NCBI GenBank assembly: GCA_002699145.1
Contig: PABK01000058.1
Location: 178,427-242,426, forward strand
Reading direction: 5' to 3'
Source: Halioglobus sp.
GTDB taxonomy: Bacteria > Pseudomonadota > Gammaproteobacteria > Pseudomonadales > Halieaceae
Length of the DNA stretch: 64,000 nucleotides
Below the pieces are notes generated by a model that was not told where the DNA came from, did not search any database, and saw nothing but the letters and a program-made list of their open reading frames with translations. Numbering within the stretch: the stretch's first letter is position 1; the number at the start of each line of letters is the position of its first letter. Of the stretch, positions 1 to 64,000 are shown piece by piece. The translations under genes were made by a program, and so were the position numbers.

Positions 1-7
1 GGTATTC

Positions 8-1195
8 TCAGTAGCGGAAACGCCGCTGCGCCCCGGCGCGGCGCTCGGCGAGCTGGGCGCGCCGGCCCTGTGCGTCGATGCGTTTCACCCCCTCGGGCAG
101 GTGCGCGGCCAATTCCCCCAGCGGTACCTGCTCGCAATGGGGCGTCGGGCATTCGGCGGCGCCGATCCAGCGCACCGTGATATAGCCCTCCCCATGTCCC
201 GAGGGATCCAGCCAGTTGGGCACACCGGGGTCGTCGTGGGCCACTACCAGCAACAGCTCGCCACTGTCCTCCAGCACCGCGTGATGGCAGTTGGTGCTGC
301 ACAGGCGGTAGCGGTAGTCCATGGTCTCCCACCAGTAATTGCCGAACTCCACCGACCAGAAACGCGCCGCGGGGGGCGTGACGCGCACCAGCAGCGCCTC
401 GTCCGCGGGCACGCGCCAGTAGCAGATCAACGGCTCGCCCCCGGGCGTGGCGTCGATGGCGTTATCGTCCAGCTGGCGGTAGGACAGGAAATGGTTGGGC
501 CGCGCCTGCCAGCGGTCCAGCATGTCGGCCCAGTAGGTCGTGGATGCGCGCACCCAGTTGGCCGCGCGATCCAGTCCCTGGCACAGTGTATCGATATCGA
601 ACCGCGGCCCGCCCGCCTCCGCGTCCAGGCAGTCGATACGCGCGTCCATGGGCGCCTCGTTGACCCAGTCGGCGAAAAACTGCCGCACGGTGACGCGCCA
701 GGCGCCCGGGGTGGTGCGAATCCAGTTGCCCGGGTGTTCGTCGGGAGACAGCACGATCTCGAAACTGCCGTCCTCGGCGACGTCGATTTCATCGTCCACC
801 AGGCTGCCCACCACCGCCCCGCCCCAGGGCGTGACGCCGTCCTCGAGCACGGTCACCGCGAAGTAGCGTGCCGTGCCGCGCTGGCCGCTGATGCGATAGG
901 TGTGTGCGCCGTCCACGGGCGCGCCGACATAGAGCGCATCGGCGTTGTCGCCGCCCTGTTTGCGCAACGGGTCGAAGTAGTGCAGCAGCTCCGGGCAGGC
1001 CGGGTCATTGTTGTCCAGGTGAAACTGCAAGCCCAGGGCGATATTGCGCGCCATCAGGCGCAGGCCCTTGGCGCGATCCAGGTCGCCGATGGGGGCGGTG
1101 TCGCGAAACACCGTTTCACCGGCGGCCTGCAGTTGCGCGCAGAAATCGCTCCAGGCCTGGCGCAGTTGCTCGTCGTTGGGATTGTCGCCGTACAT
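8..1195 (-). CDS. DUF1214-like protein, function unknown
   Basis: A 395-residue protein with no signal peptide or membrane segment. The middle part (about residues 95-190) resembles the DUF1214 beta-sandwich: a repeated 'FAVTV...' strand, then a stretch ending in 'NWIRTTPGAWRVTVRQFF', which is characteristic of DUF1214/DUF1254-type proteins. No catalytic residue is recognisable. The ATG at 1193-1195 directly abuts the TGA of the upstream BrkB-type gene with no spacer, so the two are probably co-transcribed and translationally coupled. The reading frame is complete at the window edge (TGA at 8-10). Family assignment is by pattern recognition only; biochemical function is unknown. Confidence 0.7.
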   Translation of the reverse strand: MYGDNPNDEQLRQAWSDFCAQLQAAGETVFRDTAPIGDLDRAKGLRLMARNIALGLQFHLDNNDPACPELLHYFDPLRKQGGDNADALYVGAPVDGAHTYRISGQRGTARYFAVTVLEDGVTPWGGAVVGSLVDDEIDVAEDGSFEIVLSPDEHPGNWIRTTPGAWRVTVRQFFADWVNEAPMDARIDCLDAEAGGPRFDIDTLCQGLDRAANWVRASTTYWADMLDRWQARPNHFLSYRQLDDNAIDATPGGEPLICYWRVPADEALLVRVTPPAARFWSVEFGNYWWETMDYRYRLCSTNCHHAVLEDSGELLLVVAHDDPGVPNWLDPSGHGEGYITVRWIGAAECPTPHCEQVPLGELAAHLPEGVKRIDAQGRRAQLAERRAGAQRRFRY

Positions 1196-2170
1196 TCAGT
1201 TCCCTGCGGATTCTGCTTTGTGTGCGGGTACCGGGGACGTGTCCGTTTCACCTCCCCGCCGCGCCTCCAGTTCTGCCGCGCTGAGCTTGTACACCCGCCG
1301 CGCGTAGCGCCTGGGCACGGGTTCCGCGCCTTCCTCGTCGGCGGTGACACTCACCACCTCGGCCCCGAAAAAAAGGATGATGGCGGTGTAGTAGACCCAC
1401 AGCATCAGCACGAGCACCGAGGCGGCGGCCCCGCCGAGCTGGCTCAATTCGCTGCGCGCGATGATCATACCGATGGCGTACTTGCCCAACAACAGCATCA
1501 CCGCCACCAGCACGCTGCCCTGCAGCTTGCTGCGCCGCGACAGGTGCACATCGGGCAGAAAGTGAAACATCGCGTAGATGACACCACTGATGAGCGTAAT
1601 CATCAACAGCATCTGCAGCACCTGAACGACAATCACTGCGGCATCGTTGAGGATGCTGAAAAGGTAATCGTGAAACACCATGACCGCCGAATCCAGCACC
1701 AGCGATACGATCAACAGGAAACCCAGGCTGACGATGATGCCCAGCGACATGACGCGGTCGATGGCCTGCTTCACCAGACCCGCGCTGGGCATGGATTCCA
1801 CGCGGAAAATCTCGTTGAACGTCGTCTGCACCTGGATGAAGATATTGGTCGCGGAGAAGGCGAGCACGCCCAGGCCCAGCGCGAGTTTCCAGCCTCGCTG
1901 CTGCTCCTGGTCCAGCGTGCTGATCAGGACCTCGATACCCGCCGCAGCGCGCTCACCCATGAGCCCGGAAAACTGTTCGGCGATCTGCTCCTGGAAATTC
2001 ACCTCCGCCGCCCACATACCGGCCACGTACGACGCCAGCAGGATGATCGGCCCGACGGAGAACAGCGCATAGAACGACAGTGCCGCCGCGTTGCGCATGC
2101 AGTTGTCCGCGAGCAGCCGCCGCACGGACAGCCAGGTGACCTTGAGCACGAACTTCAGCTTTGTCCACAT
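1196..2170 (-). CDS. YihY/BrkB family inner-membrane protein
   Basis: A 324-residue polytopic membrane protein of the YihY/virulence factor BrkB family (once misnamed RNase BN). Signature features are the N-terminal 'ALSFYALFSVGPIILL' segment, a central 'FLPDVHLSRR' loop and the late 'SVLVLMLWVYYTAIILFFGAE' segment; about six hydrophobic helices can be seen. A longer frame opens at 2308, but the ATG at 2168-2170 is chosen because an AGGA Shine-Dalgarno lies five bases upstream and family members begin near this point. The charged cytoplasmic tail of about 50 residues is poorly conserved in the family. The physiological role is not firmly known; transport or envelope integrity is the usual guess. 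Confidence 0.85.
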   Translation of the reverse strand: MWTKLKFVLKVTWLSVRRLLADNCMRNAAALSFYALFSVGPIILLASYVAGMWAAEVNFQEQIAEQFSGLMGERAAAGIEVLISTLDQEQQRGWKLALGLGVLAFSATNIFIQVQTTFNEIFRVESMPSAGLVKQAIDRVMSLGIIVSLGFLLIVSLVLDSAVMVFHDYLFSILNDAAVIVVQVLQMLLMITLISGVIYAMFHFLPDVHLSRRSKLQGSVLVAVMLLLGKYAIGMIIARSELSQLGGAAASVLVLMLWVYYTAIILFFGAEVVSVTADEEGAEPVPRRYARRVYKLSAAELEARRGGETDTSPVPAHKAESAGN

Positions 2171-2241
2171 GTTCCTGTTTTCCACATCGAATCTGCGCTC
2201 GCGCCCCATCATTCCACATTGCAGCCGCGTCCGAAACCGGC

Positions 2242-2415
2242 CTAACCGGAGCCGCCACGCACCATGTGAACAAGCAGCAGGATCATGCCGATAATAAACA
2301 GAAACCATGCCGCTTGTCCCGCCAGCGCCCAGCCGACCACGACATGCAGGCCGTCTGCGACGAGCCCGATAGAAAACGCGCCCAGTGCCCGATTCAGCCA
2401 GGCAGTGCCACGCAT
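2242..2415 (-). CDS. small two-helix membrane protein (57 aa)
   Basis: A 57-residue hydrophobic protein starting at the ATG 2413-2415, preceded by a strong GGGAGG ribosome binding site seven bases upstream; the longer in-frame extension to 2550 lacks one and has unlikely composition. Two hydrophobic stretches are visible, around residues 10-30 and 33-50, joined by a short loop, with a small Gly-rich tail. It sits between the BrkB-type gene and mgtC-like gene on the same strand. I do not recognise the family. It may be an accessory subunit of a neighbouring envelope protein, which is a guess from position only. Confidence 0.6.
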   Translation of the reverse strand: MRGTAWLNRALGAFSIGLVADGLHVVVGWALAGQAAWFLFIIGMILLLVHMVRGGSG

Positions 2416-2570
2416 GACAGCCTCCCGTACTTCACCTGCGTTAATTGTAGAGAGGCAACTTGCGTGCCAGCGGCCGGGCAGGCCAGGCGCCTGGCAGCCG
2501 CAGGGGGCGTCGCGGCTATCAGCAGGGCAATTCCTGCGCCGCGCCGGCAAGTTTTACACGCGCAGGCGTA

Positions 2571-3002
2571 TCAGTCCCTGGCGGCGCGCTTGAGGAACCC
2601 GGAAAACTGGAAGATGAGGAAACCCACCACGGACAGCACGATCGCCACCTCGTAGCGGCGGTAGGCGACCGCCAGGCCGATCGCCCCGGTGAGCCAGATG
2701 CCGGCGGCGGTGGCCGTGCCGGACGTACCGTTCTCGTTCTTGAACACCGAGCCACCACCGATAAAACCCATGCCGGTGATGATGCCGTACATCACCCTGG
2801 CCTCCGCGTCCGAACCCTCGTACACGCTCATGCCCACGAGCATGAAGGCGCAGGAGGCGATGGCCACCAGCGGGAATGTGCGCAGGCCGGCGCCCTCCTG
2901 GCTGTGCTCACGGTTCAGCGCGATCGGCAGGGCAAGGCCGAAGGCCATGCCCATCTGCGCGAGATGGCGCAGGATTTCCTGTACCTCGATGTCCAGTTCC
3001 AT
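2571..3002 (-). CDS. MgtC/SapB family membrane protein
   Basis: A 143-residue membrane protein matching the MgtC/SapB core: 'LALPIALNRE' in the first helix region, 'GIITGMGFIGGGSV' (the hallmark Gly-rich motif near residues 73-86), and 'GIWLTGAIGLAVAYRRYE' after it. Four to five transmembrane helices are expected. It lacks the C-terminal ACT-like cytoplasmic domain of Salmonella MgtC, so it is a short SapB-type member. Family members act in adaptation to low magnesium or acid stress, in some cases by inhibiting the F-type ATPase; whether this short form does so is unknown. A GGAG motif lies nine bases before the ATG. Confidence 0.9.
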   Translation of the reverse strand: MELDIEVQEILRHLAQMGMAFGLALPIALNREHSQEGAGLRTFPLVAIASCAFMLVGMSVYEGSDAEARVMYGIITGMGFIGGGSVFKNENGTSGTATAAGIWLTGAIGLAVAYRRYEVAIVLSVVGFLIFQFSGFLKRAARD

Positions 3003-3139
3003 GGCGCCGGCTCCCGGGGTTGGCCAGGGGCCAGATTACCGCAGCGGCGCTGGCGGTTCCAATATGTCACAAGTTATGCCATATTGCGCCGCCGGGCGCA
3101 GGGCGCCACCCACCCAGACAGGAGCAACAGGGCTACCCG

Positions 3140-4138
3140 ATGAAGACACGACTGACCGAACTACTGGATATCGACACCCCCATCATCTGCGGCGGCATGA
3201 TGCGCGTGGGCACCGCGGACCTGGCCGCGGCCGCCTCCAACGCCGGCGCCCTGGGTGTGATGACCGCGCTGACACAACCCACCCCGGAGGGCCTGGAGGC
3301 GGAGATCGCACGCTGCCGCTCACTCACCGACAAGCCCTTCGGCGTCAACCTGACCGTCGGTGTGGTCTCCACCGAGATCAATTACGACGATTACGTGGAT
3401 GTCATCGTCCGCAGCGGTGTGAAAATCGTGGAAACCGCCGGGCGCAGCCCGGAGCCGTTCATGGACATCTTCAACGCCCACGGCATCAAGGTCATTCACA
3501 AGTGCGTCGCCGTGCGCCACGCGCTCAAGGCCGAGCGCCTGGGCGTCGCCGTGGTGAGCATCGACGGTTTCGAGTGCGCCGGGCACCCCGGGGAAGAGGA
3601 CATCGGCGGCCTGGTACTGTTTCCCGCCGCGGCGGCCGCGCTGAAAATTCCCGTGGTCGCCTCGGGCGGTATCGCCGACGGCCGCGGCCTGGCGGCGGCG
3701 CTGGCCCTGGGCTGCGAGGGTATCAACATGGGCTCGCGCTTCATGGTGACGCAGGAGGCGCCGATTCACGAGGACATCAAGCGCAAGATCGTCGAGATGA
3801 ACGAGACCCAGACCCGGCTGATCTTCCGCAGCTACCGCAACACCGCGCGCGTCTACCGCAACGGGGTGGCGGACAAGGTGGCAGAAGTGGAAGCCGCCGG
3901 AGGCGATTTCTCCCAGGTGCACGAACTGGTGTCGGGCAAGAACCAGGACAAGGCCTGGACGACCGGCGACATTGAGGCGGGCATGGTCACGGTCGGTATG
4001 AGCGGCGGCCTGATCAACGATATCCCCAGCTGCGCGGAGCTGGTGCGCAAGATCATGGCCGACGCCGAGCAGATTGTCGGCGAGCGCCTGGCCGGCATGC
4101 TCGCCGGCGGCGAAGCCGCGCGGGCCGGCGCGGCCTGA
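3140..4138 (+). CDS. NAD(P)H-dependent flavin oxidoreductase (nitronate monooxygenase-like)
   Basis: A 332-residue TIM-barrel flavoprotein of the nitronate monooxygenase/2-nitropropane dioxygenase family. Recognisable elements are the N-terminal 'DIDTPIICGGMMRVGTADL' FMN-binding loop, 'FGVNLTVG', 'ECAGHPGE' (with the His that serves as base in class I enzymes) and 'PVVASGGIADGRGLAAALALG' followed by 'GINMGSRFMVTQEAP', the phosphate-binding region. The ATG at 3140 is chosen over a much longer upstream frame, because homologues begin at this motif spacing. Physiological substrates are uncertain: these enzymes oxidise nitronates or act as NADH:quinone reductases. It stands alone, convergent with the BON-domain gene. 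Confidence 0.88.
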   Translation: MKTRLTELLDIDTPIICGGMMRVGTADLAAAASNAGALGVMTALTQPTPEGLEAEIARCRSLTDKPFGVNLTVGVVSTEINYDDYVDVIVRSGVKIVETAGRSPEPFMDIFNAHGIKVIHKCVAVRHALKAERLGVAVVSIDGFECAGHPGEEDIGGLVLFPAAAAALKIPVVASGGIADGRGLAAALALGCEGINMGSRFMVTQEAPIHEDIKRKIVEMNETQTRLIFRSYRNTARVYRNGVADKVAEVEAAGGDFSQVHELVSGKNQDKAWTTGDIEAGMVTVGMSGGLINDIPSCAELVRKIMADAEQIVGERLAGMLAGGEAARAGAA

Positions 4139-4152
4139 GACGCACCGCGGGC

Positions 4153-4197
4153 GGCGCCGCCGGGCGAGCGTTTGGGGACCACTCGTCCGGCGGCGCC
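4153..4197. terminator. Strong hairpin between convergent genes, likely bidirectional terminator
   Basis: A 16-bp stem (arms 4153-4168 and 4182-4197, one G-T wobble) with a 13-nt loop lies in the only roomy convergent intergenic space of the window, between the flavin oxidoreductase and the BON protein. The stem is almost pure G+C. There is no T-run on either side, so if it terminates, it does so inefficiently or with help from Rho. It may otherwise protect mRNA 3' ends. Confidence 0.55.
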
Positions 4198-4264
4198 TGT
4201 TCGCGTGCAGTTGCGCGAGGGGTGGCGCGCACGCCTCCCGTTCTCTCAGCGATTGCGCCTGTGA

Positions 4265-4846
4265 TCAGGCTTTTTCCAGTTGCAGGCGATTGTCCACGTC
4301 GCGCACTCCCTCGACGTTGCCGGCGATCTTGCCGGCGAGGGATTTTTCCTCGGCGGACTGCACCGTGCCCGTCAGCGTGATCTGCGCGTCCTCGGCGTCG
4401 ACGTCGATCGACAGCCCGTCGGTGTTGCCGTTGGCCAGCAATTTCAGTTTCACTTCCGCGGCCAGGGTGGCGTCCTCGACCAGGGTGGAGTACTCGCGGC
4501 CATCCTTGTTCGCCGCAGACCGGGCCTCGGCCGCGGGTACGATCTGCAGGCGGTTATCCACCTCGTCGATGCCCGACATGCCCTGGGCGATTTCCTGCGC
4601 CAGGTCCCGGTCGATCTCGGACTCCACCTTGCCGATAAGGATCACGCGGTCGCCGCTGACTTCGGGGTCGATAGAGAAGTTGTTCAGGTGCCGGTTCACC
4701 AGGTACATGGTGTCGAGCTTGCCCTCTTTCCACGCGTCGCTCGCGGCGCCCTCGTAGTCCCTGTCGCCGGCCATGACCGGGGACGCAAGGGCCAGGCCGA
4801 GTGCGATGGCGCTGGCTGCGTGCCTGAAAGATTTACGCTTGTACAT
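4265..4846 (-). CDS. Secreted protein with two BON domains
   Basis: A 193-residue periplasmic protein. A signal peptide with hydrophobic core 'ASAIALGLALASPVMAG' is followed by two BON repeats, about residues 45-110 and 120-190; each contains the characteristic 'V...I..VDNRLQ' strand (both end in VDNRLQ). The start is the ATG at 4844-4846, eight bases after a consensus AGGAG. The BON domain binds phospholipid or stabilises the envelope, as in OsmY and DolP; the OsmY-like arrangement of signal peptide plus two BON domains suggests an envelope stress role. A small GC hairpin (4902-4918) lies in its upstream leader. Confidence 0.85.
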   Translation of the reverse strand: MYKRKSFRHAASAIALGLALASPVMAGDRDYEGAASDAWKEGKLDTMYLVNRHLNNFSIDPEVSGDRVILIGKVESEIDRDLAQEIAQGMSGIDEVDNRLQIVPAAEARSAANKDGREYSTLVEDATLAAEVKLKLLANGNTDGLSIDVDAEDAQITLTGTVQSAEEKSLAGKIAGNVEGVRDVDNRLQLEKA

Positions 4847-4994
4847 ATTGATCTCCTTCTCCCTGAATGAGGTTGACGTTTTCCGGGACCTACAGCGCCC
4901 CGCTGCCACAGAGGCAGCAACAAGCGTGCCAGGGGCATGATTTCGGCCGTTATATCAGGGACATGGACCGCTTCGGCGGCAAAATCGCCCGCGC

Positions 4995-5022
4995 AAAAAA
5001 CGGGGGCCGGCACGACCCCCGT
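4995..5022 (-). terminator. Rho-independent terminator of the nitroreductase operon
   Basis: Reading the minus strand, a 7-bp perfect stem (ACGGGGG at 5022-5016 pairing with CCCCCGT at 5006-5000) with a 9-nt loop is followed at once by a run of six T (4995-5000). This is a textbook intrinsic terminator. It lies about 50 bases past the nitroreductase stop, so it closes the hydroquinone reductase-pirin-nitroreductase transcript before the BON gene. Confidence 0.88.
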
Positions 5023-5070
5023 GTAATTTCTGCCACTGGCAGCGGAAAAGATTTCAGGCGCGGCGCGGAC

Positions 5071-5631
5071 TCAGCTCACCGCGGTCCAGATCGCCTCGCG
5101 GGGCTTGCGCGCGCTGAGTTCCTCGGCTCCGGCGGGATCCACGTGGCCCAGGGTGAAGCCGCAGATGACCTGGTCGGCATCCGGGTCCAGGCCGAGCGCC
5201 GTGTAGACCCTGTCATAGTGAATCCCGCCCATGCCGTGGGTGTACAGGCCCAGCGCGCGAGCCTGCAGGCTCATCGCCATCCAGGCCGAGCCGGTGTCGA
5301 AAGCGGCGTGGACGTTCTCCTTGCCGTTGCGCTCGAAGTTGCGGCTGGCGACGACAAACCCGATGACCGGCGCGGACTTCGCCCAGGCCTGGTTGCCCTC
5401 CACCAGCAATTCCAGGAAGTGGTCGTAGCTGGCGTCGGTCGAGGTGTAGAAACGCCAGGGCTGCTCGTTGTAACAGCTTGGCGAGAGGCGCGCGGCCTCG
5501 AACACCAGCGCCAGTTCATCCTGGGTCACCGGGGTATCGAGGTAGGCGCGCGGCGACCAGCGCGCGGTGATCAGCGGCTCCAGCCCGGCGAGACTCACCC
5601 TGTTGTGTGTATTCTGGTAGTCGGTTTGCAT
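5071..5631 (-). CDS. Nitroreductase family oxidoreductase
   Basis: A 186-residue FMN-dependent nitroreductase. The N-terminal 'RWSPRAYLDTPV' motif (FMN phosphate binding), 'ARLSPSCYNEQPWRF' and the C-terminal 'LGHVDP' are typical of the family. It would reduce nitroaromatics or quinones with NAD(P)H. The chosen ATG at 5629-5631 has a perfect AGGAGG five bases upstream; another ATG at 5649 overlaps the pirin stop codon (ATGA) but has no ribosome binding site. It is the last gene of a three-gene operon with pirin and glutathionyl-hydroquinone reductase, which suggests electrophile or quinone detoxification. An intrinsic terminator follows. Confidence 0.88.
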   Translation of the reverse strand: MQTDYQNTHNRVSLAGLEPLITARWSPRAYLDTPVTQDELALVFEAARLSPSCYNEQPWRFYTSTDASYDHFLELLVEGNQAWAKSAPVIGFVVASRNFERNGKENVHAAFDTGSAWMAMSLQARALGLYTHGMGGIHYDRVYTALGLDPDADQVICGFTLGHVDPAGAEELSARKPREAIWTAVS

Positions 5632-5645
5632 GTTGTCCTCCTGTG

Positions 5646-6473
5646 TCATGCCGCGGTCAGGCGACCGCTGTTGTAGTCGTCGATAGCCTGTTCGATCTCC
5701 GTCATCGAATTCATGACGAAGGGGCCGTACTGGTGCACCGGCTCGCGCAGCGGCGTACCCGCCAGCAGCAGCGCGCGCACTCCTTCGGGCCCGGCGTGCA
5801 ACGCCAGCGTGTCGCCATCGGTATAGATACCCAGCTGCCGCGCAGCCAGTTCCCCGGTCGCGCCCTCGTACACGTAAAGCGACGCCTGTTGCCGCGCGGG
5901 CACCGGCACAGCGAGGGCGGCGCCGGGCTCCAGCCGCAGGTCGAGATAGAGCGGCGCGGTGGTACCGGTGACCACCGGACTGGCGACGCCGGCGAAACGC
6001 CCGGCGATCACGCGCACCTCACCGCCCGCCACCGGCACCCGGGGCAGCTGTCCGGCAGAGTAGTCCGCGTAATCCGCCGGGCGCATTTTTTCCGCTGCGG
6101 GCAGGTTCAGCCAGAGCTGGAAACCGTGCAGCAGGCCGTCGCTCTGCTCGGGCATCTCCGAGTGGATGACGCCGCGGCCGGCGGTCATCCACTGCACGCC
6201 GCCGTCGCTGAGCAGGCCGCGATTGCCCAGGTGATCCTCGTGGCGCATGCGCCCGTGCAGCATGTAGGTGACCGTTTCGAAGCCGCGGTGCGGGTGCGGC
6301 GGGAAGCCGCCGATGTAGTCACTGCCATCGGCACTGCGAATCTCGTCCAGCATGAGAAAGGGATCGAACACCGCGCTCACCTCGCGCCCGCCGATGCGGT
6401 GAATGCGCACCCCGTCGCCGTCACTGGACGGCCTGGCGTCGATGCGCCGGGAAAGTTGCCTGGTCCTGCTCAT
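5646..6473 (-). CDS. Pirin family protein (bicupin)
   Basis: A 275-residue cupin-fold protein. The four metal ligands of pirin are present in the N-terminal cupin: His60 and His62 in 'PPHPHRGFET', and His104 and Glu106 in 'GVIHSEMP'. Some bacterial pirins have quercetin 2,3-dioxygenase activity; others modulate enzymes or regulators, so the exact role cannot be read from sequence. Its ATG overlaps the stop codon of the upstream hydroquinone reductase (ATGA, 6470-6473). The operon context suggests oxidation or scavenging of phenolic or quinone compounds. Confidence 0.9.
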   Translation of the reverse strand: MSRTRQLSRRIDARPSSDGDGVRIHRIGGREVSAVFDPFLMLDEIRSADGSDYIGGFPPHPHRGFETVTYMLHGRMRHEDHLGNRGLLSDGGVQWMTAGRGVIHSEMPEQSDGLLHGFQLWLNLPAAEKMRPADYADYSAGQLPRVPVAGGEVRVIAGRFAGVASPVVTGTTAPLYLDLRLEPGAALAVPVPARQQASLYVYEGATGELAARQLGIYTDGDTLALHAGPEGVRALLLAGTPLREPVHQYGPFVMNSMTEIEQAIDDYNSGRLTAA

Positions 6474-7459
6474 GCCGTTCTCCTGTGCGCCGCGCCGACG
6501 CCCTCGCGCCCATGCGGGCGGCCAAAGTCGATTTCCTGGCCCAGCGGCACGATGCCGGTGGGGTTGATGGTGGCGTGACTGCCGTAGTAGTGCTGCTTGA
6601 TGTGCTGCATGTCCAGCGTCGCCGCCACGCCCGGCTGCTGGTACAGGTCGCGCACGTAACCCGGCAGGTTGGCGAAGTCCTCGATGCGCTGGCGGTTGGT
6701 CTTGAAATGGCCAAAATACACCGCGTCGAAGCGCAACAGGGTGGTCAGCAGCCGCCAGTCCGCCTCGGTGATGCGCTCGCCGAGCAGGTAGCGGCTGCGC
6801 CCCAGGCGCTCATCGAGTTCGTCGAGCATGGCAAACAGCGCGTGGTAGGCCTCCTCGTAGGCCTGTTGGCTGGTGGCGAAGCCCGCGCGGTAGACGCCGT
6901 TGTTGACCGCCTCGTACACCCGCGCATTGAGCGCGTCGATGTCGGCGCGCAGCGGCGCCGGGTAGAAGTCCTCGCGGTTGCCGGTAAGGCCATCGAAGGC
7001 GCTGTTGAACATGCGGATGATCTCCGCGCTCTCATTGCTGACGATGGTTTCGCGCTGCTTGTCCCACAGCACCGGCACGGTGACGCGGCCGGAGGCACGC
7101 GGATCCACCCGCGTGTAGATCTCGTGCAGGTAGCGCGCGCCGTACAGGTCGTCGCCGCCGGCGCCGAACTCCCAACCGTTCTCCAGCATCAGCGGCTGCA
7201 CCACCGACACGCTGATCAGGTCTTCCAGTCCCTTCACCGCGCGATAGATCAGCGTGCGATGGGCCCAGGGGCAGGCCAGGGACACGTACAGGTGGTAGCG
7301 CCCGGCCTGCGCGGCAAAACCGCCCTCCCCGTCGGGGCCCGCGGCGCCATCGGCGGTAATCCAGTTGCGGTAGCGGCTGGTCTGGCGCTCGAAGCGCCCG
7401 CCGCTCGCGGCCGTGTCGTACCACTGGTCGCGCCATTGCCCGTCTACGAGTAAACCCAT
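6470..7459 (-). CDS. Glutathionyl-hydroquinone reductase (GST Xi class)
   Basis: A 329-residue protein of the YqjG/ECM4/PcpF type. The catalytic 'CPWAHRTL' motif with Cys63 identifies Xi-class glutathione transferases, which reduce glutathionyl-hydroquinones through a Cys-glutathione intermediate. The C-terminal all-helical GST domain follows, with 'LNARVYEAVNNGVYRAGFATSQ' conserved in this class; the length is normal. A GGAGGA ribosome binding site precedes the ATG. It heads the operon with pirin and nitroreductase and is divergent from a LysR gene, which probably regulates it. It acts in the cytoplasm on quinone-glutathione adducts. Confidence 0.93.
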   Translation of the reverse strand: MGLLVDGQWRDQWYDTAASGGRFERQTSRYRNWITADGAAGPDGEGGFAAQAGRYHLYVSLACPWAHRTLIYRAVKGLEDLISVSVVQPLMLENGWEFGAGGDDLYGARYLHEIYTRVDPRASGRVTVPVLWDKQRETIVSNESAEIIRMFNSAFDGLTGNREDFYPAPLRADIDALNARVYEAVNNGVYRAGFATSQQAYEEAYHALFAMLDELDERLGRSRYLLGERITEADWRLLTTLLRFDAVYFGHFKTNRQRIEDFANLPGYVRDLYQQPGVAATLDMQHIKQHYYGSHATINPTGIVPLGQEIDFGRPHGREGVGAAHRRTA

Positions 7460-7544
7460 TGCCTGCTCCTCCTGTCACTGTATTTGTCGCTGTGTTTGTC
7501 GCTGTTCCGGCCGTCACCCCCGCCGCTGGAACCTTTTTTCGTTC

Positions 7545-7633
7545 AGATTTGATGACCGTTTAGAGCACAGTATAGATTTGATACGCCAACATAAAAGCGA
7601 TACATTTAGTCCAATTTATTCAAAATATTTGAT
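7545..7633. promoter_or_regulatory. AT-rich divergent control region with three ATTTGAT repeats
   Basis: The 176-bp space between the hydroquinone reductase and the LysR gene is strikingly AT-rich for this genome. ATTTGAT occurs three times in the same orientation (7547-7553, 7576-7582, 7627-7633); the first two are within a 9-base AGATTTGAT. The second copy lies in a GTAT-N7-ATAC dyad (7570-7584), which fits the T-N11-A form of LysR binding sites. The third copy touches the LysR start, as expected for autoregulation. Function is inferred. Confidence 0.55.
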
Positions 7634-7635
7634 GT

Positions 7636-8526
7636 ATGAAGCTGAACCTGGACGCCCTGCTGGTGCTGGACGCCATTGAACGCAAGGGCAGCTTCGCCGC
7701 CGCCGCGGCGAGCCTCAATCGCGTGCCGTCGGCTGTGTCCTACTCGGTGCAGAAGCTGGAACAGGACCTGGGCGCCACCCTGTTCCGCAAGGAGGGGCGC
7801 CGCGCGGTGCTCACCCATGCCGGGCGACTGCTGGTGGACGAGGGTCGCCAGTTGCTGGTCGCCGCCGAGAAGCTCGCGCTGGATACACAGCAGGCGGCCA
7901 CCGGCTGGGAGCCGCGGCTGCGCATCGCCCGCGACCACAGCATCGACGACCACCTGCTCAACCAGGCGCTGCAGCGCCTGTACGCCGAGCGCCCGGACAT
8001 CGCGGTCAGCGTCAGCGAGGAGGTGCTGGGCGGCACCTGGGAAGCGCTGCTGGAGGACCGTGTCGATCTCGCCGTGGGCGCGGTGGACGAGGTGCCCAGC
8101 CGCCGCGGCCTGCGCCACGAGCCCTGGTTCACCAACCCGTTCGTGTTCTGCGCCCGCGCGGACCACCCGATCTGCGCCGAACCGCGGCCCCTGGGCCGTG
8201 AGACCATCGCGCGCTACCGGCTGGTGGTGATCAACGACAGTTCGCGCAACCAGCCAGCCATCTCCCGCGGCATCGCCGGCGGCGGCGCCACGCTGGTGGT
8301 GTCCGGGATGCGGCAGAAACTGCAGGCGCAACTGGCGGGGCTCGGCGTGGGCACCCTGCCGCGATACCTGGTGCAGCCACACCTGGACAGCGGCGAGATG
8401 TGCATGCTGCCGCTGGCCGAGGCGCTGCCGTCCGCGCCCTGTCACCTGGCCTGGCGCAGCGCCAACCGCGGGCGGGCACTGGCGCTGGTCGTGGAGCAGT
8501 TGCGCAGCCTGGCGCCGGCGCCGTAA
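7636..8526 (+). CDS. LysR-type transcriptional regulator of the quinone-defence operon
   Basis: A 296-residue LysR-type regulator. The N-terminal winged helix-turn-helix spans about residues 3-62 ('GSFAAAAASLNRVPSAVSYS' is the recognition region) and is followed by the periplasmic-binding-like effector domain from about residue 90. It is transcribed divergently from the hydroquinone reductase operon across a 176-bp region carrying repeats, the usual arrangement of a LysR activator and its target. No good ribosome binding site is visible before the ATG at 7636. The effector is unknown; a quinone or phenolic is a reasonable guess from context. Confidence 0.9.
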   Translation: MKLNLDALLVLDAIERKGSFAAAAASLNRVPSAVSYSVQKLEQDLGATLFRKEGRRAVLTHAGRLLVDEGRQLLVAAEKLALDTQQAATGWEPRLRIARDHSIDDHLLNQALQRLYAERPDIAVSVSEEVLGGTWEALLEDRVDLAVGAVDEVPSRRGLRHEPWFTNPFVFCARADHPICAEPRPLGRETIARYRLVVINDSSRNQPAISRGIAGGGATLVVSGMRQKLQAQLAGLGVGTLPRYLVQPHLDSGEMCMLPLAEALPSAPCHLAWRSANRGRALALVVEQLRSLAPAP

Positions 8527-8644
8527 GCGGGCCTTGCCTTGCGCGGGCGCAGCGCATAGCATCGCTGACACTGCGGCGCACGCCAGGCGCGTGCCGCACG
8601 CAGCCGATACCGCCACTACAAAGAACGCTAACAAAGGTGACGCC

Positions 8645-9790
8645 ATGCGCTGGTTGAAAAGAGGTCTGCTCGCCCTGCTGGCGCTGCTGGCCATCGCCCT
8701 CACACTCATCGTGGCCACGGGCAATGTGCCCACGGCCAGGTTGCTGTACGATTTCGCCACCGGGGCGCCGGATGAGCCGTTTGATCCCGGCGACGCGGTG
8801 CCGCCCCCCGATTACGCGGACGAGCACAACTGGGCCGCGCTGCCGTCGCGACAGGACCTGGCCGACCTGGTCCCGGCCGGGGTCGAGCGCGGCGTGGCGC
8901 AGGGGCAGGCGCCGGTCGATGTGTTCTTCATCCACCCCACCGGGTTCCTCAAGGGCAGCAGCTGGACCTTCTCCATGGACGCGGACACGTCCACCGAGGA
9001 GAACACCCGCTGGATGATCGCCAACCAGGCCAGCCCCTACAACGGCTGCTGCAACGTGTACGCACCGCGCTACCGGCAGGCGTCCATCTATACCTATTTC
9101 GCCGCCGACGAGGCCACCCGCGAGGCGGTGCTGGGCTTCGCCTACACGGACGTCGAGCGCGCCTTCGACTACTTCCTGGCGCACTACAACCAGGGCCGCC
9201 CCTTCATCCTGGCCAGCCACAGCCAGGGCACGCACCACGGTATACGCCTGCTGCGGGAAAAAATTGACGGCACGCCGCTGGCCGCGCGCATGGTCGCCGC
9301 CTACCTGATCGGCGGCGGGCTGGAAACGGCGCAATTCGACGACCTGCAGGACATCGCGCTGTGCGACGCGCCGCGGCAGCTGCACTGCGCCGTGCACTGG
9401 GATACCTGGAGCGAGGCGGTGCGCGAGGACCAGGACCCGCTGCCCAATGTCTGCACCAACCCCCTGACCTGGCGCCTGGACGGCCCCCGGGCAGGACGCG
9501 AACAGCACGTCGGGGCCGTGCCCGATTCCGGCGAGTACCACGTCGAGCTGTCCGGCGACGACGCCGCCCGCGACGTGATTTTTGCACCCCACGACGCGCC
9601 ATTGCCAAAGCATGTCGAGGCGGAATGCGCCGGCGGCCGCCTGTTCGTCAGCGACCAGTCCGCCACGCCCTTCGGCGAGCGCGGCATCGCCGGCAACTAC
9701 CACGGTCTGGACTACACGCTGTTTTACATGGATATTCGCGAGAATGCGCAACTGCGGGTGGACGCCTACCTGCAGGAGGCATCACCATGA
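8645..9790 (+). CDS. DUF3089 family alpha/beta-hydrolase-like membrane-anchored protein
   Basis: A 381-residue protein. The ATG at 8645 is chosen because an AAAGGTGA binding site precedes it and an N-terminal signal anchor (about residues 6-25) follows directly. The remainder matches DUF3089: 'PVDVFFIHPTGFLKG', the paired 'NGCCNVYAPRYRQA', and the nucleophile elbow 'SHSQG' with Ser193. DUF3089 proteins are alpha/beta-hydrolase relatives of unproven substrate. Its stop overlaps the start of the cytochrome lipoprotein gene (ATGA at 9787-9790), so it is the first of four coupled genes ending with HupE and the anchor protein. The active site would face the periplasm. Confidence 0.85.
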   Translation: MRWLKRGLLALLALLAIALTLIVATGNVPTARLLYDFATGAPDEPFDPGDAVPPPDYADEHNWAALPSRQDLADLVPAGVERGVAQGQAPVDVFFIHPTGFLKGSSWTFSMDADTSTEENTRWMIANQASPYNGCCNVYAPRYRQASIYTYFAADEATREAVLGFAYTDVERAFDYFLAHYNQGRPFILASHSQGTHHGIRLLREKIDGTPLAARMVAAYLIGGGLETAQFDDLQDIALCDAPRQLHCAVHWDTWSEAVREDQDPLPNVCTNPLTWRLDGPRAGREQHVGAVPDSGEYHVELSGDDAARDVIFAPHDAPLPKHVEAECAGGRLFVSDQSATPFGERGIAGNYHGLDYTLFYMDIRENAQLRVDAYLQEASP

Positions 9791-10257
9791 AAAGAATTCA
9801 CGCTTGCTGCCTGCTCGCCCTGGCCGTCGCACTGCTCGCCGCCTGCGCGCAGGAGCCGCCGCCGCAGGAAGGGCCGCCCTACCGCCTGCTCACCGACCTG
9901 CACCAGACCATGGAATGGGTGCTGGAGCCGGCCGCCGAGGTGATCTGGGATTCCGCCGGGTTCATCATCACCGCCGACGGAGAGGAGGATTTATCGCCGG
10001 ACAGCGAGGCGGCGTGGGAGCGGGTGACCTGGGCCGCCGCGACCCTGGGCGAGTCGGGCAACCTGCTCATGTTGCCCGGCCGCGCCGCCGGCGACGACTG
10101 GGTGGAGTACGCCCAGGGCCTGGTCAGCGCCGCCGAGGGCGCCCTGCAGGCCGCCCGCGCGCGCGACGCCCAGGCGCTGTTCGATGCCGGCGGGCATATC
10201 TACCAGGTATGCCGCGCCTGCCACAACCAGTACTGGCCCGAAGCCCGCGACGACTGA
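9787..10257 (+). CDS. Lipoprotein mono-haem cytochrome c, possibly cytochrome c'-like
   Basis: A 156-residue lipoprotein: signal peptide with lipobox 'LLAAC' and the lipidated Cys20. One c-type haem site, CRACH (Cys142, Cys145, His146), lies near the C terminus. Haem attachment at the end of an otherwise helical domain, preceded by 'FDAGGHIYQV', is the layout of cytochrome c'/c556 four-helix bundles; that class is inferred, not proven. A strong AGGAGG lies eight bases before the ATG. It lies between the DUF3089 hydrolase (4-nt overlap) and hupE (1-nt overlap). It may carry electrons or sense gases in the periplasm. Confidence 0.8.
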   Translation: MKRIHACCLLALAVALLAACAQEPPPQEGPPYRLLTDLHQTMEWVLEPAAEVIWDSAGFIITADGEEDLSPDSEAAWERVTWAAATLGESGNLLMLPGRAAGDDWVEYAQGLVSAAEGALQAARARDAQALFDAGGHIYQVCRACHNQYWPEARDD

Positions 10258-10934
10258 TGCGGGCGCTGCCGGCCATCGCGCTCGTGGCGTTGTTCGCCGC
10301 CGCCCTGCCCGGCCAGGCCCACGATCTCTCCGCCGCCAACGCCGCCTTCGTGCAGGGCCTGCAGGGTGCGGCCACCGGGCCATTTCTCTACCTGGGCGCG
10401 AAACACATGGTCACCGGCGCGGATCACCTGCTGTTCCTGCTGGGCGTGATCTTCTTTCTCTACCGCGGGCGCGACATCCTGCTCTACGTCACCCTGTTCA
10501 CGCTCGGCCACAGCCTCACCCTGGTGCTGGGTGTGTGGGCGCAGTGGCAGGTCAATGCGCACCTGGTGGACGCGATCATCGGGCTGTCGGTGGTGTACAA
10601 GGCCTTCGAGAACATGGGCGGGTTTAAGCGCGTCTTCGGTGTCGCGCCCGACACGCGCATAGCGGTGTTCGTCTTTGGCCTGTTTCACGGCCTCGGGCTG
10701 GCGACGAAACTGCAGGGCCTTGTCGGCGACGATGGCCTGCTGCGCAACCTGCTCAGCTTCAACCTCGGCGTGGAGCTGGGACAGGCGCTCGCCCTGGGCC
10801 TGTTACTCGCGCTGCTGCTGGGCTGGCGCGCCAGGCCGCGCTTCGCGCAACAGGCTTTCGGCGCCAACGCGGTGCTGATGTGCGCCGGGTTCGTGCTCGC
10901 GGGCAACCAGTTCGCGGGGTACCTGTTCTCATGA
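10257..10934 (+). CDS. HupE/UreJ family metal permease
   Basis: A 225-residue membrane protein of the HupE/UreJ_2 type. A cleavable leader ends at 'GQAHDLS', and hallmark motifs follow: 'GAKHMVTGADHLLFLLGVIFFL', 'TLGHSLTL' and 'VFVFGLFHGLGLATKL', whose conserved His and Asp residues are the presumed metal ligands. HupE proteins import nickel in hydrogenase clusters and cobalt in others; no nickel enzyme is encoded nearby, so the metal is uncertain. Start and stop overlap its neighbours by one and four bases, so translation is coupled. About six transmembrane segments are expected after the leader. Confidence 0.88.
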   Translation: MRALPAIALVALFAAALPGQAHDLSAANAAFVQGLQGAATGPFLYLGAKHMVTGADHLLFLLGVIFFLYRGRDILLYVTLFTLGHSLTLVLGVWAQWQVNAHLVDAIIGLSVVYKAFENMGGFKRVFGVAPDTRIAVFVFGLFHGLGLATKLQGLVGDDGLLRNLLSFNLGVELGQALALGLLLALLLGWRARPRFAQQAFGANAVLMCAGFVLAGNQFAGYLFS

Positions 10935-11488
10935 GCGCGGCCCCGTCCGCCGCGAGCATCATTGCCGCCAGCGCAGCCGCGCTGGCGCTGGCGGCGCTAC
11001 TGCTGGTGACCCTCATCCTGCCCGCCGAGTACGGCTGGGACCCGCTGGGCAGCGGCGCGGCCCTGGGACTGCTCGACCTGGCCGGCAGCGAGGACTCGCC
11101 CCTGCGCGCGCAGGACGCGCCGTGGACGCGGGACGAGATCAGCTTCCGCCTGGCGCCCTTCGAGGCGGTGGAATACAAGTACCGCATGCGCGCCGGCGCG
11201 GTGCTGCTGTTCGACTGGCAGGCGCAGGGCGAGGTGGTGTACGACCTGCACGCGGAGCCGGACGGGGCGGCACCGGGTTTCGCCCAGAGTTTCGAGACGT
11301 CGCGCGCAGCCGCCGCCGCGGGCAGCTACAGCGCGCCCTTCGACGGCATCCATGGCTGGTTCTGGCAGAATCGCGGGGACCGCGAGATAACGCTGCGACT
11401 GCGCAGCAGCGGTTACTTCACCGCGGCGACGGAGTTGCGCGACGGGCGCAGCTTCCACTACGACCTCGCCGCCGATGTTCAGCCGTAG
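10931..11488 (+). CDS. Single-span membrane-anchored protein following HupE
   Basis: A 185-residue protein with one N-terminal membrane anchor (about residues 9-30, very rich in Ala and Leu) and a periplasmic beta-rich domain containing 'LLFDWQAQGEVVYDLHAEPDG' and 'GIHGWFWQNRG'. This resembles the family annotated only as transmembrane anchor protein that often follows hupE-type genes. Its ATG overlaps the hupE stop (ATGA), so the two products are probably made in fixed ratio and may form a complex. Its 3' end overlaps the convergent 48-residue gene by 10 bases. Function unknown. Confidence 0.75.
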   Translation: MSAAPSAASIIAASAAALALAALLLVTLILPAEYGWDPLGSGAALGLLDLAGSEDSPLRAQDAPWTRDEISFRLAPFEAVEYKYRMRAGAVLLFDWQAQGEVVYDLHAEPDGAAPGFAQSFETSRAAAAAGSYSAPFDGIHGWFWQNRGDREITLRLRSSGYFTAATELRDGRSFHYDLAADVQP

Positions 11489-11625
11489 GCCATCTCCAGC
11501 AGCTCGCGCACCGACTCGATTTCGCCCCACCAGTACATGACAAAACCCAGTACCACCGCGGCGCAGGCCAGCAGCGCCGCGCACTGCGCATCCCTTGCCT
11601 GGGCGTTACCCCGGTCCTCGTCCAC
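11479..11625 (-). CDS. 48-residue single-span membrane microprotein
   Basis: A short gene at the end of the PQQ dehydrogenase operon. A GTG start at 11623-11625 has a full AGGAGG six bases upstream, and that AGGAGG begins inside the TAG stop codon of the preceding DUF6644 gene, which indicates selected coupling. The product has an acidic N terminus, one hydrophobic helix (about residues 15-33, ending 'GFVMYWWG') and an acidic, amphipathic tail. It overlaps the convergent gene by 10 bases. No family is recognised. The form resembles small stabilising subunits of membrane oxidoreductases; that is speculation. Confidence 0.65.
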   Translation of the reverse strand: MDEDRGNAQARDAQCAALLACAAVVLGFVMYWWGEIESVRELLEMAYG

Positions 11626-11634
11626 GGCGACCTC

Positions 11635-12219
11635 CTAGCCGGAAAAACCGATCCAGCGCCCGGTGGCCGCCACCGAGAACCAGATCATCAGCGAAGCCAG
11701 CGCCACCAGGCGCAGCGTCCACGGGTGCACCGCGTCGGCGTGGCGCAGCAGCGGCCGCCGCACCAGGTACACGAACACGACGCCCACCGCCAACGCCAGC
11801 ATCTTGTACCAGAACACCGGCAGGTAATAGACCTTGACCGCCACGCCGCAGGCCATGAAGACGCCGCTGCACACGACCACCAGCAGGGCCCAGGCAAACA
11901 CCCGGTGGCAGCGCTGCTGCACCGTGGCCAGCGGCACTTCGCGCAGCAACAGGCCGAGCAGGCGCGCATCGGCGACCAGCACCGCGCCGCCGAGCAGGGC
12001 CATGGACAACAGGTGCAGCGCCTGCACCAGTGCGAACACGGCGCCCCAGGTCTTGCCGGCGACACCGAGCGGCGTCGTTTCCATCCACTCGAACAATGGC
12101 AGCAGCTCCTGCCAGGCCTGCAGGCGCCAGTCGGACAGTCCCAGCCAGGCGCCGGCAACAAGCAGCGCTGCGACCGCGGCGCTGCGGCTGTAGGGCAGGG
12201 AAAACGCGCTCACCGCCAC
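11635..12219 (-). CDS. DUF6644-type polytopic membrane protein (paralogue 1)
   Basis: A 194-residue membrane protein with about five hydrophobic segments. The central block 'LVQALHLLSMALLGGAVLVADARLLGL' followed by 'REVPL' matches the DUF6644 pattern and aligns with the next gene upstream, so the two are paralogues. The His in 'ALHLL' is shared by both and could bind haem or metal, which is unproven. The start is a GTG (12217-12219), three bases past the stop of its neighbour; a second GTG six bases on is an equally possible start. It is followed immediately by the 48-residue gene. Confidence 0.75.
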   Translation of the reverse strand: MAVSAFSLPYSRSAAVAALLVAGAWLGLSDWRLQAWQELLPLFEWMETTPLGVAGKTWGAVFALVQALHLLSMALLGGAVLVADARLLGLLLREVPLATVQQRCHRVFAWALLVVVCSGVFMACGVAVKVYYLPVFWYKMLALAVGVVFVYLVRRPLLRHADAVHPWTLRLVALASLMIWFSVAATGRWIGFSG

Positions 12220-12222
12220 CGC

Positions 12223-12792
12223 CTAGAACTGCGCCTGGCCGTCGATGCAGCCGGCCAGCGTGGCGATAAGGGGCGCCGGGGCGGCGCTGCAATCGAACCA
12301 GTCGTAGGCGATGAATCGCCCGCAAATGACGATCAATGCCCAGAAGACAAGGGACAGCGCCGCGCCCAGCCGCAGGCGCGCCGGTGCGCGCGCCGCGAGT
12401 TCCCAGCCGGCGGGCGCGGCGCGCAGGCGGCGGTGAAACAGCCAGGCGTTGAGCGCCGCCAGCAGCAGCAAAACCAGCTTGACGCGAAACCACAGGCTCT
12501 GCGCGGTGCGCACGGGAATGGCGTAGAACAGCAGCACGCCGGTGACGATCATCACGCTGAAGCCGACCAGCATGGGCAGGTTGAGACGCCTGGCGACGGC
12601 GCTGGCCGGCACATCCGTGAGCGCCAGGCCCAGCATGCGCAGGTCGATCAGGAACAGCATGCCCAGGCTGATCATCAGCGCCAGCACGTGGGTGGACTCG
12701 ACCCAGTTGTACAGGTAGTACGACTCGTGCAGCGCGGTGCTCCAGTCGTGGCCGTCCACCCAGACGGCGAAGTCGTAGATCCAGCGGTTCAA
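12223..12792 (-). CDS. DUF6644-type polytopic membrane protein (paralogue 2)
   Basis: A 189-residue membrane protein with about five hydrophobic segments. The N-terminal half carries the DUF6644 signature 'WVESTHVLALMISLGMLFLIDLRMLGLAL' and 'TDVP', matching paralogue 1 almost residue for residue in this stretch. It begins at a TTG codon, 17 bases after the DUF6152 gene, with only a weak ribosome binding site. Conserved His and Asp residues lie within the predicted helices. It probably works with paralogue 1, perhaps as a heterodimeric membrane component receiving electrons from the PQQ enzyme; this is inference from operon content. Confidence 0.75.
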   Translation of the reverse strand: MNRWIYDFAVWVDGHDWSTALHESYYLYNWVESTHVLALMISLGMLFLIDLRMLGLALTDVPASAVARRLNLPMLVGFSVMIVTGVLLFYAIPVRTAQSLWFRVKLVLLLLAALNAWLFHRRLRAAPAGWELAARAPARLRLGAALSLVFWALIVICGRFIAYDWFDCSAAPAPLIATLAGCIDGQAQF

Positions 12793-12809
12793 GTCGTCGT
12801 TCGCCCGCG

Positions 12810-13250
12810 CTAGCGGTCGCGCGGATCGGAGCCGTCTTTCGGCGCGCCGGTGCCCGAGGAGCCCATGAACACCCGGCGCCCGTCGGCGAAGATCAGGTCG
12901 CGGCCGTTGGCCTTGCAGGCGGGCTGGCAGCGCTTGTCCTTGGCCTGGTAGCCGCGCACGCGTATCTCACTGCCGATGGGCAGGGAGTTCTTGTGAATGC
13001 CCGAGCGCAGCAGCGTGTTCGGTGTACCGCCCTCCACCATCCAGTCCTCGGTACTACCGTCCTGCGCCACCACCGCCAGGTGAATCCACGCGTGGGGATT
13101 GATCCACTCCACCCGGGTCACCTTGCCCTCCAGCGTCACCGGCGCGTCCTTGTCGAACTCGGCGGAAAACGCGTGGTGGCCGCGCACCTGCCAGGACAGC
13201 AGCGCGACCAGCGGCAGCAGTGACAGGGCGATCAGTCTGGTGTGCAACAT
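12810..13250 (-). CDS. DUF6152 secreted protein
   Basis: A 146-residue exported protein. After the signal peptide, 'GHHAFSAEFDKDAPVTLEGKVTRVEWINPHAWI' gives the DUF6152 signature: an HH pair at the mature N terminus, the EFD motif and the NPHAW motif. The domain is probably a small OB-like beta barrel. The exposed His pair could bind metal, which is unproven. Two cysteines (in 'RCQPACKANG') may form a disulfide. A GAGGG motif precedes the ATG. DUF6152 proteins are frequently multi-copy in marine gammaproteobacteria and Acidobacteria and often neighbour PQQ enzymes, as here. Confidence 0.82.
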   Translation of the reverse strand: MLHTRLIALSLLPLVALLSWQVRGHHAFSAEFDKDAPVTLEGKVTRVEWINPHAWIHLAVVAQDGSTEDWMVEGGTPNTLLRSGIHKNSLPIGSEIRVRGYQAKDKRCQPACKANGRDLIFADGRRVFMGSSGTGAPKDGSDPRDR

Positions 13251-13253
13251 GGT

Positions 13254-14222
13254 TTATCCCTCTTCTTCCTGGCGCGCGCCGGCGAGAATATTCGGCAGCG
13301 CGTAGTTGCCCTCGTGGCAGGCGTACTCGTAGATCGGCCCCTCGCTGGCGCGCAGGGTCAGTTCGCCGCGCCAGGGCTGTCGGTAGATGCTGTCGTCGCT
13401 GACTTCGAACTGGTAGAGAATCTCGTCGTCGTTGAGCCGGGTAAATCGCTCCTCGACCACGCTGTCCTGGGTCATGAACAGCTGGTGCTTGATCGCCAGG
13501 CGCATGTTCTGCTGCGGGTGGAACTGCGTGGTGCGCACCACCAGGGTATCGCCCTCCCAGTGACCCAGGGAATCCCCCAGCCAGGGGCGCAGCGCCGGCG
13601 GCAGCGGGCTGGCGTTCAGGCGCACGGTGCGCACGTTGTGGTTCATCTCCACCAGGATGAAGACGTGGTCGCGGGACTGCACGAACTGGTAGTTGTTGTT
13701 GTACAGCACCGGCAGCATCGGCGGCCCGCCGGAGGAGCCGAAGCCCACCGTGCAGCGCTCGCCGTTGGGGCGCTCCTCGGGATTGTCGTGGCGGCTCATC
13801 ATGCGGTAACCGTTCCAGTAGAACCTGGCGCGGCCCCACAGTGTGTAAGGCACCTCGCCGTCGTCGGGCTCGACGATGATGGAGCTGCGCGGCTCGCCGC
13901 GCACGCGCAGCACACGCGTGCCGGGGTCGACCCAGAAGGAATTGTAGCCGCCGACATTTTCGCCCGCCTGCAAATCGCCCTCGGGCAGGTTGTCGATCTC
14001 CTCGAGCCGCTCGGCGCCGTTTTTCTCGATGAACGCGGCCTGCGCCTCGGTCAGCACCAGTTCCTCGATTTCATCCGGCCGCTTCAGTTCGGTCAGGGTG
14101 GCGCTGGTCCAGATGCCCTGCAGGTCCGGGTGGCCCCAGGGCATGCGCGGCGCCTGCCACTGCTGGGCTGTGGCCAGGGCGGGCAGCACCAGGCAGTACG
14201 CGGCAAACAGTCGTGCAATCAT
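13254..14222 (-). CDS. Secreted protein of unknown function, WEGDTLV family (copy 1)
   Basis: A 322-residue exported protein: signal peptide ('AAYCLVLPALATA'), then 'PWGHPDLQGIWTSATLT'. The later 'LGHWEGDTLVVRTT' motif is shared with the next upstream gene (there 'ARWEGDTLVIETT'), and both continue with an 'ERF.R' strand and 'PW' element, so they are distant paralogues. This family is widespread but uncharacterised. AAGGAGG lies about nine bases before the ATG. Only three bases separate it from the DUF6152 gene. A periplasmic role with the PQQ dehydrogenase is inferred from the operon. Confidence 0.75.
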   Translation of the reverse strand: MIARLFAAYCLVLPALATAQQWQAPRMPWGHPDLQGIWTSATLTELKRPDEIEELVLTEAQAAFIEKNGAERLEEIDNLPEGDLQAGENVGGYNSFWVDPGTRVLRVRGEPRSSIIVEPDDGEVPYTLWGRARFYWNGYRMMSRHDNPEERPNGERCTVGFGSSGGPPMLPVLYNNNYQFVQSRDHVFILVEMNHNVRTVRLNASPLPPALRPWLGDSLGHWEGDTLVVRTTQFHPQQNMRLAIKHQLFMTQDSVVEERFTRLNDDEILYQFEVSDDSIYRQPWRGELTLRASEGPIYEYACHEGNYALPNILAGARQEEEG

Positions 14223-14250
14223 GCGGTGTGGCCTCCTTCGAGCCGGCGAC

Positions 14251-15075
14251 TCAATCGAGGGGTTCCCTGCGCAGGTGCCCGTACATCAGTTCCTCGACGT
14301 ACTCGACGCAGTTGAACTGTAGCATGTTCTCGTCCGCGCCGACGCGCCGGTACAGGGGCATGCGAATCGTCCACGGGCGGGTGAACACCTGTGGGTCTTC
14401 CAGGGTCGCCGAGTAGTCGATGGTGTGATCCGAGGTGCGCACAAAACGCTCGGTCACCACGAGCTGGTCGCTGTGGTAATTGCCCGCGCGATCGAGCCAG
14501 GTGCGGTCGTTCATGCCGGTGGTCTCGATCACCAGCGTATCGCCTTCCCAGCGCGCCCAGGACTGGCCCATCCAGGAGTCGATGGGCGCCGGGCCCGGGT
14601 CGGACAGCGCCACATTGCGCACCGCCCCGGCATAGGCGTAGGAAAACAGCAACGCGTTGTCGTTGTGCACGATACGGAAGGGGTGCGGCATGTAGGTGGC
14701 GCGCGGGATGCCCGGCAGGTAGCAGTACACTTCCGGGTCGGCGCTCACCCAGTTGCGCGCGTTCTCCTCGCGCTGCGCCAGGGCGCCGGGCTTGTAGGGT
14801 ATTGCGCCGCCTTCGACCACACCCAGGCTGGGCGGCAGGGCGCCCACCGCGCCCAGCGCCACCAGTTCCTTCGCCGGCACCGGCACCACGGGCCCCTCGC
14901 GCATGACCTGGGCGGCGCGGCCCGGGTGCGCCTCGAGATTGTGGTTGGCGCTGTTGAGTACCTGCCAGACGCCGCTGAAGTCGACCTTGCCGCCGGCGGT
15001 GCGCGGCGGCTCGTAGGCCGCGACCTGGGCGGCGAGGAAGACCAGCATCGCCGGTATCAGTCTGGACGCTTTCAT
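14251..15075 (-). CDS. Secreted protein of unknown function, WEGDTLV family (copy 2)
   Basis: A 274-residue exported protein. The ATG at 15073-15075 has AGGAGA eight bases upstream and is directly followed by a signal peptide; a frame extending to 15192 lies inside the PQQ gene and is rejected. The mature part opens with 'GGKVDFSGVWQVLNS' (the same G-W element as copy 1's 'LQGIWTS') and carries 'WARWEGDTLVIETTGMNDRTWLD'. No cofactor motif is seen. It is the second gene of the operon, 19 bases behind the PQQ dehydrogenase, which makes a shared periplasmic task likely. Confidence 0.75.
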   Translation of the reverse strand: MKASRLIPAMLVFLAAQVAAYEPPRTAGGKVDFSGVWQVLNSANHNLEAHPGRAAQVMREGPVVPVPAKELVALGAVGALPPSLGVVEGGAIPYKPGALAQREENARNWVSADPEVYCYLPGIPRATYMPHPFRIVHNDNALLFSYAYAGAVRNVALSDPGPAPIDSWMGQSWARWEGDTLVIETTGMNDRTWLDRAGNYHSDQLVVTERFVRTSDHTIDYSATLEDPQVFTRPWTIRMPLYRRVGADENMLQFNCVEYVEELMYGHLRREPLD

Positions 15076-15094
15076 TATCGTTGTCTCCTGCAGT

Positions 15095-17059
15095 TCAATC
15101 GGTTTGCGGCGCCCGCGGCAGGGCAAAGGCCACCAGGTGGTCGCCCGGCGGACTGCCGCCGGCCCAGTGACCGCCGGCCGCGATGACCACAAACTGCCGG
15201 CCGCCGGGGCGCACCTGGTAGGTCATGGGCAGGGCGTTGCCCGCCGTCGGCAGGTCGCCGCGCCACAGCTCCTGCCCGGTGCGCACATCGAAGGCGCGCA
15301 GCACGTGCTCGTTGGATACCCCGGCAAACACCAGCCCGGTGGCGGTCAGCATGGGCCCGGCCATGCCCGGCAGCCCCTCTATCCACCAGAAGGGGAAAGG
15401 GGCCAGGTCACGGGTGGTGCCCATCGGCACACTCCACAGCGTGCGCCCGGCGACCAGGTCGATGGCGTCCAGCGTACCCCAGGGCGGCGCGGTGCAGGGC
15501 AGTCCCAGCGGCGACATCAGCCAGCCCGCGTCCACGCAGTAGGGCGTGCCCTCCTGGAGCTGCATGCTCCCGGCACATTGCTCGCGCGGGATCAACCGCG
15601 TGAAGCCGGGTACGCGATTGGTGTGCACCACCATGACGCCGCTGTCCGGGTCGATCGCGGGCGAGCCCCAGTTGTTGCCGCCGGCGTTGCTCGGGTAATT
15701 GATACTGCCCTGCAACGACGGCGGCGTGTAGATGCCATCGTTGTGCATATCGCGCAGTTTGTCGGCGCAGTGCCCGCGGTCCCAGAAAGTCAGGCCCCAG
15801 GCCATCTCCGGCGTCAGCGGTCCCTCCACGGTGTAGGGCACGTGGCTGGGAAAGGGCTGCGTCGGCGACAGGTACTCGCCCGGGACCAGGCCCCGCTGCG
15901 GCACCGGGCGCTCCTGGACCGGCCACAGCGGTTCGCCGGTCTGCCGGTTGAGCACGAAGGTCATGCCCATCTTGGTCACCTGCACCAGGGCGGGAACAGC
16001 TTCGCCGTCGACGGTCAGCGTCACCAGCGTCGGCTGCGCCGGGGTGTCGTAGTCCCACAGGTCGTGGTGCACGAACTGGTAGTGCCAGGCGACCTCGCCG
16101 CTGTCGGCGTGCAGCGCGACCACGGAACTGGAATAGTGGTCCAGTCCCTGGCGGTGCCCGCCGTAGTAGTCCGGCGTGGTGTTGCCCGTGGGCAGGTAGA
16201 CCAGCCCCAGCTCCTCGTCGGCGGCGATGATGGACCACACGTTGGTGGTGCCGGCGCGCCAGGTACCGTCCGCGTTGCGCGCCGGCGTACCCGGCGGCAC
16301 CGCGCTGAACGCCCACTCCAGCGCGCCGCTGCGTATGTTGTAGGCGCGCACCACGCCGCCGGGGGAGTCGGTGCGCTGGTTGTCCAGCACCATGGAGCCG
16401 GTGACCAGGCGGTCGCCGATGATCGCCGGCGGCGAGGTAATGCCGTACTCGCCGGGGTGGTGCGCCGAGAGGCCGTCGCTGGTATCGACCTGCCCGCCGT
16501 CACCGAAGTCCGGGCAGGGCCGCCCGCTGGCGGCGTCCAGCGCGATCAGGCGCGCATCGAAGGTGCCGAACACGATACGGTGCTCGCAAAAACCCTCGGC
16601 GCCGCTGCGCCAGCTGCTGACCCCGCGGCAGTTCGGCAACACCGGCACCTCGTCCATGTTCACCCCGGGGTCATAGGACCACAGTTCCGCGCCGCTCTGG
16701 GCATCCAGGGCGAAGACGCGGTTGAACGGGGTGCAGTAGTACAGGCGGTCCTGCACCACGATGGGGGTGACCTGCATGGAGCTCTGCGACAATCCGGGAG
16801 GCGGTCCGTCGCGCTGCGCCTCGCGGTAGTCGCCCGAGCGGTGCGTCCAGGCGACCTGCAGCGCGGCGACATTGTCCGGGGTGATCTGGTTGGCGCGGGA
16901 AAAATGACTGCCGCCAGCGCTGGCGCCGTAAGCGGGCCAGTCGGCGGCCACGCCCGGCGGCGGCGCCTGCAGCGTGGTCGCCTTGCACGCCACCAGCAGC
17001 GGCAGCGCCAGGCAGGCCGCCAGCGCGCTGAAAATGCGCTGCCCTGTGTAATTATTCAC
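15095..17059 (-). CDS. PQQ-dependent dehydrogenase, lipoprotein
   Basis: A 654-residue quinoprotein of the glucose/quinate dehydrogenase group without the usual N-terminal membrane domain; instead it has a lipoprotein signal with Cys25 in 'LLVACK'. The mature start 'DWPAYGASAGGSHFSRANQI' is the first propeller blade. 'YYCTPFNRVFALDAQSGAELW' and 'RGVSSW' are conserved in PQQ enzymes, as are repeated 'W.Y' tryptophan-docking elements further on. It would oxidise an alcohol, sugar or cyclic polyol in the periplasm; the substrate is unknown. There is no fused cytochrome c domain, so electrons must leave through partners, possibly the DUF6644 proteins. The start is GTG at 17057-17059. It heads a seven-gene operon. 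No pqq biosynthesis genes are in the window. Confidence 0.88.
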   Translation of the reverse strand: MNNYTGQRIFSALAACLALPLLVACKATTLQAPPPGVAADWPAYGASAGGSHFSRANQITPDNVAALQVAWTHRSGDYREAQRDGPPPGLSQSSMQVTPIVVQDRLYYCTPFNRVFALDAQSGAELWSYDPGVNMDEVPVLPNCRGVSSWRSGAEGFCEHRIVFGTFDARLIALDAASGRPCPDFGDGGQVDTSDGLSAHHPGEYGITSPPAIIGDRLVTGSMVLDNQRTDSPGGVVRAYNIRSGALEWAFSAVPPGTPARNADGTWRAGTTNVWSIIAADEELGLVYLPTGNTTPDYYGGHRQGLDHYSSSVVALHADSGEVAWHYQFVHHDLWDYDTPAQPTLVTLTVDGEAVPALVQVTKMGMTFVLNRQTGEPLWPVQERPVPQRGLVPGEYLSPTQPFPSHVPYTVEGPLTPEMAWGLTFWDRGHCADKLRDMHNDGIYTPPSLQGSINYPSNAGGNNWGSPAIDPDSGVMVVHTNRVPGFTRLIPREQCAGSMQLQEGTPYCVDAGWLMSPLGLPCTAPPWGTLDAIDLVAGRTLWSVPMGTTRDLAPFPFWWIEGLPGMAGPMLTATGLVFAGVSNEHVLRAFDVRTGQELWRGDLPTAGNALPMTYQVRPGGRQFVVIAAGGHWAGGSPPGDHLVAFALPRAPQTD

Positions 17060-17090
17060 CGGCGAGTCGGGGCCTCTTGCGGGTATATTT

Positions 17091-17104
17091 TGACCAGACG
17101 GTCA
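17091..17104. promoter_or_regulatory. TetR-type palindromic operator upstream of the PQQ operon
   Basis: A perfect 14-bp dyad TGACC-AGAC-GGTCA within AT-rich flanks lies 32-45 bp upstream of the PQQ dehydrogenase start and about 195 bp upstream of the divergent CoA transferase. The form GACC-N4-GGTC is typical of TetR/AcrR-family operators. It sits where a minus-strand promoter would be expected, suggesting repression. No TetR gene is in the window. Confidence 0.5.
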
Positions 17105-17297
17105 TTAAAACAGAGCCGGCGGCAAATCACCAGCGGCTCGAGCCGGCGCAGGGCCGCGGGCGCCGCTGCTGCCGCTGCGGACTGCGCAGCGCGCGAGCCA
17201 TGCAGTACACTCCACCCGGGCTGGCCGTTTGCGCCATGTCAGCGGCGGCGCGGGCAGACCACAATACGCAGTTCGGGTACGACAACAGGGAGCACGC

Positions 17298-18515
17298 ATG
17301 GATATCAAACTCGACCAGCCGGCGGAGGGTCCGCTGGCGGGCATACGCGTCCTGGACATCACCGGCATGATTACCGGCCCGCTGTGCGGCCAGCACCTGG
17401 GCGACCTCGGCGCCGACGTGATCAAGATCGAGCCCCTGCACGGCGAGGTCGCGCGCTGGATGGCGCCGCCGCAGCAGGCCGGGCTGAGTGGCTTTTACGC
17501 ACAACAGAACCGCAACAAGCGCAGCCTCGCGGTAGACCTGAAGCACCCCGAGGGCATCGCCCTGATCAAGCGCCTGGCGGCGGACGCGGACCTGCTGCTG
17601 GAGAACTTTCGCGCCGGGGTGGCGGACCGGCTGGGCATCGGCTACGAGGCCCTGCGCGCCGACAACGAGCGTCTCATCTACCTGGCGATCAGCGGCTTCG
17701 GGCCGGACGGCCCCTACTCCGACCGCCCCGTCTACGACCCGATCGCCCAGGGCCTGGTCGGCGGCTGTTTCATCCAGGGCATGCCCTTCGGCGACCGGCC
17801 GCAGCTCATCCAGTCGGCCATCGTGGACAAGACCACAGCGCATATCGCCGCCGGTATCGGCGTGTCCGCCCTGTACGCCCGGGACCGCCCCGGCGGCACC
17901 GGCAAGGGGCAGCGCGTGGACGTGCCCATGATCGACAGCTGGGCCGCCGCCTCGCTGTCGGACATGATGCCCACGGATGCCTTCGTGCCCAACGACATGC
18001 CGGACCCCACGCCGCTGGCGGTACTGCGCACTTTCGAGACCCAGGACGGCTACGTCGTGGGGATGGCGCTGCAGGACAACCACTTCCAGGGCCTGTGCAA
18101 GGCGCTGGAGTGCGAGGAACTGCTGCAGACGCCGGGCATGCGCGACGTCGGCGAGCGCATCGGCGACTTCGGCCCGTGGCTGGACGCCATCGGCGAGGTG
18201 ATGAAGCGCTTCACCACCGAGGACCTGCTGGCGCGCCTGGATGCGCACGGGGTGCCCTTCGGCCCGGTGAAAACGGTGCGCGAGTTCGCCGAGGACCCGC
18301 AGGCGCGCCACAACCGCACGATCTTCGACGCCGAGCACCCCGATGCCGGCACCATGCGCTACATCCGCTACCCGGGGCACCTGTCGGAGACGCCCGCGTC
18401 GCTGCACAGGCACCCGCCGCGACTGGGCGAGCACAGCCGCGAGATTCTCGCCGAGGCGGGGCTCGCCGGGGCGGATATCGAGCGGCTGGTGAGCGAGGGC
18501 GTGATCGGCGTCTGA
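17298..18515 (+). CDS. Class III (CaiB/BaiF) CoA transferase
   Basis: A 405-residue class III CoA transferase. Family marks: 'GPLAGIRVLDITGMITGPLCGQHLGDLGADVIKIEP' at the N terminus, 'NRNKRSLAVDLKHPEG', 'ENFRAGVADRLGIGYE' and 'GQRVDVPMIDS', in the region of the acidic active-site residue. It would move CoA between carboxylic acids or act as an acyl-CoA racemase; the substrate is not predictable. The ATG at 17298 is chosen over an upstream frame because homologues start here. It is divergent from the PQQ operon and convergent with the crotonase, nine bases away. Confidence 0.9.
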   Translation: MDIKLDQPAEGPLAGIRVLDITGMITGPLCGQHLGDLGADVIKIEPLHGEVARWMAPPQQAGLSGFYAQQNRNKRSLAVDLKHPEGIALIKRLAADADLLLENFRAGVADRLGIGYEALRADNERLIYLAISGFGPDGPYSDRPVYDPIAQGLVGGCFIQGMPFGDRPQLIQSAIVDKTTAHIAAGIGVSALYARDRPGGTGKGQRVDVPMIDSWAAASLSDMMPTDAFVPNDMPDPTPLAVLRTFETQDGYVVGMALQDNHFQGLCKALECEELLQTPGMRDVGERIGDFGPWLDAIGEVMKRFTTEDLLARLDAHGVPFGPVKTVREFAEDPQARHNRTIFDAEHPDAGTMRYIRYPGHLSETPASLHRHPPRLGEHSREILAEAGLAGADIERLVSEGVIGV

Positions 18516-18524
18516 GGGCGCGGC

Positions 18525-19340
18525 TCAGTCACCCGTGTACACGGCCGGCGACTTCTCCAGCATCGCCGCCATGGCGCGGCGGTGATCCTCGCTGTGGTGG
18601 CAACTGGCCTGGAAGCTCGCGCTCATGTCGAGCAGGTCCTCCAGTTGCATGCGCTGCGCCGCCTTCATCAGGCGCTTGCTCATGCGCAGGGCCTGCGGCG
18701 GCTTGCTGGCGAAGTCCGCGGCCAGCGCCCGGGCGCGCGGCACCAGTTCCTCCGCGGCGACAATCTCCAGCAGCAATCCCAGCTGCAGCGCCTCGTCGGC
18801 GTCGATGACACGGCCGCTGAAGGTCAGTTCCGCCGCGCGCTGGTAGCCCACCAGGCGCTGCAGGAAAAAGGCGCCGCCGTCGCCCGGTATCAGGCCGAGA
18901 TTGAGGAAGGTCTCGCCGAATTTCGCCGCCGGCGAACCCAGGCGGATGTCGCACATGCAGGCCAGGTCGAAACCGGCGCCGATGCCGGGGCCGTTGACCG
19001 CCGCGATTGCCGGCACCTCCAGGCCGTGCAGGGCCCGCGTCATGCGCTGGATACTGTGCCGGTAGCCCTCGGCGATACGCGCCGGGGCACCGGCGAAAAT
19101 GCCGCAGCCGTCGCGGATGTCCTTGACATTGCCCCCGGCGCTGAAGGCCCGGCCCTCCCCGGTGATCACCAGCGCCCGCACCTGCGGGTTGCTGTTGGCC
19201 CAGTGCACGGTGGCGCAGATATCCTCCACCAGCGCCGTACCGGTCAGTTCGTTGCGCACGTCGTCGCGCGCGAAGCTCAGGGTGGCGACGTGAGCGTCGA
19301 ATTCCAGTCGGGCGTCGACCGTGGCGGGCAGTGCAGTCAT
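18525..19340 (-). CDS. Enoyl-CoA hydratase/isomerase family protein with altered active site
   Basis: A 271-residue crotonase-fold protein. The oxyanion-hole regions 'GRAFSAGGNVKDI' and 'NGPGIGAGFDLACMCDIRL' are intact. However, the two glutamates that perform hydration in enoyl-CoA hydratase are changed: Asp125 stands in place of the first and Phe145 in place of the second (the usual Gln-Pro-Glu is Glu-Thr-Phe). It is therefore probably an isomerase, a thioester hydrolase or another crotonase activity rather than a hydratase. It lies between CoA transferase and acyl-CoA dehydrogenase genes, consistent with acyl-CoA catabolism. Confidence 0.88.
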   Translation of the reverse strand: MTALPATVDARLEFDAHVATLSFARDDVRNELTGTALVEDICATVHWANSNPQVRALVITGEGRAFSAGGNVKDIRDGCGIFAGAPARIAEGYRHSIQRMTRALHGLEVPAIAAVNGPGIGAGFDLACMCDIRLGSPAAKFGETFLNLGLIPGDGGAFFLQRLVGYQRAAELTFSGRVIDADEALQLGLLLEIVAAEELVPRARALAADFASKPPQALRMSKRLMKAAQRMQLEDLLDMSASFQASCHHSEDHRRAMAAMLEKSPAVYTGD

Positions 19341-19447
19341 GGGGCTATCCTGTGGGGGCGCGTGGGACAGGCAGTATAGCGCCGCGAAATCGGGGAAAAC
19401 CAGTTAACATGCCCGCTCACGCTGGACGTTGTAATCGAGGACAGGCG

Positions 19448-20617
19448 ATGGGCTTTTTTGAACAGGACGAGGACCTGCTGGCGATCCGCGAGGGCGTGCG
19501 CCAGGTGTGCCGACAGTTTTCCGACGAGTACTGGCGCGAGCGCGACGCCGACGGCGAGTTCCCCGAGGAGTTCCACCGCGCCATGGCCGAGGGCGGCTGG
19601 CTGGGCATCACCATGCCGGAACAGTACGGCGGGCAGAACCTGGGCGTGGCCGAAGCGGCCATGATGATGCACGCGGTGGGCAATGGCGGTGGCGGTATGG
19701 CGGCGGCGTCGACCATCCAGATCAACCTGTTCGGCCCCCATCCCATACTGCTGTTTGGCACGGAGGAGCAGCAGGCGCGCTGGGTGCCCGACCTGGTGCA
19801 GGGCCGCGACAAGGTCGCCTTCGGCGTCACCGAACCCAACGCCGGGCTGGACACGACCAGCATCACCACCTTCGCCGAGAAGGTCGACGGCGGCTGGCGC
19901 GTCAACGGTCGCAAGATCTGGACCACCACCGCCCAGGTGGCTACCAAGTACCTGCTGCTGTGCCGCACCACGAAGCGCGAGGACTGCGCAAAACGCACTG
20001 ACGGTATCAGCCTGTTCTACACCGACTTCGACCGCGACAAGCTGGAGGTGCAGCGCATCCCGAAGATGGCGCGCAAGGCGGTGGACTCCAATATGGTGTT
20101 CATCGACGACCTGTTCATTCCCGACCAGGACCTGATCGGCGAGGTGGGCAAGGGCTTTCCCTACATCCTCGCGGCGATGAACGCCGAGCGTATCATCATC
20201 GGTTCGGCCGCCGTCGGCCTGGGCATGGATGCGCTGAGCCGCGCCGCCGGCTATGCGCAGGAGCGCGAGGTGTTCGGGCGCCCCATCGGCATGAACCAGG
20301 GCATCCAGCATCCGCTGGCGCAAAACTGGATGCAACTGGAAGCCGCCTGGCTGATGTGCCAGCAGGCGGCGCGGCTATACGACGCCGGCCAGCCCTGCGG
20401 GGCGCAGGCCAACGCCGCCAAGTACCTCGGCGCCGAGGCCGGTTACCACGCGGCCGAGCGCGCCGTGCTCACCCACGGCGGCATGGGTGTGGCGAAGGAG
20501 TACAATGTCGAGCGCCTGTTCCGCGAATCCATGCTCATGCGCATCCTGCCCATCACCGAGCAGCTGATCATGAACTACATCGGCGAGCACGTGCTGGGCA
20601 TGCCCAAGTCCTACTGA
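19448..20617 (+). CDS. Acyl-CoA dehydrogenase
   Basis: A 389-residue FAD enzyme of the acyl-CoA dehydrogenase family. The FAD- and substrate-contacting motifs 'FGVTEPNAGLDTTSI' and 'VNGRKIWTTTAQVA' lie in the central beta domain, and 'ERAVLTHGGMGVAKEYNVERLFRES' with 'GEHVLGMPKSY' ends the C-terminal helical domain; the length is normal. The ATG at 19448 follows a GAGGACAGG binding site. It probably oxidises acyl-CoA to enoyl-CoA, passing electrons to ETF. The following deazaflavin-reductase-like gene begins 11 bases after its stop, so they form a pair. Confidence 0.92.
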   Translation: MGFFEQDEDLLAIREGVRQVCRQFSDEYWRERDADGEFPEEFHRAMAEGGWLGITMPEQYGGQNLGVAEAAMMMHAVGNGGGGMAAASTIQINLFGPHPILLFGTEEQQARWVPDLVQGRDKVAFGVTEPNAGLDTTSITTFAEKVDGGWRVNGRKIWTTTAQVATKYLLLCRTTKREDCAKRTDGISLFYTDFDRDKLEVQRIPKMARKAVDSNMVFIDDLFIPDQDLIGEVGKGFPYILAAMNAERIIIGSAAVGLGMDALSRAAGYAQEREVFGRPIGMNQGIQHPLAQNWMQLEAAWLMCQQAARLYDAGQPCGAQANAAKYLGAEAGYHAAERAVLTHGGMGVAKEYNVERLFRESMLMRILPITEQLIMNYIGEHVLGMPKSY

Positions 20618-20628
20618 GGAGACGTCAT

Positions 20629-21072
20629 GTGAGCAGCACGTATAACAGCCGCCTGGAACGGGAATTTTTCCGCATGCTCAATCGCGTGGTGGAACCGGCG
20701 GTGCGCCGCGGCATCGGCTCGCCGCGTTTCGTGCCGGGAGGACTCATCGTGCTGGAGAGCGTCGGTTTCCGCAGTGGCGCCACCCGGCGCACGCCGCTGG
20801 TGGCGACCCGCCTGGGCCGCTACGTGTTCGTCAGCACCGTGCGCGGCGAGCGCTCGTTCTGGGTCAGGAACCTGCGCAAACAACCGCGCGTCACCTATTA
20901 CCTGGGCGGCAGGGCGCGCCAGGCGCGCGCTTTCGTGCTCATGCCGGGCAAGCGCTACCGGCGGCCCAAATCCCTGCCGCCGCTGATTGCCGGCATCACC
21001 GACTTCCTCGCGCCCTACACGCGGGCAGGCTGGGCCTTCGCGGTGCTGGCTCCGGTCGCGGAACCCGCCTAG
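20629..21072 (+). CDS. Nitroreductase/quinone reductase family (DUF385, F420-type fold) protein
   Basis: A 147-residue split-barrel flavin/deazaflavin-binding protein of the DUF385 group. Typical elements are '[34 protein letters not shown]' and '[17 protein letters not shown]'. Actinobacterial relatives use F420; in a proteobacterium the cofactor may be FMN, F420 or something else. The GTG start at 20629 lies seven bases after AGGAG; an overlapping ATG there reads straight into a stop. Its TAG stop shares the tetranucleotide CTAG with the convergent helicase gene (21069-21072). Function in the acyl-CoA context is unknown. Confidence 0.78.
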
Positions 21073-22379
21073 GCCGCGTTGCCGCCGGCGCGGCGCCGGC
21101 GGCGGCGCTTGCGGCCCTGGCCGGGGCGCTGTTCGCCCGCGCGGTTGCCGCCACCGCGGTTCGCGGCCTGCTGGCCGTGTGCGGCGCCACCGCCGCGCCT
21201 GCCCGACGCGCGCGGTTTGCGCAGGGGGGCACTCTGCGGCAACTCGTGGTCCGGCTCGAAACCGTCGACATAGGCGCGCTCGATATGGCGCTGGATGAGT
21301 TGCTCGATGCCGTTGAGGTGCGCGATCTCGTCGGCGCTGACCAGTGAGTAGGCCGTGCCGGTCGAGCCCGCTCGGCCGGTGCGGCCGATGCGGTGCACGT
21401 AATCCTCGGGCACGTTGGGCAGATCGAAGTTCACCACCTGCGGCAACTGCGCGATATCCAGGCCGCGCGCGGCGATGTCGGTCGCCACCAGCACGCGGAT
21501 ATCACCGTTCTTGAAACCCGACAGCGCGCGCGTGCGCGCGCCCTGGCTCTTGTTGCCGTGGATGGCGGCGGCGTTCACGCCCGCCTTGTCCAGGTACTGC
21601 GCGAGGCGGTTGGCGCCGTGCTTGGTGCGGCTGAAGACCAGCACCTGGTCCCAGTCGTTGTCGACCACCAGTTCCAGCAATGCGGCGGACTTGCGCTTCT
21701 TGTCCACCGGGTAGACCCACTGCTGCACCGTGTTGGCGGTGGCGTTGGGCGGCGACACCGTGACCTCCTCCGGGTCGTGCAGGATGGTGTCGGTGAGAGC
21801 ACGGATCTGCTCCGCGAAGGTGGCGGAGAACAGCAGGTTCTGGCGCTGAGCCGGCAGCAGCTTGAGGATGCGGCGGATGTCGTGGATGAAGCCCATGTCG
21901 AGCATGCGGTCCGCCTCGTCCAGCACCAGTATCTCCAGGTCGGAGAAGTTCACCTCGCCCTGCTGGTGCAGGTCCAGCAGGCGGCCCGGCGTCGCCACCA
22001 GGATATCGACGCCACGGCGCAGGCGCTCGATCTGCGGGTTGATCTTGACCCCGCCAAAGACCACGCTGGTCTTGAAGGGCAGGTACTTGCCGTAGGTGGT
22101 CATGCTGTCGGCCACCTGGGCGGCCAACTCGCGGGTGGGCGTGAGCACGAGCACGCGGATGCGGTGCGGGTGCGGCGCGTCACAGCGCTGCAGGTGCTCG
22201 AGGATGGGCAGGGTAAAGCCGGCGGTCTTGCCGGTGCCGGTCTGGGCGGCCGCCATCACGTCGCGGCCAGACAGCACCGCGGGGATGGCCCTGGCCTGGA
22301 CAGGGGACGGCTCGCTATAGCCTTTTTCCGCCACGGCGCGCAGCAGGGGCTCACACAAGCCCAGTTGGTCGAAAGTCAT
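21069..22379 (-). CDS. rhlE: DEAD-box ATP-dependent RNA helicase, RhlE type
   Basis: A 436-residue DEAD-box helicase with all core motifs: Q motif ('[12 protein letters not shown]'), Walker A 'AAQTGTGKT', 'PTRELAAQ', 'ATPGRLLD', 'DEAD', 'SAT', 'DIAARGLDI' and '[10 protein letters not shown]'. The C-terminal tail of about 70 residues is rich in Arg and Gly and would bind RNA. The overall layout and N terminus ('[16 protein letters not shown]') fit RhlE rather than RhlB, SrmB or DeaD. The start is ATG 22377-22379; the frame upstream to 22535 is rejected. It would act in RNA unwinding, ribosome assembly or degradosome work. Confidence 0.88.
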
Positions 22380-22590
22380 GGGATAGTCTCTGCAGTGTAC
22401 GATGGCCGGCCCGCGCAATTGCCGTCGGGGCCTGCCGAAGGGCGCGCATGTTACTGCATCCGCGGGCAAATTGATACCGCCACAGGGCGCCCGCCGCTGG
22501 TATGCGCGGCCGTTGCCGGGTAATCTGGTCCGCACCTGTCGGCGTATACGCCACAGCCCCGCCCGTTAGCGCAAAAGGACACCCTGCGTC

Positions 22591-24840
22591 ATGCCCCACC
22601 GACTTTTTCGCGGCCTGCCCGCCCTGTTCCTGCTCTGCCTGGCCTGCCTGCCGCTGCGGGCGGACACCGACTACCCGCCGCAGGTCTCCCCCATCGTGGA
22701 AAACCGCTGCATGGTCTGCCACGGCTGTTACGACGCGCCCTGCCAGTTGAAACTCGACGCCTGGGCGGGGGTGCAGCGCGGCGCCAGCAAGGACAAGGTC
22801 TACGACGGCACGCGCCTGCTCACCGCCAACCTGACGCGCCTGTTCGACGACGCCAGCGACACGGCGGGCTGGCGCGACAAGGGTTTCTACCCGGTGCTCG
22901 ACGAACGGCGGCCGCAGGCGGGCGTCATGGCGCGCATGCTGAACCTGAAACGCCAGCATCCCCTGCCCGCGGGCGACATCCTGCCGGACAGTTTCGACCT
23001 CGGCCTGGATCGCCAACAACAGTGTCCGAAAGCCGACGAGTTTGACGCTTTCGCCCGGGACTACCCGCTGTGGGGCATGCCCTACGCGATGCCGGCGCTG
23101 TCCGACGCGGAGCACGCCACGCTGGCGGACTGGTTGCAGGCTGGCGCCCCCGGTGTGGCCACAGCGCCCCCCGGCAAGGCCGAGCGTGAAGCCCTGCGCC
23201 AGTGGGAGCGGTTCTTCAATGGCAGCAGCCTGAAAGAGCAGCTCATGTCGCGCTATATCTACGAGCACCTGTTCATCGGCGCCCTGTACTTCGCCGACCT
23301 GCCGGATTCGCGCTACTACGAGATGGTGCGTTCGCGCACGCCGCCGGGACAGCCCATCGACACCATCGCCACCCGGCGCCCCTACGACTCGCCGGGGACC
23401 GAGCCCTTCTACTACCGCCTGCGCCCGGCGCGCACCACGCCCCTGGCCAAGCGGCACATGCCCTACGCGCTGGACGCGGCGCGCATGACGCGCTGGCGCG
23501 AGCTGTTCCTGGCGCCGCAGTACACGGTGAGCGAGCTGCCCTCCTACAGCACGCGCGTTGCGTCCAACCCGTTCGTCGCCTTCCGCGAATTGCCGCAGCT
23601 GAGCCGCTACCGTTTCATGCTCGACGAGGCGCAGTTCACAATCATGGGGTTCATCAAGGGGCCGGTGTGTCGCGGCCAGGTGGCGTTGAACGTCATCGAC
23701 GACCATTTCTGGGTCGTGTTCATCGACCCGAACGACCAGTCCGCGCAGTCATCGGCTGACTTCCTCGCCCAGGAGAGCGGCAACCTGCGCATGCCCAGCG
23801 GCGACAGCGGCCTGCTGGTGTCCCTGGTGGAATGGCGCAAGTACGCGAAAAACCAGTTGCAGTTTCTCAAGGCGAAGATGGATTTCATTGCGCGCCAGGT
23901 CAGCGCGGAAGACGTGGCGGTGGACCTGGGCCTGATCTGGGACGGCGACGGCGACAACGACAACGCCTCGCTTACGGTCTTCCGCCATTCCGACAGCGCC
24001 TCGGTGGTCAAGGGCCTGGTCGGCCGCTACCCGAAAACCGCCTGGGTGATCGACTACTCGCTGCTGGAGCGCATCCACTACCTGCTGGTGGCGGGTTTCG
24101 ATGTCTATGGCAACGTCGGCCACCAGCTGGAAACCCGCCTGTACATGGACTTCCTGCGCATGGAGGGCGAACAGAACTTCCTGCTGTTCCTGCCGGAAGC
24201 GGAGCGCCTGAAACTGCGCGACTACTGGTACCGCGGCGCGGCGGAGCACGCGAAAAAGTACGTGCTGGGCGACTCGGTCGCCTTCGACCGCGACACGGAC
24301 ATCCAGTACCACAGCGACAACCACAAGGTCGAGCTGATGGACATGCTGAAACAGCGGCAGTACGGCGCGCAGGCGGCGCGCTACCACGTGGACAATGCGC
24401 TGTTACAGCGCCTGGCACGGCAGACCGGGGCCAATCTCAGCTTCCTGCCGGAGGTGGCGTTCCTGGATGTGCTGCACAAGGACGGCCGCTCCAGCATCTA
24501 CTCCCTGGTACACACCAACGGCTTCACGAACAACGCACAGCTGTTCAAGGAGGAGCAGCGGCGCCTGCCGGACGAGGACTACGTGAGCGTGGTCAGCGGC
24601 TTTATCGGCGCCTACCCCAACGTGTTTTTCCAGCTGCCGGAGAGCGACCTGGCGTCTTTCGTCGACGCTATCGCGGCGCTGGACAGCGACAAGGCCTACG
24701 CCGCGCTGGTGTCGCGCTACGGCGTGCGGCGCAGCGCGCCGTGGTTCTGGTCGCTCAGCGACAAGCTGCGCGCGCGCTATGCGCAGGAGCAGCCGCTGGA
24801 GGCGGGCCTGTTCGACCTCAACCGCTATGAGAACCGCTAA
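22591..24840 (+). CDS. cti: Fatty acid cis/trans isomerase (haem c protein)
   Basis: A 749-residue periplasmic enzyme of the Cti family. A signal peptide is followed by a c-type haem site CMVCH (Cys40, Cys43, His44) in the family-specific context 'CMVCHGCYDAPCQL'. Later conserved elements include 'YIYEHLFIGALYF', 'MPYALDAARM' and 'FIGAYPNVFFQL'. Cti converts cis- to trans-unsaturated fatty acids in membrane phospholipids, a fast response to solvents, heat or salt, known in Pseudomonas and Vibrio. Length and motifs are normal, so it should be active. It is transcribed divergently from rhlE and ends six bases from the convergent binding-protein gene. Confidence 0.95.
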   Translation: MPHRLFRGLPALFLLCLACLPLRADTDYPPQVSPIVENRCMVCHGCYDAPCQLKLDAWAGVQRGASKDKVYDGTRLLTANLTRLFDDASDTAGWRDKGFYPVLDERRPQAGVMARMLNLKRQHPLPAGDILPDSFDLGLDRQQQCPKADEFDAFARDYPLWGMPYAMPALSDAEHATLADWLQAGAPGVATAPPGKAEREALRQWERFFNGSSLKEQLMSRYIYEHLFIGALYFADLPDSRYYEMVRSRTPPGQPIDTIATRRPYDSPGTEPFYYRLRPARTTPLAKRHMPYALDAARMTRWRELFLAPQYTVSELPSYSTRVASNPFVAFRELPQLSRYRFMLDEAQFTIMGFIKGPVCRGQVALNVIDDHFWVVFIDPNDQSAQSSADFLAQESGNLRMPSGDSGLLVSLVEWRKYAKNQLQFLKAKMDFIARQVSAEDVAVDLGLIWDGDGDNDNASLTVFRHSDSASVVKGLVGRYPKTAWVIDYSLLERIHYLLVAGFDVYGNVGHQLETRLYMDFLRMEGEQNFLLFLPEAERLKLRDYWYRGAAEHAKKYVLGDSVAFDRDTDIQYHSDNHKVELMDMLKQRQYGAQAARYHVDNALLQRLARQTGANLSFLPEVAFLDVLHKDGRSSIYSLVHTNGFTNNAQLFKEEQRRLPDEDYVSVVSGFIGAYPNVFFQLPESDLASFVDAIAALDSDKAYAALVSRYGVRRSAPWFWSLSDKLRARYAQEQPLEAGLFDLNRYENR

Positions 24841-24846
24841 CGGCGC

Positions 24847-25596
24847 TCATTCCTGCGTGTAGCGGCTGTCCCAGCGCTCGACGATCGCGGCGTGGGAGCC
24901 GTCCTTGCGCGCGGCCGCCAGGGCGCGGTTGAAGGCGGCGACGATATCCTCGTGGCCCTGCAGGCTACGGTTGACCGCCAGGTGCCGCGCCACCGCCGGC
25001 AGCTTGACCCCGGTGACGGTGTACTTGCTGATGCTGTCCTTCAGGTACTCGTGCAGGTAGTGATTGACCGTGCGCCGGTCGCCGATGACGAAATCCACGG
25101 AGCCGTTCTGCAGATTGAGCAGGTTCTGGATCAGGTGATTTTCCTGTACCAGCACCAGGCCGGGCACCGCGTCGAAATCCACGCCGTAGGCGTAGTCCGT
25201 GCGCACGCCCAGGCGCGCCCCGGACAGGTCCGCCAGCTCGTCGTAGCGATTGTTGTTGTCGCGGCGCTTGAGGATGATCAGCTCGGCCTGCAGGTAGGGC
25301 TCACTGTACAGCAGGTACTCGTCGCGCTCGGCGGAGTACCAGGCCGCGGCCAGGCCGTCGTAGACACCCAGCTGCGCACCTTCCACCGCCCGTGACCAGT
25401 TCTCGATACTCACCTGTGCCGTGTAATCCGTGCCGGCGAACACGTGCTGCACCAGCTCCAGCGCCAGACCCTGCTGCGGCAGTTTGGCGTCCGCGTAGGG
25501 CGGCGAGGTGTTCGCCATCAGGCGCAGGTTCTGCTCGGCCTGGGCGTGGCTGCACAGGACGAGGACGGCGATCAATAACAGGCTGAGTCTGGACAT
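24847..25596 (-). CDS. Periplasmic amino-acid-type solute-binding protein (family 3)
   Basis: A 249-residue exported protein: signal peptide ('LLLIAVLVLCSHAQA'), then 'LRLMANTSPPYADAKLPQQGLALELVQHVF', the start of a family 3 solute-binding fold. 'DLSGARLGVRTDYAYG' and 'FVIGDRRTVNHYL' mark the second lobe. No ABC permease or kinase genes accompany it, so it may be an orphan sensor-like binding protein, as is common in Gammaproteobacteria with many such paralogues. The ATG at 25594-25596, with AGAGG upstream, is preferred over a start 30 bases earlier. Confidence 0.82.
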   Translation of the reverse strand: MSRLSLLLIAVLVLCSHAQAEQNLRLMANTSPPYADAKLPQQGLALELVQHVFAGTDYTAQVSIENWSRAVEGAQLGVYDGLAAAWYSAERDEYLLYSEPYLQAELIILKRRDNNNRYDELADLSGARLGVRTDYAYGVDFDAVPGLVLVQENHLIQNLLNLQNGSVDFVIGDRRTVNHYLHEYLKDSISKYTVTGVKLPAVARHLAVNRSLQGHEDIVAAFNRALAAARKDGSHAAIVERWDSRYTQE

Positions 25597-25724
25597 GCTT
25601 GAACCTCTGTAGAGGGCGACGCGCATCGTGCCCGGGGCCTGATTATCGACAATCCCCCACGGCCTGTCACCCGTTGCGGCGATAGTGCTATGCTCCGCAA
25701 CCAGTCGTAACAGAGGAAAACGCC

Positions 25725-26624
25725 ATGGGGAAAAAAGCGCTGGCCTGGTCCGCCGTCGCGTCGCTGCTGGTGGTGTTTGCCGCCATCCAGTTCGTCCCCT
25801 CGCCACCCCTGCAGGTGCCGGCGCAACTGCCCGCGCCCGAGCGCGCCGCGCACCGCCTGCTGAACTTCGAGGGCATACACAACTTCCGCGACCTCGGCGG
25901 CTACCCCGCCGCCGACGGGCGCCGGGTGCGCTGGGGTGTGCTCTACCGCAGCGGCACCCTGGCGCACGCGACGCGCCAGGACCTGGAGGGACTGGCCGGC
26001 CTGGGCCTGCGCACCCTGGTGGATTTCCGCTCGGCGCAGGAAAAGGTCGAGGAACCCAACCGCCTGCCGGATCCCCTGCCCTTCGAGGTGGTGGACATAC
26101 CCACACTGGATGACGCCAACCAGGCGCTGGTGGGCGAGATTTTCGCGCGTATCGAAAGCGGCGACTTCGACGGTTTCGACCCGGGCGCCACCATGATCAG
26201 CGCCAACCGCCAGTTCGCCACCGAGTTCACGCCCCAGTTCCGCCAGTTCCTGCAGCAGGTGCTGGCGGCGCAGGGCGCACCGGTGGCCTGGCACTGCAGT
26301 GCGGGCAAGGATCGCACCGGCTGGGCCGCGGCGGTGCTGCTGCGCATCCTCGGCGTGCCCGAGGACGTGGTGATGCGTGACTACCTGGCCAGCGCGGCGC
26401 CCTCCATCGAGTCGCGCAGCAACCAGCTCAGGTTACTGCGCCTGTTCAAGGGCGACCAGGCGGCGGACAAGCTCGCCGTGCTGATGGGTGTGGAGGCGCC
26501 CTGGCTGCAGGCCGGTTTCGACGAGGTGCAGCGCAGCTGGGGCGGTTTCGACGCCTACGTCCGCGACGGGCTGGGCCTGAGCGAGGCGGATGTCACGCGC
26601 TTGCGCGCGACGCTGTTGCAATAA
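25725..26624 (+). CDS. Tyrosine-protein phosphatase, membrane-anchored
   Basis: A 299-residue protein of the bacterial PTP/dual-specificity type 3 family. An N-terminal hydrophobic helix (about residues 8-23) would anchor it or export it. 'NFRDLGGY' (53-60) is the family's N-terminal hallmark, and the P-loop 'HCSAGKDRTG' (190-199, nucleophile Cys191) is intact with its Lys-Asp-Arg variant. Such enzymes dephosphorylate phosphotyrosine, phosphoinositides or other phosphoesters. The placement outside the membrane suggests a periplasmic substrate. It stands alone between two promoters; no partner kinase is adjacent. Confidence 0.87.
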   Translation: MGKKALAWSAVASLLVVFAAIQFVPSPPLQVPAQLPAPERAAHRLLNFEGIHNFRDLGGYPAADGRRVRWGVLYRSGTLAHATRQDLEGLAGLGLRTLVDFRSAQEKVEEPNRLPDPLPFEVVDIPTLDDANQALVGEIFARIESGDFDGFDPGATMISANRQFATEFTPQFRQFLQQVLAAQGAPVAWHCSAGKDRTGWAAAVLLRILGVPEDVVMRDYLASAAPSIESRSNQLRLLRLFKGDQAADKLAVLMGVEAPWLQAGFDEVQRSWGGFDAYVRDGLGLSEADVTRLRATLLQ

Positions 26625-26689
26625 CCCGCTGCCCCGGGGTTTGACGCGCTAGTGCAATTACTTGAGCCGCCCGACAGCGGGACAGGCTC

Positions 26690-26695
26690 TATAAT
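26690..26695 (+). promoter_or_regulatory. Candidate -10 box of the acyl-CoA dehydrogenase pair
   Basis: A perfect TATAAT lies 41 bp upstream of the first acyl-CoA dehydrogenase start in an otherwise GC-rich region. No convincing -35 hexamer is found at normal spacing (a TTGAGC at 26662 is too far away), so an activator may be needed. Confidence 0.45.
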
Positions 26696-26736
26696 CTACG
26701 CCGCGAACACAATCCACCGACAACAACGGACCCGGC

Positions 26737-27828
26737 ATGAATTTCGAATTTTCCGAGGAACAGCAGTTCATCCGCGACCAGGCGCGCAATTTTCTCAGCC
26801 AGGAATGCACCACGGCAGTGGTGCGCGGCGTACTGGAAAGCGACGCGGCCTGTGACCGCGACCTGTGGGGCAAGATCGTCGAGCTGGGCTGGACCGCCAT
26901 GGCCATCCCGGAAGAGCACGGCGGACTGGGCCTGGGCTACCTGGAGCTGTGTGTGATCGCCGAGGAACTCGGTCGCGCACTAGCGCCCGTGCCCTTCTCC
27001 TCCAGCGTCTACCTGGCCACCGAGGCGATCGTGCGCTTCGGCAGCGCGGACCAGCGCGCCCACTACCTGCCGCGGCTGGCAGCGGGGGAACTGATCGGCG
27101 CCCTGGCCCACGCCGAGGGGCCGGGGGAGGCGGTGAACCTGCAGGTGCTCGACAACCGGCTCAGCGGCAGCAAGTGGCCGGTGCCCGACGGCGATGTCGC
27201 CGATATCGCCGTGGTCAGCGCGCGCGACGCGCAGGGCGAGCTGCGGCTGTACATCGCCGACCTGAATCACGACGGGGTGCGCCGCAACACGCTGCACAGC
27301 ATGGACCCGTCGCGCTCCCAGGCGCGCATCGATTTCGACGCCGCCGTGGTGGCGCCGCTGGGCGACGCCGGTGAGCGGGAACTGGACGCGCTGCTGGACG
27401 GCGCCGCGGTGCTGCTGGCCTTCGAACAGGTCGGCGGCAGCCAGGCGGCCATGGACAGCGGGCTGGAGTACACCAAACAGCGCTACGCCTTCGGCCGCCC
27501 GGTCGCCTCCTTCCAGGCCTTGAAACACAAGTTCGCCGACATGTTCGTCGCCATCGAGCTGGCGCGGTCCAACGCCTATTACGGCGCCTGGGCCCTGTCC
27601 AGCGACGCGCCGGACCTGCCGCTGGCGGCGGCCACCGCCCGGGTCAGCGCCAGCGACGCCTACTACCTGGTGAGCAAGGAGAACCTGCAGGCCCACGGCG
27701 GCATGGGCTTTACCTGGGAGTTCGACTGCCACCTGTACTACCGCCGCGCGCAACTGCTGTCCAGCCAGGTCGGCAGCCAGCGCCGCTGGAAAGACCTGGT
27801 CGCCACCCGCCTGCTGCAGGCCGCCTGA
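26737..27828 (+). CDS. Acyl-CoA dehydrogenase, probable small partner subunit
   Basis: A 363-residue acyl-CoA dehydrogenase homologue, shorter and more divergent than the next gene. The N-terminal helical part ('FEFSEEQQFIRDQARNFL') and the C-terminal 'RYAFGRPVASFQALKHKFADM' and 'NLQAHGGMGFTWEFDCHLYYRRA' are clear, while the central FAD/substrate motif is weak (no recognisable 'TEP..GSD' block). Adjacent pairs of one normal and one divergent acyl-CoA dehydrogenase form alpha2-beta2 enzymes in steroid side-chain degradation; that arrangement is inferred here. Ten bases separate it from its partner. Confidence 0.85.
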   Translation: MNFEFSEEQQFIRDQARNFLSQECTTAVVRGVLESDAACDRDLWGKIVELGWTAMAIPEEHGGLGLGYLELCVIAEELGRALAPVPFSSSVYLATEAIVRFGSADQRAHYLPRLAAGELIGALAHAEGPGEAVNLQVLDNRLSGSKWPVPDGDVADIAVVSARDAQGELRLYIADLNHDGVRRNTLHSMDPSRSQARIDFDAAVVAPLGDAGERELDALLDGAAVLLAFEQVGGSQAAMDSGLEYTKQRYAFGRPVASFQALKHKFADMFVAIELARSNAYYGAWALSSDAPDLPLAAATARVSASDAYYLVSKENLQAHGGMGFTWEFDCHLYYRRAQLLSSQVGSQRRWKDLVATRLLQAA

Positions 27829-27838
27829 GGAGCACGTC

Positions 27839-29068
27839 ATGGATTTCGAAGATACCCCGGAACTGGCTGAATTTCGCCGCGAGGTGCGCGCCTGGCTGGA
27901 CGCCAACGCCGAGCGCCGCAGCGACGCGCTGTACATGGGCATGGAGGGCGAGCAGGCTTACCGCGAGGCCAAGCAGTGGTACCTGGACAAGGCCCGCGCC
28001 GGCTTCGCCAGCCTGACCTGGCCGAAAGAGTACGGCGGCGCCGGTCTCACCGCCCTGCACGAGGTGGTGTGGACCCAGGAGGTGGCGAACTACCGCACCC
28101 GCGACGGCTACTTCGTCATCGGCATTGGCAACTGCGGCCCGGCGATCATGCACTTCGCCGACGAGGACGCCAGGCGCGAGCTGCTGCCGCGCATGGCCAG
28201 CGCCGAGGACGTGTGGTGCCAGCTGTTTTCCGAGCCCAGCGCGGGCTCGGACGTGGCCGGCCTGCGCACCCGCGCCGAGCGCGACGGCGACAACTGGATC
28301 GTCAACGGCCAGAAAATCTGGACCTCCGGCGCGCAGTACTCCGACTACGGTGTGGTGCTCACGCGCACCGACCCCGACGTCTCCAAGTACGCGGGCCTGA
28401 CCATGTTCATGATCGACATGCGCCAGGAGGGCGTGGAGGTACGGCCGATCAAGCAGGCCGACGGCGGCCAGCATTTCAACGAGGTGTTCTTCAACGACGC
28501 GGTCATCCCCGACAACTACCGCCTCGGCGAGGTGGGCGGCGGCTGGTCCGGCGCGCTGGCGGTGCTGATGAGCGAGCGCCTGGCGATCAGCGGCATCCAG
28601 CCCACCGGGTTCCCGCAGTTCCTGGGCATGGTGCGCTCGCTGCAGCTGGACGGCGAGCCGGTGGCGCAGGACCCGCTGGTGCGCGAGCGGCTGGCCACCT
28701 GGTACAGCCAGTACGCCGGTCTGCAGGCGGCGAACAAGCGCATGATCACCGCCGTGGCCAAGGGCGGCTTCGCCGGCGCGGAGGCTTCACTGGGCAAGCT
28801 CGTCGGCGCGGTGATGAACCAGGAGATCGCCAATTTCAGCTGCCAGTTGTTCGGCCAGGCGGGCATCGTGCAGGACGAACAACTGAGCCCGGAGCGCGCG
28901 CATTTCCAGGGCTCGGTACTGTCCTCGCCGTCGGTGCGCCTGGCCGGCGGCACCGATGAGGTGATGCGCAACATCATCGCCGAGCAGGTGCTGGGTATGC
29001 CGCAGGAGCCGAGGGCGGACAAGGGCATGGCCTTCAAGGACATCCCCACCGGTCCCGAACCGGGCTAG
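27839..29068 (+). CDS. Acyl-CoA dehydrogenase, probable large partner subunit
   Basis: A 409-residue acyl-CoA dehydrogenase with complete motifs: 'QLFSEPSAGSDVAGLRTRAERDG' and 'VNGQKIWTSGAQYSDYG' in the beta domain, and 'RLAGGTDEVMRNIIAEQVLGMP' at the C terminus. It begins nine bases after an AGGAG, right behind the divergent small homologue, so the two probably form a heteromeric enzyme. Substrates of such pairs include bulky or branched acyl-CoAs such as steroid side chains; the true substrate is unknown. Electrons would go to ETF. Confidence 0.9.
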   Translation: MDFEDTPELAEFRREVRAWLDANAERRSDALYMGMEGEQAYREAKQWYLDKARAGFASLTWPKEYGGAGLTALHEVVWTQEVANYRTRDGYFVIGIGNCGPAIMHFADEDARRELLPRMASAEDVWCQLFSEPSAGSDVAGLRTRAERDGDNWIVNGQKIWTSGAQYSDYGVVLTRTDPDVSKYAGLTMFMIDMRQEGVEVRPIKQADGGQHFNEVFFNDAVIPDNYRLGEVGGGWSGALAVLMSERLAISGIQPTGFPQFLGMVRSLQLDGEPVAQDPLVRERLATWYSQYAGLQAANKRMITAVAKGGFAGAEASLGKLVGAVMNQEIANFSCQLFGQAGIVQDEQLSPERAHFQGSVLSSPSVRLAGGTDEVMRNIIAEQVLGMPQEPRADKGMAFKDIPTGPEPG

Positions 29069-29124
29069 CCGCCGGCGCACAAAACCCTGTGTCTGGCGCG
29101 CCGCGGCTGCTAGACTGCCCGGCG

Positions 29125-30564
29125 ATGGATGCCGAAGCCCTGCCAACACTCCTCGGGGTAGCCGTGGTGCTGGTCTACGTACTGGCCGTGGTCTCCGCTT
29201 TCGAGGCGGTACTCAAGGCGCGCACCGCCCAGGGCGCCATCGCCTGGACCATCTCGCTGGTCGCCTTCCCCGTGCTCACCGTGCCCATCTACCTGGTATT
29301 CGGCCGCAACCGCTTTACCGGTTACCTGGAGCAGCGCGAGTTCATCGAGGCCGAGTCGCGCCGGCTGATCGAGCACACCAGCGGCAATGTGGCCGAGCAC
29401 ATCGTGCCGGTGACGCCCGAGATGCCGGTATACGGCTCGCTGTCGCGCCTGGCGCGCATGCCCGCCACCGAGGGCAACGCCGTGGCATTGCTGATCGACG
29501 GCGCGCGCACCTTCGACAGCATCGCCGCCGGCATGCAGCGCGCGCGCAAACACATCCTTTTCCAGTTCTACATCATCCGCGACGACGACCTGGGCCGCCG
29601 CCTGGGGCGCATCCTGGCGGACAGGGCGCGGGCGGGGGTAAAGGTGTTCCTGCTCTACGACGAGATCGGCAGCCCGCGCTTTCACCGCACCCGCCTGTAC
29701 CAGCAGTTGCTGATGACCGGCGTCAACCTGGCGCCCTTCAACACCACCCAGGGCCGGCGCAACCGCTTCCAGCTCAATTTCCGCAACCATCGCAAGGTCG
29801 TGGTGGTGGACGGCGAGGAGGCGTGGATCGGCGGCCACAACGTGGGGGTGGAGTACCTCGGGCAGAACCCGCGCTTCGGCCACTGGCGCGACACCCACGT
29901 ACACTTCCGCGGCCCGGCGGTGCTCAGCGCGGAACTGGCCTTCGCCACCGACTGGCTGTGGGCGACCCAGAGCAACCTGCTGCTGGACTGGGAGGTCAAC
30001 ACCCAGGCCGACGGCGATTGCCGCATGATGATTTTTCCCTCGGACCCCGCCAGCGTGTACGAGGAGGCGGGCCTGATGTTCCACCAGATCATCGTCAGCG
30101 CCGCCCGGCGTATCTGGATCGCCAGCCCCTACTTCGTGCCCGACAACGCCATTATCTCGGCACTGCAACTGGCCGCCCTGCGCGGCGTCGATGTGCGCGT
30201 GCTCATTCCCGACGAGCCCGACGGGCCCGTGGTCGGCATGGCCAACTGGTCCTTCACCCGCCAGCTGCTGCCGCTGGGGGTCAAGGTGTACCGCTACCAG
30301 GGCGGCTTCATGCACCAGAAGGTGCTGCTCATGGACAGCCACCTGGCGGGGGTCGGCACGGCGAACTTCGACAACCGCTCCTTCCGCCTGAATTTCGAGA
30401 TCACGGTGCTGGTGCAGGACGATGCCTTCGCCGCGCAGGTGGAGGAGATGCTGGAGAGAGATTTCGCCCGCTCGCGCCAGGTCAGCCGCGAGGAACTGGA
30501 CGACAAGCCCGCCTGGTTCTCCCTGGCGATGGCCGCGGCGAGGTTGCTGTCGCCGGTACTCTAG
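29125..30564 (+). CDS. cls: Cardiolipin synthase
   Basis: A 479-residue phospholipase D superfamily enzyme. Two N-terminal transmembrane segments ('LLGVAVVLVYVLAVVSAFEA' and the following helix up to 'VPIYLVFG') precede two PLDc domains, each with an intact HKD motif: 'HRKVVVVD' and 'HQKVLLMD', followed respectively by 'GGHN' and 'GTANFDNRSF'. It condenses phosphatidylglycerol into cardiolipin at the inner membrane. The ATG at 29125 is preferred over a start 36 bases upstream. Its TAG shares CTAG with the convergent transporter gene. With cti it gives this region two membrane-lipid-modifying genes. Confidence 0.93.
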   Translation: MDAEALPTLLGVAVVLVYVLAVVSAFEAVLKARTAQGAIAWTISLVAFPVLTVPIYLVFGRNRFTGYLEQREFIEAESRRLIEHTSGNVAEHIVPVTPEMPVYGSLSRLARMPATEGNAVALLIDGARTFDSIAAGMQRARKHILFQFYIIRDDDLGRRLGRILADRARAGVKVFLLYDEIGSPRFHRTRLYQQLLMTGVNLAPFNTTQGRRNRFQLNFRNHRKVVVVDGEEAWIGGHNVGVEYLGQNPRFGHWRDTHVHFRGPAVLSAELAFATDWLWATQSNLLLDWEVNTQADGDCRMMIFPSDPASVYEEAGLMFHQIIVSAARRIWIASPYFVPDNAIISALQLAALRGVDVRVLIPDEPDGPVVGMANWSFTRQLLPLGVKVYRYQGGFMHQKVLLMDSHLAGVGTANFDNRSFRLNFEITVLVQDDAFAAQVEEMLERDFARSRQVSREELDDKPAWFSLAMAAARLLSPVL

Positions 30565-31916
30565 AGCTTGTCGGCGATGCCCATGATGAAAATCACCAGC
30601 ACCGCCGGCGGCACCACGAAACGGATGAGAAAGCGCCACAGGGCGTAGCCGCCGGCGTGCAGGGTGGTCAGTTCGTCGCGCGTCGACTCCACGCTCATCA
30701 CCCAGCCGGCGAAGATCGCGATCAGCAGCCCGCCCAGGGGCAGCAGCACCTGGTTGGAGAACAGGTCCATGGCGTCGTTGAAGTTGCGCCCGGCAAAACG
30801 CAGTTCATCCAGCACGTTGTAGGAGAGGATGGACAACACGCTGAAGCAGGCGATGGAACCGACCACCCATAGCGCACTGCGGTGCCGCGGCATGTCGAAA
30901 CGGTCTTCAAGCCAGTGGGTGACCGATTCCACCAGGCCGACCATGGAGGTGATGCCGGCCACCGACAGCATGAGGAAGAACAGCACGCTGAACAGGTAGC
31001 CGCCGGGCATCTGCGCGAAGGCCACCGGCAGCGTCTGGAAGATCAGCCCCGCGCCCGCCGCCGGGTCCATGCCGTTGTGAAACACCGCGGGAAAGACCAC
31101 CAGGCCCGCCAACAGCGCGACGCCCGTATCGATGATGACGATGACCATCACCGAGGAGGTGATGGAGATGTGTCGCGGCAGGTAGGAGCCGTAGACCATC
31201 ATGCCGGCCATGGCGACGCCGAGGGAGAAGAACGCCTGGCCGATGGCCGCCAGCACCGTGCCGAAGCCGATCTTGCTGAAATCCGGTGTGAACAGCCAGG
31301 CCAGGGCCTCGTTGAAGCCGCCGGCGAAATAGTTGTACGCCGCCAGGCCGATCAACAGCAGGAACATCACCGGCATCATGATGCGCACCGCGCGCTCGAT
31401 ACCGTCCTTCACACCGGCGTAGATGATGCCGCCGGTGATGGCCAGGCCGATCAGTGTCCAGAACAGCATGCCGCCGTTGCTGCCCAGCACGCCGGCGAAC
31501 TGCTCGCCGGCGAACTGCGCGTCGACCCCGACGAAACCCGTGGTCAGCGCCTTGAACAGGTACCACAGCACCCAGCCGACGACCACGGCGTAGACGATCT
31601 CGATCGTGAAGGCCGCGAGCAGGCCCATGGCGCCGACCACGCGCCAGTTGCGCGAGCGCGCGTTCTGCACGGCCAGTGTTTCCACCGCGCGCGTGGGACT
31701 GCCCTGCCCGCGCCGGCCGATGAGCACCTCGGCCATGAGGATCGGCATGCCGATACCGAAGGCGCAGGCCAGGTAGACCAGGACGAAGGCGGCGCCGCCG
31801 TTCTCGCCGGTGACATAGGGAAAACGCCAGATATTGCCCAGGCCAACGGCGAAGCCCACCGAGGCCATAAGAAAAGTGAATCGGGATGACCAGTGTGCCC
31901 CGCCGGCTGCCGCCAT
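30561..31916 (-). CDS. Sodium-dependent transporter, NSS/SNF family
   Basis: A 451-residue transporter with about 11-12 helices, of the neurotransmitter:sodium symporter family. The first helix 'SVGFAVGLGNIWRFPYVTGENGGAAF' is the sodium-binding signature, and the 'GMP' element and unwound sixth helix ('AIGQAFFSLGVAMAGMMVYGSY') are also present. It probably imports an amino acid with sodium, fitting a marine habitat. The substrate is unknown. It is the third gene of a minus-strand series after rubredoxin and the M24 peptidase, 55 bases after the peptidase stop. Confidence 0.92.
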   Translation of the reverse strand: MAAAGGAHWSSRFTFLMASVGFAVGLGNIWRFPYVTGENGGAAFVLVYLACAFGIGMPILMAEVLIGRRGQGSPTRAVETLAVQNARSRNWRVVGAMGLLAAFTIEIVYAVVVGWVLWYLFKALTTGFVGVDAQFAGEQFAGVLGSNGGMLFWTLIGLAITGGIIYAGVKDGIERAVRIMMPVMFLLLIGLAAYNYFAGGFNEALAWLFTPDFSKIGFGTVLAAIGQAFFSLGVAMAGMMVYGSYLPRHISITSSVMVIVIIDTGVALLAGLVVFPAVFHNGMDPAAGAGLIFQTLPVAFAQMPGGYLFSVLFFLMLSVAGITSMVGLVESVTHWLEDRFDMPRHRSALWVVGSIACFSVLSILSYNVLDELRFAGRNFNDAMDLFSNQVLLPLGGLLIAIFAGWVMSVESTRDELTTLHAGGYALWRFLIRFVVPPAVLVIFIMGIADKL

Positions 31917-31971
31917 GCGCCCCTCCGCTGTTTTTTTATTCAGGCCAGTCTACACAAATCGCGGGCAAACT

Positions 31972-33786
31972 TCAGGCGGCCAGGGGGCGGGTGGCGCGCT
32001 CCAGCCAGGCGGCGTCGGCGGGTTCGAGCAGCGGGCCCAGCGCACGCGCCACGCGGCGGTGATAGGCGTCCAGCCAGGCGAGCTCGTCCGGGCGCAACAG
32101 GGACAGGTCCAGCAGGCGCGTGTCGAAGGGCACCAGGGTCAGCGCCTCGAAACACAGCATCGGGCGCTCACCCGCCTGTTCCACCGCACGCACCACCAGC
32201 AGGTTTTCACAGCGCATGCCGAAGGCGCCGTCGCGGTAGTAGCCGGGCTCGTTGCTGACGATCATGCCCGGGCGCAGGGCGACGTCGCTGTTCCTGGCAA
32301 TGCGCTGCGGCCCCTCGTGCACACTGAGGAAGGCGCCAACGCCGTGCCCGGTGCCGTGGTCGAAATCAAAGCCCTCGCTCCACAGGTACTGCCGCGCCAG
32401 CGTATCCAGTTGCATGCCCGTCGTGCCCGGCGGGAAGCGCGCACTGTCCAGGGCGATATGGCCCTTCAAGACCAGGGTGAACAGGCGCCGCACCTCGGCG
32501 CCGGGATCGCCGATCGCCACGCAGCGGGTGATATCGGTGGTGCCGTCCAGGTACTGGCCGCCGCTGTCGCACAGGTACACGCTGTCCATGGGCAGGGGCG
32601 CGGGCGTGCCGTTGAGGTGGTTGTAGTGGGCCATGGCGGCGTTGGCGCCGGCGGCGGAGATGGTGTCGAAGGAACAGGCGTGGAAGTGCTCCCCCTGGCG
32701 GCGCAACTGCAGCAGGTAGTCGGCCAGCACGGCCTCGTCGTGCAGGCGGCCCGCCGCCACCTCGCCGTCCAGCCAGGCGAGAAAGCGCACCACCGCCTGC
32801 GCGTCGCGCAGGTGCGCCGCCCGCGCACCCGCCAGTTCGCTCGAATTCTTGCACGCCTTGGGCAGCGCCACCGGATCCTCGCCGGCCACCACCAACGCCC
32901 CCGCCGCGCGCAATTGCTGGCGCATCCAGGCGTTGGCACCGCTCTCGTCGAACAGCACGCGACGCCCGCGGCAGGCGGCGAACGCGTCGGCCAGCGCCGC
33001 CTCCGCGCGCACCTCGACCCCCGGCCCCACGTGCGCCGCGAAGCCCGCGGGCATGCGCGAGCTGTCGCAGAACAGGGTCGCCTGACCGTCCGCCTGCAGC
33101 AGGGCGTGACCGAGCAGCGCGGGCAGCTGGGGGATCTGCGTGCCGCGCAGGTTGAGCAGCCAGCTGACCGAGTCCGGGGCGAACAGCAGCGCCGCGTCGC
33201 AACCGGCCGCCGCCACCGCCGCGCCGATGCGCGCGCGTTTGTCGACGCTGGACTCCCCGCTGTACGTCTCGTCCAGCAGCAGCGCCGGCGACGGCGCCAG
33301 CGGCGGCCGCTCGCGCCAGCAGCGGTCGACGAGGTTGTCGGCGTCGGCGACCAGTTCCACGCCCGCCTTCTCCAGTGCCGCCGCGGCGGCGTCGAACCAG
33401 CGGCAGCTGTGCAGGCGCGGGTCGCAGGCCGCGCGCGCTCCGCGGACCAGGTTGGCGGCGAGCCAGGTCGCGGGAGGCGCGTCGATCAGGTGGTGCAGGG
33501 AAAACAGTCCGGCGTCACACTGCCGGCGCGCCTGTTCAGTGTAGCGGCCGTCGACAAACAGCGCCGCCGTGTCCGCCAGCACCAGGAGCATGCCGGCGGA
33601 GCCGGTGAAACCGCTGAGCCAGCGCAGCCGCTCATTGCGCTGCGGCAGGTACTCGCCCAGGTACTCGTCGGCGCGGGGTACGAACAGGGCGTCGTAGCCG
33701 CGCTGCGCCATGAGGGCGCGCACCGCGGCGAGGCGCTCGGCTATGCAGGACGCATCGGCGCCGGGGTTATTCCTCGAAGAGGTCAA
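31972..33786 (-). CDS. M24 family aminopeptidase P-like metallopeptidase
   Basis: A 604-residue peptidase of the three-domain eukaryotic-like aminopeptidase P type (about 600 residues is normal for it). Two creatinase-like N-terminal domains ('[16 protein letters not shown]' in the first) are followed by the pita-bread catalytic domain. The five metal ligands are visible in '[18 protein letters not shown]', 'HGTGHGVG', 'SNEPGYY' and 'RCENLLVV'. It removes N-terminal residues before proline in the cytoplasm. The start appears to be a TTG (33784-33786) lying inside the end of the rubredoxin gene, with AAGG six bases before it; no ATG fits the family N terminus. Confidence 0.9.
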
Positions 33787-33940
33787 AGTCGGCCTTGGAG
33801 ATGCCGCAGTCCGGGCACTCCCAGTCCTCCGGGATATCCTCCCAGCGCGTACCCGCGGGAATGCCGTCGTCGGGCAGCCCCTCGGCCTCGTCGTAGATGA
33901 AGCCGCAGATCACGCATTCGTATTTCTTGAAGTCACTCAT
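33767..33940 (-). CDS. Rubredoxin (57 aa)
   Basis: A complete 57-residue rubredoxin. The two iron-binding knuckles are 'CVICG' (Cys9, Cys12) and 'CPDCG' (Cys42, Cys45), with '[20 protein letters not shown]' between them as in classic rubredoxins. In aerobic gammaproteobacteria rubredoxin carries electrons to alkane hydroxylase (AlkB) or to oxygen-scavenging proteins; neither partner, nor a rubredoxin reductase, is in this window. Its last 20 bases overlap the start of the M24 peptidase gene. A good promoter lies about 35 bp upstream. Confidence 0.96.
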
Positions 33941-33973
33941 TCTCGGTCGTTCTCACAGGGTGGGTGAAAAAGG

Positions 33974-34001
33974 ATTATACGCCAGTCGCGCCGCGTCAGA
34001 A
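33974..34001 (-). promoter_or_regulatory. Sigma-70-type promoter of the rubredoxin transcript
   Basis: On the minus strand, TTCTGA (34001-33996) and a perfect TATAAT (33979-33974) are separated by 16 bases. The -10 box is 33 bp before the rubredoxin ATG, and the -35 overlaps the last codons of gspN. It probably drives rubredoxin, the M24 peptidase and perhaps the transporter. Confidence 0.6.
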
Positions 34002-34745
34002 CTCACTGTCCAGCCGGATGCGGTAGCCGCCGTTCTCCGGCGCGGCCATCAGGTCCAGGGCGTTGCGCAGCATTGCATCCAGCGGTTCCTCGCCGTGCAA
34101 CGCGAGGTCTATCTTGTAGCGCCGGCCGTGCAGTTGCGCACTGCCCTGGGCCTGCAGTGACCCGGCGACGGTGACGATCTCGCCGAGCAGCGGCTCGCCC
34201 GGTTGCTGCGTGAACTCCAGCGCGTAGGTGCCCAGCGGCACGCGCCCGCGCGGCGAGGCGAAACCGCCGTCCTGCCACACCAGCCTGCCCTCGGCGCTGT
34301 AGGGCAGGCCGTCGCGCAGGGACAGGTGTTGCAGTTGCATGGACACGCCGCCATCCACGGCCAGCGGCGCGAAGCGCTGCACCAGTTCCGCCGAGGCCTG
34401 CAGTTCCACCTCGCGCAGGTCCAGGTCGCGCTCCCCGCGCAGCCGCAACTGCCCGGAAAAACGCTGCTGGCCCCAATGGCTGTCGAGGGTGACGCGCGGC
34501 GCCAGGAACAACAGGGACAGGGGCTCCAGCGACCAGCTCACCCGGCCCAGGGCGAGGTCGCCCGGCGGCAGTCGCAGCACGCAGCGGCTGGCGCTGCCGC
34601 GCCACAGGGTGCCCTGGAAACCGGCCATGAGCACCTGTTCGGGCGGCAGTACGCGCCCCAGCAGGCGCGCCGGGGCCTGTGCCACCAGCACGAGCAGGAA
34701 AACCAGCACCAGGGCCAGGCCCCCGGAGAGTCGGGCCAGGCGCAT
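33996..34745 (-). CDS. gspN: Type II secretion system protein N
   Basis: A 249-residue bitopic inner-membrane protein, the last gene of the type II secretion operon. One N-terminal helix ('GGLALVLVFLLVLVAQAPA') is followed by a periplasmic beta-rich domain with the GspN elements 'GTLWRGSA' and 'VDGGVSMQLQHLSL'. GspN is the least conserved T2SS component and is absent from many systems. The ATG at 34743-34745 follows gspM with a 2-base gap; the frame upstream to 35216 is an overlap artefact. Confidence 0.85.
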   Translation of the reverse strand: MRLARLSGGLALVLVFLLVLVAQAPARLLGRVLPPEQVLMAGFQGTLWRGSASRCVLRLPPGDLALGRVSWSLEPLSLLFLAPRVTLDSHWGQQRFSGQLRLRGERDLDLREVELQASAELVQRFAPLAVDGGVSMQLQHLSLRDGLPYSAEGRLVWQDGGFASPRGRVPLGTYALEFTQQPGEPLLGEIVTVAGSLQAQGSAQLHGRRYKIDLALHGEEPLDAMLRNALDLMAAPENGGYRIRLDSEF

Positions 34746-34747
34746 CA

Positions 34748-35224
34748 CTACCCGGCCTGCGCGATGCGCACTGTGGCGTTGACGCGGCCCGCCGTGCCGG
34801 TCTCGGTGATGGAGACCTCGCGCACCAGCAGGCCCTCGCGGTATTCCATCTGGTACAGCCAGCCGAGCACATCGTCGAAGGCGGCGTTTTCCATGCGCAC
34901 CTGGATTTCGCCGCGACTGTTGGGCTGCAGCCGGCTCACCGGCAGCTGCGCGGCGCGTGTGCTCTGGTTGATCAGCGAGGTGAGGTTGCGCCGCGCGCCG
35001 CCCGGGCGGGCGCCGCTCTGGCGCAGTTGCAGAAACTCCGACACCATGGCGTCGACGCGGGTCAGCGATGCGGCGATGGCGTTGTTCTGCAGCGCCAGGT
35101 CGTCGCGGCGGCTGTCCAGGGGCGTCCACACCAGCATGTACAGCAGGTACAGGCCAAGGGCGATCGCCAGCGCCAGCAGGCTCAGCTGCTCGCGTTGCTG
35201 CAATTGCGCGAACCATTCCTTCAT
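34748..35224 (-). CDS. gspM: Type II secretion system protein M
   Basis: A 158-residue inner-membrane protein. The N terminus 'MKEWFAQLQQREQLSLLALAIALGLYLLYML' gives the short cytoplasmic start and single helix typical of GspM, followed by a periplasmic ferredoxin-like domain with 'LINQSTRAAQLPVSRLQPN'. It partners GspL in the assembly platform that couples the GspE ATPase to pseudopilus growth. Start ATG overlaps the gspL stop (ATGA, 35221-35224). Confidence 0.9.
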   Translation of the reverse strand: MKEWFAQLQQREQLSLLALAIALGLYLLYMLVWTPLDSRRDDLALQNNAIAASLTRVDAMVSEFLQLRQSGARPGGARRNLTSLINQSTRAAQLPVSRLQPNSRGEIQVRMENAAFDDVLGWLYQMEYREGLLVREVSITETGTAGRVNATVRIAQAG

Positions 35225-36459
35225 GAACGCTTGCCCACCCGCAGCCGCGCGCGCACCTTGTCGCCCTGTGCGCTGCTGCTCTCCATGACCGCTTCGAGGC
35301 CGGACTCGTTGATACGGCTGCGCAGGCGCTCCACGCCCTCGAAGTCCGCGGCGACGATATTCATGCGCATCTCGTCAGCCTTGTCGTTGTAGTTCATGGT
35401 GGCGATGCTCGTCTGCGGCATGCCCGCCACCGCCGCGCCGACCTGCTCGACCAGGCTGACGAAACCGCTGGTCTGGGCGGTGCCGCGCAGCGCGTCGAGC
35501 TGGCGCTGCAGCTGTTTTTCCGCGTCCACCACCTGGCCGCGCGGAAAGGCGCGGCGGTAGCTGTCCTGCACCGCCGTGCGCAACGCCACGTTCTGCGCGG
35601 CGAGCTGGCGGTAGTCCGCGTACGCCGCGCCCAACTGCACCAGGAAGGCGGCGGCGAACACCGCGGCAACCGCGCGCCACTGGCGCCACCAGCGTCCCAG
35701 CGGCAGGCGCGCGGCGAATTCGCCCTGCAGCAGGTTGAGGCTCGCCGGCGCCTCCTGCGACAGCAGCATGGCCTGGTACCAGTTGCCGCGGCGCCACTGG
35801 GCCTGGTCGCGCAGCGCCTGCGGCAGCAGCGCCAGGTCCGCCTCCTGGTCCTGCCCGTACACCACCACCTGCGCCGGGGCGTCGCCCTCCTGCAGCAGCG
35901 CCTGCAGCAGCGGCCCGGCCAGCTCGCGTTCGATGCAGCCGCCCGCGCAGGCGCCGCTGCGCAGCACCACCCGGTCACCCTCGATGAGCAGGCACCACTG
36001 CCCTGCCTGCCAGGGCAGCAATAGCGGCTCGGGCAGCCAGCGCCCGATGGCCGGCAGGTCGGCCAGCAGTTCGCGCCACTGCGCCATTTTTTCCCGCGCG
36101 CACAGCGCCACCCCCAGGGTGTCCCGGTCCAGTGTGCAGTGCGCGAAATGCAGCTGGTCGATGTCCTCGGCCACCTCTTCCTCGAGGGTGAAGGGCAGGG
36201 ACTTGCTGATGTGTTTGCGTTCTGCCGGCGTCACCGGCAGCGACAGGAGGCGGACATCCTCCCCGGGGACGGCGAAACAGGCGGCGCCACGACGCTGGCC
36301 GATGGCCGCGCGCAGGCTCTGCCTGGCGACGTCGTCATCCAGCCAGCGCGGTTCCTCGCTGGCGCCCGGCGGATACCAGGCGAGACGCCCTTCCACCAGG
36401 CGTATTACGGCGACGTTGTGCAAAACCCGTTTTCCCCGCTCATCATGTTGCCACCACAA
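35221..36459 (-). CDS. gspL: Type II secretion system protein L
   Basis: A 412-residue bitopic protein. The cytoplasmic actin-like domain (about residues 15-250) contains 'SKSLPFTLEEEVAEDIDQLHFA', the conserved GspL element that recruits GspE. A single membrane helix follows near residue 270 ('AVAAVFAAAFLVQLGAAYA'), then a periplasmic ferredoxin-like domain. The frame opens at a TTG (36457-36459) without a close ribosome binding site; another TTG at 36423 is an alternative. It lies 32 bases after gspK. Confidence 0.9.
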   Translation of the reverse strand: MWWQHDERGKRVLHNVAVIRLVEGRLAWYPPGASEEPRWLDDDVARQSLRAAIGQRRGAACFAVPGEDVRLLSLPVTPAERKHISKSLPFTLEEEVAEDIDQLHFAHCTLDRDTLGVALCAREKMAQWRELLADLPAIGRWLPEPLLLPWQAGQWCLLIEGDRVVLRSGACAGGCIERELAGPLLQALLQEGDAPAQVVVYGQDQEADLALLPQALRDQAQWRRGNWYQAMLLSQEAPASLNLLQGEFAARLPLGRWWRQWRAVAAVFAAAFLVQLGAAYADYRQLAAQNVALRTAVQDSYRRAFPRGQVVDAEKQLQRQLDALRGTAQTSGFVSLVEQVGAAVAGMPQTSIATMNYNDKADEMRMNIVAADFEGVERLRSRINESGLEAVMESSSAQGDKVRARLRVGKRS

Positions 36460-36491
36460 CCCGCGTCGCGGGTACCCTTGTCACCACCTGG

Positions 36492-37523
36492 CTAGAGGCT
36501 GCCGCTGGCCCTGGCCAGGCTGGATATCCGCCGGTTGCGGCGCTGCAGCACACTGTACAAGCGCATGTTCCTGTCGGCAACCTCGGCCTCCGCGCGCAGC
36601 AGGAAGTAGTCGCTGCGCTCACCCAGCAGGCCGGAGATCTCATCCATGTCCTGCTTGCCCTGGAATACCGGGTGGGCGAAGAGGTCGGTCTTGTCGAGAA
36701 AGCCGGACTCCTCCCGGTACTGCAGTAGCGCCGCTCCCTCATCCTCGCTCAGCGGCAGCAGCGAATCGTCGCTGTTGATGCTGCGCAGCAGCATGGCCGG
36801 GGCGGTGTGGATATTCAGGAACTGCGGCTCCTGCGGCCACACGGTCACCCAGGGGCGCAGGGCAGCGTACAGTTCCGGCGTGACGTTGGCTACCGCGCGC
36901 AGCTCGCTGACGCTGGCCATGGGCCGGTTGGCGCTGCGGTGCGCCGGCGTGCGCGCGGCGTAGTAATCGTCCTCGGCGCCGTCGGCCACCGGCACGCGGT
37001 CGGCGTCCAGCCAGTCGCCGATGGACTCGGTGATCACGCGCGCCTCGTACTCCGACAGCGCCGGTTCGCCCAGCGCCTGCAGCAGGCGGATAAACTGTTT
37101 CTGCGCCGGGGCCAGGCGCGGCTGCCCCTCGCCCTGCGGCGGGCGCTCGGCCAGCCAGTTCAGGTTGAAACGGCCCTGCAGGTCCTCCAGTTCGCCGATC
37201 ATCCAGCCGCCCTCGAAGCTGTAGGGCGGGCGCTCGCTGGCCGGCATGGCCCAGAACTCGGTGAGGTCGTCGCGCATCAGCCCGTTGTTCTTGTCGTTGT
37301 CGCGGTCCTGGATCAGGGCCATGCCGGCCAGTTCCTCGGCGCCGCGCAGGTAGGCCGCCGCCTGCTCCGCCACCAGCAGGTTGGCGTGGCGCGTGTAGAA
37401 ACGCTGGAACTCGCCCTGCATGGCCACCACCAGGGCGGCGCTGACCGCGAACACCAGCATGGCCACCACCAGGGCGGCGCCGCGCTGGGCGCGACCGGGC
37501 GGGTTATAGCGGGGGCAGCGCAT
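36492..37523 (-). CDS. gspK: Type II secretion system minor pseudopilin K
   Basis: A 343-residue minor pseudopilin. The prepilin signal is 'RAQRG|AALVVAMLVFAVSAALVV'; as usual for GspK, the residue at +5 is not Glu. A large globular insertion follows, with 'ESIGDWLDADRVPVADGAEDDYY', the conserved GspK segment that supplies calcium ligands in homologues. GspK caps the pseudopilus tip with GspI and GspJ. The ATG at 37521-37523 overlaps the end of gspJ by 20 bases; the longer frame to 37646 is rejected. Confidence 0.92.
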   Translation of the reverse strand: MRCPRYNPPGRAQRGAALVVAMLVFAVSAALVVAMQGEFQRFYTRHANLLVAEQAAAYLRGAEELAGMALIQDRDNDKNNGLMRDDLTEFWAMPASERPPYSFEGGWMIGELEDLQGRFNLNWLAERPPQGEGQPRLAPAQKQFIRLLQALGEPALSEYEARVITESIGDWLDADRVPVADGAEDDYYAARTPAHRSANRPMASVSELRAVANVTPELYAALRPWVTVWPQEPQFLNIHTAPAMLLRSINSDDSLLPLSEDEGAALLQYREESGFLDKTDLFAHPVFQGKQDMDEISGLLGERSDYFLLRAEAEVADRNMRLYSVLQRRNRRISSLARASGSL

Positions 37524-38157
37524 AGACCCTCCGCATCTCGCCCCAGTCACGCAACTGCAGGGTGATGGCCAGCGCCGCCGGCGGTTCGGTCGCCGCGCCG
37601 CCGCCGAGGCTGTCGGCGACCCAGTTGTCCGCCCAGTTGCGCGCATCCACCGTGGTGCCGCCGGTCTCCACCTCCAGTTGTTCGAGCGAGCCGAGGAAGG
37701 ACAGTTCCAGGTACTCCACGCCGTCCAGCAGCAGCACGCTCTCCGGCTCGCTGTCGCCGGCGCGGTCCAGCACGTAGTACATGTCGCGCCACAGGCCCTC
37801 GTCCTCGAGGCGGTAGTTGACCCGCTGCAGGTTGCTGCGCGGGTGGCCGTTGGGGTTGTGCCAGCCGCTGCGCGTCAGGCTCAGCGGGAAGCGCGCCAGT
37901 TCACCGCCACTGAGGGCCGGTTCCGTCTCGCCGAACTCGTCGCGCACCGGGCGGTTGGCGAACTCGCGCAGGTCGCGGGAAATGATCATCCAGGCGCGAT
38001 TGACCTCGTAGCTGCGATCGGCGTTGGCGCGCAGCTGCTCGACGCTGTTCATGACATTGGCCAGGCTGGTGTAGGCGATGGTCGCGACGAAGGCGGTGAT
38101 CGCCAGGGCGATGAGCACCTCGACCAGGGTGAAGCCGCGCGCGCGTTCAGTCCTCAT
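37504..38157 (-). CDS. gspJ: Type II secretion system minor pseudopilin J
   Basis: A 217-residue minor pseudopilin. The type III prepilin signal 'RARG|FTLVEVLIALAITAFVAT' has Phe at +1 and Glu at +5. The globular domain carries 'NRAWMIISRDLREFANRPVRDEFG' and 'PLSLTRSGWHNPNGHPRSNLQRV', both typical for GspJ. It forms the tip trimer with GspI and GspK. The ATG at 38155-38157 lies within the end of gspI (11-base overlap). Confidence 0.93.
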   Translation of the reverse strand: MRTERARGFTLVEVLIALAITAFVATIAYTSLANVMNSVEQLRANADRSYEVNRAWMIISRDLREFANRPVRDEFGETEPALSGGELARFPLSLTRSGWHNPNGHPRSNLQRVNYRLEDEGLWRDMYYVLDRAGDSEPESVLLLDGVEYLELSFLGSLEQLEVETGGTTVDARNWADNWVADSLGGGAATEPPAALAITLQLRDWGEMRRVYALPPL

Positions 38158-38653
38158 CGGGCAGCTCCGGGGCGGTGTCCTGCGGGGAGCCACCCTGCTC
38201 GCCGACGTCGTCACCCGAGCCTTCGTCGTCAGCGCCGTCATTGCCCTGCCCGAAATTGTCCTGCTCCTCGCGCAGGTCGCCGAACAGGAACGCGCTCAGC
38301 GAGTACAGCGGCTGGTCGCGGCGCTGCGGGTCGGCGGCGACGTCGATGTCGATGCGGAAGAAGTTGTCCACGCCGCCCGGCGCGGGGGCGATGTCCACCC
38401 ACCAGTACCAGTCGCGCCCGGCCATCTGCTCCTCGCCGCTGCTCTTGCCGGCGGCCAGGGTGCGCGTCGCCGCCACCACCAGGCGCGTCTCCTGCAGGCG
38501 GTTGGCCGCCACCATGTGCGCCAGCGCCTTGTCGCGCAGGTAGGCGGTGTCGTCCGCCTGCTGGTACAGGGTGGTGAGCAGCGCCGGCAGGGCCACGGCG
38601 ACCACGGCCAGGGCCACCATCACCTCCACCAGGGTGAAGCCGCGCGCGCGCAT
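38147..38653 (-). CDS. gspI: Type II secretion system minor pseudopilin I with long acidic tail
   Basis: A 168-residue minor pseudopilin. The prepilin signal 'MRARG|FTLVEVMVALAVVAVALP' and 'DKALAHMVAANRLQE' (the usual 'A...A.N...' element) identify GspI. Homologues are about 120-130 residues; this one continues for roughly 45 more, with a tail of Asp, Glu, Gly and Gln after 'SAFLFGDLREEQ'. The tail is coded in the region just before gspJ and has low complexity. ATG overlaps the gspH stop by one base (TGATG). Confidence 0.92.
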   Translation of the reverse strand: MRARGFTLVEVMVALAVVAVALPALLTTLYQQADDTAYLRDKALAHMVAANRLQETRLVVAATRTLAAGKSSGEEQMAGRDWYWWVDIAPAPGGVDNFFRIDIDVAADPQRRDQPLYSLSAFLFGDLREEQDNFGQGNDGADDEGSGDDVGEQGGSPQDTAPELPDED

Positions 38654-39261
38654 CACGGCAGGTCCCCGTCCGCCGGTTCGCCGCGGCGCAGCACGTCGAA
38701 ACGGCCGAGCAGGTCCCACTCCACGCGCCACAGCAATTCTCCGTTTTCCACGCGGCGCAGGTTCAGCGCGCCCACCGTGGTCTCGCCGCTGGCGTAGAGC
38801 ACCACCTGGGGGCCACGGTTTTCCTCGCGGGTCTCCAGTTCCACCTCGGCAAACGGCGCGTTCTCGATTTCCAGTTCGGCCTCGATACCCGGCGGCAGCT
38901 CCTGCTGCTCGAACACCTCCTTGCCGCTGGCCGGGAAGCGCCAGCCCTCCAGGCTGCGCTCGCGCCAGCTCCAGGTGTAAACCCAGTCTCCCTCCCGGGG
39001 TATGCGCTCGAGCAGCAGGCCGTAGTCGACCCCGGTGAACTGGGCCTCGTCCAGGGCGTACAGGGCGGTATCGGCAAAGCGTCGTACCTGGGCCTCCAGG
39101 CGCACGTCCTGGCCGCCGGAGTTGACGTTGATGCTGACCAGGGAGGTGATGATGACGACAACGAAGAGTACAACCAGCAGCTCGAGCAGGCTGAAGCCGC
39201 GCGCCGCGGGTGCGCCGCGCCGCGCCCGCGCGGCCGCTACTGGCCGGTCAGCGCACAGCAC
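38653..39261 (-). CDS. gspH: Type II secretion system minor pseudopilin H
   Basis: A 202-residue minor pseudopilin with prepilin signal 'GAPAARG|FSLLELLVVLFVVVIIT' (Phe +1, Glu +5) and a GspH-like beta domain ('DVRLEAQVRRFADTALYALDEAQFTGVDYGLLL'). The start is a GTG at 39259-39261, giving a leader of about 20 residues with several Arg, longer than in gspG-gspJ here. It lies six bases after gspG. GspH links the pseudopilus shaft to the tip complex. Confidence 0.92.
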   Translation of the reverse strand: MLCADRPVAAARARRGAPAARGFSLLELLVVLFVVVIITSLVSINVNSGGQDVRLEAQVRRFADTALYALDEAQFTGVDYGLLLERIPREGDWVYTWSWRERSLEGWRFPASGKEVFEQQELPPGIEAELEIENAPFAEVELETREENRGPQVVLYASGETTVGALNLRRVENGELLWRVEWDLLGRFDVLRRGEPADGDLP

Positions 39262-39267
39262 AAGAGG

Positions 39268-39705
39268 TCAGCCCTCTTCTTCTTTCCAGTTGCCGATATC
39301 GGCGTTCTGGCCCTCGCCGCCGGACAGGCCGTCGGCGCCCAGGGAGTAGATGTCCACCTCCTTGTGCTCGCCCGGGCTGAGGTAGAGGTAGGTCCGCCCC
39401 CAGGGATCCACCGGCAGTTCCTCGAGGTAGCCGCCCTCGCGGAAATTGCGCGGCTCCGGGTCCAGGGAACTGGGCTCGACCAGTGCCTGCAGGCCCTGCT
39501 CGGTGGTGGGATAGACGTAGTTGTCCAGGCGGTACATCTTCAGCGCCGTCTCGATGTTCTTGAAATCCAGCTTCGCTTTCTGGATGCGCGCCTCGTCCGC
39601 CTGGTTCAGCACCGTCGGCGCCACCACGCTGATCAGCAGGCCCATGATCACCAGCACCACGAGGATTTCCACCAGGGAGAAGCCGGCATTGTTGTTCAGT
39701 TTCAT
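39268..39705 (-). CDS. gspG: Type II secretion system major pseudopilin G
   Basis: A 145-residue major pseudopilin. 'MKLNNNAG|FSLVEILVVLVIMGLLISVV' is the prepilin signal and helix, followed by the strongly conserved 'QADEARIQKAKLDFKNIETALKMYRLDNYVYPTTEQGLQALV' region and 'DPWGRTYLYLSPGEH'. Calcium-binding residues are expected in 'YSLGADGLSGGEGQNADIGNW'. It polymerises into the pseudopilus that pushes cargo through GspD. The ATG at 39703-39705 is used; a GTG one codon earlier is adjacent to the gspF stop. Confidence 0.96.
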   Translation of the reverse strand: MKLNNNAGFSLVEILVVLVIMGLLISVVAPTVLNQADEARIQKAKLDFKNIETALKMYRLDNYVYPTTEQGLQALVEPSSLDPEPRNFREGGYLEELPVDPWGRTYLYLSPGEHKEVDIYSLGADGLSGGEGQNADIGNWKEEEG

Positions 39706-39708
39706 CAC

Positions 39709-40932
39709 TCAGTTCACCATTGTATTGAGATCGAAGATCGGCAGCAGGATGGCCAGCACGATAAGCAGCACCAGGCCGCCCATCATCACCACCATCAATG
39801 GCTCGAACAGCGCCATGGAGCGGGTCAGGGTCATCTCCAGCTCGCGCTCCTGGTTCGCCGCCGAGCGCGCCAGCATGGTCTCCAGCTCGCCGCTGGCCTC
39901 GCCGCTGGCCACCATATGTACCATCATGGGCGGGAAGCGGCCACTTTGCTGCATGGCGCGGTTCAGGCTGCCGCCCTCCTGCACGCGCTCGGCCACCTCC
40001 GCGCTGTGCTCGCGCAGCACCAGGTTGGTCAGCACCTCCCCGGCGATGCGCAGGGATTCCAGCAGGGGCACGCCGCTGGCCATGAGAATGCTCAGGGTCG
40101 AGGCGAAACGCGCCGTGTCCACCGCCGTGAGCAGGCCGGAGATGCCCGGCACCTGCAACAGCAGCTGGTGCCAGCGACGGCGCCGGCCGGGGTCGCGCAG
40201 CAGGCGGCGGAACAGCACCACCAGCGCAACCACCCCCACGACTACCCAGACACCGTAGTGCTGGACAAATTCACTGCTGGCGATAAGCACCCGGGTCAGC
40301 ATGGGCAGTTCCTGCTGGCTGTGGGCGAAAATGCCCACCAGCTTGGGCACCACGAAGGCCATCAGCAGGCCGATCACCGCCACCGCCACGCCGCAGAGAA
40401 TGAAGGGGTAGATCATCGCGTTGCTCAGCTTCTGGCTGGTGTACTGGCGCTGTTCCGTGTAGTCCGCCAGCTGCTCCAGCACCGGGCCGAGGTAGCCGGC
40501 GTGTTCGCCGGCCCTGACCATGGCGCAGTACATCTCGTTGAACACCTGCGGGAACTCGGCCATGGCGTAGGCCAGGGAATGGCCCTCGGCGACGCGCGAG
40601 CGCACCTGCAGCAGCATGCCCTTCATGCGCCCGCTGCGGTTCTGCTGCGCCGCCGCCTGCAGCGCCTCGTCGATGGGCATGTTGGAGTCGACCAGCGTCG
40701 CCAGCTGGCGCGTCAGCAGCGCCAGGTCGCCGGCGCTGACCCGGGTAAAAAGATGCGCCAGGCGGAAACCCTGGCGCTCGCCCTGCTGCGGCCGGTTCGC
40801 CACCGCCACGTCCACCGGGCGCAGGTCCCTGCCGCGCAGCGCCGCGCGCACCTGGCGCTCGGAGTCGCCCTCCTGCACGCCCTTGACGATCTTGCCCTGG
40901 GGGTTGAGCGCCCGGTAGCGGTAGGCCGTCAC
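39709..40932 (-). CDS. gspF: Type II secretion system inner-membrane platform protein F
   Basis: A 407-residue polytopic protein. The start 'TAYRYRALNPQGKIVKGVQEGDS' is typical of GspF. Two homologous cytoplasmic T2SSF domains follow ('LLTRQLATLVDSNMPIDEALQAAA' and 'ARFASTLSILMASGVPLLESL'), with the three membrane helices of the family. It is the rotary platform at the base of the pseudopilus, contacting the GspE ATPase. The start codon is GTG (40930-40932), 17 bases after gspE. Confidence 0.95.
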   Translation of the reverse strand: MTAYRYRALNPQGKIVKGVQEGDSERQVRAALRGRDLRPVDVAVANRPQQGERQGFRLAHLFTRVSAGDLALLTRQLATLVDSNMPIDEALQAAAQQNRSGRMKGMLLQVRSRVAEGHSLAYAMAEFPQVFNEMYCAMVRAGEHAGYLGPVLEQLADYTEQRQYTSQKLSNAMIYPFILCGVAVAVIGLLMAFVVPKLVGIFAHSQQELPMLTRVLIASSEFVQHYGVWVVVGVVALVVLFRRLLRDPGRRRRWHQLLLQVPGISGLLTAVDTARFASTLSILMASGVPLLESLRIAGEVLTNLVLREHSAEVAERVQEGGSLNRAMQQSGRFPPMMVHMVASGEASGELETMLARSAANQERELEMTLTRSMALFEPLMVVMMGGLVLLIVLAILLPIFDLNTMVN

Positions 40933-40949
40933 GGTTCAGGCGTCCGTCG

Positions 40950-42461
40950 TCAGGCGAGGGAAGTCACGCGCAGGACTTCCTCGATACTGGTCTCGCCGGC
41001 GAGGATGCGGCGCTGGCCGTCGCGTTCGATACCGGGGTATTTCCTGCGCGCCAGCGCCAGCATTTCCTGTTCGGAGGCGCCCTCGTGGATCATCACGCGC
41101 ATCGGGTCGTCGATCTCGATCAGCTCGTAGATACCCGTGCGGCCGCGGTAGCCGGTGTAGTTGCAGCGCTCGCAACCTGACGGCCGGTAAACGCTGACAT
41201 CCTGTGCGCCGCCCAGGCCGAGCACGTCCAGCTCCGCCGCGTCCGGCGTGTGTTCCTCGCGGCAATCCCGGCACAGCAGGCGCACCAGGCGCTGGGACAT
41301 CACCGCGAGCAGGCTGGAGGAGAGCAGGAAGGGCTCGATGCCCATGTCCTGCAGCCGCGTCACCGCGCCGATGGCGGTATTGGTGTGCAGGGTGGACAGC
41401 ACGAGGTGGCCGGTGAGCGACGCCTGCACTGCGATCTCGGCGGTCTCCAGGTCGCGGATCTCGCCCACCATCACCACATCCGGGTCCTGGCGCAGGATGG
41501 CGCGCAGGCCGCGCGCGAAGGTCATGTCCACCTTGGGGTTGACCTGGGTCTGGCCGATACCCGGCAGCATGTATTCCACCGGGTCCTCGATGGTGAGGAT
41601 GTTGCGCGAGCTCTCGTTGATCTCCGCCAGGCCGGCGTACAGGGTGGTGGTCTTGCCCGAGCCGGTGGGGCCGGTGACCAGGATGATGCCGTGGGGCGTG
41701 TGCAGGAACTTGCGGTAGGCGTCGTGCACCTGCTGGTTCATTTTCAGCTGCGGCAGCTGCAACTGCCCCGCCGCCGTGTCCAGCAGGCGCAGCACCACGC
41801 GCTCGCCGTGCGCCGAGGGGATGGTGGACATACGGATGTCCACCGCGTGCCCGGCCAGCTTGACCGAGATGCGCCCGTCCTGGGGCACGCGCTTTTCGGC
41901 GATGTCCAGCCTGGCCATGACCTTCAGGCGCGACACCAGCAGCGGCGCCAGCATGCGCTTGGGCGAGAGCACCTCGGCGAGCACGCCGTCGATGCGGTAG
42001 CGCACGGACAGCCGGTCCTCGAAGGTCTCGATATGGATATCCGAGGCCTGCTCGCGCACCGCCTGGGACAGGATGGCGTTGATCAGGCGGATGATCGGCG
42101 CGTCGTCCTCGGTGTCCATGAGGTCGCCGGCGTCGGGGATCTCGTCCGCCAGGCGGCTCAGGTCGACATCCGCGCCGATGTCCTCGGCCATCTGCACCGC
42201 CTCGTTGTTGCCGCGCTGGTAAGCCAGGGTCAGGCGGCGCTTGAACTCCTCGTCGGCCACCCCCTGCAGCGCGAAGGGACCGCCCAGCAGGCGGCGCAGC
42301 TCGGTCAGCACCTGCGCGCGCAGGGCGCCGGCGTGCACCACCAGCGGCGCGCCGTCCTCGGTCTCGTCCAGCAACACGCCGTGCTGCTTGGCGTAGGTGA
42401 AGGTCAGTGCCGGGCGCCCGGGCGCGGCAGCCACCTCCTCCACCACGGCGGCCTCGCTCAC
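40950..42461 (-). CDS. gspE: Type II secretion ATPase E
   Basis: A 503-residue hexameric ATPase. Motifs: 'ASDIHIETFEDRLSVRYRIDG' (N2 domain), Walker A 'GPTGSGKTTT' near residue 265, Asp box, Walker B 'DPDVVMVGEIRD', His box 'SLTGHLVLSTLHTNTA', and the zinc-binding tetracysteine region with 'CRDC' and 'CERC'. It powers pseudopilus assembly through GspL and GspF. The start is GTG 42459-42461, overlapping the gspD stop (GTGA), with a GAGAGGG site upstream. Confidence 0.96.
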   Translation of the reverse strand: MSEAAVVEEVAAAPGRPALTFTYAKQHGVLLDETEDGAPLVVHAGALRAQVLTELRRLLGGPFALQGVADEEFKRRLTLAYQRGNNEAVQMAEDIGADVDLSRLADEIPDAGDLMDTEDDAPIIRLINAILSQAVREQASDIHIETFEDRLSVRYRIDGVLAEVLSPKRMLAPLLVSRLKVMARLDIAEKRVPQDGRISVKLAGHAVDIRMSTIPSAHGERVVLRLLDTAAGQLQLPQLKMNQQVHDAYRKFLHTPHGIILVTGPTGSGKTTTLYAGLAEINESSRNILTIEDPVEYMLPGIGQTQVNPKVDMTFARGLRAILRQDPDVVMVGEIRDLETAEIAVQASLTGHLVLSTLHTNTAIGAVTRLQDMGIEPFLLSSSLLAVMSQRLVRLLCRDCREEHTPDAAELDVLGLGGAQDVSVYRPSGCERCNYTGYRGRTGIYELIEIDDPMRVMIHEGASEQEMLALARRKYPGIERDGQRRILAGETSIEEVLRVTSLA

Positions 42462-44527
42462 CGGCCCTCTCCCGCGCCTTCCGGCGGCGGCAGTTCGTCG
42501 CCGACGCTGCCGGCGGTGGCGGCACCGGTGGCGGTATCCACATTTTTCATCGTTTCCAGCTGCTGGATCTGTGCCTCCCACTCTGGCAGCAGCGGCAGCT
42601 TGTCATCGTCGAAGAACATCAGCCCGCGCTCGCGGTTCAGTTCCTGGCGCTCGCGGATGTAGCGGTACTTGTCCGCGGTCGCGCCGGCCAGTTGCTCGTC
42701 GTCGCGGATCACGGTCGGGCGGATGAAGATCAGCAGGTTGGTCTTCTCGATGCCCACGCTGTCGTTGCGGAACAGCCTGCCCAGGAAGGGAATGTCGCCG
42801 AGGATGGGCACCTTCTGTTGCCGCTCCTTGACGTCGTCCTTGATCAGGCCGCCGAGCACCACCACGCGCCCGTCCCTGGCCAGCACCTTGGTCTGGATCT
42901 TGCGCTCGCTGGTGACCACGTCCGAGGCGCCGGTGATCACCGAGCCGCCGACGATGACGCTGGAGACTTCCTGCTGGATATCCAGCACCACCGCGTCGCC
43001 CTCGTTGATCTGCGGCGTCACGGTGAGGGTGATGCCGACGTTCTCCCGCTCGATGGTCTGGAAGGGGTTCTGCACGCCGTCGCCGCTGCCGGTGTTGGTA
43101 AAGGAGCCGGTGACGAAAGGCACTTCCTGGCCCACGGTGATAAAGGCCTCCTGGTTGTCCAGGGTGAGCAGGCTGGGCGTGGAGAGGATATTGGCGTTGT
43201 CCTGTTCCTCCAGCGCGTTGAGGATCACCGTCATGGAGAAGTCGTCGTCCAGCGTGCCCCAGCCCAGGGTGGTGCCGGCGGTCTGTGCCAGGGCGCCGGC
43301 GAGGTTGCCCAGGTCGAAGTCCTCGGCGCCGGAGTCGCTGTCGGGGGGCAACACCGCGGCGCCGATGGTGCGCGCGCGCGCGTCCTGGGCATCGATGTTG
43401 CTGCCGTAGAAACCATTCTCCTCGGCGAACAGCCACTGCAGGCCCAGTTCCTGGCCGTCGGTGACCGTCATCTCCACGATGATCGCCTCCACCAGCACCT
43501 GGGCGCGGCGGATATCGAGGCGCGCGATCACCGCCTCCAGCGCCGCCATCTCGTCCGTGGCCGCGGTGATGATCAGCGCGTTGGTGCCGGCGTCCGCCTC
43601 GATGGTCGAGCCGCTGCTGTTCGCCCGGGCCGGCTTGCCCGCCTCGGAGGACTCCAGTTGTTCGATGTTCTGCATCACCTTGGTCAGCACTTCGGCGATT
43701 TCCGTGGCGTCGGCGTACTCCAGGTAGATCACCTTGACGTTGCCGCTCTGCTGCAGCGGCGTGTCCAGGTGGTGTATCAGGCTGCGGATGCGCGAGCGCT
43801 CCAGCTCGTCGCCGTTGACCAGCACGCTGTTGGTGCGGTCGTCGGCCACCAACAGTACTTCCGGCTCCGTGCCGCCGGCGGCCTTGGCCTCGGACTTGCT
43901 CAGTTTGCCGAGCATGTCCACCACGTCTTCGGCCACCGCGTGACGCAGCTTGATGATGTCGGTCTGCTGCACCGCGGAGCGGTCCATGCGCTCGATGATG
44001 CCGCGGATACGCTCGATATTGGCGGACACGTCGGAAATGATGATCGCGTTGCTCGGCGCGTAGGCGGCCATGTGCGCCTGCTGCGGCACCAGCGGGCGCA
44101 GCACGGGGATCAGCTTGGCGGCGGAGATGTTGTCCAGGCGAATGACCTGGGTGACATACTCGTCGTTGCCCTTGCGCTGTTCACCGTCGGTGACGGACAC
44201 CGGCGAGGAACGCGCGTCCTTGGCCTGGATCACGCGCACCACGCCGCCGGAGCGCACGGCGGTGTAGCCGTGCACCTCGAGAATGGACAGGAACAGGTCG
44301 TACAGCTCGGAGCTGGACACCGGTTTGGAGGAGATGACCTTGACCTTGCCCTTCACCGCCGGGTCTACCACGATGGTGGTGCCGGTGGCCTCGGAGACGA
44401 ACTTGATAAGCTCCTGGATATCCGTCTCTTTCAGGTTGACGGTGTAGTCCTGGGCGGTCGCGGGCACGGCCAGTGACAGCAGGGCGAGCAGCAGCAACAG
44501 GGGGCCGGTGCGGTGGACGGGTTTCAC
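42458..44527 (-). CDS. gspD: Type II secretion secretin D
   Basis: A 689-residue outer-membrane secretin. A signal peptide is followed by the N0 domain ('YTVNLKETDIQELIKFVSEATG'), then N1-N3 repeats with 'APSNAIIISDVSANIERI' and 'DDRTNSVLVNGD'. The secretin core carries 'GQEVPFVTGS', 'ENVGITLTVTPQI' and 'VVVLGGLIKDDVKERQQKVPILGDIPFLGRLFR'. A GTG at 44525-44527 is chosen, with AGGA upstream and 28 bases after gspC; a TTG at 44575 would overlap gspC. It forms the secretion channel; no pilotin gene is in the window. Confidence 0.95.
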   Translation of the reverse strand: MKPVHRTGPLLLLLALLSLAVPATAQDYTVNLKETDIQELIKFVSEATGTTIVVDPAVKGKVKVISSKPVSSSELYDLFLSILEVHGYTAVRSGGVVRVIQAKDARSSPVSVTDGEQRKGNDEYVTQVIRLDNISAAKLIPVLRPLVPQQAHMAAYAPSNAIIISDVSANIERIRGIIERMDRSAVQQTDIIKLRHAVAEDVVDMLGKLSKSEAKAAGGTEPEVLLVADDRTNSVLVNGDELERSRIRSLIHHLDTPLQQSGNVKVIYLEYADATEIAEVLTKVMQNIEQLESSEAGKPARANSSGSTIEADAGTNALIITAATDEMAALEAVIARLDIRRAQVLVEAIIVEMTVTDGQELGLQWLFAEENGFYGSNIDAQDARARTIGAAVLPPDSDSGAEDFDLGNLAGALAQTAGTTLGWGTLDDDFSMTVILNALEEQDNANILSTPSLLTLDNQEAFITVGQEVPFVTGSFTNTGSGDGVQNPFQTIERENVGITLTVTPQINEGDAVVLDIQQEVSSVIVGGSVITGASDVVTSERKIQTKVLARDGRVVVLGGLIKDDVKERQQKVPILGDIPFLGRLFRNDSVGIEKTNLLIFIRPTVIRDDEQLAGATADKYRYIRERQELNRERGLMFFDDDKLPLLPEWEAQIQQLETMKNVDTATGAATAGSVGDELPPPEGAGEGR

Positions 44528-44555
44528 AGGGGTCGTTTCCTCATTCGCAGCCGCG

Positions 44556-45554
44556 CTACTGGCCGCTGTCTTCAAGGCTCACGCTGAGCGTGAGCGGCTG
44601 TTGTTCGCGTTCGAGTTCAAATACCACCTCACCCGCGGAGCGCATCGCATTGTACAGCTTCATGGTGTTGGCGGGGCTGTCCAGGGAAATGCCGTTGACG
44701 CTGGTCACCAGGTCGCCGGGGCGGAAGCCCAGCTGGTCGAACTGTTCGCGGTCCTTGCCCGGCGCCACGCGGTAACCCACCAGGGCACCGTCGCGGCGCA
44801 CCGCGCTGATGTTGACCACCTCGGCGAGGGACTGGGGATTCTGGTACAGGCGCGAGCGGTAGTCCGAGGCCAGCTCGGTGATCTCCGGCTCCCCGCGCCG
44901 GTCCAGCGCCTCGGCCTGGTCCGCGGGGGTCGGCGCCGGCGGCGCCAGGGCGCCCAGTTCCGATTCCTCGTACAGCTCCAGGCGCTCGTAGGTGCCGCCG
45001 TTGTCGAGAATCACCTGCCGCGGCATGACCTTGGCCAGGGTGACCCGGCCGGGCGCCGGCAGCTTGTCCTCCACCGCGTACACCGCCTGTTGCGCCCGGT
45101 GTTCGATGATCGCGTGGCCCAGGCCATCGGCGGTGGAGGCGACGATGCCGCGCAGTTTCAGCGCGAGACGGGTTTCCCGCGCGCCCTCCTCGATGCCGTC
45201 GCGCGCATTGCTCACCACCGGCTGCGGCGCGGGCGCCACCGGCGCGGCGCCGGCCTCACCGAACAGGTGCCAGCCGCGCATGCGCTCGATATCGAGCTCG
45301 CGGCTGGCCGCCGGGGCGCTGTTGCTCACCGGGTTGATGACCTGCGCCGGCGCCGCCGCGGGCGCCGCCGCCGGCAGTAGCGCCCACACCATGCGCACCA
45401 GCGCCAGTACGCCCCAGAGTGTGAACAGCGCGACAAGCAACAGGCGCAGGCGCCTCACCTGGGCCGGCTGCGACAGACTGTGCAGCACCGGTTCGGCGAG
45501 GGCCGTGGCGCGGGCGGTCAGTTCACTGGTACTGCTGTGCCACTGGGCCGGCAA
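44556..45554 (-). CDS. gspC: Type II secretion system protein C
   Basis: A 332-residue bitopic protein. The membrane helix ('LRLLLVALFTLWGVLALVRMVWALL', about residues 37-61) is followed by a Pro/Ala linker, the homology region ('WHLFGEAG', 'LALKLRGIVAS...GHAIIEH') and a C-terminal PDZ domain with 'GYRVAPGKDREQFDQLGFRPGDLVTSVNGISL'. It links the inner platform to GspD and helps select cargo. The start is TTG 45552-45554, preceded by GGGGA. First gene of the operon. Confidence 0.93.
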   Translation of the reverse strand: MPAQWHSSTSELTARATALAEPVLHSLSQPAQVRRLRLLLVALFTLWGVLALVRMVWALLPAAAPAAAPAQVINPVSNSAPAASRELDIERMRGWHLFGEAGAAPVAPAPQPVVSNARDGIEEGARETRLALKLRGIVASTADGLGHAIIEHRAQQAVYAVEDKLPAPGRVTLAKVMPRQVILDNGGTYERLELYEESELGALAPPAPTPADQAEALDRRGEPEITELASDYRSRLYQNPQSLAEVVNISAVRRDGALVGYRVAPGKDREQFDQLGFRPGDLVTSVNGISLDSPANTMKLYNAMRSAGEVVFELEREQQPLTLSVSLEDSGQ

Positions 45555-45608
45555 CGTTCATTCCCCTGGATTCCGGCGCGCGGGCGCACCGGCCTTAAAA
45601 TTGACCCG

Positions 45609-45614
45609 ATTATA
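45609..45614 (-). promoter_or_regulatory. Candidate -10 box of the gsp operon
   Basis: A perfect TATAAT on the minus strand lies 55 bp upstream of the gspC start in the 236-bp space shared with the divergent TonB receptor. A weak TTTTAT stands 17 bases further upstream as a possible -35. The rest of the space shows no clear operator. Confidence 0.5.
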
Positions 45615-45790
45615 GGGTGCGGGGGTGAAAGATAAAACCGCGCCCGGCGCCCCGCTGAAAAAGGCTGGAAGCGCGCACTTCGCGGCCTCCGACACGCTGT
45701 TTCCGCCCCCCGGGACCTGTAGTACCATGGCCCGGCGTCAGCCATCGGCAGGGTCGACAGCGCCGCGCCACACTCGCTCAAGGACCCGCC

Positions 45791-47995
45791 ATGACACCCT
45801 GGTCGACATCCCGTCTTCAGCGCCCCACGCCGCTGCGCCTGCTCGCCGGCCTCGCGGGCGGCCTGCTGCTCAGCGCGACGCCGGCCCGGGCGGAGGCGGT
45901 GCTCGAGGAGGTCATCGTCACCGCGCAGAAGCACGCGCAAAACGTGCAGGACATCCCCATCACGATCACTGTTGTGACCGGTGAACAACTGGATAGTTTC
46001 AGCATCCGCGACGCCAACGACCTGGCCGACTCCGTGCCGGGGCTGAGCATCCAGCACACCCCCCAGAACCTGTCACAGGTCACCATGCGCGGCCTGGGCA
46101 CGGGCTCCGCCGGCGAGAGCCTGGACCAGTCGGTGGGCCTGTTCGTGGACGGCGTGTGGGCGGGGCGGATTCGCGAGTTCCAGGCCGCCCTGCTCGACCT
46201 GGAGCGCGTGGAGATCATGAAGGGCACGCAGTCCAACCTGCTGGGCAAGAACACCAGCCTGGGCGCCATCAGCATCGTTTCGCGCCGGCCCGGCGAGTCC
46301 CCCGGCGGCTACCTGCAGGCCGACTACGAACTGGAATACGACAGCACCTACCTCACCGCGGCGCTGGACATTCCCTCCGCGGCGGGCAATTTCCGCATCG
46401 CCGTCAACGCCATCGACGAGGGCGGCTACGTGGACAACCTCGCCAGCGGCAAGGAGGTGCCCGAGCGCGAGCAGACCACCGTGCGCGTCTCCGGGCTGTG
46501 GCCCGTGGGGACGCGCGGCGAGTTGCTGCTGCGCTACCAGCACGACGACCTGGACATTCACGGCGACACTTTCCAGCCGGACAGCGACACCCTGGGTTTC
46601 ATTCGCGCGCTGGACCCGGGGACCGATATCGGCATCGACCAGACCAGGAACGCCTGGACCTCCTACAGCGACAGCGGCGACGCCGAGGACGAACAGGAAT
46701 CGCAGCGCGCGACACTGCGCTACGAGCAGGCGCTGGGCGATTTCGCCCTCACCGCGCTGAGCGGCTGGTCCAGGTACGACAACGACCGCCTCACCGATTC
46801 CGACTTCGTCGCCGTCGATTACCTGAACACGCAGTTCAGCAGCGATTACGAACAGTTCAGCCAGGAACTGCGCATCGCCTCGCCGCGGGACGGCGGCCTG
46901 ACCTATATCGCCGGCCTGTACTATCTCGACGGCGACATGGACTACAGCAGCCTGACCGACGCCGCCTTCCCGCCGCCGTTCCTGCTCCAGGGCCTGCCGC
47001 TGAACACGGCCAACCAGCTGCTCTACACACAGGACAGCGAAGTCTGGTCCGCCTTTGGCCAGGGCACCGCCCACTGGGGAGAGCGCTGGCGCCTGACCCT
47101 GGGCCTGCGCTACACCGACGAGGAGAAAGACGCCACCTGGGAACGCGTCAGGCTGCGCCGCGGAATACCAGGCAGCGACATCATCGCCGACATCCTCGCG
47201 CCGCAGACGCCGCCAACCCCGCTGCACCGTGCCGAGGACAACACCGACGGCTCGGTCAACCTGCAGTTCGACCTGGCCGACCAGGCCATGCTCTACGCCT
47301 CCTGGGCGCGCGGCAGCAAGAGCGGCGGCTTCGCTACCGGGGTCGCCGCGCCGCAGGACGCCGAGTACGACACCGAGGAGGCCGAGACCACCGAACTGGG
47401 CGTCAAGTCCACGCTGGCCGGCGGCGCCGGCCAGTTCAACGCCGCGCTGTTCTACACCGAGATCGACGACTTCCAGATCGTCACCTTCACCGGCGTGGCC
47501 TTCCTCACCGAGACGCTGCCCGCGCGGAGCTACGGCGCCGAGGTCGAGACGCGCTGGGCGCTGTCCGAGCGCTTGTTCGTCGGCGCCAGCGCCACCTACG
47601 CGGATGCGCAGGACGAGAATTCCGGGCTGCGGCTGCCCTACGCACCGCAGTGGTCCGCCGCGCTGGACGCCCGTTACGAGCGCCCGTGGCCCGGGCGCGA
47701 GTTGGTGTGGCGCGTCGACGCCGCGCTGAACTACCGCGATGAACAGTACATGCAGAGCGACGAGCGCAATCCCGACGGCGCCCTCACACTACTGGACCTG
47801 CGGCTGGCGCTGGCCAGCCCCGCGGCGGGCTGGGAGGTGGCCCTGCTGGGGCGCAACCTGCTCGACCAGGCCGCCTCCTTCGGCTTCGACTTCCCGGCCT
47901 TCGGCGGCAGCGCCGCGCTGCCCAGCGGGACGGCGACCCTGGGCAGCCTCAACCGCCCGCTGACCATCGCCCTGCAGGCGCGCTACGACTTCTGA
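45791..47995 (+). CDS. TonB-dependent outer-membrane receptor
   Basis: A 734-residue receptor. A signal peptide ends at 'ATPARA', followed by a TonB-box-like 'LEEVIVTAQK' and a plug domain ('QDIPITITVVTGEQL', 'DSVPGLSIQ', 'MRGLGTGSAGESLDQSVGLFVDGVW', 'VEIMKGTQSNLLGKN'). The barrel has the usual aromatic strands and ends in Phe ('IALQARYDF'). This plug type is common in marine Proteobacteria and sphingomonads, where many receptors take up organic compounds rather than siderophores; the ligand is unknown. It overlaps the convergent VOC gene by 13 bases. Confidence 0.93.
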   Translation: MTPWSTSRLQRPTPLRLLAGLAGGLLLSATPARAEAVLEEVIVTAQKHAQNVQDIPITITVVTGEQLDSFSIRDANDLADSVPGLSIQHTPQNLSQVTMRGLGTGSAGESLDQSVGLFVDGVWAGRIREFQAALLDLERVEIMKGTQSNLLGKNTSLGAISIVSRRPGESPGGYLQADYELEYDSTYLTAALDIPSAAGNFRIAVNAIDEGGYVDNLASGKEVPEREQTTVRVSGLWPVGTRGELLLRYQHDDLDIHGDTFQPDSDTLGFIRALDPGTDIGIDQTRNAWTSYSDSGDAEDEQESQRATLRYEQALGDFALTALSGWSRYDNDRLTDSDFVAVDYLNTQFSSDYEQFSQELRIASPRDGGLTYIAGLYYLDGDMDYSSLTDAAFPPPFLLQGLPLNTANQLLYTQDSEVWSAFGQGTAHWGERWRLTLGLRYTDEEKDATWERVRLRRGIPGSDIIADILAPQTPPTPLHRAEDNTDGSVNLQFDLADQAMLYASWARGSKSGGFATGVAAPQDAEYDTEEAETTELGVKSTLAGGAGQFNAALFYTEIDDFQIVTFTGVAFLTETLPARSYGAEVETRWALSERLFVGASATYADAQDENSGLRLPYAPQWSAALDARYERPWPGRELVWRVDAALNYRDEQYMQSDERNPDGALTLLDLRLALASPAAGWEVALLGRNLLDQAASFGFDFPAFGGSAALPSGTATLGSLNRPLTIALQARYDF

Positions 47996-48522
47996 GCCGC
48001 GCCCGGGGGCGCGTGCACCTCGAAGGCCGCCGGGGGCGGGGTAAACGCCGGCTCGGTGGCGTCCAGCGCCGCCAGCGCCGCCGTGCGGTCGGCGGCGGAA
48101 AAATCGCCGGTGGTGGTGCAGAACTCCACCAGGTTGTCATTCGGGTCCTTGGTGTAGATCGAGTAACACCAGTTGTGGTCCACCTCCAGCACCTGCAGCC
48201 CGGCATCCAGCCAGCGCTGCCTGCGCCGCCGCAACTCGTCCATGTCGGCCACGTCGAAGGCGATGTGATTCATCTGGTCCGGCAGTCCCGCGGCCTTCGA
48301 CAGGTTGGTCTCGAAGTCCTCGCTGCCGGGCACCCCGTGCATCTCCCAGAAGGCGATGAAGGTGTTGTCGTCCTGCATGCGGTAGAAGAAGTGCTTGGCC
48401 CAGCCGCCCTCGGGCACCGGGCCGATTTCCACCTTGACCAGCTCGAAACCCATGACCCCCTCGTAGAAGTCGTGGATGGCGCGGATATCGGCGCAGGCCA
48501 GCGCCAGGTGATGGTAGCCCAT
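47983..48522 (-). CDS. VOC superfamily (glyoxalase/dioxygenase-fold) protein
   Basis: A 179-residue vicinal-oxygen-chelate protein with two beta-alpha-beta-beta-beta modules. 'MGYHHLALACADIRAIHDFYEGVMGFELVKVE' gives the first metal ligand region (His), 'DQMNHIAFDV' the second, and 'SIYTKDPNDNLVEFCTTT' the Glu near the end. It could be a dioxygenase, epimerase or lyase; the substrate is unknown. It directly abuts the carboxymuconolactone-decarboxylase-like gene (no spacer), with which it is probably co-transcribed. The C-terminal tail of about 40 residues after the fold is Ala/Pro-rich. Confidence 0.88.
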   Translation of the reverse strand: MGYHHLALACADIRAIHDFYEGVMGFELVKVEIGPVPEGGWAKHFFYRMQDDNTFIAFWEMHGVPGSEDFETNLSKAAGLPDQMNHIAFDVADMDELRRRRQRWLDAGLQVLEVDHNWCYSIYTKDPNDNLVEFCTTTGDFSAADRTAALAALDATEPAFTPPPAAFEVHAPPGAAQKS

Positions 48523-49167
48523 CTAGCGGTCCTCCCCGCGGTCGACCACGGCCATGACATCATAGGCGCTGCCCGGGGGAGCGGCGACTTCCACGATGCG
48601 TTCGTCCACGTCATCGTACTCCAGGCGCAGCGCCCGGCTCATCACGGCGTGCATCTCGTACAGGGCGGTGATGTAGGTCAGCTCGAGAATTTCCTCGTCG
48701 CAGAGCTGCGCGCGCAGCGCGTCGAACACCGCCTCCGGCACCCGCCCGCCCTCCAGCACCAGCGCATCGGTATAGGCCAGCACGGCGCGCTCCAGCGGCG
48801 TAAACAGCTCGCTGAGCTGCCAGTGCGCGATGGCCTGTATCTTGTCCTCGGCCATACCCACGGAGCGGCAGGACTTGCAGTGCTGCGAGTAGACGAACTG
48901 CGAGCCGCGCGTATAGCCGGCGCGGGTCTGGCCCAGCTCACGCAGCTGCGGGTCCAGCTTGCGCGCCGGGTCGCGGTAGAACTGGAAGCCGCCGATGGCG
49001 TGCCTGAGGCAGTCCGGCACCAGGGCGAACACGGTCCACCAGTTGCCCGGCGTACCGGTTTCCGTACCGGGCTCGGCCACCGGGTCGCGGCCGGGAAACA
49101 ACATGTCGTACATGGCGGTGGCGACGGGGTCCGCCTCCGCTCGTGGCACCTGGCGCAATCGGGGCAT
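48523..49167 (-). CDS. Carboxymuconolactone decarboxylase/AhpD-like protein
   Basis: A 214-residue all-helical protein of the AhpD-like superfamily. The redox-type motif 'YSQHCKSCRSVGM' has two Cys separated by two residues, as in AhpD-like alkylhydroperoxidases, rather than the decarboxylase active site; a peroxidase or thiol function is therefore more likely than decarboxylation. The ATG at 49165-49167 lies eight bases after AGGAG; an in-frame TTG at 49185 is less likely. It is followed directly by the VOC gene. Confidence 0.85.
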   Translation of the reverse strand: MPRLRQVPRAEADPVATAMYDMLFPGRDPVAEPGTETGTPGNWWTVFALVPDCLRHAIGGFQFYRDPARKLDPQLRELGQTRAGYTRGSQFVYSQHCKSCRSVGMAEDKIQAIAHWQLSELFTPLERAVLAYTDALVLEGGRVPEAVFDALRAQLCDEEILELTYITALYEMHAVMSRALRLEYDDVDERIVEVAAPPGSAYDVMAVVDRGEDR

Positions 49168-49225
49168 ACCGGTCTCTCCTGTCAATTATTATGCGCCGCA
49201 CCATAGCACAAGCGCGCGTCGCGCT

Positions 49226-50425
49226 TCAGGCGATGACACCCTGCTCGCGCAGCGCACTGAGCGCCGCCGCGTCCATGCCGAGCAGGCTGGACAGCACCGC
49301 GTCGGTGTGCTGCCCCGGCAGCGGCGCGGGGGTGTAGCGCTGCTCCGCACTGCGCGACAGTTTCACCGGGTTGCCGGGGCCGCGGGTGCTGCCGCCGGCG
49401 GGATGCGCCAGTTCCACCACCATCTCGCGGTGCAGCACCTGCGGGTCGGACAGGGCCTGGCTGAAGCGGTTTACCGGGGCGCAGGGGATGCGCTCGCGCT
49501 CCAGCTTGTGCAGCCAGTTGGCGCAGCTGTCCTGCGCCAGCGCCGCGTTCAGCGCCGCGGTGATGCGCTCACGCTCGCGCAAGCGCCCGGGCTGGGTGTC
49601 CAGCGCGGGATCGTCCAGCTCCGGCAGCTTCACCACGCGCTTGAGGTTGTGCCAGAAGTTGTCGGTGATCACCGCGATGACGATAAAGCCGTCGGCGCAC
49701 TGGAACGTGTCGTAGGGCACGTGGACGAAATGCCGGTTGCCGATGGGATAGGGGTCCTCGCCGGAGAGAAAATGCATGGTGGCCATGTAGTTGAGCATGG
49801 ACACCTGGCAGTCGAGCATGGAGATGTCCACGTGCTGGCCACGGCCGCTGCGTTCGCGTTCGTACAGCGCGGCGAGCACCCCCATGACACCGAACATGCC
49901 GCCGCCCAGGTCGCCGATGGGTATGCCCGCGCGCACCGGGTGCGCCGCGTCCTGGCCGGTGATGCTCATGCCGCCGCCGGCGGCCTGGGCGACCTGGTCG
50001 AAGGCCGGGCGGTGGGCGCCCGGCCCGTCCTCGCCGAAGCCGGTCACGGTACAGGTAATGATGCGCGGGTTGACCCGGCTGAGGCTGTCGTAATCGATAC
50101 CCAGGCGCCGCGGCACGCCGGCGGCGAAGTTGCTCAGCACGATGTCGGCATGCGCCACCAGTTGCAGGAACAGCGCCCTGCCCTGCTCGTGCTTGAGATC
50201 GATGCAGACACTTTTCTTGTTGCGGTTCAGGGTGAGGAAATAGGCGCCCATGCCATCCAGCGAGTGCGCCGGGTCATCGGCCAGCAGGCGCCGCGTGCCC
50301 TCGCCGCCGGGCGGCTCCACCTTGATGCTGTCGGCGCCGAGGTCGGCCAGGATCATGCCGGCGTAAGGGCCCGAGAGCATGTGCGTGAGGTCGAGGATGC
50401 GCACACCGTCGAGAGGTCTGGCCAT
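49226..50425 (-). CDS. Class III (CaiB/BaiF) CoA transferase, second copy
   Basis: A 399-residue class III CoA transferase: 'PLDGVRILDLTHMLSGPYAGMILADLGADSIKVEPPGGEGTR' at the N terminus, 'NRNKKSVCIDLKHEQG', 'SNFAAGVPRRLGIDYDSL' and 'GQHVDISMLDC'. It is only distantly related to the copy at 17.3 kb. The ATG at 50423-50425 is selected by homology; a longer frame to 50929 is rejected. It follows the 59-residue membrane gene by 14 bases. Substrate unknown; an aliphatic or aromatic acid CoA ester is likely. Confidence 0.9.
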   Translation of the reverse strand: MARPLDGVRILDLTHMLSGPYAGMILADLGADSIKVEPPGGEGTRRLLADDPAHSLDGMGAYFLTLNRNKKSVCIDLKHEQGRALFLQLVAHADIVLSNFAAGVPRRLGIDYDSLSRVNPRIITCTVTGFGEDGPGAHRPAFDQVAQAAGGGMSITGQDAAHPVRAGIPIGDLGGGMFGVMGVLAALYERERSGRGQHVDISMLDCQVSMLNYMATMHFLSGEDPYPIGNRHFVHVPYDTFQCADGFIVIAVITDNFWHNLKRVVKLPELDDPALDTQPGRLRERERITAALNAALAQDSCANWLHKLERERIPCAPVNRFSQALSDPQVLHREMVVELAHPAGGSTRGPGNPVKLSRSAEQRYTPAPLPGQHTDAVLSSLLGMDAAALSALREQGVIA

Positions 50426-50439
50426 GGTGATCGCCGTTC

Positions 50440-50619
50440 CTAGAAAACGTAGTAGTCGAGCAGTGCGAGCACGATGGACACGCCCACCAGCGGGTAGATC
50501 CAGCGCGACAGCCGCGCCATCTTTTCCGGGTCGGCGGGTTTGGCGAAGCGCTCGCCCAGCACCACCATCAGCGCGACTCCGCCGAACACGAACAGCAACA
50601 ACAACACCAGGGTACTCAT
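50440..50619 (-). CDS. Small two-helix membrane protein (59 aa)
   Basis: A 59-residue protein. The ATG at 50617-50619 overlaps the trmH stop codon (ATGA), and GGGAGGA lies about six bases upstream within the trmH coding end. It has an N-terminal helix ('TLVLLLLFVFGGVALMVVLG'), a polar loop with 'KPADPEKMARLSR', and a second helix ending in 'LLDYYVF'. I do not recognise a named family, although many proteobacteria have such unnamed two-helix proteins. The tight overlap suggests it is genuine and made together with TrmH or the CoA transferase. Confidence 0.72.
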   Translation of the reverse strand: MSTLVLLLLFVFGGVALMVVLGERFAKPADPEKMARLSRWIYPLVGVSIVLALLDYYVF

Positions 50620-51323
50620 TCACATTCCTCCCGACGCGGCGCGGTACCGGCGCGAACACTGGCGTACCAACCCGGAGGGTCGACGATTTCGCCGCTGGCG
50701 TCCAGTGGCGGGTAGGCCAGACCGCGCTCGCGGCAGAAGTCACGCACCGCGGGGTGGCCCCACTCGAACAGCAGCCGCCGGTAGGTGGCCGCGCCGATGC
50801 GGCGGCGGTCGTACAGGCCCGCCGCCTGGCGCTGCCGCTGCGCCTCGCACAGGATGATACCCGCTGCCACGGACACGTTGAGCGAATCCACCATGCCGAC
50901 CATGGGAATACTGACGCAGGTATCGACATTGTCCCTGGCGGCGCTGCCCAGGCCGCGGCGCTCGGCGCCCAGTACCAGCGCGGTCGGCACGGTGTAGTCC
51001 ACGTCGCGGAAGTCCACCGCGGCGCTGTCCGGGTGGGCGCCGAGCAACTGGAACCCCTGCTCGCGCAGCGCTGTCATGGCCGCGTCCAGCGAGTCTTCCC
51101 GCTGCACTTCCACCCAGCGCTGCGTGCCCGCCGCGGTGCCGCGGAAGGCGCGGAACTCCTGCGGCGGCAGCACCGCGCGCACGCCGAGCACGCCCACGGC
51201 GTCGCACACGCGCAGCAGGGCGGAGAGATTGCGCGGTTTGTGCACGAAATCGGTGACCACGGTCAGGTCCGGCTGGCGCCGTTCCAGCACCTGGCGCAGG
51301 CGCTGTATGCGCGCGGGCGTCAC
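50616..51323 (-). CDS. trmH: tRNA (guanosine-18-2'-O-)-methyltransferase
   Basis: A 235-residue SPOUT methyltransferase. The N terminus 'RIQRLRQVLERRQPDLTVVTDFVHKPRNLSALLRVCDAVGV' matches TrmH of E. coli closely, including the 'HKP.N.SA..R..DAVG' segment. The trefoil-knot motifs 'TALVLGAERRGL' and 'IPMVGMVDSLNVSVAAGIILCEA' bind S-adenosylmethionine. It methylates the 2'-O of G18 in the tRNA D-loop. The start is GTG 51321-51323, nine bases after the NTF2-like gene. Confidence 0.93.
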   Translation of the reverse strand: MTPARIQRLRQVLERRQPDLTVVTDFVHKPRNLSALLRVCDAVGVLGVRAVLPPQEFRAFRGTAAGTQRWVEVQREDSLDAAMTALREQGFQLLGAHPDSAAVDFRDVDYTVPTALVLGAERRGLGSAARDNVDTCVSIPMVGMVDSLNVSVAAGIILCEAQRQRQAAGLYDRRRIGAATYRRLLFEWGHPAVRDFCRERGLAYPPLDASGEIVDPPGWYASVRAGTAPRREECE

Positions 51324-51332
51324 GGCCTGCGT

Positions 51333-51848
51333 TCAACCCGCCTGTTGCGCGGGGTCATCCAGCGCCTGCGGTGCGGCGCGCCCGGCGAACACGCTGCGCG
51401 CCAGCCCCTCGGCGAGATCGTAGATCGCGGTCGAGGTCACCTCGTAACAGGAGCGCACGATTTTCCACTGCCCGTCGATGCGGCGGTAGCGGTCGTCGTA
51501 GACGCCGCCGAGTTGGGTGAACAGGTCGCGCCGCGTATCGATCATGCAGTAGTACAGGCCCCAGGTGCCGCTGGCCTCGTCCGCCGAGTGCAGCTCGATC
51601 TGCGGGTTCTGCCCGTGGTGCATCTCGACGATATGCGGCTGGCAGGCCAGCTCGGTGAACACCGCGAGCATGTCCTCGCGGTCGCCGAAGCTGCCGATGC
51701 GGCCGTATTCCAGCTCGATGGGGCCGGGGGCGAAACACTCGCGCACCTGCTCCGGCTGTTTCTGGTCACAGGCGTGGAAGTAGCGGTACTTGAGCTGGCG
51801 AATGGCCTCGATGGCCTCCAGGCGCGCAATGCGCTGCTCCAGTTCCAT
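51333..51848 (-). CDS. NTF2-like (SnoaL-type) protein
   Basis: A 171-residue protein with the cone-shaped NTF2-like fold: 'LEQRIARLEAIEAIRQLKYRYFHACDQKQPEQVRECFAP' is the typical opening helix block. 'RRDLFTQLGGVYDDRYRRIDGQWKIVRSCYEVT' is the closing strand segment. Members include ketosteroid isomerases, dehydratases and ligand-binding proteins; no catalytic pair is certain here. The position near CoA transferases would suit a catabolic isomerase or hydratase. The ATG at 51846-51848 has a poor ribosome binding site, five bases after the carbonic anhydrase stop. Confidence 0.83.
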   Translation of the reverse strand: MELEQRIARLEAIEAIRQLKYRYFHACDQKQPEQVRECFAPGPIELEYGRIGSFGDREDMLAVFTELACQPHIVEMHHGQNPQIELHSADEASGTWGLYYCMIDTRRDLFTQLGGVYDDRYRRIDGQWKIVRSCYEVTSTAIYDLAEGLARSVFAGRAAPQALDDPAQQAG

Positions 51849-51853
51849 GCGCG

Positions 51854-52486
51854 TCAGGTGGCGAACCGGTAGACCCGGTCCACGCCCTCGGCGCTGTCGA
51901 CGCTGCAGCCCAGGTCGCGCAGCAGGCCGTCGCGCAGACTGTACACCCAGCCGTGCACTTCCAGGCGCTGTCCGCGCGCCCAGGCGTTCTGCACGATGGT
52001 GGTCTGGCACACGTGTTCCACCTGGCTGCGCACGTTGAGTTCGACCAGGCGGTCGATGCGCGCGTCGTCGTCGGGCAGCGCCGCCAGTTCATCGTTGTAG
52101 CGGCGCTGCACGTCCTTGATATTGGCCAGCCAGTTGTCGATGAGGCCGTTCTCGGCGTCCTCGTAGGCGGCGCGCACGCCGCCGCAGCCGTAGTGCCCGA
52201 CCACCAGCACGTACTTCACCTTGAGCACGTCCACGGCGAACTGCAGCACGCTGAGGCAGTTGAAATCGGTGTGCACCACGAGGTTGGCGACGTTGCGATG
52301 CACGAACACCTCGCCGGGCATCAGCCCGACGATCTGGTTGGCGGGCACACGGCTGTCCGAGCAGCCGATCCACAGGTATTCGGGGCTCTGCTGCGCCGCC
52401 AGTTTCTCGAAAAACTGCGGGTCGCTGGTGTGGATGCTCTGCGCCCAGGCGCGGTTGTTGTCGAGCAGGTGGTCGAGCTGGCTCAC
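51854..52486 (-). CDS. can: Beta-class carbonic anhydrase
   Basis: A 210-residue beta-carbonic anhydrase. The zinc ligands Cys42, His98 and Cys101 and the Asp44-Arg46 dyad ('CSDSR', 'GHYGCGG') sit at the same residue numbers as in E. coli Can. It interconverts carbon dioxide and bicarbonate for carboxylations and pH balance. The start is GTG 52484-52486 with AGGA eight bases upstream. It is the first gene of the run leading through the NTF2-like protein and trmH. Confidence 0.95.
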   Translation of the reverse strand: MSQLDHLLDNNRAWAQSIHTSDPQFFEKLAAQQSPEYLWIGCSDSRVPANQIVGLMPGEVFVHRNVANLVVHTDFNCLSVLQFAVDVLKVKYVLVVGHYGCGGVRAAYEDAENGLIDNWLANIKDVQRRYNDELAALPDDDARIDRLVELNVRSQVEHVCQTTIVQNAWARGQRLEVHGWVYSLRDGLLRDLGCSVDSAEGVDRVYRFAT

Positions 52487-52538
52487 ATTGATTGTCCTGT
52501 CTGCGGGTTCGGTGGGTTTGTACGTGTCGCGTCCGCGC

Positions 52539-53681
52539 CTAGACCATCATGGTGCTCAGGCGCGCCTGGGCGACGCAGTTGCCGCCGCGGGACCTGGCGG
52601 TCTCCAGGCCGTTATTGCCCGCCGCTTCCATCTGCCGCGCCAGGCGCGGCATATCCACCGCGGGATACTGCTGCGGCTCCCAGGTCACCGCGCCGATACT
52701 CAGGCAGACCTGCAACACCGCGCCGCGACCGTCGTCGATGGGAAAGTCCTCGATATCGCAGCGCATGCGCTCGGCCACATCCTGCCCGACCAGTTCGCTG
52801 GAGTTCGGCAGCAACACGGCGAATTTCGGCTGCCCCAGGCGCGCCAGCATGTCGGTCTGGCGCAGGTCGGAAGACAGGCGCTCGGCGACCTTGCGCACGA
52901 CGAAATTACCGCGCCGCTCGCCGTAGTGCTGATACAGGTCGTCGTAGCCGTCGACCTCCATGATCAGCACCGTCAGCGGCTGCTCGGCGCGCCGCGCGCG
53001 CGCTATCTCGCGCGCGATGTCTTTCTCGAAGCCGCTCAGGTTGCTGATTTCCGTCAGCGGGTCCAGCATGGTCAGCTGCGAAATCTGCTGACGACTGACC
53101 GCGTTGCGGAAACAGGACGAGATGATCGCCGCCAGGTGCGCCAGCAGCCCCTGCTCGGCCTCGTCCATGACCAGGGCGTCATCCTGCAGGCCCAGGTGCA
53201 GACTGCCGATCATGCGCCCGCCGTCGGTCAGCGGCATGAGCAGCGCAGCGTCTATGCCGTGTTCGGACTTGAGCACCTCGAACATGCGCGAATCGGTGGC
53301 GTCCACCAGGATCACGTCCGGCTCGAGTTCGTACAGGTCCTGTATGGGGAATACATCCTGCAGCAACTGCAGGCTGTGGCCGTAGCGCTGGCCGCCGACG
53401 ATCAGGCTGGCCAGCACCTCCTCGGGATCGTACAACCACAGTTCGGAGACGCGAAAGGAGAAGTGGCGCGGCATGCTGACCAGCAGAATTTCGAACAGGG
53501 CCTGCAGGTCGGCGGCGTGCAACAGCATGTGCTCGAGCTGCTGCGCCTGCTGGTAGAGGTAGCGGTTGACCGTGATGGTTTCGCCGCGGCGGCGCTCGCG
53601 CAACTCGGAACGGGACTCCGCCGGCGGCGCGCCCTGAATTTCCTCCTCGTGGAGCCCGCTTAGATCAAACTCTTCCGCCAT
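52539..53681 (-). CDS. GAF/DUF484-like sensor with degenerate GGDEF domain
   Basis: A 380-residue cytoplasmic protein. An N-terminal helix (about residues 35-60) leads into a GAF/DUF484-like domain (about 60-195, 'DAALLMPLTDGGRMIGSLHLG'), then a GGDEF-type domain (from 'LTMLDPLTEISNLSGFEKDI'). The active-site loop reads GQPKF at 283-287 in place of GGDEF, so diguanylate cyclase activity is very unlikely. The inhibitory-site motif RxxD (Arg274, Asp277) stands exactly five residues before it, as in true I-sites, so it may bind c-di-GMP as a receptor. Confidence 0.87.
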   Translation of the reverse strand: MAEEFDLSGLHEEEIQGAPPAESRSELRERRRGETITVNRYLYQQAQQLEHMLLHAADLQALFEILLVSMPRHFSFRVSELWLYDPEEVLASLIVGGQRYGHSLQLLQDVFPIQDLYELEPDVILVDATDSRMFEVLKSEHGIDAALLMPLTDGGRMIGSLHLGLQDDALVMDEAEQGLLAHLAAIISSCFRNAVSRQQISQLTMLDPLTEISNLSGFEKDIAREIARARRAEQPLTVLIMEVDGYDDLYQHYGERRGNFVVRKVAERLSSDLRQTDMLARLGQPKFAVLLPNSSELVGQDVAERMRCDIEDFPIDDGRGAVLQVCLSIGAVTWEPQQYPAVDMPRLARQMEAAGNNGLETARSRGGNCVAQARLSTMMV

Positions 53682-53763
53682 GCTGACACACCCGGGCCAC
53701 GCCCGAATCTCGCGACCCCAGGATAGTTGTTATAAACTTGTGCAGTGTAAGCGCCCTATAGTT

Positions 53764-53789
53764 GCGTTGCAATCGCAGCGCGTTGCAAC
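53764..53789. promoter_or_regulatory. TTGCAA dyad/direct repeat between divergent genes
   Basis: GCGTTGCAA occurs twice, at 53764-53772 and 53780-53788, with a 16-bp period; because TTGCAA is itself palindromic, this also forms the dyad GTTGCAA-N10-TTGCAAC (53766-53789). It lies in the 153-bp divergent space between the degenerate GGDEF gene and the phosphotransferase, 46-71 bp before the latter. It looks like a tandem operator; the regulator is unknown. Confidence 0.4.
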
Positions 53790-53834
53790 CGCTGCCAGGG
53801 CCTCCCCAGCCACCACGGATTCCGCCGCGCCCCG

Positions 53835-54713
53835 ATGCCTCCCGAGTTACCGCCCCCCATCAGGCACAGGCTGGACAGGACACTGGACCAGTGGCGGCAG
53901 TGGCGCTGTCGGCCGGCGCTGCGGCGACGGCCCGAGGTGCTGGGCCGGCTCGATAGCGGCCTGAGCAACTACAGCGTGCTGGTGCAGGCCGGGGCGCGCC
54001 TGGTGGTGCGCATCGACGGGCCGCGCGTGATCGACAACGGCCTCAACCGGCAGGCTGAATGGCGCGCGCTGCAGGATGCCCACGCCGCGGGGCTGGCGCC
54101 GGCCCCACGCTACTTCAATCCCGAACTGGGCGCCCTGGTCTGTGACTACCTGCCGCCCGACCCGCCGCGCGAACAATCCCTGCAGGAGATCGCCGCACTG
54201 CTGCGCGCCATTCACGCCCTGCCGCCACGCCACCAGCGCCTGGACCTGCGCGCACGGCTGCAGCGCTACGAGTCACAGCTGGCGCAGTGCGCACCGCGCC
54301 GCGCACGGCAACTGGCGCCGCGCGGCGCGCGCATCCGGGACCTGCTGGGCGAACTGGACACGGCCGCGGCGGCGCTGGTGCCCTGTCACAACGATTTGCT
54401 CGCGGCGAACCGCCTGTACAGCGGCGCGCGGCTGTACGCCCTGGACTGGGAGTACAGCGCCATGGCCGAGCCGCTGTACGACCTGGCGGTCACCGCCCAC
54501 GGCGACGACCTGGACGCGGCGGGCAGCCTGGCGCTGTTGCGCGCCTACCTGGGACGGCGGGAAACGACACAGGAGCGGGCGCGCCTGCAGCGCTGCGGCT
54601 GCGTGTATCGCTTCCTGGAGATTCTCTGGTACGCCGCGGCCGGGGCGAGTGAAGCGCAACTCACACCGCGCCTGGCGCGCCTGGACGCGCTGTTGCAGGC
54701 AGGGCCTGGCTGA
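53835..54713 (+). CDS. Choline/aminoglycoside kinase-fold phosphotransferase
   Basis: A 292-residue protein of the APH/choline kinase superfamily. 'GLSNYSVLVQAGARLVVRIDG' forms the glycine-rich loop and strand, and 'LVPCHNDLLAANRLY' is the Brenner motif (catalytic Asp and the metal-binding Asn), followed by 'LYALDWEYSAMAEPLYDLA', the DFG-like segment. The arrangement is closest to choline/ethanolamine kinases and ThiK (thiamine kinase). The substrate cannot be decided. It ends six bases from the convergent yajQ. Confidence 0.85.
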   Translation: MPPELPPPIRHRLDRTLDQWRQWRCRPALRRRPEVLGRLDSGLSNYSVLVQAGARLVVRIDGPRVIDNGLNRQAEWRALQDAHAAGLAPAPRYFNPELGALVCDYLPPDPPREQSLQEIAALLRAIHALPPRHQRLDLRARLQRYESQLAQCAPRRARQLAPRGARIRDLLGELDTAAAALVPCHNDLLAANRLYSGARLYALDWEYSAMAEPLYDLAVTAHGDDLDAAGSLALLRAYLGRRETTQERARLQRCGCVYRFLEILWYAAAGASEAQLTPRLARLDALLQAGPG

Positions 54714-54719
54714 ACCGGC

Positions 54720-55202
54720 TCAGTCGCGGAAGTTGTTGAACTGCAGCGGCGCGCCGAAATCCTCCTCGCGCAGCAGGCCCATGACCTTTTGCAGGTCGTC
54801 GCGCTTCTTGCCGGTCACGCGCACCTGGTCACCCTGCACCTGCGCCTGCACCTTCATTTTCTCGTCCTTGATGCGCTTGACGATGGCCTTGCACTGGGCG
54901 CTGTCCAGGCCGTGCTTGAGGGTCACCGCCTGGCGCACCAGCTTGCCGCTGCTCTCCAGCTCGCCGCTGTCCATCGCCGCCGGGTCGATGTCGCACTTGA
55001 CCAGGGCGCTGCGCAGCATATCCTCCATCTGCGCGACCTGGAACTCGGCCTCGGCAGTGATGACCACGCGCCGTTCGTCGCGCTCGAAGGAGGCTTCCAC
55101 GCCCTTGAAGTCGAAGCGGTTGGCGACGATGCGCCCCGCCTGGTCCACGGCGTTGGTGAGCTGGTGCAGGTCCACTTCCGAAACGATATCAAAGGATGGC
55201 AT
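54720..55202 (-). CDS. yajQ: YajQ family nucleotide-binding protein
   Basis: A 160-residue protein, the exact family length, with the characteristic 'MPSFDIVSEVDLHQLTNAVDQAGRIVANRFDFKG' start and 'GKKRDDLQKVMGLLREEDFGAPLQFNNFRD' end. It has two ferredoxin-like halves. YajQ proteins bind c-di-GMP and act with transcription factors in Xanthomonas; in E. coli they bind tRNA or nucleotides. With the degenerate GGDEF protein 2 kb away, two possible c-di-GMP receptors lie in this area. The start is ATG 55200-55202; the longer frame is rejected. Confidence 0.95.
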   Translation of the reverse strand: MPSFDIVSEVDLHQLTNAVDQAGRIVANRFDFKGVEASFERDERRVVITAEAEFQVAQMEDMLRSALVKCDIDPAAMDSGELESSGKLVRQAVTLKHGLDSAQCKAIVKRIKDEKMKVQAQVQGDQVRVTGKKRDDLQKVMGLLREEDFGAPLQFNNFRD

Positions 55203-55284
55203 AGTGACTGGCCCTGTCGCTGGCAAAACAAACACACCATGGTAAAGGGCTGCAGGCGGTTTGCAATCCCGGGAGACAACAGGC

Positions 55285-56178
55285 GTGGCCGCTGAACCGC
55301 ACTGGCACGTGCTCGGCGCGGGAGCCATCGGCTGCCTGTTCGCCGCAGGGCTGGCGCGCGGCGGCAGCGACGTCACGCTGCTGTTGCGCGATAGCGGCGG
55401 CAGCGGGCAGGTCATCATCGAGGACGCCAGGGGCAACAGCGAGCTGACGCTGCCCGTGGTGCAGACCGGCCACTGCGCCGCTATCTCCCACCTGCTGGTC
55501 ACCACCAAGGCCTACGACGTGGGCGCGGCGCTGGCCGCCTGCGCCGGCGACATCACCGACGGCGCCGACGTCCTGCTGCTGGTCAACGGAATGGGCCTGG
55601 CCGGCCCGTTGCAAAAACAGTACCCGCAACTGCGGTTCTTTCTCGGCACGACGACCGAGGGGGCGCACCGCCTCGGCCCGCGCCACGTGCGCCACGCCGG
55701 GCGCGGGCACACGCGCATCGGCCGGCCGGGACAGGTCGAGGCGCCGGCCTGGTTCGGCCAGTTCGCGCGCGGCCCGGGGCGCTGCCACTGGGACACCGAC
55801 ATCGACAGCGCACTGTGGGAGAAACTCGCGGTGAACGCGGTGATCAACCCGCTCACCGCCGTGCACCGCTGTCGCAACGGCGCGCTGGCCGAGCACGCGC
55901 AATTGCGCGAGGCGGTCGCCGCACTGTGCCGCGAGGTGACGCAGGTGAGCTACGCCGCCGGCTACACCGACACGGCGCAAACGATCGAGGACAAGGTGCA
56001 GCAGGTGATTCGCGCCACCGCCGCCAACCGCTCCTCCATGCTGCAGGACGTGGCGCACGGCCGCGCCACGGAGATCGACCACATCACCGGTTACCTGTTG
56101 CGGGTGGCGCGCGAACACGGCATTCCCGCGCGCCATCACCAGGCACTGTTCGACGAGGTAACAGCCCTTGCTCCCTGA
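55285..56178 (+). CDS. panE: 2-dehydropantoate 2-reductase (ketopantoate reductase)
   Basis: A 297-residue NADPH enzyme of pantothenate synthesis. The dinucleotide-binding 'HVLGAGAIGCLFAAGLARGG' lies at the N terminus, then 'LLVTTKAYDVGAAL', 'NGMG', 'GTTTEGAHR' and 'LWEKLAVNAVINPLTAVHRCRNGAL', where the catalytic Lys and the Asn belong to the ApbA/PanE C-terminal domain. 'TANRSSMLQDVAHGRATEIDHITGY' follows with the conserved Ser and Glu. GTG at 55285 follows GGGAG; a TTG at 55261 is possible. Overlaps the YhhN gene by 11 bases. Confidence 0.9.
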   Translation: MAAEPHWHVLGAGAIGCLFAAGLARGGSDVTLLLRDSGGSGQVIIEDARGNSELTLPVVQTGHCAAISHLLVTTKAYDVGAALAACAGDITDGADVLLLVNGMGLAGPLQKQYPQLRFFLGTTTEGAHRLGPRHVRHAGRGHTRIGRPGQVEAPAWFGQFARGPGRCHWDTDIDSALWEKLAVNAVINPLTAVHRCRNGALAEHAQLREAVAALCREVTQVSYAAGYTDTAQTIEDKVQQVIRATAANRSSMLQDVAHGRATEIDHITGYLLRVAREHGIPARHHQALFDEVTALAP

Positions 56179-56830
56179 CGCTCTCCCCCTGGCGGCGCTC
56201 ACGCCCCCCGCCCTGCTCTGCCTGCTCGCGGTGAGCGCGCTGGTGCTGTCCGACCTGCGCGACTGGCGTGTTGGACGCTACCTGTGCAAACCGCTGGCCG
56301 CGGCGGCGTTCGTCTGGCTCGCCCTGCGCCTGGGCGCCGGCGACACGCCCTACGGCGCCTGGCTGCTGGCCGGGCTGCTGCTGTGCCTGCTCGGCGACCT
56401 GCTGCTGATGCCCGAGGACGAGCGCTGTTTCCTCGCCGGCCTGGGCGCCTTCCTCATCGGCCACCTGCTGTACGCGGTGGCCTTCACGCGGCTGCCGCTG
56501 AACCTGTCCGGCCTGCTGGCCAGCGCGGTTCCCGCACTGCTGCTGATGGCGCTGGCGCTGCGCTGGATGCTGCCGCACGTGCCGGCGCAGATGAAACTGC
56601 CGGTGACGCTGTACACCGCGGTGATCACCGCCATGCTGCTGAGCGCCGGGCTGACCTGGGGCCTGCCCGCCGCGCCGTGGATCCTGGCCGGGGCCTGGGG
56701 CTTCGCCCTGTCCGACCTGGCGGTGGCGCGGCAGCAGTTCGTGCGCCCGTCGGCGCTGAACCGCGTGTGGGGCACGCCGCTGTATTTCGGCGCGCAGATG
56801 TTGCTGGCGGCGAGCGTGGGGCTGGCCTAG
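56168..56830 (+). CDS. YhhN family membrane protein (lysoplasmalogenase-like)
   Basis: A 220-residue membrane protein with about seven to eight helices, of the YhhN/TMEM86 family. Motifs are 'CKPLAAAAFVWLAL', 'LLLCLLGDLLLMPEDERCFLAGLGAFLIGHLLYAVAF' and 'GFALSDLAVARQQFV', which include the conserved Asp residues thought to be catalytic in lysoplasmalogenase. The bacterial substrate is unproven. It starts at TTG 56168 within the end of panE and shares CTAG with the stop of the convergent kinase gene. Confidence 0.88.
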   Translation: MLPDALPLAALTPPALLCLLAVSALVLSDLRDWRVGRYLCKPLAAAAFVWLALRLGAGDTPYGAWLLAGLLLCLLGDLLLMPEDERCFLAGLGAFLIGHLLYAVAFTRLPLNLSGLLASAVPALLLMALALRWMLPHVPAQMKLPVTLYTAVITAMLLSAGLTWGLPAAPWILAGAWGFALSDLAVARQQFVRPSALNRVWGTPLYFGAQMLLAASVGLA

Positions 56831-58257
56831 GGAAACAGGCTGGCGGTGCTCGCCGCCAGGGTGGCGCGCCACTGCGGCAGCGACATGTGCGGCAGCAACA
56901 CGCTCTGCGCGCTGGCCAGTTCGCCGCCGCTGGATCGCGATACCTGCATCAGGCAGAAGGACTCCAGGCAGCGCACGGTGACCGCCACGTGGTGATCCAC
57001 CGCCGGCGGCGCGGCGGGCGGTTCCGGCATCAACGGATGCGGCCCCGGCCGGTCGCCGAAGCGGCCGACCAGCCGCAGGCGCTCGAAGCGGGCGGCCAGC
57101 GCCGCCTCGAGCTCGGCCCGCAGCCAGCGCGAGGACAGGCCGGGAGGCACGTCGATATCCGCGTCGATGCGCAGCGAGGGCTGCCTGATACTCACGCGGG
57201 TGGGGTCCTGCTGCAGCGCCACCACCAGCGGCGCGGCGACCAGGGCGGCGACACACAGCGCCAGGGCCGCGCGGCCGGGCGTGCGCAGGCCGCGCAGCCA
57301 GTGCGCCAGACGCGCCAGGCGCCCGCCGCTGGGCGGCAGGCGCGAGCGCCCCTCGCGTCCCAGTTCGCCGGGAATACGCGGCGGGATATCCTCGGGCGAC
57401 TCGGCGCGGAACAGCGGCCGCGCCTCGAACAGCAGGCTCCTGTGGCTCGCCATGGGGATATCGCGCAGCACCCCGCGCATGACTTGGCGCATGCCGCGGG
57501 TGTGCCGCGGGCGCTGCCCCGGGTCGCGCTGCAACAACTGGTCGAGCAACGCCAGCAGCGGCGCCGGCACGCGCCTGCCGTCGGCGAGCACCTCGCCCAG
57601 GGGGCGGGGCTCACCGCGCAACAGGCGCACCGTGTTCAGCCGGCCGTGGTCGTAGAAGGGGTGGGCGCCGCCGAGCATGCGGTACAGCAACAGGCCCAGG
57701 CTGAAGAAATCGGCCTGCTCGGTCAACGGCTCGCCCGCGCACTGCTCGGGGGACAGCGCCTCGGGACTGCCGGCCAGCACCAGCGCGCCACCGGGCTGCA
57801 CCGGCTGCGAAATGCCGAAGTCGGTCAGGTGCGCCCGTCCCGCGACATCGACCAGCACGTTGCCGGCCTTGACGTCGCCGTGCACGATCCCGCGCTGGCG
57901 CGCGATGGCCAGCGCGCCGGCGATGTCGATGCCCACCGTCATGGCGCTGGCCAGGGCCGGCCGGGTCGCCGCCAGCACATCCTCGAGACTGCACCCGGAC
58001 ACGTACTCCATGACCATGGCCAGGTGTCCACTGGACTCGATTACGTCGTGCACCGGCACGATGCGCGGACACTCCAGGGCGGCGACCAGGCGCGCCTCGC
58101 GTAGCAGCTGCCGGCGCCCCGCGCGAGCGCCGGGCAGGCGGTAGATCTTGATGGCGACGCGCCGGTGCAGGCGCCTGTCGTAGCCCAGGTAGACACTGCC
58201 CTGCCCGCCGCGCCGGATCAGGCGCAGGATGCGATAGGGGCCGACGTAGCCTTCCAT
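56827..58257 (-). CDS. Transmembrane Ser/Thr protein kinase
   Basis: A 476-residue Hanks-type kinase. 'IRRGGQGSVYLG' is the glycine loop, Lys37 sits in 'VAIKIY', 'HGDVKAGNVLV' (126-136) replaces the usual HRD with HGD, and 'DFG' is at 146-148. The catalytic domain ends near residue 265; a basic linker and one membrane helix (330-348) follow, then a C-terminal domain of about 125 residues outside the membrane with two Cys. The Arg-to-Gly change marks a non-RD kinase. It lies nine bases after the FHA/sigma-54 activator gene, which suggests a signalling pair. Confidence 0.92.
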   Translation of the reverse strand: MEGYVGPYRILRLIRRGGQGSVYLGYDRRLHRRVAIKIYRLPGARAGRRQLLREARLVAALECPRIVPVHDVIESSGHLAMVMEYVSGCSLEDVLAATRPALASAMTVGIDIAGALAIARQRGIVHGDVKAGNVLVDVAGRAHLTDFGISQPVQPGGALVLAGSPEALSPEQCAGEPLTEQADFFSLGLLLYRMLGGAHPFYDHGRLNTVRLLRGEPRPLGEVLADGRRVPAPLLALLDQLLQRDPGQRPRHTRGMRQVMRGVLRDIPMASHRSLLFEARPLFRAESPEDIPPRIPGELGREGRSRLPPSGGRLARLAHWLRGLRTPGRAALALCVAALVAAPLVVALQQDPTRVSIRQPSLRIDADIDVPPGLSSRWLRAELEAALAARFERLRLVGRFGDRPGPHPLMPEPPAAPPAVDHHVAVTVRCLESFCLMQVSRSSGGELASAQSVLLPHMSLPQWRATLAASTASLFP

Positions 58258-58266
58258 GGCGGCCGC

Positions 58267-61507
<3,241 letters not shown>

Positions 61508-61517
<10 letters not shown>

Positions 61518-61987
61518 GCCTCGCTGCTCACCAGCACGCCGTTGTTGTCCGCGTAGATGTAGTCCCCGGGCAGGATACGCACGCCGGCGATCTCGATCGG
61601 CACGTCGCGCTCGCCAAAGCCCAGTTTGTCGGTCTTCAGCGGCACGCTGCCCAGCGCCTGCACGCCGATGGCGGTGCGGCCGATCTCGTCCACGTCGCGC
61701 ACCACCCCGTTGATCACCAGGCCGGCCCAGCCGTTGGCCGCCGCGCTCTCGGCGAGCATGTCGCCGAGCAGGGCGCGGCGCGGCGAACCGCCGCCGTCGA
61801 CGACGATGACGCGCCCCTCCCCGGCTTCGCCGACGCAGGCCTTGACCAGGGAGTTGTCCTCGTGACAGCGGATGGTCACGGCGCGCCCGCTGAACACGCT
61901 GACCTGGCCGTAGTTGCGCCAGGGCAGCGGCAGCGCGCGCGCGGCGGGCGCCGCGTCGGAGAGGTCGGGGGTGGAAAAATCGCTCAT
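61508..61987 (-). CDS. rraA: RraA family protein (RNase E inhibitor / HMG aldolase-like)
   Basis: A 159-residue protein of normal RraA length. 'STPDLSDAA', 'GRAVTIRCHEDNSLVKACVGEAGEGRVIVVDGGGSPRRALLGDMLAESAAANGWAGLVINGVVRDVDEI' contains the substrate-loop Gly and the Arg-Asp pair (R-D in 'VVRDVDE') used by 4-hydroxy-4-methyl-2-oxoglutarate aldolases. In E. coli RraA binds RNase E and slows mRNA decay; gammaproteobacterial members of this length mostly have that role. Confidence 0.92.
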
Positions 61988-62019
61988 GGGGTCGGTCCTG
62001 GTGATGTATTGCGCGCATG

Positions 62020-62025
62020 ATTATA
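62020..62025 (-). promoter_or_regulatory. Candidate -10 box of rraA
   Basis: A perfect TATAAT on the minus strand, 33 bp upstream of the rraA ATG. No convincing -35 hexamer is seen upstream, where the sequence is nearly pure G+C. Confidence 0.5.
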
Positions 62026-62051
62026 CGCCAATGCGCCGCCCGCCCGGGGCC

Positions 62052-62081
62052 GCGGCGGCGCCACGGCGCGGGCGCCGCCGC
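62052..62081. other. GC-rich hairpin between divergent promoters
   Basis: An 11-bp perfect inverted repeat (62052-62062 and 62071-62081) with an 8-nt loop lies between the rraA and LysR promoters, just upstream of the LysR -35. It is not placed to terminate either gene. It may be a topological or protein-binding element, or simply a product of the local GC bias. Confidence 0.35.
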
Positions 62082-62084
62082 CCA

Positions 62085-62112
62085 TTGGCAATCCACGGCA
62101 GAGGCGTATAAT
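62085..62112 (+). promoter_or_regulatory. Sigma-70 promoter of the LysR gene
   Basis: TTGGCA (62085-62090) and a perfect TATAAT (62107-62112) separated by 16 bases form the best promoter match in the window. Transcription would start near 62119, about 50 bp before the LysR start codon. Confidence 0.7.
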
Positions 62113-62140
62113 TCCCCGAATCGATCAACCGTGATTAGTC

Positions 62141-62157
62141 CATTCACCCAGTGAATG
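62141..62157. promoter_or_regulatory. Palindrome in the LysR leader, possible autoregulatory site
   Basis: CATTCAC-CCA-GTGAATG, a perfect 7-bp dyad with a 3-bp spacer, lies between the LysR promoter and its start codon. It overlaps the upstream in-frame GTG (62151), which argues that this GTG is not the start. It could be an operator or an mRNA hairpin. Confidence 0.45.
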
Positions 62158-62168
62158 CGGAGAGAGCC

Positions 62169-63125
62169 GTGAACGTCAACCGCATCGACCTCAACCTGCT
62201 GGTCTATCTCGACGCCCTGCTGCGCGAGCGCAACGTCACCCAGGCGGCGCACCAGCTCAACCTGTCCCAGCCGGCCATGAGCAACGGCCTGCGCCGCCTG
62301 CGCGAGGTGTTCGACGACCCCCTGCTGGTGCGCACCAGCGAGGGCATGACGCCCACCGAGCGCGCACTGGAACTGGAACCGGTGGTGCGCGAGGTACTGA
62401 GCAAGGTGGACCACGCGGTACAGCCGCGCACCGCCTTCGACGCGGAAAACGCCGTGCGCGTCTTCCGCATCATGGCCAGCGACTACGCCGAGTCCACCTT
62501 GCTGCCCACGGTGCTCGGCAAGCTGCGCACCCTCGCCCCCGGCCTGACCCTGGACATCATGACGCCCTCCGACGTCAGCTTCCTGGATGTGGAACGCGGC
62601 AAGGTGGACATGCTCATCAACCGCTTCGACTCCATGCCCCAGTCCTTCCACCAGATCCACCTGTGGAACGACAGTTTCACCTGCGTGCTCAGCCCCGAGA
62701 ACCCGGTACTCGAGGACTGGACCCTGGATGCCTACCTGCAGGCCAACCACGTGTGGGTGAGCAAGACCGGCATGGGCGTCGGCGTGGGTGTCAACCCCGC
62801 CGACGTGCAGCGCCTGGGCTGGGTGGACGTGGCCCTGAACAAGCTCGGCAAGAAGCGCCAGATCCGCGTGTTCACGCGCCACTACCAGGCGGCGATGACC
62901 CTCGCCGAGCAGAACGACCTCATCGTCACCCTGCCCACGCGCTGTGCCAACCTGAAGGTGAACAACCCGCGCGTGGTGCTGCGCGAACCGCCGCTGGACA
63001 TCCCGCCGCTGGAGCTGAAGATGGCCTGGAGCCCCCTGCTGCAACACAACCCCGCGAACAAGTGGCTGCGCAAGATCATCGCCGACACCGCGCGCGAACT
63101 CGACGGCCAGGAAGCGACGCCCTGA
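62169..63125 (+). CDS. LysR-type transcriptional regulator, NodD-like subgroup
   Basis: A 318-residue LysR-type regulator starting at GTG 62169, seven bases after GGAG. The opening 'NVNRIDLNLLVYLDALLRERNVTQAAHQLNLSQPAMSNGLRRLREVFDDPLLVRTSEGM' is a winged helix-turn-helix of the NodD/SyrM/LinR subgroup, whose members respond to aromatic compounds or fatty-acid-type signals. The effector domain follows from residue 90. It stands alone and precedes malate synthase G on the same strand, but a 140-bp structured element separates them. Target unknown. Confidence 0.9.
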   Translation: MNVNRIDLNLLVYLDALLRERNVTQAAHQLNLSQPAMSNGLRRLREVFDDPLLVRTSEGMTPTERALELEPVVREVLSKVDHAVQPRTAFDAENAVRVFRIMASDYAESTLLPTVLGKLRTLAPGLTLDIMTPSDVSFLDVERGKVDMLINRFDSMPQSFHQIHLWNDSFTCVLSPENPVLEDWTLDAYLQANHVWVSKTGMGVGVGVNPADVQRLGWVDVALNKLGKKRQIRVFTRHYQAAMTLAEQNDLIVTLPTRCANLKVNNPRVVLREPPLDIPPLELKMAWSPLLQHNPANKWLRKIIADTARELDGQEATP

Positions 63126-63156
63126 CCGCCGGCAAGGAAACCGCTGACCACACAGA

Positions 63157-63296
63157 GGTCCCGCGCCGCACAGGCCCCTTGCGGACGCTGTGGGCCGCGC
63201 CGAGGGAGTGGAGCGAGACCGCAGGGCTCGCGACCGACCGAGGGCAGCCCGGAGGGCCGCGGGTCGCGAAGCAAGGGGCCTGTGCGGCGCGGGACC
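63157..63296. repeat. 140-bp structured inverted-repeat element
   Basis: The space between LysR and malate synthase G holds two perfect 26-bp arms (63157-63182 and 63271-63296) around an 88-bp interior with its own nested dyad (63228-63235 pairing with 63262-63269). The whole can fold into a long hairpin of GC-rich stems. There is no coding potential and no T-run after it. It resembles a REP-like or MITE-like element in form, and transcripts crossing it would be strongly structured. The remaining intergenic bases (63297-63441) hold AT-rich sequence with a possible malate synthase promoter but no firm boxes. Confidence 0.75.
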
Positions 63297-63441
63297 GGCT
63301 GCTCTAGCACCATTCAATAACGCGAGCGCCCCTGGCGGCAAATTACATTCAGCCTCGAAATGACCGCGATTGGAACGATAAATTAGCTAAATCCCCCTGC
63401 GGACTCTAGAATTCCCCTTATCTGATACAGGACAAGCCCCC

Positions 63442-64000
63442 ATGAGCGAGCGCATCCAAGTCGGCGGCCTGCAGGTCGACGCCGAACTCCACCAGTTACT
63501 CGAGCAGGACATCGCCCCCGGCACCGGCGTGGAGCCCGCCGCGTTCTGGCAGGCCCTGGCAGCCGTCGTCAGCGAACTCGGCCCGCGCAACCGCGAACTG
63601 CTGCGCGTGCGCGACGAGATGCAGGCGCAGATCGACGCCTGGCACCGCGCCCACCCCGGCCCCGACTACGACGCCGCGGCCTACCGCGCCTTCCTCGAGG
63701 AGATCGGCTACCTGTTGCCCGAGGGCGCGGACTTCCAGATCAGCACGCAAAATGTCGACGAGGAGGTGGCGACGCTGGCCGGCCCGCAACTGGTGGTGCC
63801 GGTGATGAACGCGCGCTACGCGCTGAACGCCGCGAACGCGCGCTGGGGCAGCCTGTACGACGCGCTCTACGGCACCGACGTCATCCCCGAAGACGACGGC
63901 GCGGAACGCGGCGGCGACTACAATCCCGTGCGCGGCGCGCGTGTCATCGCCTACGCGCGCGACTTTCTCGACCGCTACTGCCCACTGGCGTCAGGCAGCC
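63442..64000 (+). CDS. glcB: Malate synthase G, N-terminal part (truncated by window end)
   Basis: An open frame of 186 codons running off the window. The N terminus, from '[20 protein letters not shown]', continues with '[24 protein letters not shown]', '[15 protein letters not shown]', '[51 protein letters not shown]', the typical start of malate synthase G. The catalytic TIM barrel lies beyond the window. It condenses glyoxylate and acetyl-CoA to malate in the glyoxylate bypass, which suits growth on acyl-CoA-yielding substrates. No close Shine-Dalgarno stronger than AGGA (about 10 bases upstream) is seen. Confidence 0.93.

Follow-up and report, generated by a model that had tools for sequence, protein, structure and literature searches.

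The secreted WEGDTLV proteins, a DUF6152 protein, a c-type cytochrome and a tandem pair of DUF6644 membrane proteins form the core of a conserved gene neighbourhood, with a PQQ enzyme as an optional member. The original prediction had treated seven genes, headed by a PQQ dehydrogenase, as one unit. Most of these genes do belong to a conserved unit, but the dehydrogenase is not its centre: no recognised PQQ enzyme lies within 6 kb of the first WEGDTLV gene (WEG1) in 53 of 62 related loci, and a central role for the PQQ enzyme was therefore rejected. The reading that we favour, at slightly less than an even chance, is a periplasmic oxidation module whose electrons would travel by way of cytochrome c and a membrane pair resembling HemJ and CopD.

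Organization of the locus

The window analysed is a stretch of 64,000 nt, and coordinates are positions on its forward strand, read 5′ to 3′. As predicted, the minus strand carries seven open frames between 17059 and 11479; the gaps between them, in order, are 19, 28, 3, 17, 3 and 9 bases, matching the predicted spacing of 3–28 bases. The first gene encodes a PQQ dehydrogenase lipoprotein of 654 amino acids with a GTG start (15095–17059). It is followed by the genes for two secreted WEGDTLV proteins, WEG1 (274 amino acids, 14251–15075) and WEG2 (322 amino acids, 13254–14222), for a DUF6152 protein of 146 amino acids (12810–13250), for DUF6644-A (12223–12792) and DUF6644-B (11635–12219), each with four hydrophobic segments, and for a 48-residue single-span membrane protein (11479–11625).

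Three further genes lie on the opposite, plus strand, directly past 11479. CYT (9787–10257) encodes a lipoprotein-like c-type cytochrome of 156 amino acids with a C-terminal CRACH motif, HUP (10257–10934) a membrane protein identified by its match to the HupE/UreJ_2 family, and ANC (10931–11488) a single-span membrane-anchored protein with no family above cut-off in the protein family libraries. The ends of ANC and the convergent 48-residue gene overlap by 10 bases. CYT matched cytochrome c′ (PF01322) with 21.7 bits, under the Pfam cut-off of 26.5, and CxxCH was present in all 61 distinct cytochrome-family frames, including the CRACH of the window. With a c-type cytochrome gene just outside the operon, it does not follow that the electrons of the dehydrogenase must leave by another path, as had been proposed.

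No family in Pfam or NCBIfam matched the 48-residue protein over cut-off. Strong relatives (E 1e-22 or better) were found after the DUF6644 pair in L142, L143, L145, L146 and L147, five of the best 80 of at least 587 loci with a WEG1 relative; the relatives in L185 (E 3e-8) and L220 (E 2e-4) are weaker. L147 and L185 belong to cultured bacteria, Candidatus Litorirhabdus singularis IMCC14734 and Povalibacter uvarum DSM 26723 respectively, and both carry the core of the module and the cytochrome. Because it has relatives in these seven other loci, the frame is very likely a real gene, as the original prediction had assumed.

Conservation of the neighbourhood

Among 329 genomes drawn from the phylum, DUF6644 occurred in 25, and every one of these also carried DUF6152, which was present in 34 genomes overall; 30 of 35 DUF6644 matches lay within 5 kb of a DUF6152 match. 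We also fetched the best 80 of at least 587 loci with a WEG1 relative, a sample that leans to close relatives. Genes in these loci were called by a simple composition score and compared with profiles seeded from the window's own proteins; 18 loci that extend less than 5 kb past WEG1 on its downstream side were omitted, and the counts for the remaining 62 are of raw loci, with kinship ignored. Within 6 kb of WEG1, DUF6152 was present in 56 of these 62 loci, a c-type cytochrome in 42, and DUF6644-A and DUF6644-B in 26 each. Relatives of HUP occurred in 28, all labelled gamma or unspecified Proteobacteria, and six loci lacked DUF6152, cytochrome, DUF6644 and the anchor set alike. A PQQ enzyme was found in only nine of the 62 loci and 11 of all 80. 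Among loci sampled by order and class, the first 29 showed no PQQ enzyme.

The module was found in Gammaproteobacteria and Acidobacteria, in one locus labelled 'Deltaproteobacteria' and in one alphaproteobacterial locus. Four of five SAR86 loci have the one-strand order WEG1-WEG2-DUF6152-cytochrome-DUF6644A-B, two of them with two WEG2 genes; the fifth has WEG1 and DUF6152 only, and its contig ends soon after. Of 49 loci retrieved by position, 16 held a DUF6152-DUF6644 pair without the other module profiles. In L123 and L127 the DUF6644 pair occurs with no DUF6152 nearby. The neighbourhood is thus conserved beyond close kin, so that the main outcome named as refuting the prediction did not occur, and these counts indicate a unit that is wider than the predicted operon and centred elsewhere, including a cytochrome that the prediction had left out.

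GMC oxidoreductase genes were observed near the module in 14 loci and gluconate-dehydrogenase-3 genes in 12, one member of each cluster being identified by Pfam; as many such loci look like close kin, neither is claimed as a partner. A literature search in a limited collection found no paper on DUF6152, DUF6644, their Pfam numbers or WEGDTLV, and none on CopD-HemJ or Steroidobacter-PQQ.

The DUF6644 pair

The two DUF6644 matches in the window scored 38 and 179 bits against a Pfam cut-off of 27. A His, a Lys and a Gly are invariant in the family, and the His, which had been noticed as common to both proteins, is kept in 107 of 107 distinct sequences. Profiles built from 107 DUF6644, 28 HemJ and 14 CopD sequences were compared with one another; two of 30 HemJ sequences had been removed as shorter than 120 amino acids, and the 14 CopD loci were picked as non-HemJ. 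DUF6644 matched HemJ with E 9.8e-5 (probability 58) and CopD with E 4.8e-5 (probability 68). HemJ and CopD matched each other with E 3.1e-5 (probability 73); on this scale DUF6644 is about equally near to each, and about as near as they are to one another. The controls gave E 0.34 (HupE/UreJ) and E 0.15 (ANC). DUF6644-B alone reached only E 0.024 against HemJ; in Pfam, DUF6644-A scored 18.9 bits against HemJ (UPF0093), below the cut-off of 34.2, and DUF6644-B was not listed. When the profiles are aligned, two DUF6644 residues, the His of the first span and a Lys of a later span, fall on a His and a Lys of HemJ.

Judged by these profiles, DUF6644 is remotely related to both HemJ and CopD. It differs from HemJ in its partners and in forming a tandem pair. 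The pair is old, with DUF6644-B as its second gene: the first genes from 32 of 38 such pairs group in a single clade that contains no second gene (support 0.966). The original prediction had named ion channels unrelated to redox function as a refuting outcome; the HemJ/CopD similarity argues against this and fits a redox role better, and the channel was set aside.

DUF6152 and metal handling

The DUF6152 protein scored 114 bits, over the Pfam cut-off. The mature protein is predicted to start with His-His (codons from 13178 downward), and the pair noted earlier is real. HisHis immediately follows a signal-peptidase-like motif in 155 of 161 DUF6152 frames, a count that is not circular. Pro-His is invariant in 146 of 146 sequences, columns 1 and 2 of this alignment being circular because the sequences were selected for HisHis. 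The structure model resembles OB folds, and no known metal-carrier protein was among the 50 listed structural matches.

These histidines suggest a less likely alternative, in which they would give DUF6152 a binding site for copper or another metal. DUF6644 and the HupE/UreJ-like protein would carry the metal across the inner membrane, a role of the kind proposed for CopC and CopD, and periplasmic enzymes, the PQQ enzyme among them as a client, would be loaded with metal. The locus resembles the CopC-CopD system in having a CopD-like membrane protein adjoining a small periplasmic His protein. Partners of the HupE/UreJ and CopD types also fit metal handling: DUF6644 is about as near to CopD as to HemJ, and HUP relatives occur in 28 of the 62 loci taken from the best 80 of at least 587. 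In one locus (L055) the pair has upstream of it a short, presumably DUF411-like protein that contains the motif TPTCGCC. Against this, cytochrome is the commoner partner in the same loci (42 versus 28), and no consistent metal genes were seen by eye around stand-alone DUF6152-DUF6644 pairs. The CopC fold is a beta-sandwich, whereas the DUF6152 model gives OB folds, with no CopC among the 50 listed matches; a CopC-type copper site as the main claim was therefore set aside.

The WEGDTLV proteins

WEG1 and WEG2 matched no family over cut-off in Pfam or NCBIfam and align with each other at 26% identity. Across 111 WEGDTLV sequences a Glu, an Arg, a Tyr and a Cys are invariant. The predicted fold of WEG1 is beta-rich, and the model had no significant match among solved structures. 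When WEG1 was searched against plasmids, the only matches were partial ones to Novosphingobium, in six records and all below 60% identity.

The WEGDTLV domain is fused to DUF6152 in 32 of the 161 DUF6152 frames, and in three genomes of one genus, of about 2 Mb, DUF6152 is present in at least 31, at least 31 and at least 20 copies, many of them, judged by eye, among catabolic genes. Together with the invariant residues, this speaks for a reading in which the WEGDTLV-DUF6152 pair is itself an enzyme reused for various catabolic substrates, with the cytochrome and DUF6644 as accessories. We consider this unlikely: no known catalytic fold appeared among the structural matches listed for the two models, and the membrane pair and cytochrome would be left unexplained.

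The PQQ dehydrogenase

The dehydrogenase matched the PQQ propeller (PF01011) with 750 bits against a Pfam cut-off of 26.7. It scored 679.1 bits with TIGR03074, the membrane glucose/quinate PQQ dehydrogenases, under the curated NCBIfam cut-off of 832.65, and the match covers model positions 150–783 only, so that the first part of the model is missing. A lipobox, LVAC, is visible, and the single hydrophobic segment (9–27) leaves no room for the N-terminal membrane domain of that family. The predicted lipid-anchored enzyme without a membrane domain is thus borne out.

With E. coli Gcd the protein shares 41% identity over 637 aligned positions. Eleven Gcd positions were compared, not necessarily all of them in the active site: six agree (266, 404, 424, 466, 493 and 775) and five differ (262, 601, 607, 730 and 771). 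Asp466 and Lys493, taken to be catalytic in Gcd, are both kept. The window's enzyme shares with Gcd the propeller type and these six positions, but has a lipid anchor in place of the membrane domain. In the Gluconobacter-type glycerol/sorbitol dehydrogenase SldAB, a soluble PQQ subunit is likewise combined with a separately encoded membrane subunit, SldB, a relative of the Gcd membrane domain; the window instead has two HemJ/CopD-like proteins and secreted proteins without known counterpart. In the host genome pqqB had no match and pqqE none above cut-off, so the host may lack PQQ unless it is taken up.

That a PQQ enzyme occurs in only nine of the 62 loci from the best 80 of at least 587 could reflect an accidental arrival of the gene, in a single lineage, beside a conserved WEGDTLV-DUF6152 cluster with which it shares no function. 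This is improbable, as the window's seven-gene order recurs in L142, L143 and L145, and in L144 up to the contig end. In other arrangements, a PQQ enzyme also accompanies WEG1, DUF6152 and the DUF6644 pair in L126, L129 and L130 from another class of the phylum, in SAR86 (L187) and in Acidobacteria (L191, L204).

A model for the module

We infer a shared function in oxidation and electron transfer. In the window and its closest relatives, where the lipoprotein PQQ dehydrogenase heads the operon, this enzyme (elsewhere another) would oxidise a substrate derived from an alcohol, lactol or ester, which the WEGDTLV proteins may bind or process in the periplasm. Electrons would go to the cytochrome, to the DUF6644-A/B pair or to both. 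As a relative of HemJ and CopD, the pair would hold b-type haem on its invariant His and could reduce the quinone pool or an oxidase, replacing the role of the N-terminal membrane domain in classic glucose dehydrogenase. DUF6152 may bind a metal ion through the His-His at the start of the mature protein and so assist the WEGDTLV protein, as its small carrier or its cofactor partner; some bacteria have the two fused.

More tentatively, and with less confidence than the oxidation module itself, the locus may represent an undescribed periplasm-to-membrane redox module in Gammaproteobacteria (SAR86 included), Acidobacteria and others. A DUF6644-A/B heterodimer of the HemJ/CopD superfamily would be the common point at which electrons from interchangeable periplasmic oxidases enter the membrane, joined by a dedicated cytochrome, a WEGDTLV barrel presenting or converting hydrophobic substrates, and an OB-fold DUF6152 with metal on its N-terminal His-His.

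DUF6152, DUF6644 and WEGDTLV, three families with no assigned function, are here linked as parts of a single unit that includes a cytochrome and, in some loci, a PQQ enzyme, and that occurs in both SAR86 and Acidobacteria. If the redox reading is true, this unit would provide a new route from periplasmic oxidation to the respiratory chain, and genes with no assigned role would gain testable ones.

The operon and its plus-strand neighbours

The operon belongs to a recurring gene unit that combines a cytochrome with a HemJ/CopD-like membrane pair and, optionally, a PQQ enzyme. As originally predicted, its seven genes are tightly spaced head to tail on the minus strand, from 17059 down to 11479, with gaps of 19, 28, 3, 17, 3 and 9 bases. 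Gene 1 encodes a PQQ propeller lipoprotein of 654 residues, genes 2 and 3 (WEG1, 14251-15075, and WEG2, 13254-14222) secreted proteins of 274 and 322 residues with a WEGDTLV motif, gene 4 a DUF6152 protein, genes 5 and 6 two DUF6644 proteins (DUF6644-A, 12223-12792, and DUF6644-B, 11635-12219), and gene 7 a 48-residue membrane protein. The PQQ, DUF6152 and both DUF6644 matches exceed the Pfam cut-offs. Searches of Pfam and NCBIfam gave no family above cut-off for the WEGDTLV proteins, and the literature collection searched contained no paper on DUF6152, DUF6644 or WEGDTLV.

The module extends beyond the genes first proposed, to three plus-strand genes (9787-11488) that meet the operon tail to tail. 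These encode a lipoprotein-like c-type cytochrome (9787-10257; Pfam cytochrome c′, 21.7 bits, under the cut-off of 26.5), a HupE/UreJ_2 protein (10257-10934) and a single-span anchor protein (10931-11488). All ten genes are present in unchanged arrangement at two loci of other genomes, L142 and L143. A locus of Candidatus Litorirhabdus singularis (L147) has all of them minus the PQQ gene, and L145 retains the seven-gene order, with no anchor set found.

A DUF3089 gene (8534-9790, plus strand) directly precedes the cytochrome gene; a relative, from a cluster present in five loci, is close to the module in L211. The stretch 5646-8526 contains pirin, glutathione-transferase-like and LysR genes, and a gene resembling this transferase-like gene sits directly upstream of WEG1 in L167. 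A fatty acid cis/trans isomerase is encoded at 22591-24840 (plus strand; PF06934, 886 bits).

Neighbourhoods of WEG1 relatives

Named genomes scanned with a WEG1 alignment contained at least 587 relatives. The best 80 were retained; 62 of these loci had at least 5 kb downstream, and partners were counted within 6 kb of WEG1. Among these 62 of the best 80, DUF6152 was present at 56, the cytochrome at 42, WEG2 at 36, HupE/UreJ and the anchor at 28 each, DUF6644-A and DUF6644-B at 26 each, the PQQ enzyme at nine and the 48-residue protein at six. Six of the 62 lacked all of DUF6152, cytochrome, DUF6644 and the anchor set within that distance. By label, 45 loci were gamma or unspecified Proteobacteria, to which HupE/UreJ and the anchor were limited, 15 Acidobacteria, one Delta and one Alpha.

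At four SAR86 loci (L148, L163, L187 and L198) WEG1, WEG2, DUF6152, the cytochrome and the DUF6644 pair follow in succession on one strand, with WEG2 doubled in L148 and L163; a fifth (L201) has WEG1 and DUF6152 before the contig ends. Because of its recurrence in WEG1 neighbourhoods, this one-strand order included, the cytochrome is counted as a core member of the module. The stretches around WEG1 (L168, L181 and kin) also contained two further clusters, a GMC oxidoreductase in 14 loci and, in 12 loci, gluconate 2-dehydrogenase subunit 3, one member of each being named through Pfam.

The PQQ enzyme

The original prediction had coupled the PQQ enzyme to the DUF6644, DUF6152 and WEGDTLV proteins. 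This enzyme is the first operon gene in L142-L145. In three genomes of another class (L126, L129 and L130) a PQQ enzyme is followed by WEG1 and DUF6152, with a divergent DUF6644 pair opposite it; a second, related protein lies nearby, and in L126, the one tested, combines cytochrome and PQQ domains. A cytochrome-PQQ protein adjoins WEG2 in L125, a PQQ-type protein lies beyond the DUF6644 pair on the opposite strand in SAR86 L187, and in Acidobacteria L191 and L204 the WEG1 match has a PQQ enzyme upstream, at about 1.5 kb. The first 29 loci, from the order and class, had no PQQ enzyme. Since PQQ enzymes appear in the loci above, yet within 6 kb in only 11 of the best 80 of at least 587 WEG1 loci, the PQQ link stands as a recurring one, but the enzyme is an optional partner.

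The window propeller is of the glucose/quinate type, without that family's membrane domain, and scores under the family cut-off. It is 41% identical over 637 positions to Gcd, the membrane glucose PQQ dehydrogenase of E. coli. Six of 11 compared positions agree, including Asp466 and Lys493, which we take to be catalytic in Gcd; 262, 601, 607, 730 and 771 differ. The window's own genome has four matches spanning the whole PQQ model, plus shorter ones; searches for pqqB and pqqE gave no match to the former and none above cut-off to the latter. Judged from its gene content, the host may rely on external PQQ.

Co-occurrence of DUF6644 and DUF6152

Among 329 genomes drawn evenly from the phylum, DUF6644 occurred in 25 and DUF6152 in 34, and all 25 DUF6644 genomes carried both (hypergeometric 2.4e-30, kinship of the genomes ignored). 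DUF6152 lay less than 5 kb from 30 of 35 DUF6644 matches; of the other five, genome G584 has two in tandem at a distance of 31 kb, G602 has a pair on a different contig and G477 has one copy at 92 kb. Counting the window's genome, the class draw had DUF6644 in two and DUF6152 in six of 229 genomes, and 19 of the 145 genomes in the order draw had DUF6152. The module is not present in every relative: at 16 of 49 loci fetched by place, the DUF6152-DUF6644 pair occurred without any other module profile. Stand-alone pairs were seen in other Proteobacteria (L063-L067, L136-L141, L086, L090); a gene judged by eye to be histidine-phosphatase-like follows the pair in L141, L086 and L090 and precedes it in L139.

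Reading of the module

We infer that the module carries out periplasmic oxidation, in which electrons would leave through the cytochrome and the membrane pair. Each window DUF6644 copy has four spans by hydropathy. A first-span His, one Gly and one Lys are present in all 107 distinct DUF6644 sequences, and two motifs, DLR and one of W...GR type, are near-invariant. In profile comparisons DUF6644 matched HemJ (E 9.8e-5, probability 58) and CopD (4.8e-5, 68) about as closely as these match each other (3.1e-5, 73); the controls HupE/UreJ and anchor gave E values of 0.34 and 0.15. HemJ matched DUF6644-A alone at 2e-5 and DUF6644-B alone at 0.024. HemJ is a b-type haem protein, according to the title of a paper cited in PMC11426539 and PMC11662147. 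The tree of the 107 sequences contained 38 tandem pairs. The first genes of 32 form one clade (support 0.966) with one single gene and no second genes inside, and the first genes of the other six lie elsewhere in the tree. The pair is thus old, with its order mostly retained.

Metal or haem handling is the leading alternative. HisHis stands near the start of 159 of 161 distinct DUF6152 frames, in 155 directly after a signal-peptidase-like small-x-small motif, and mature DUF6152 is therefore predicted to start His-His. All 146 sequences in a set selected for HisHis have Pro28-His29, and 67 of them have His33. The DUF6152 model (pLDDT 85, pTM 0.78; first ten residues 67) matched OB folds (best E 4.8e-4), and no known metal carrier was among its 50 listed structural matches.

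Next comes the possibility that WEGDTLV-DUF6152 is itself an enzyme, which the Glu, Arg, Tyr and two Cys invariant in 111 WEGDTLV sequences would suit too. A WEGDTLV domain is fused behind DUF6152 in 32 of the 161 frames. Three genomes of about 2 Mb from one genus of the order (G251, G290 and G350; L043-L047, L056-L062) have at least 31, 31 and 20 DUF6152 copies, many fused ahead of a WEGDTLV domain and, by eye, amid catabolic genes. The WEG1 model is beta-rich (pLDDT 88, pTM 0.85) and matched no solved structure at E 0.001. Its top matches were weak and mixed in fold: some were lipocalin-like barrels, with nitrophorin at E 0.039 and retinol-binding protein at probability 0.85, and others hot-dog folds. 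A ligand barrel is therefore a guess.

Several loci have hydrolase genes close to the module: the window has DUF3089, L129 a carboxylesterase, L122 Abhydrolase_10 and L191 a beta-lactamase-family protein. For a module of periplasmic oxidation, these would suit ester-derived substrates.
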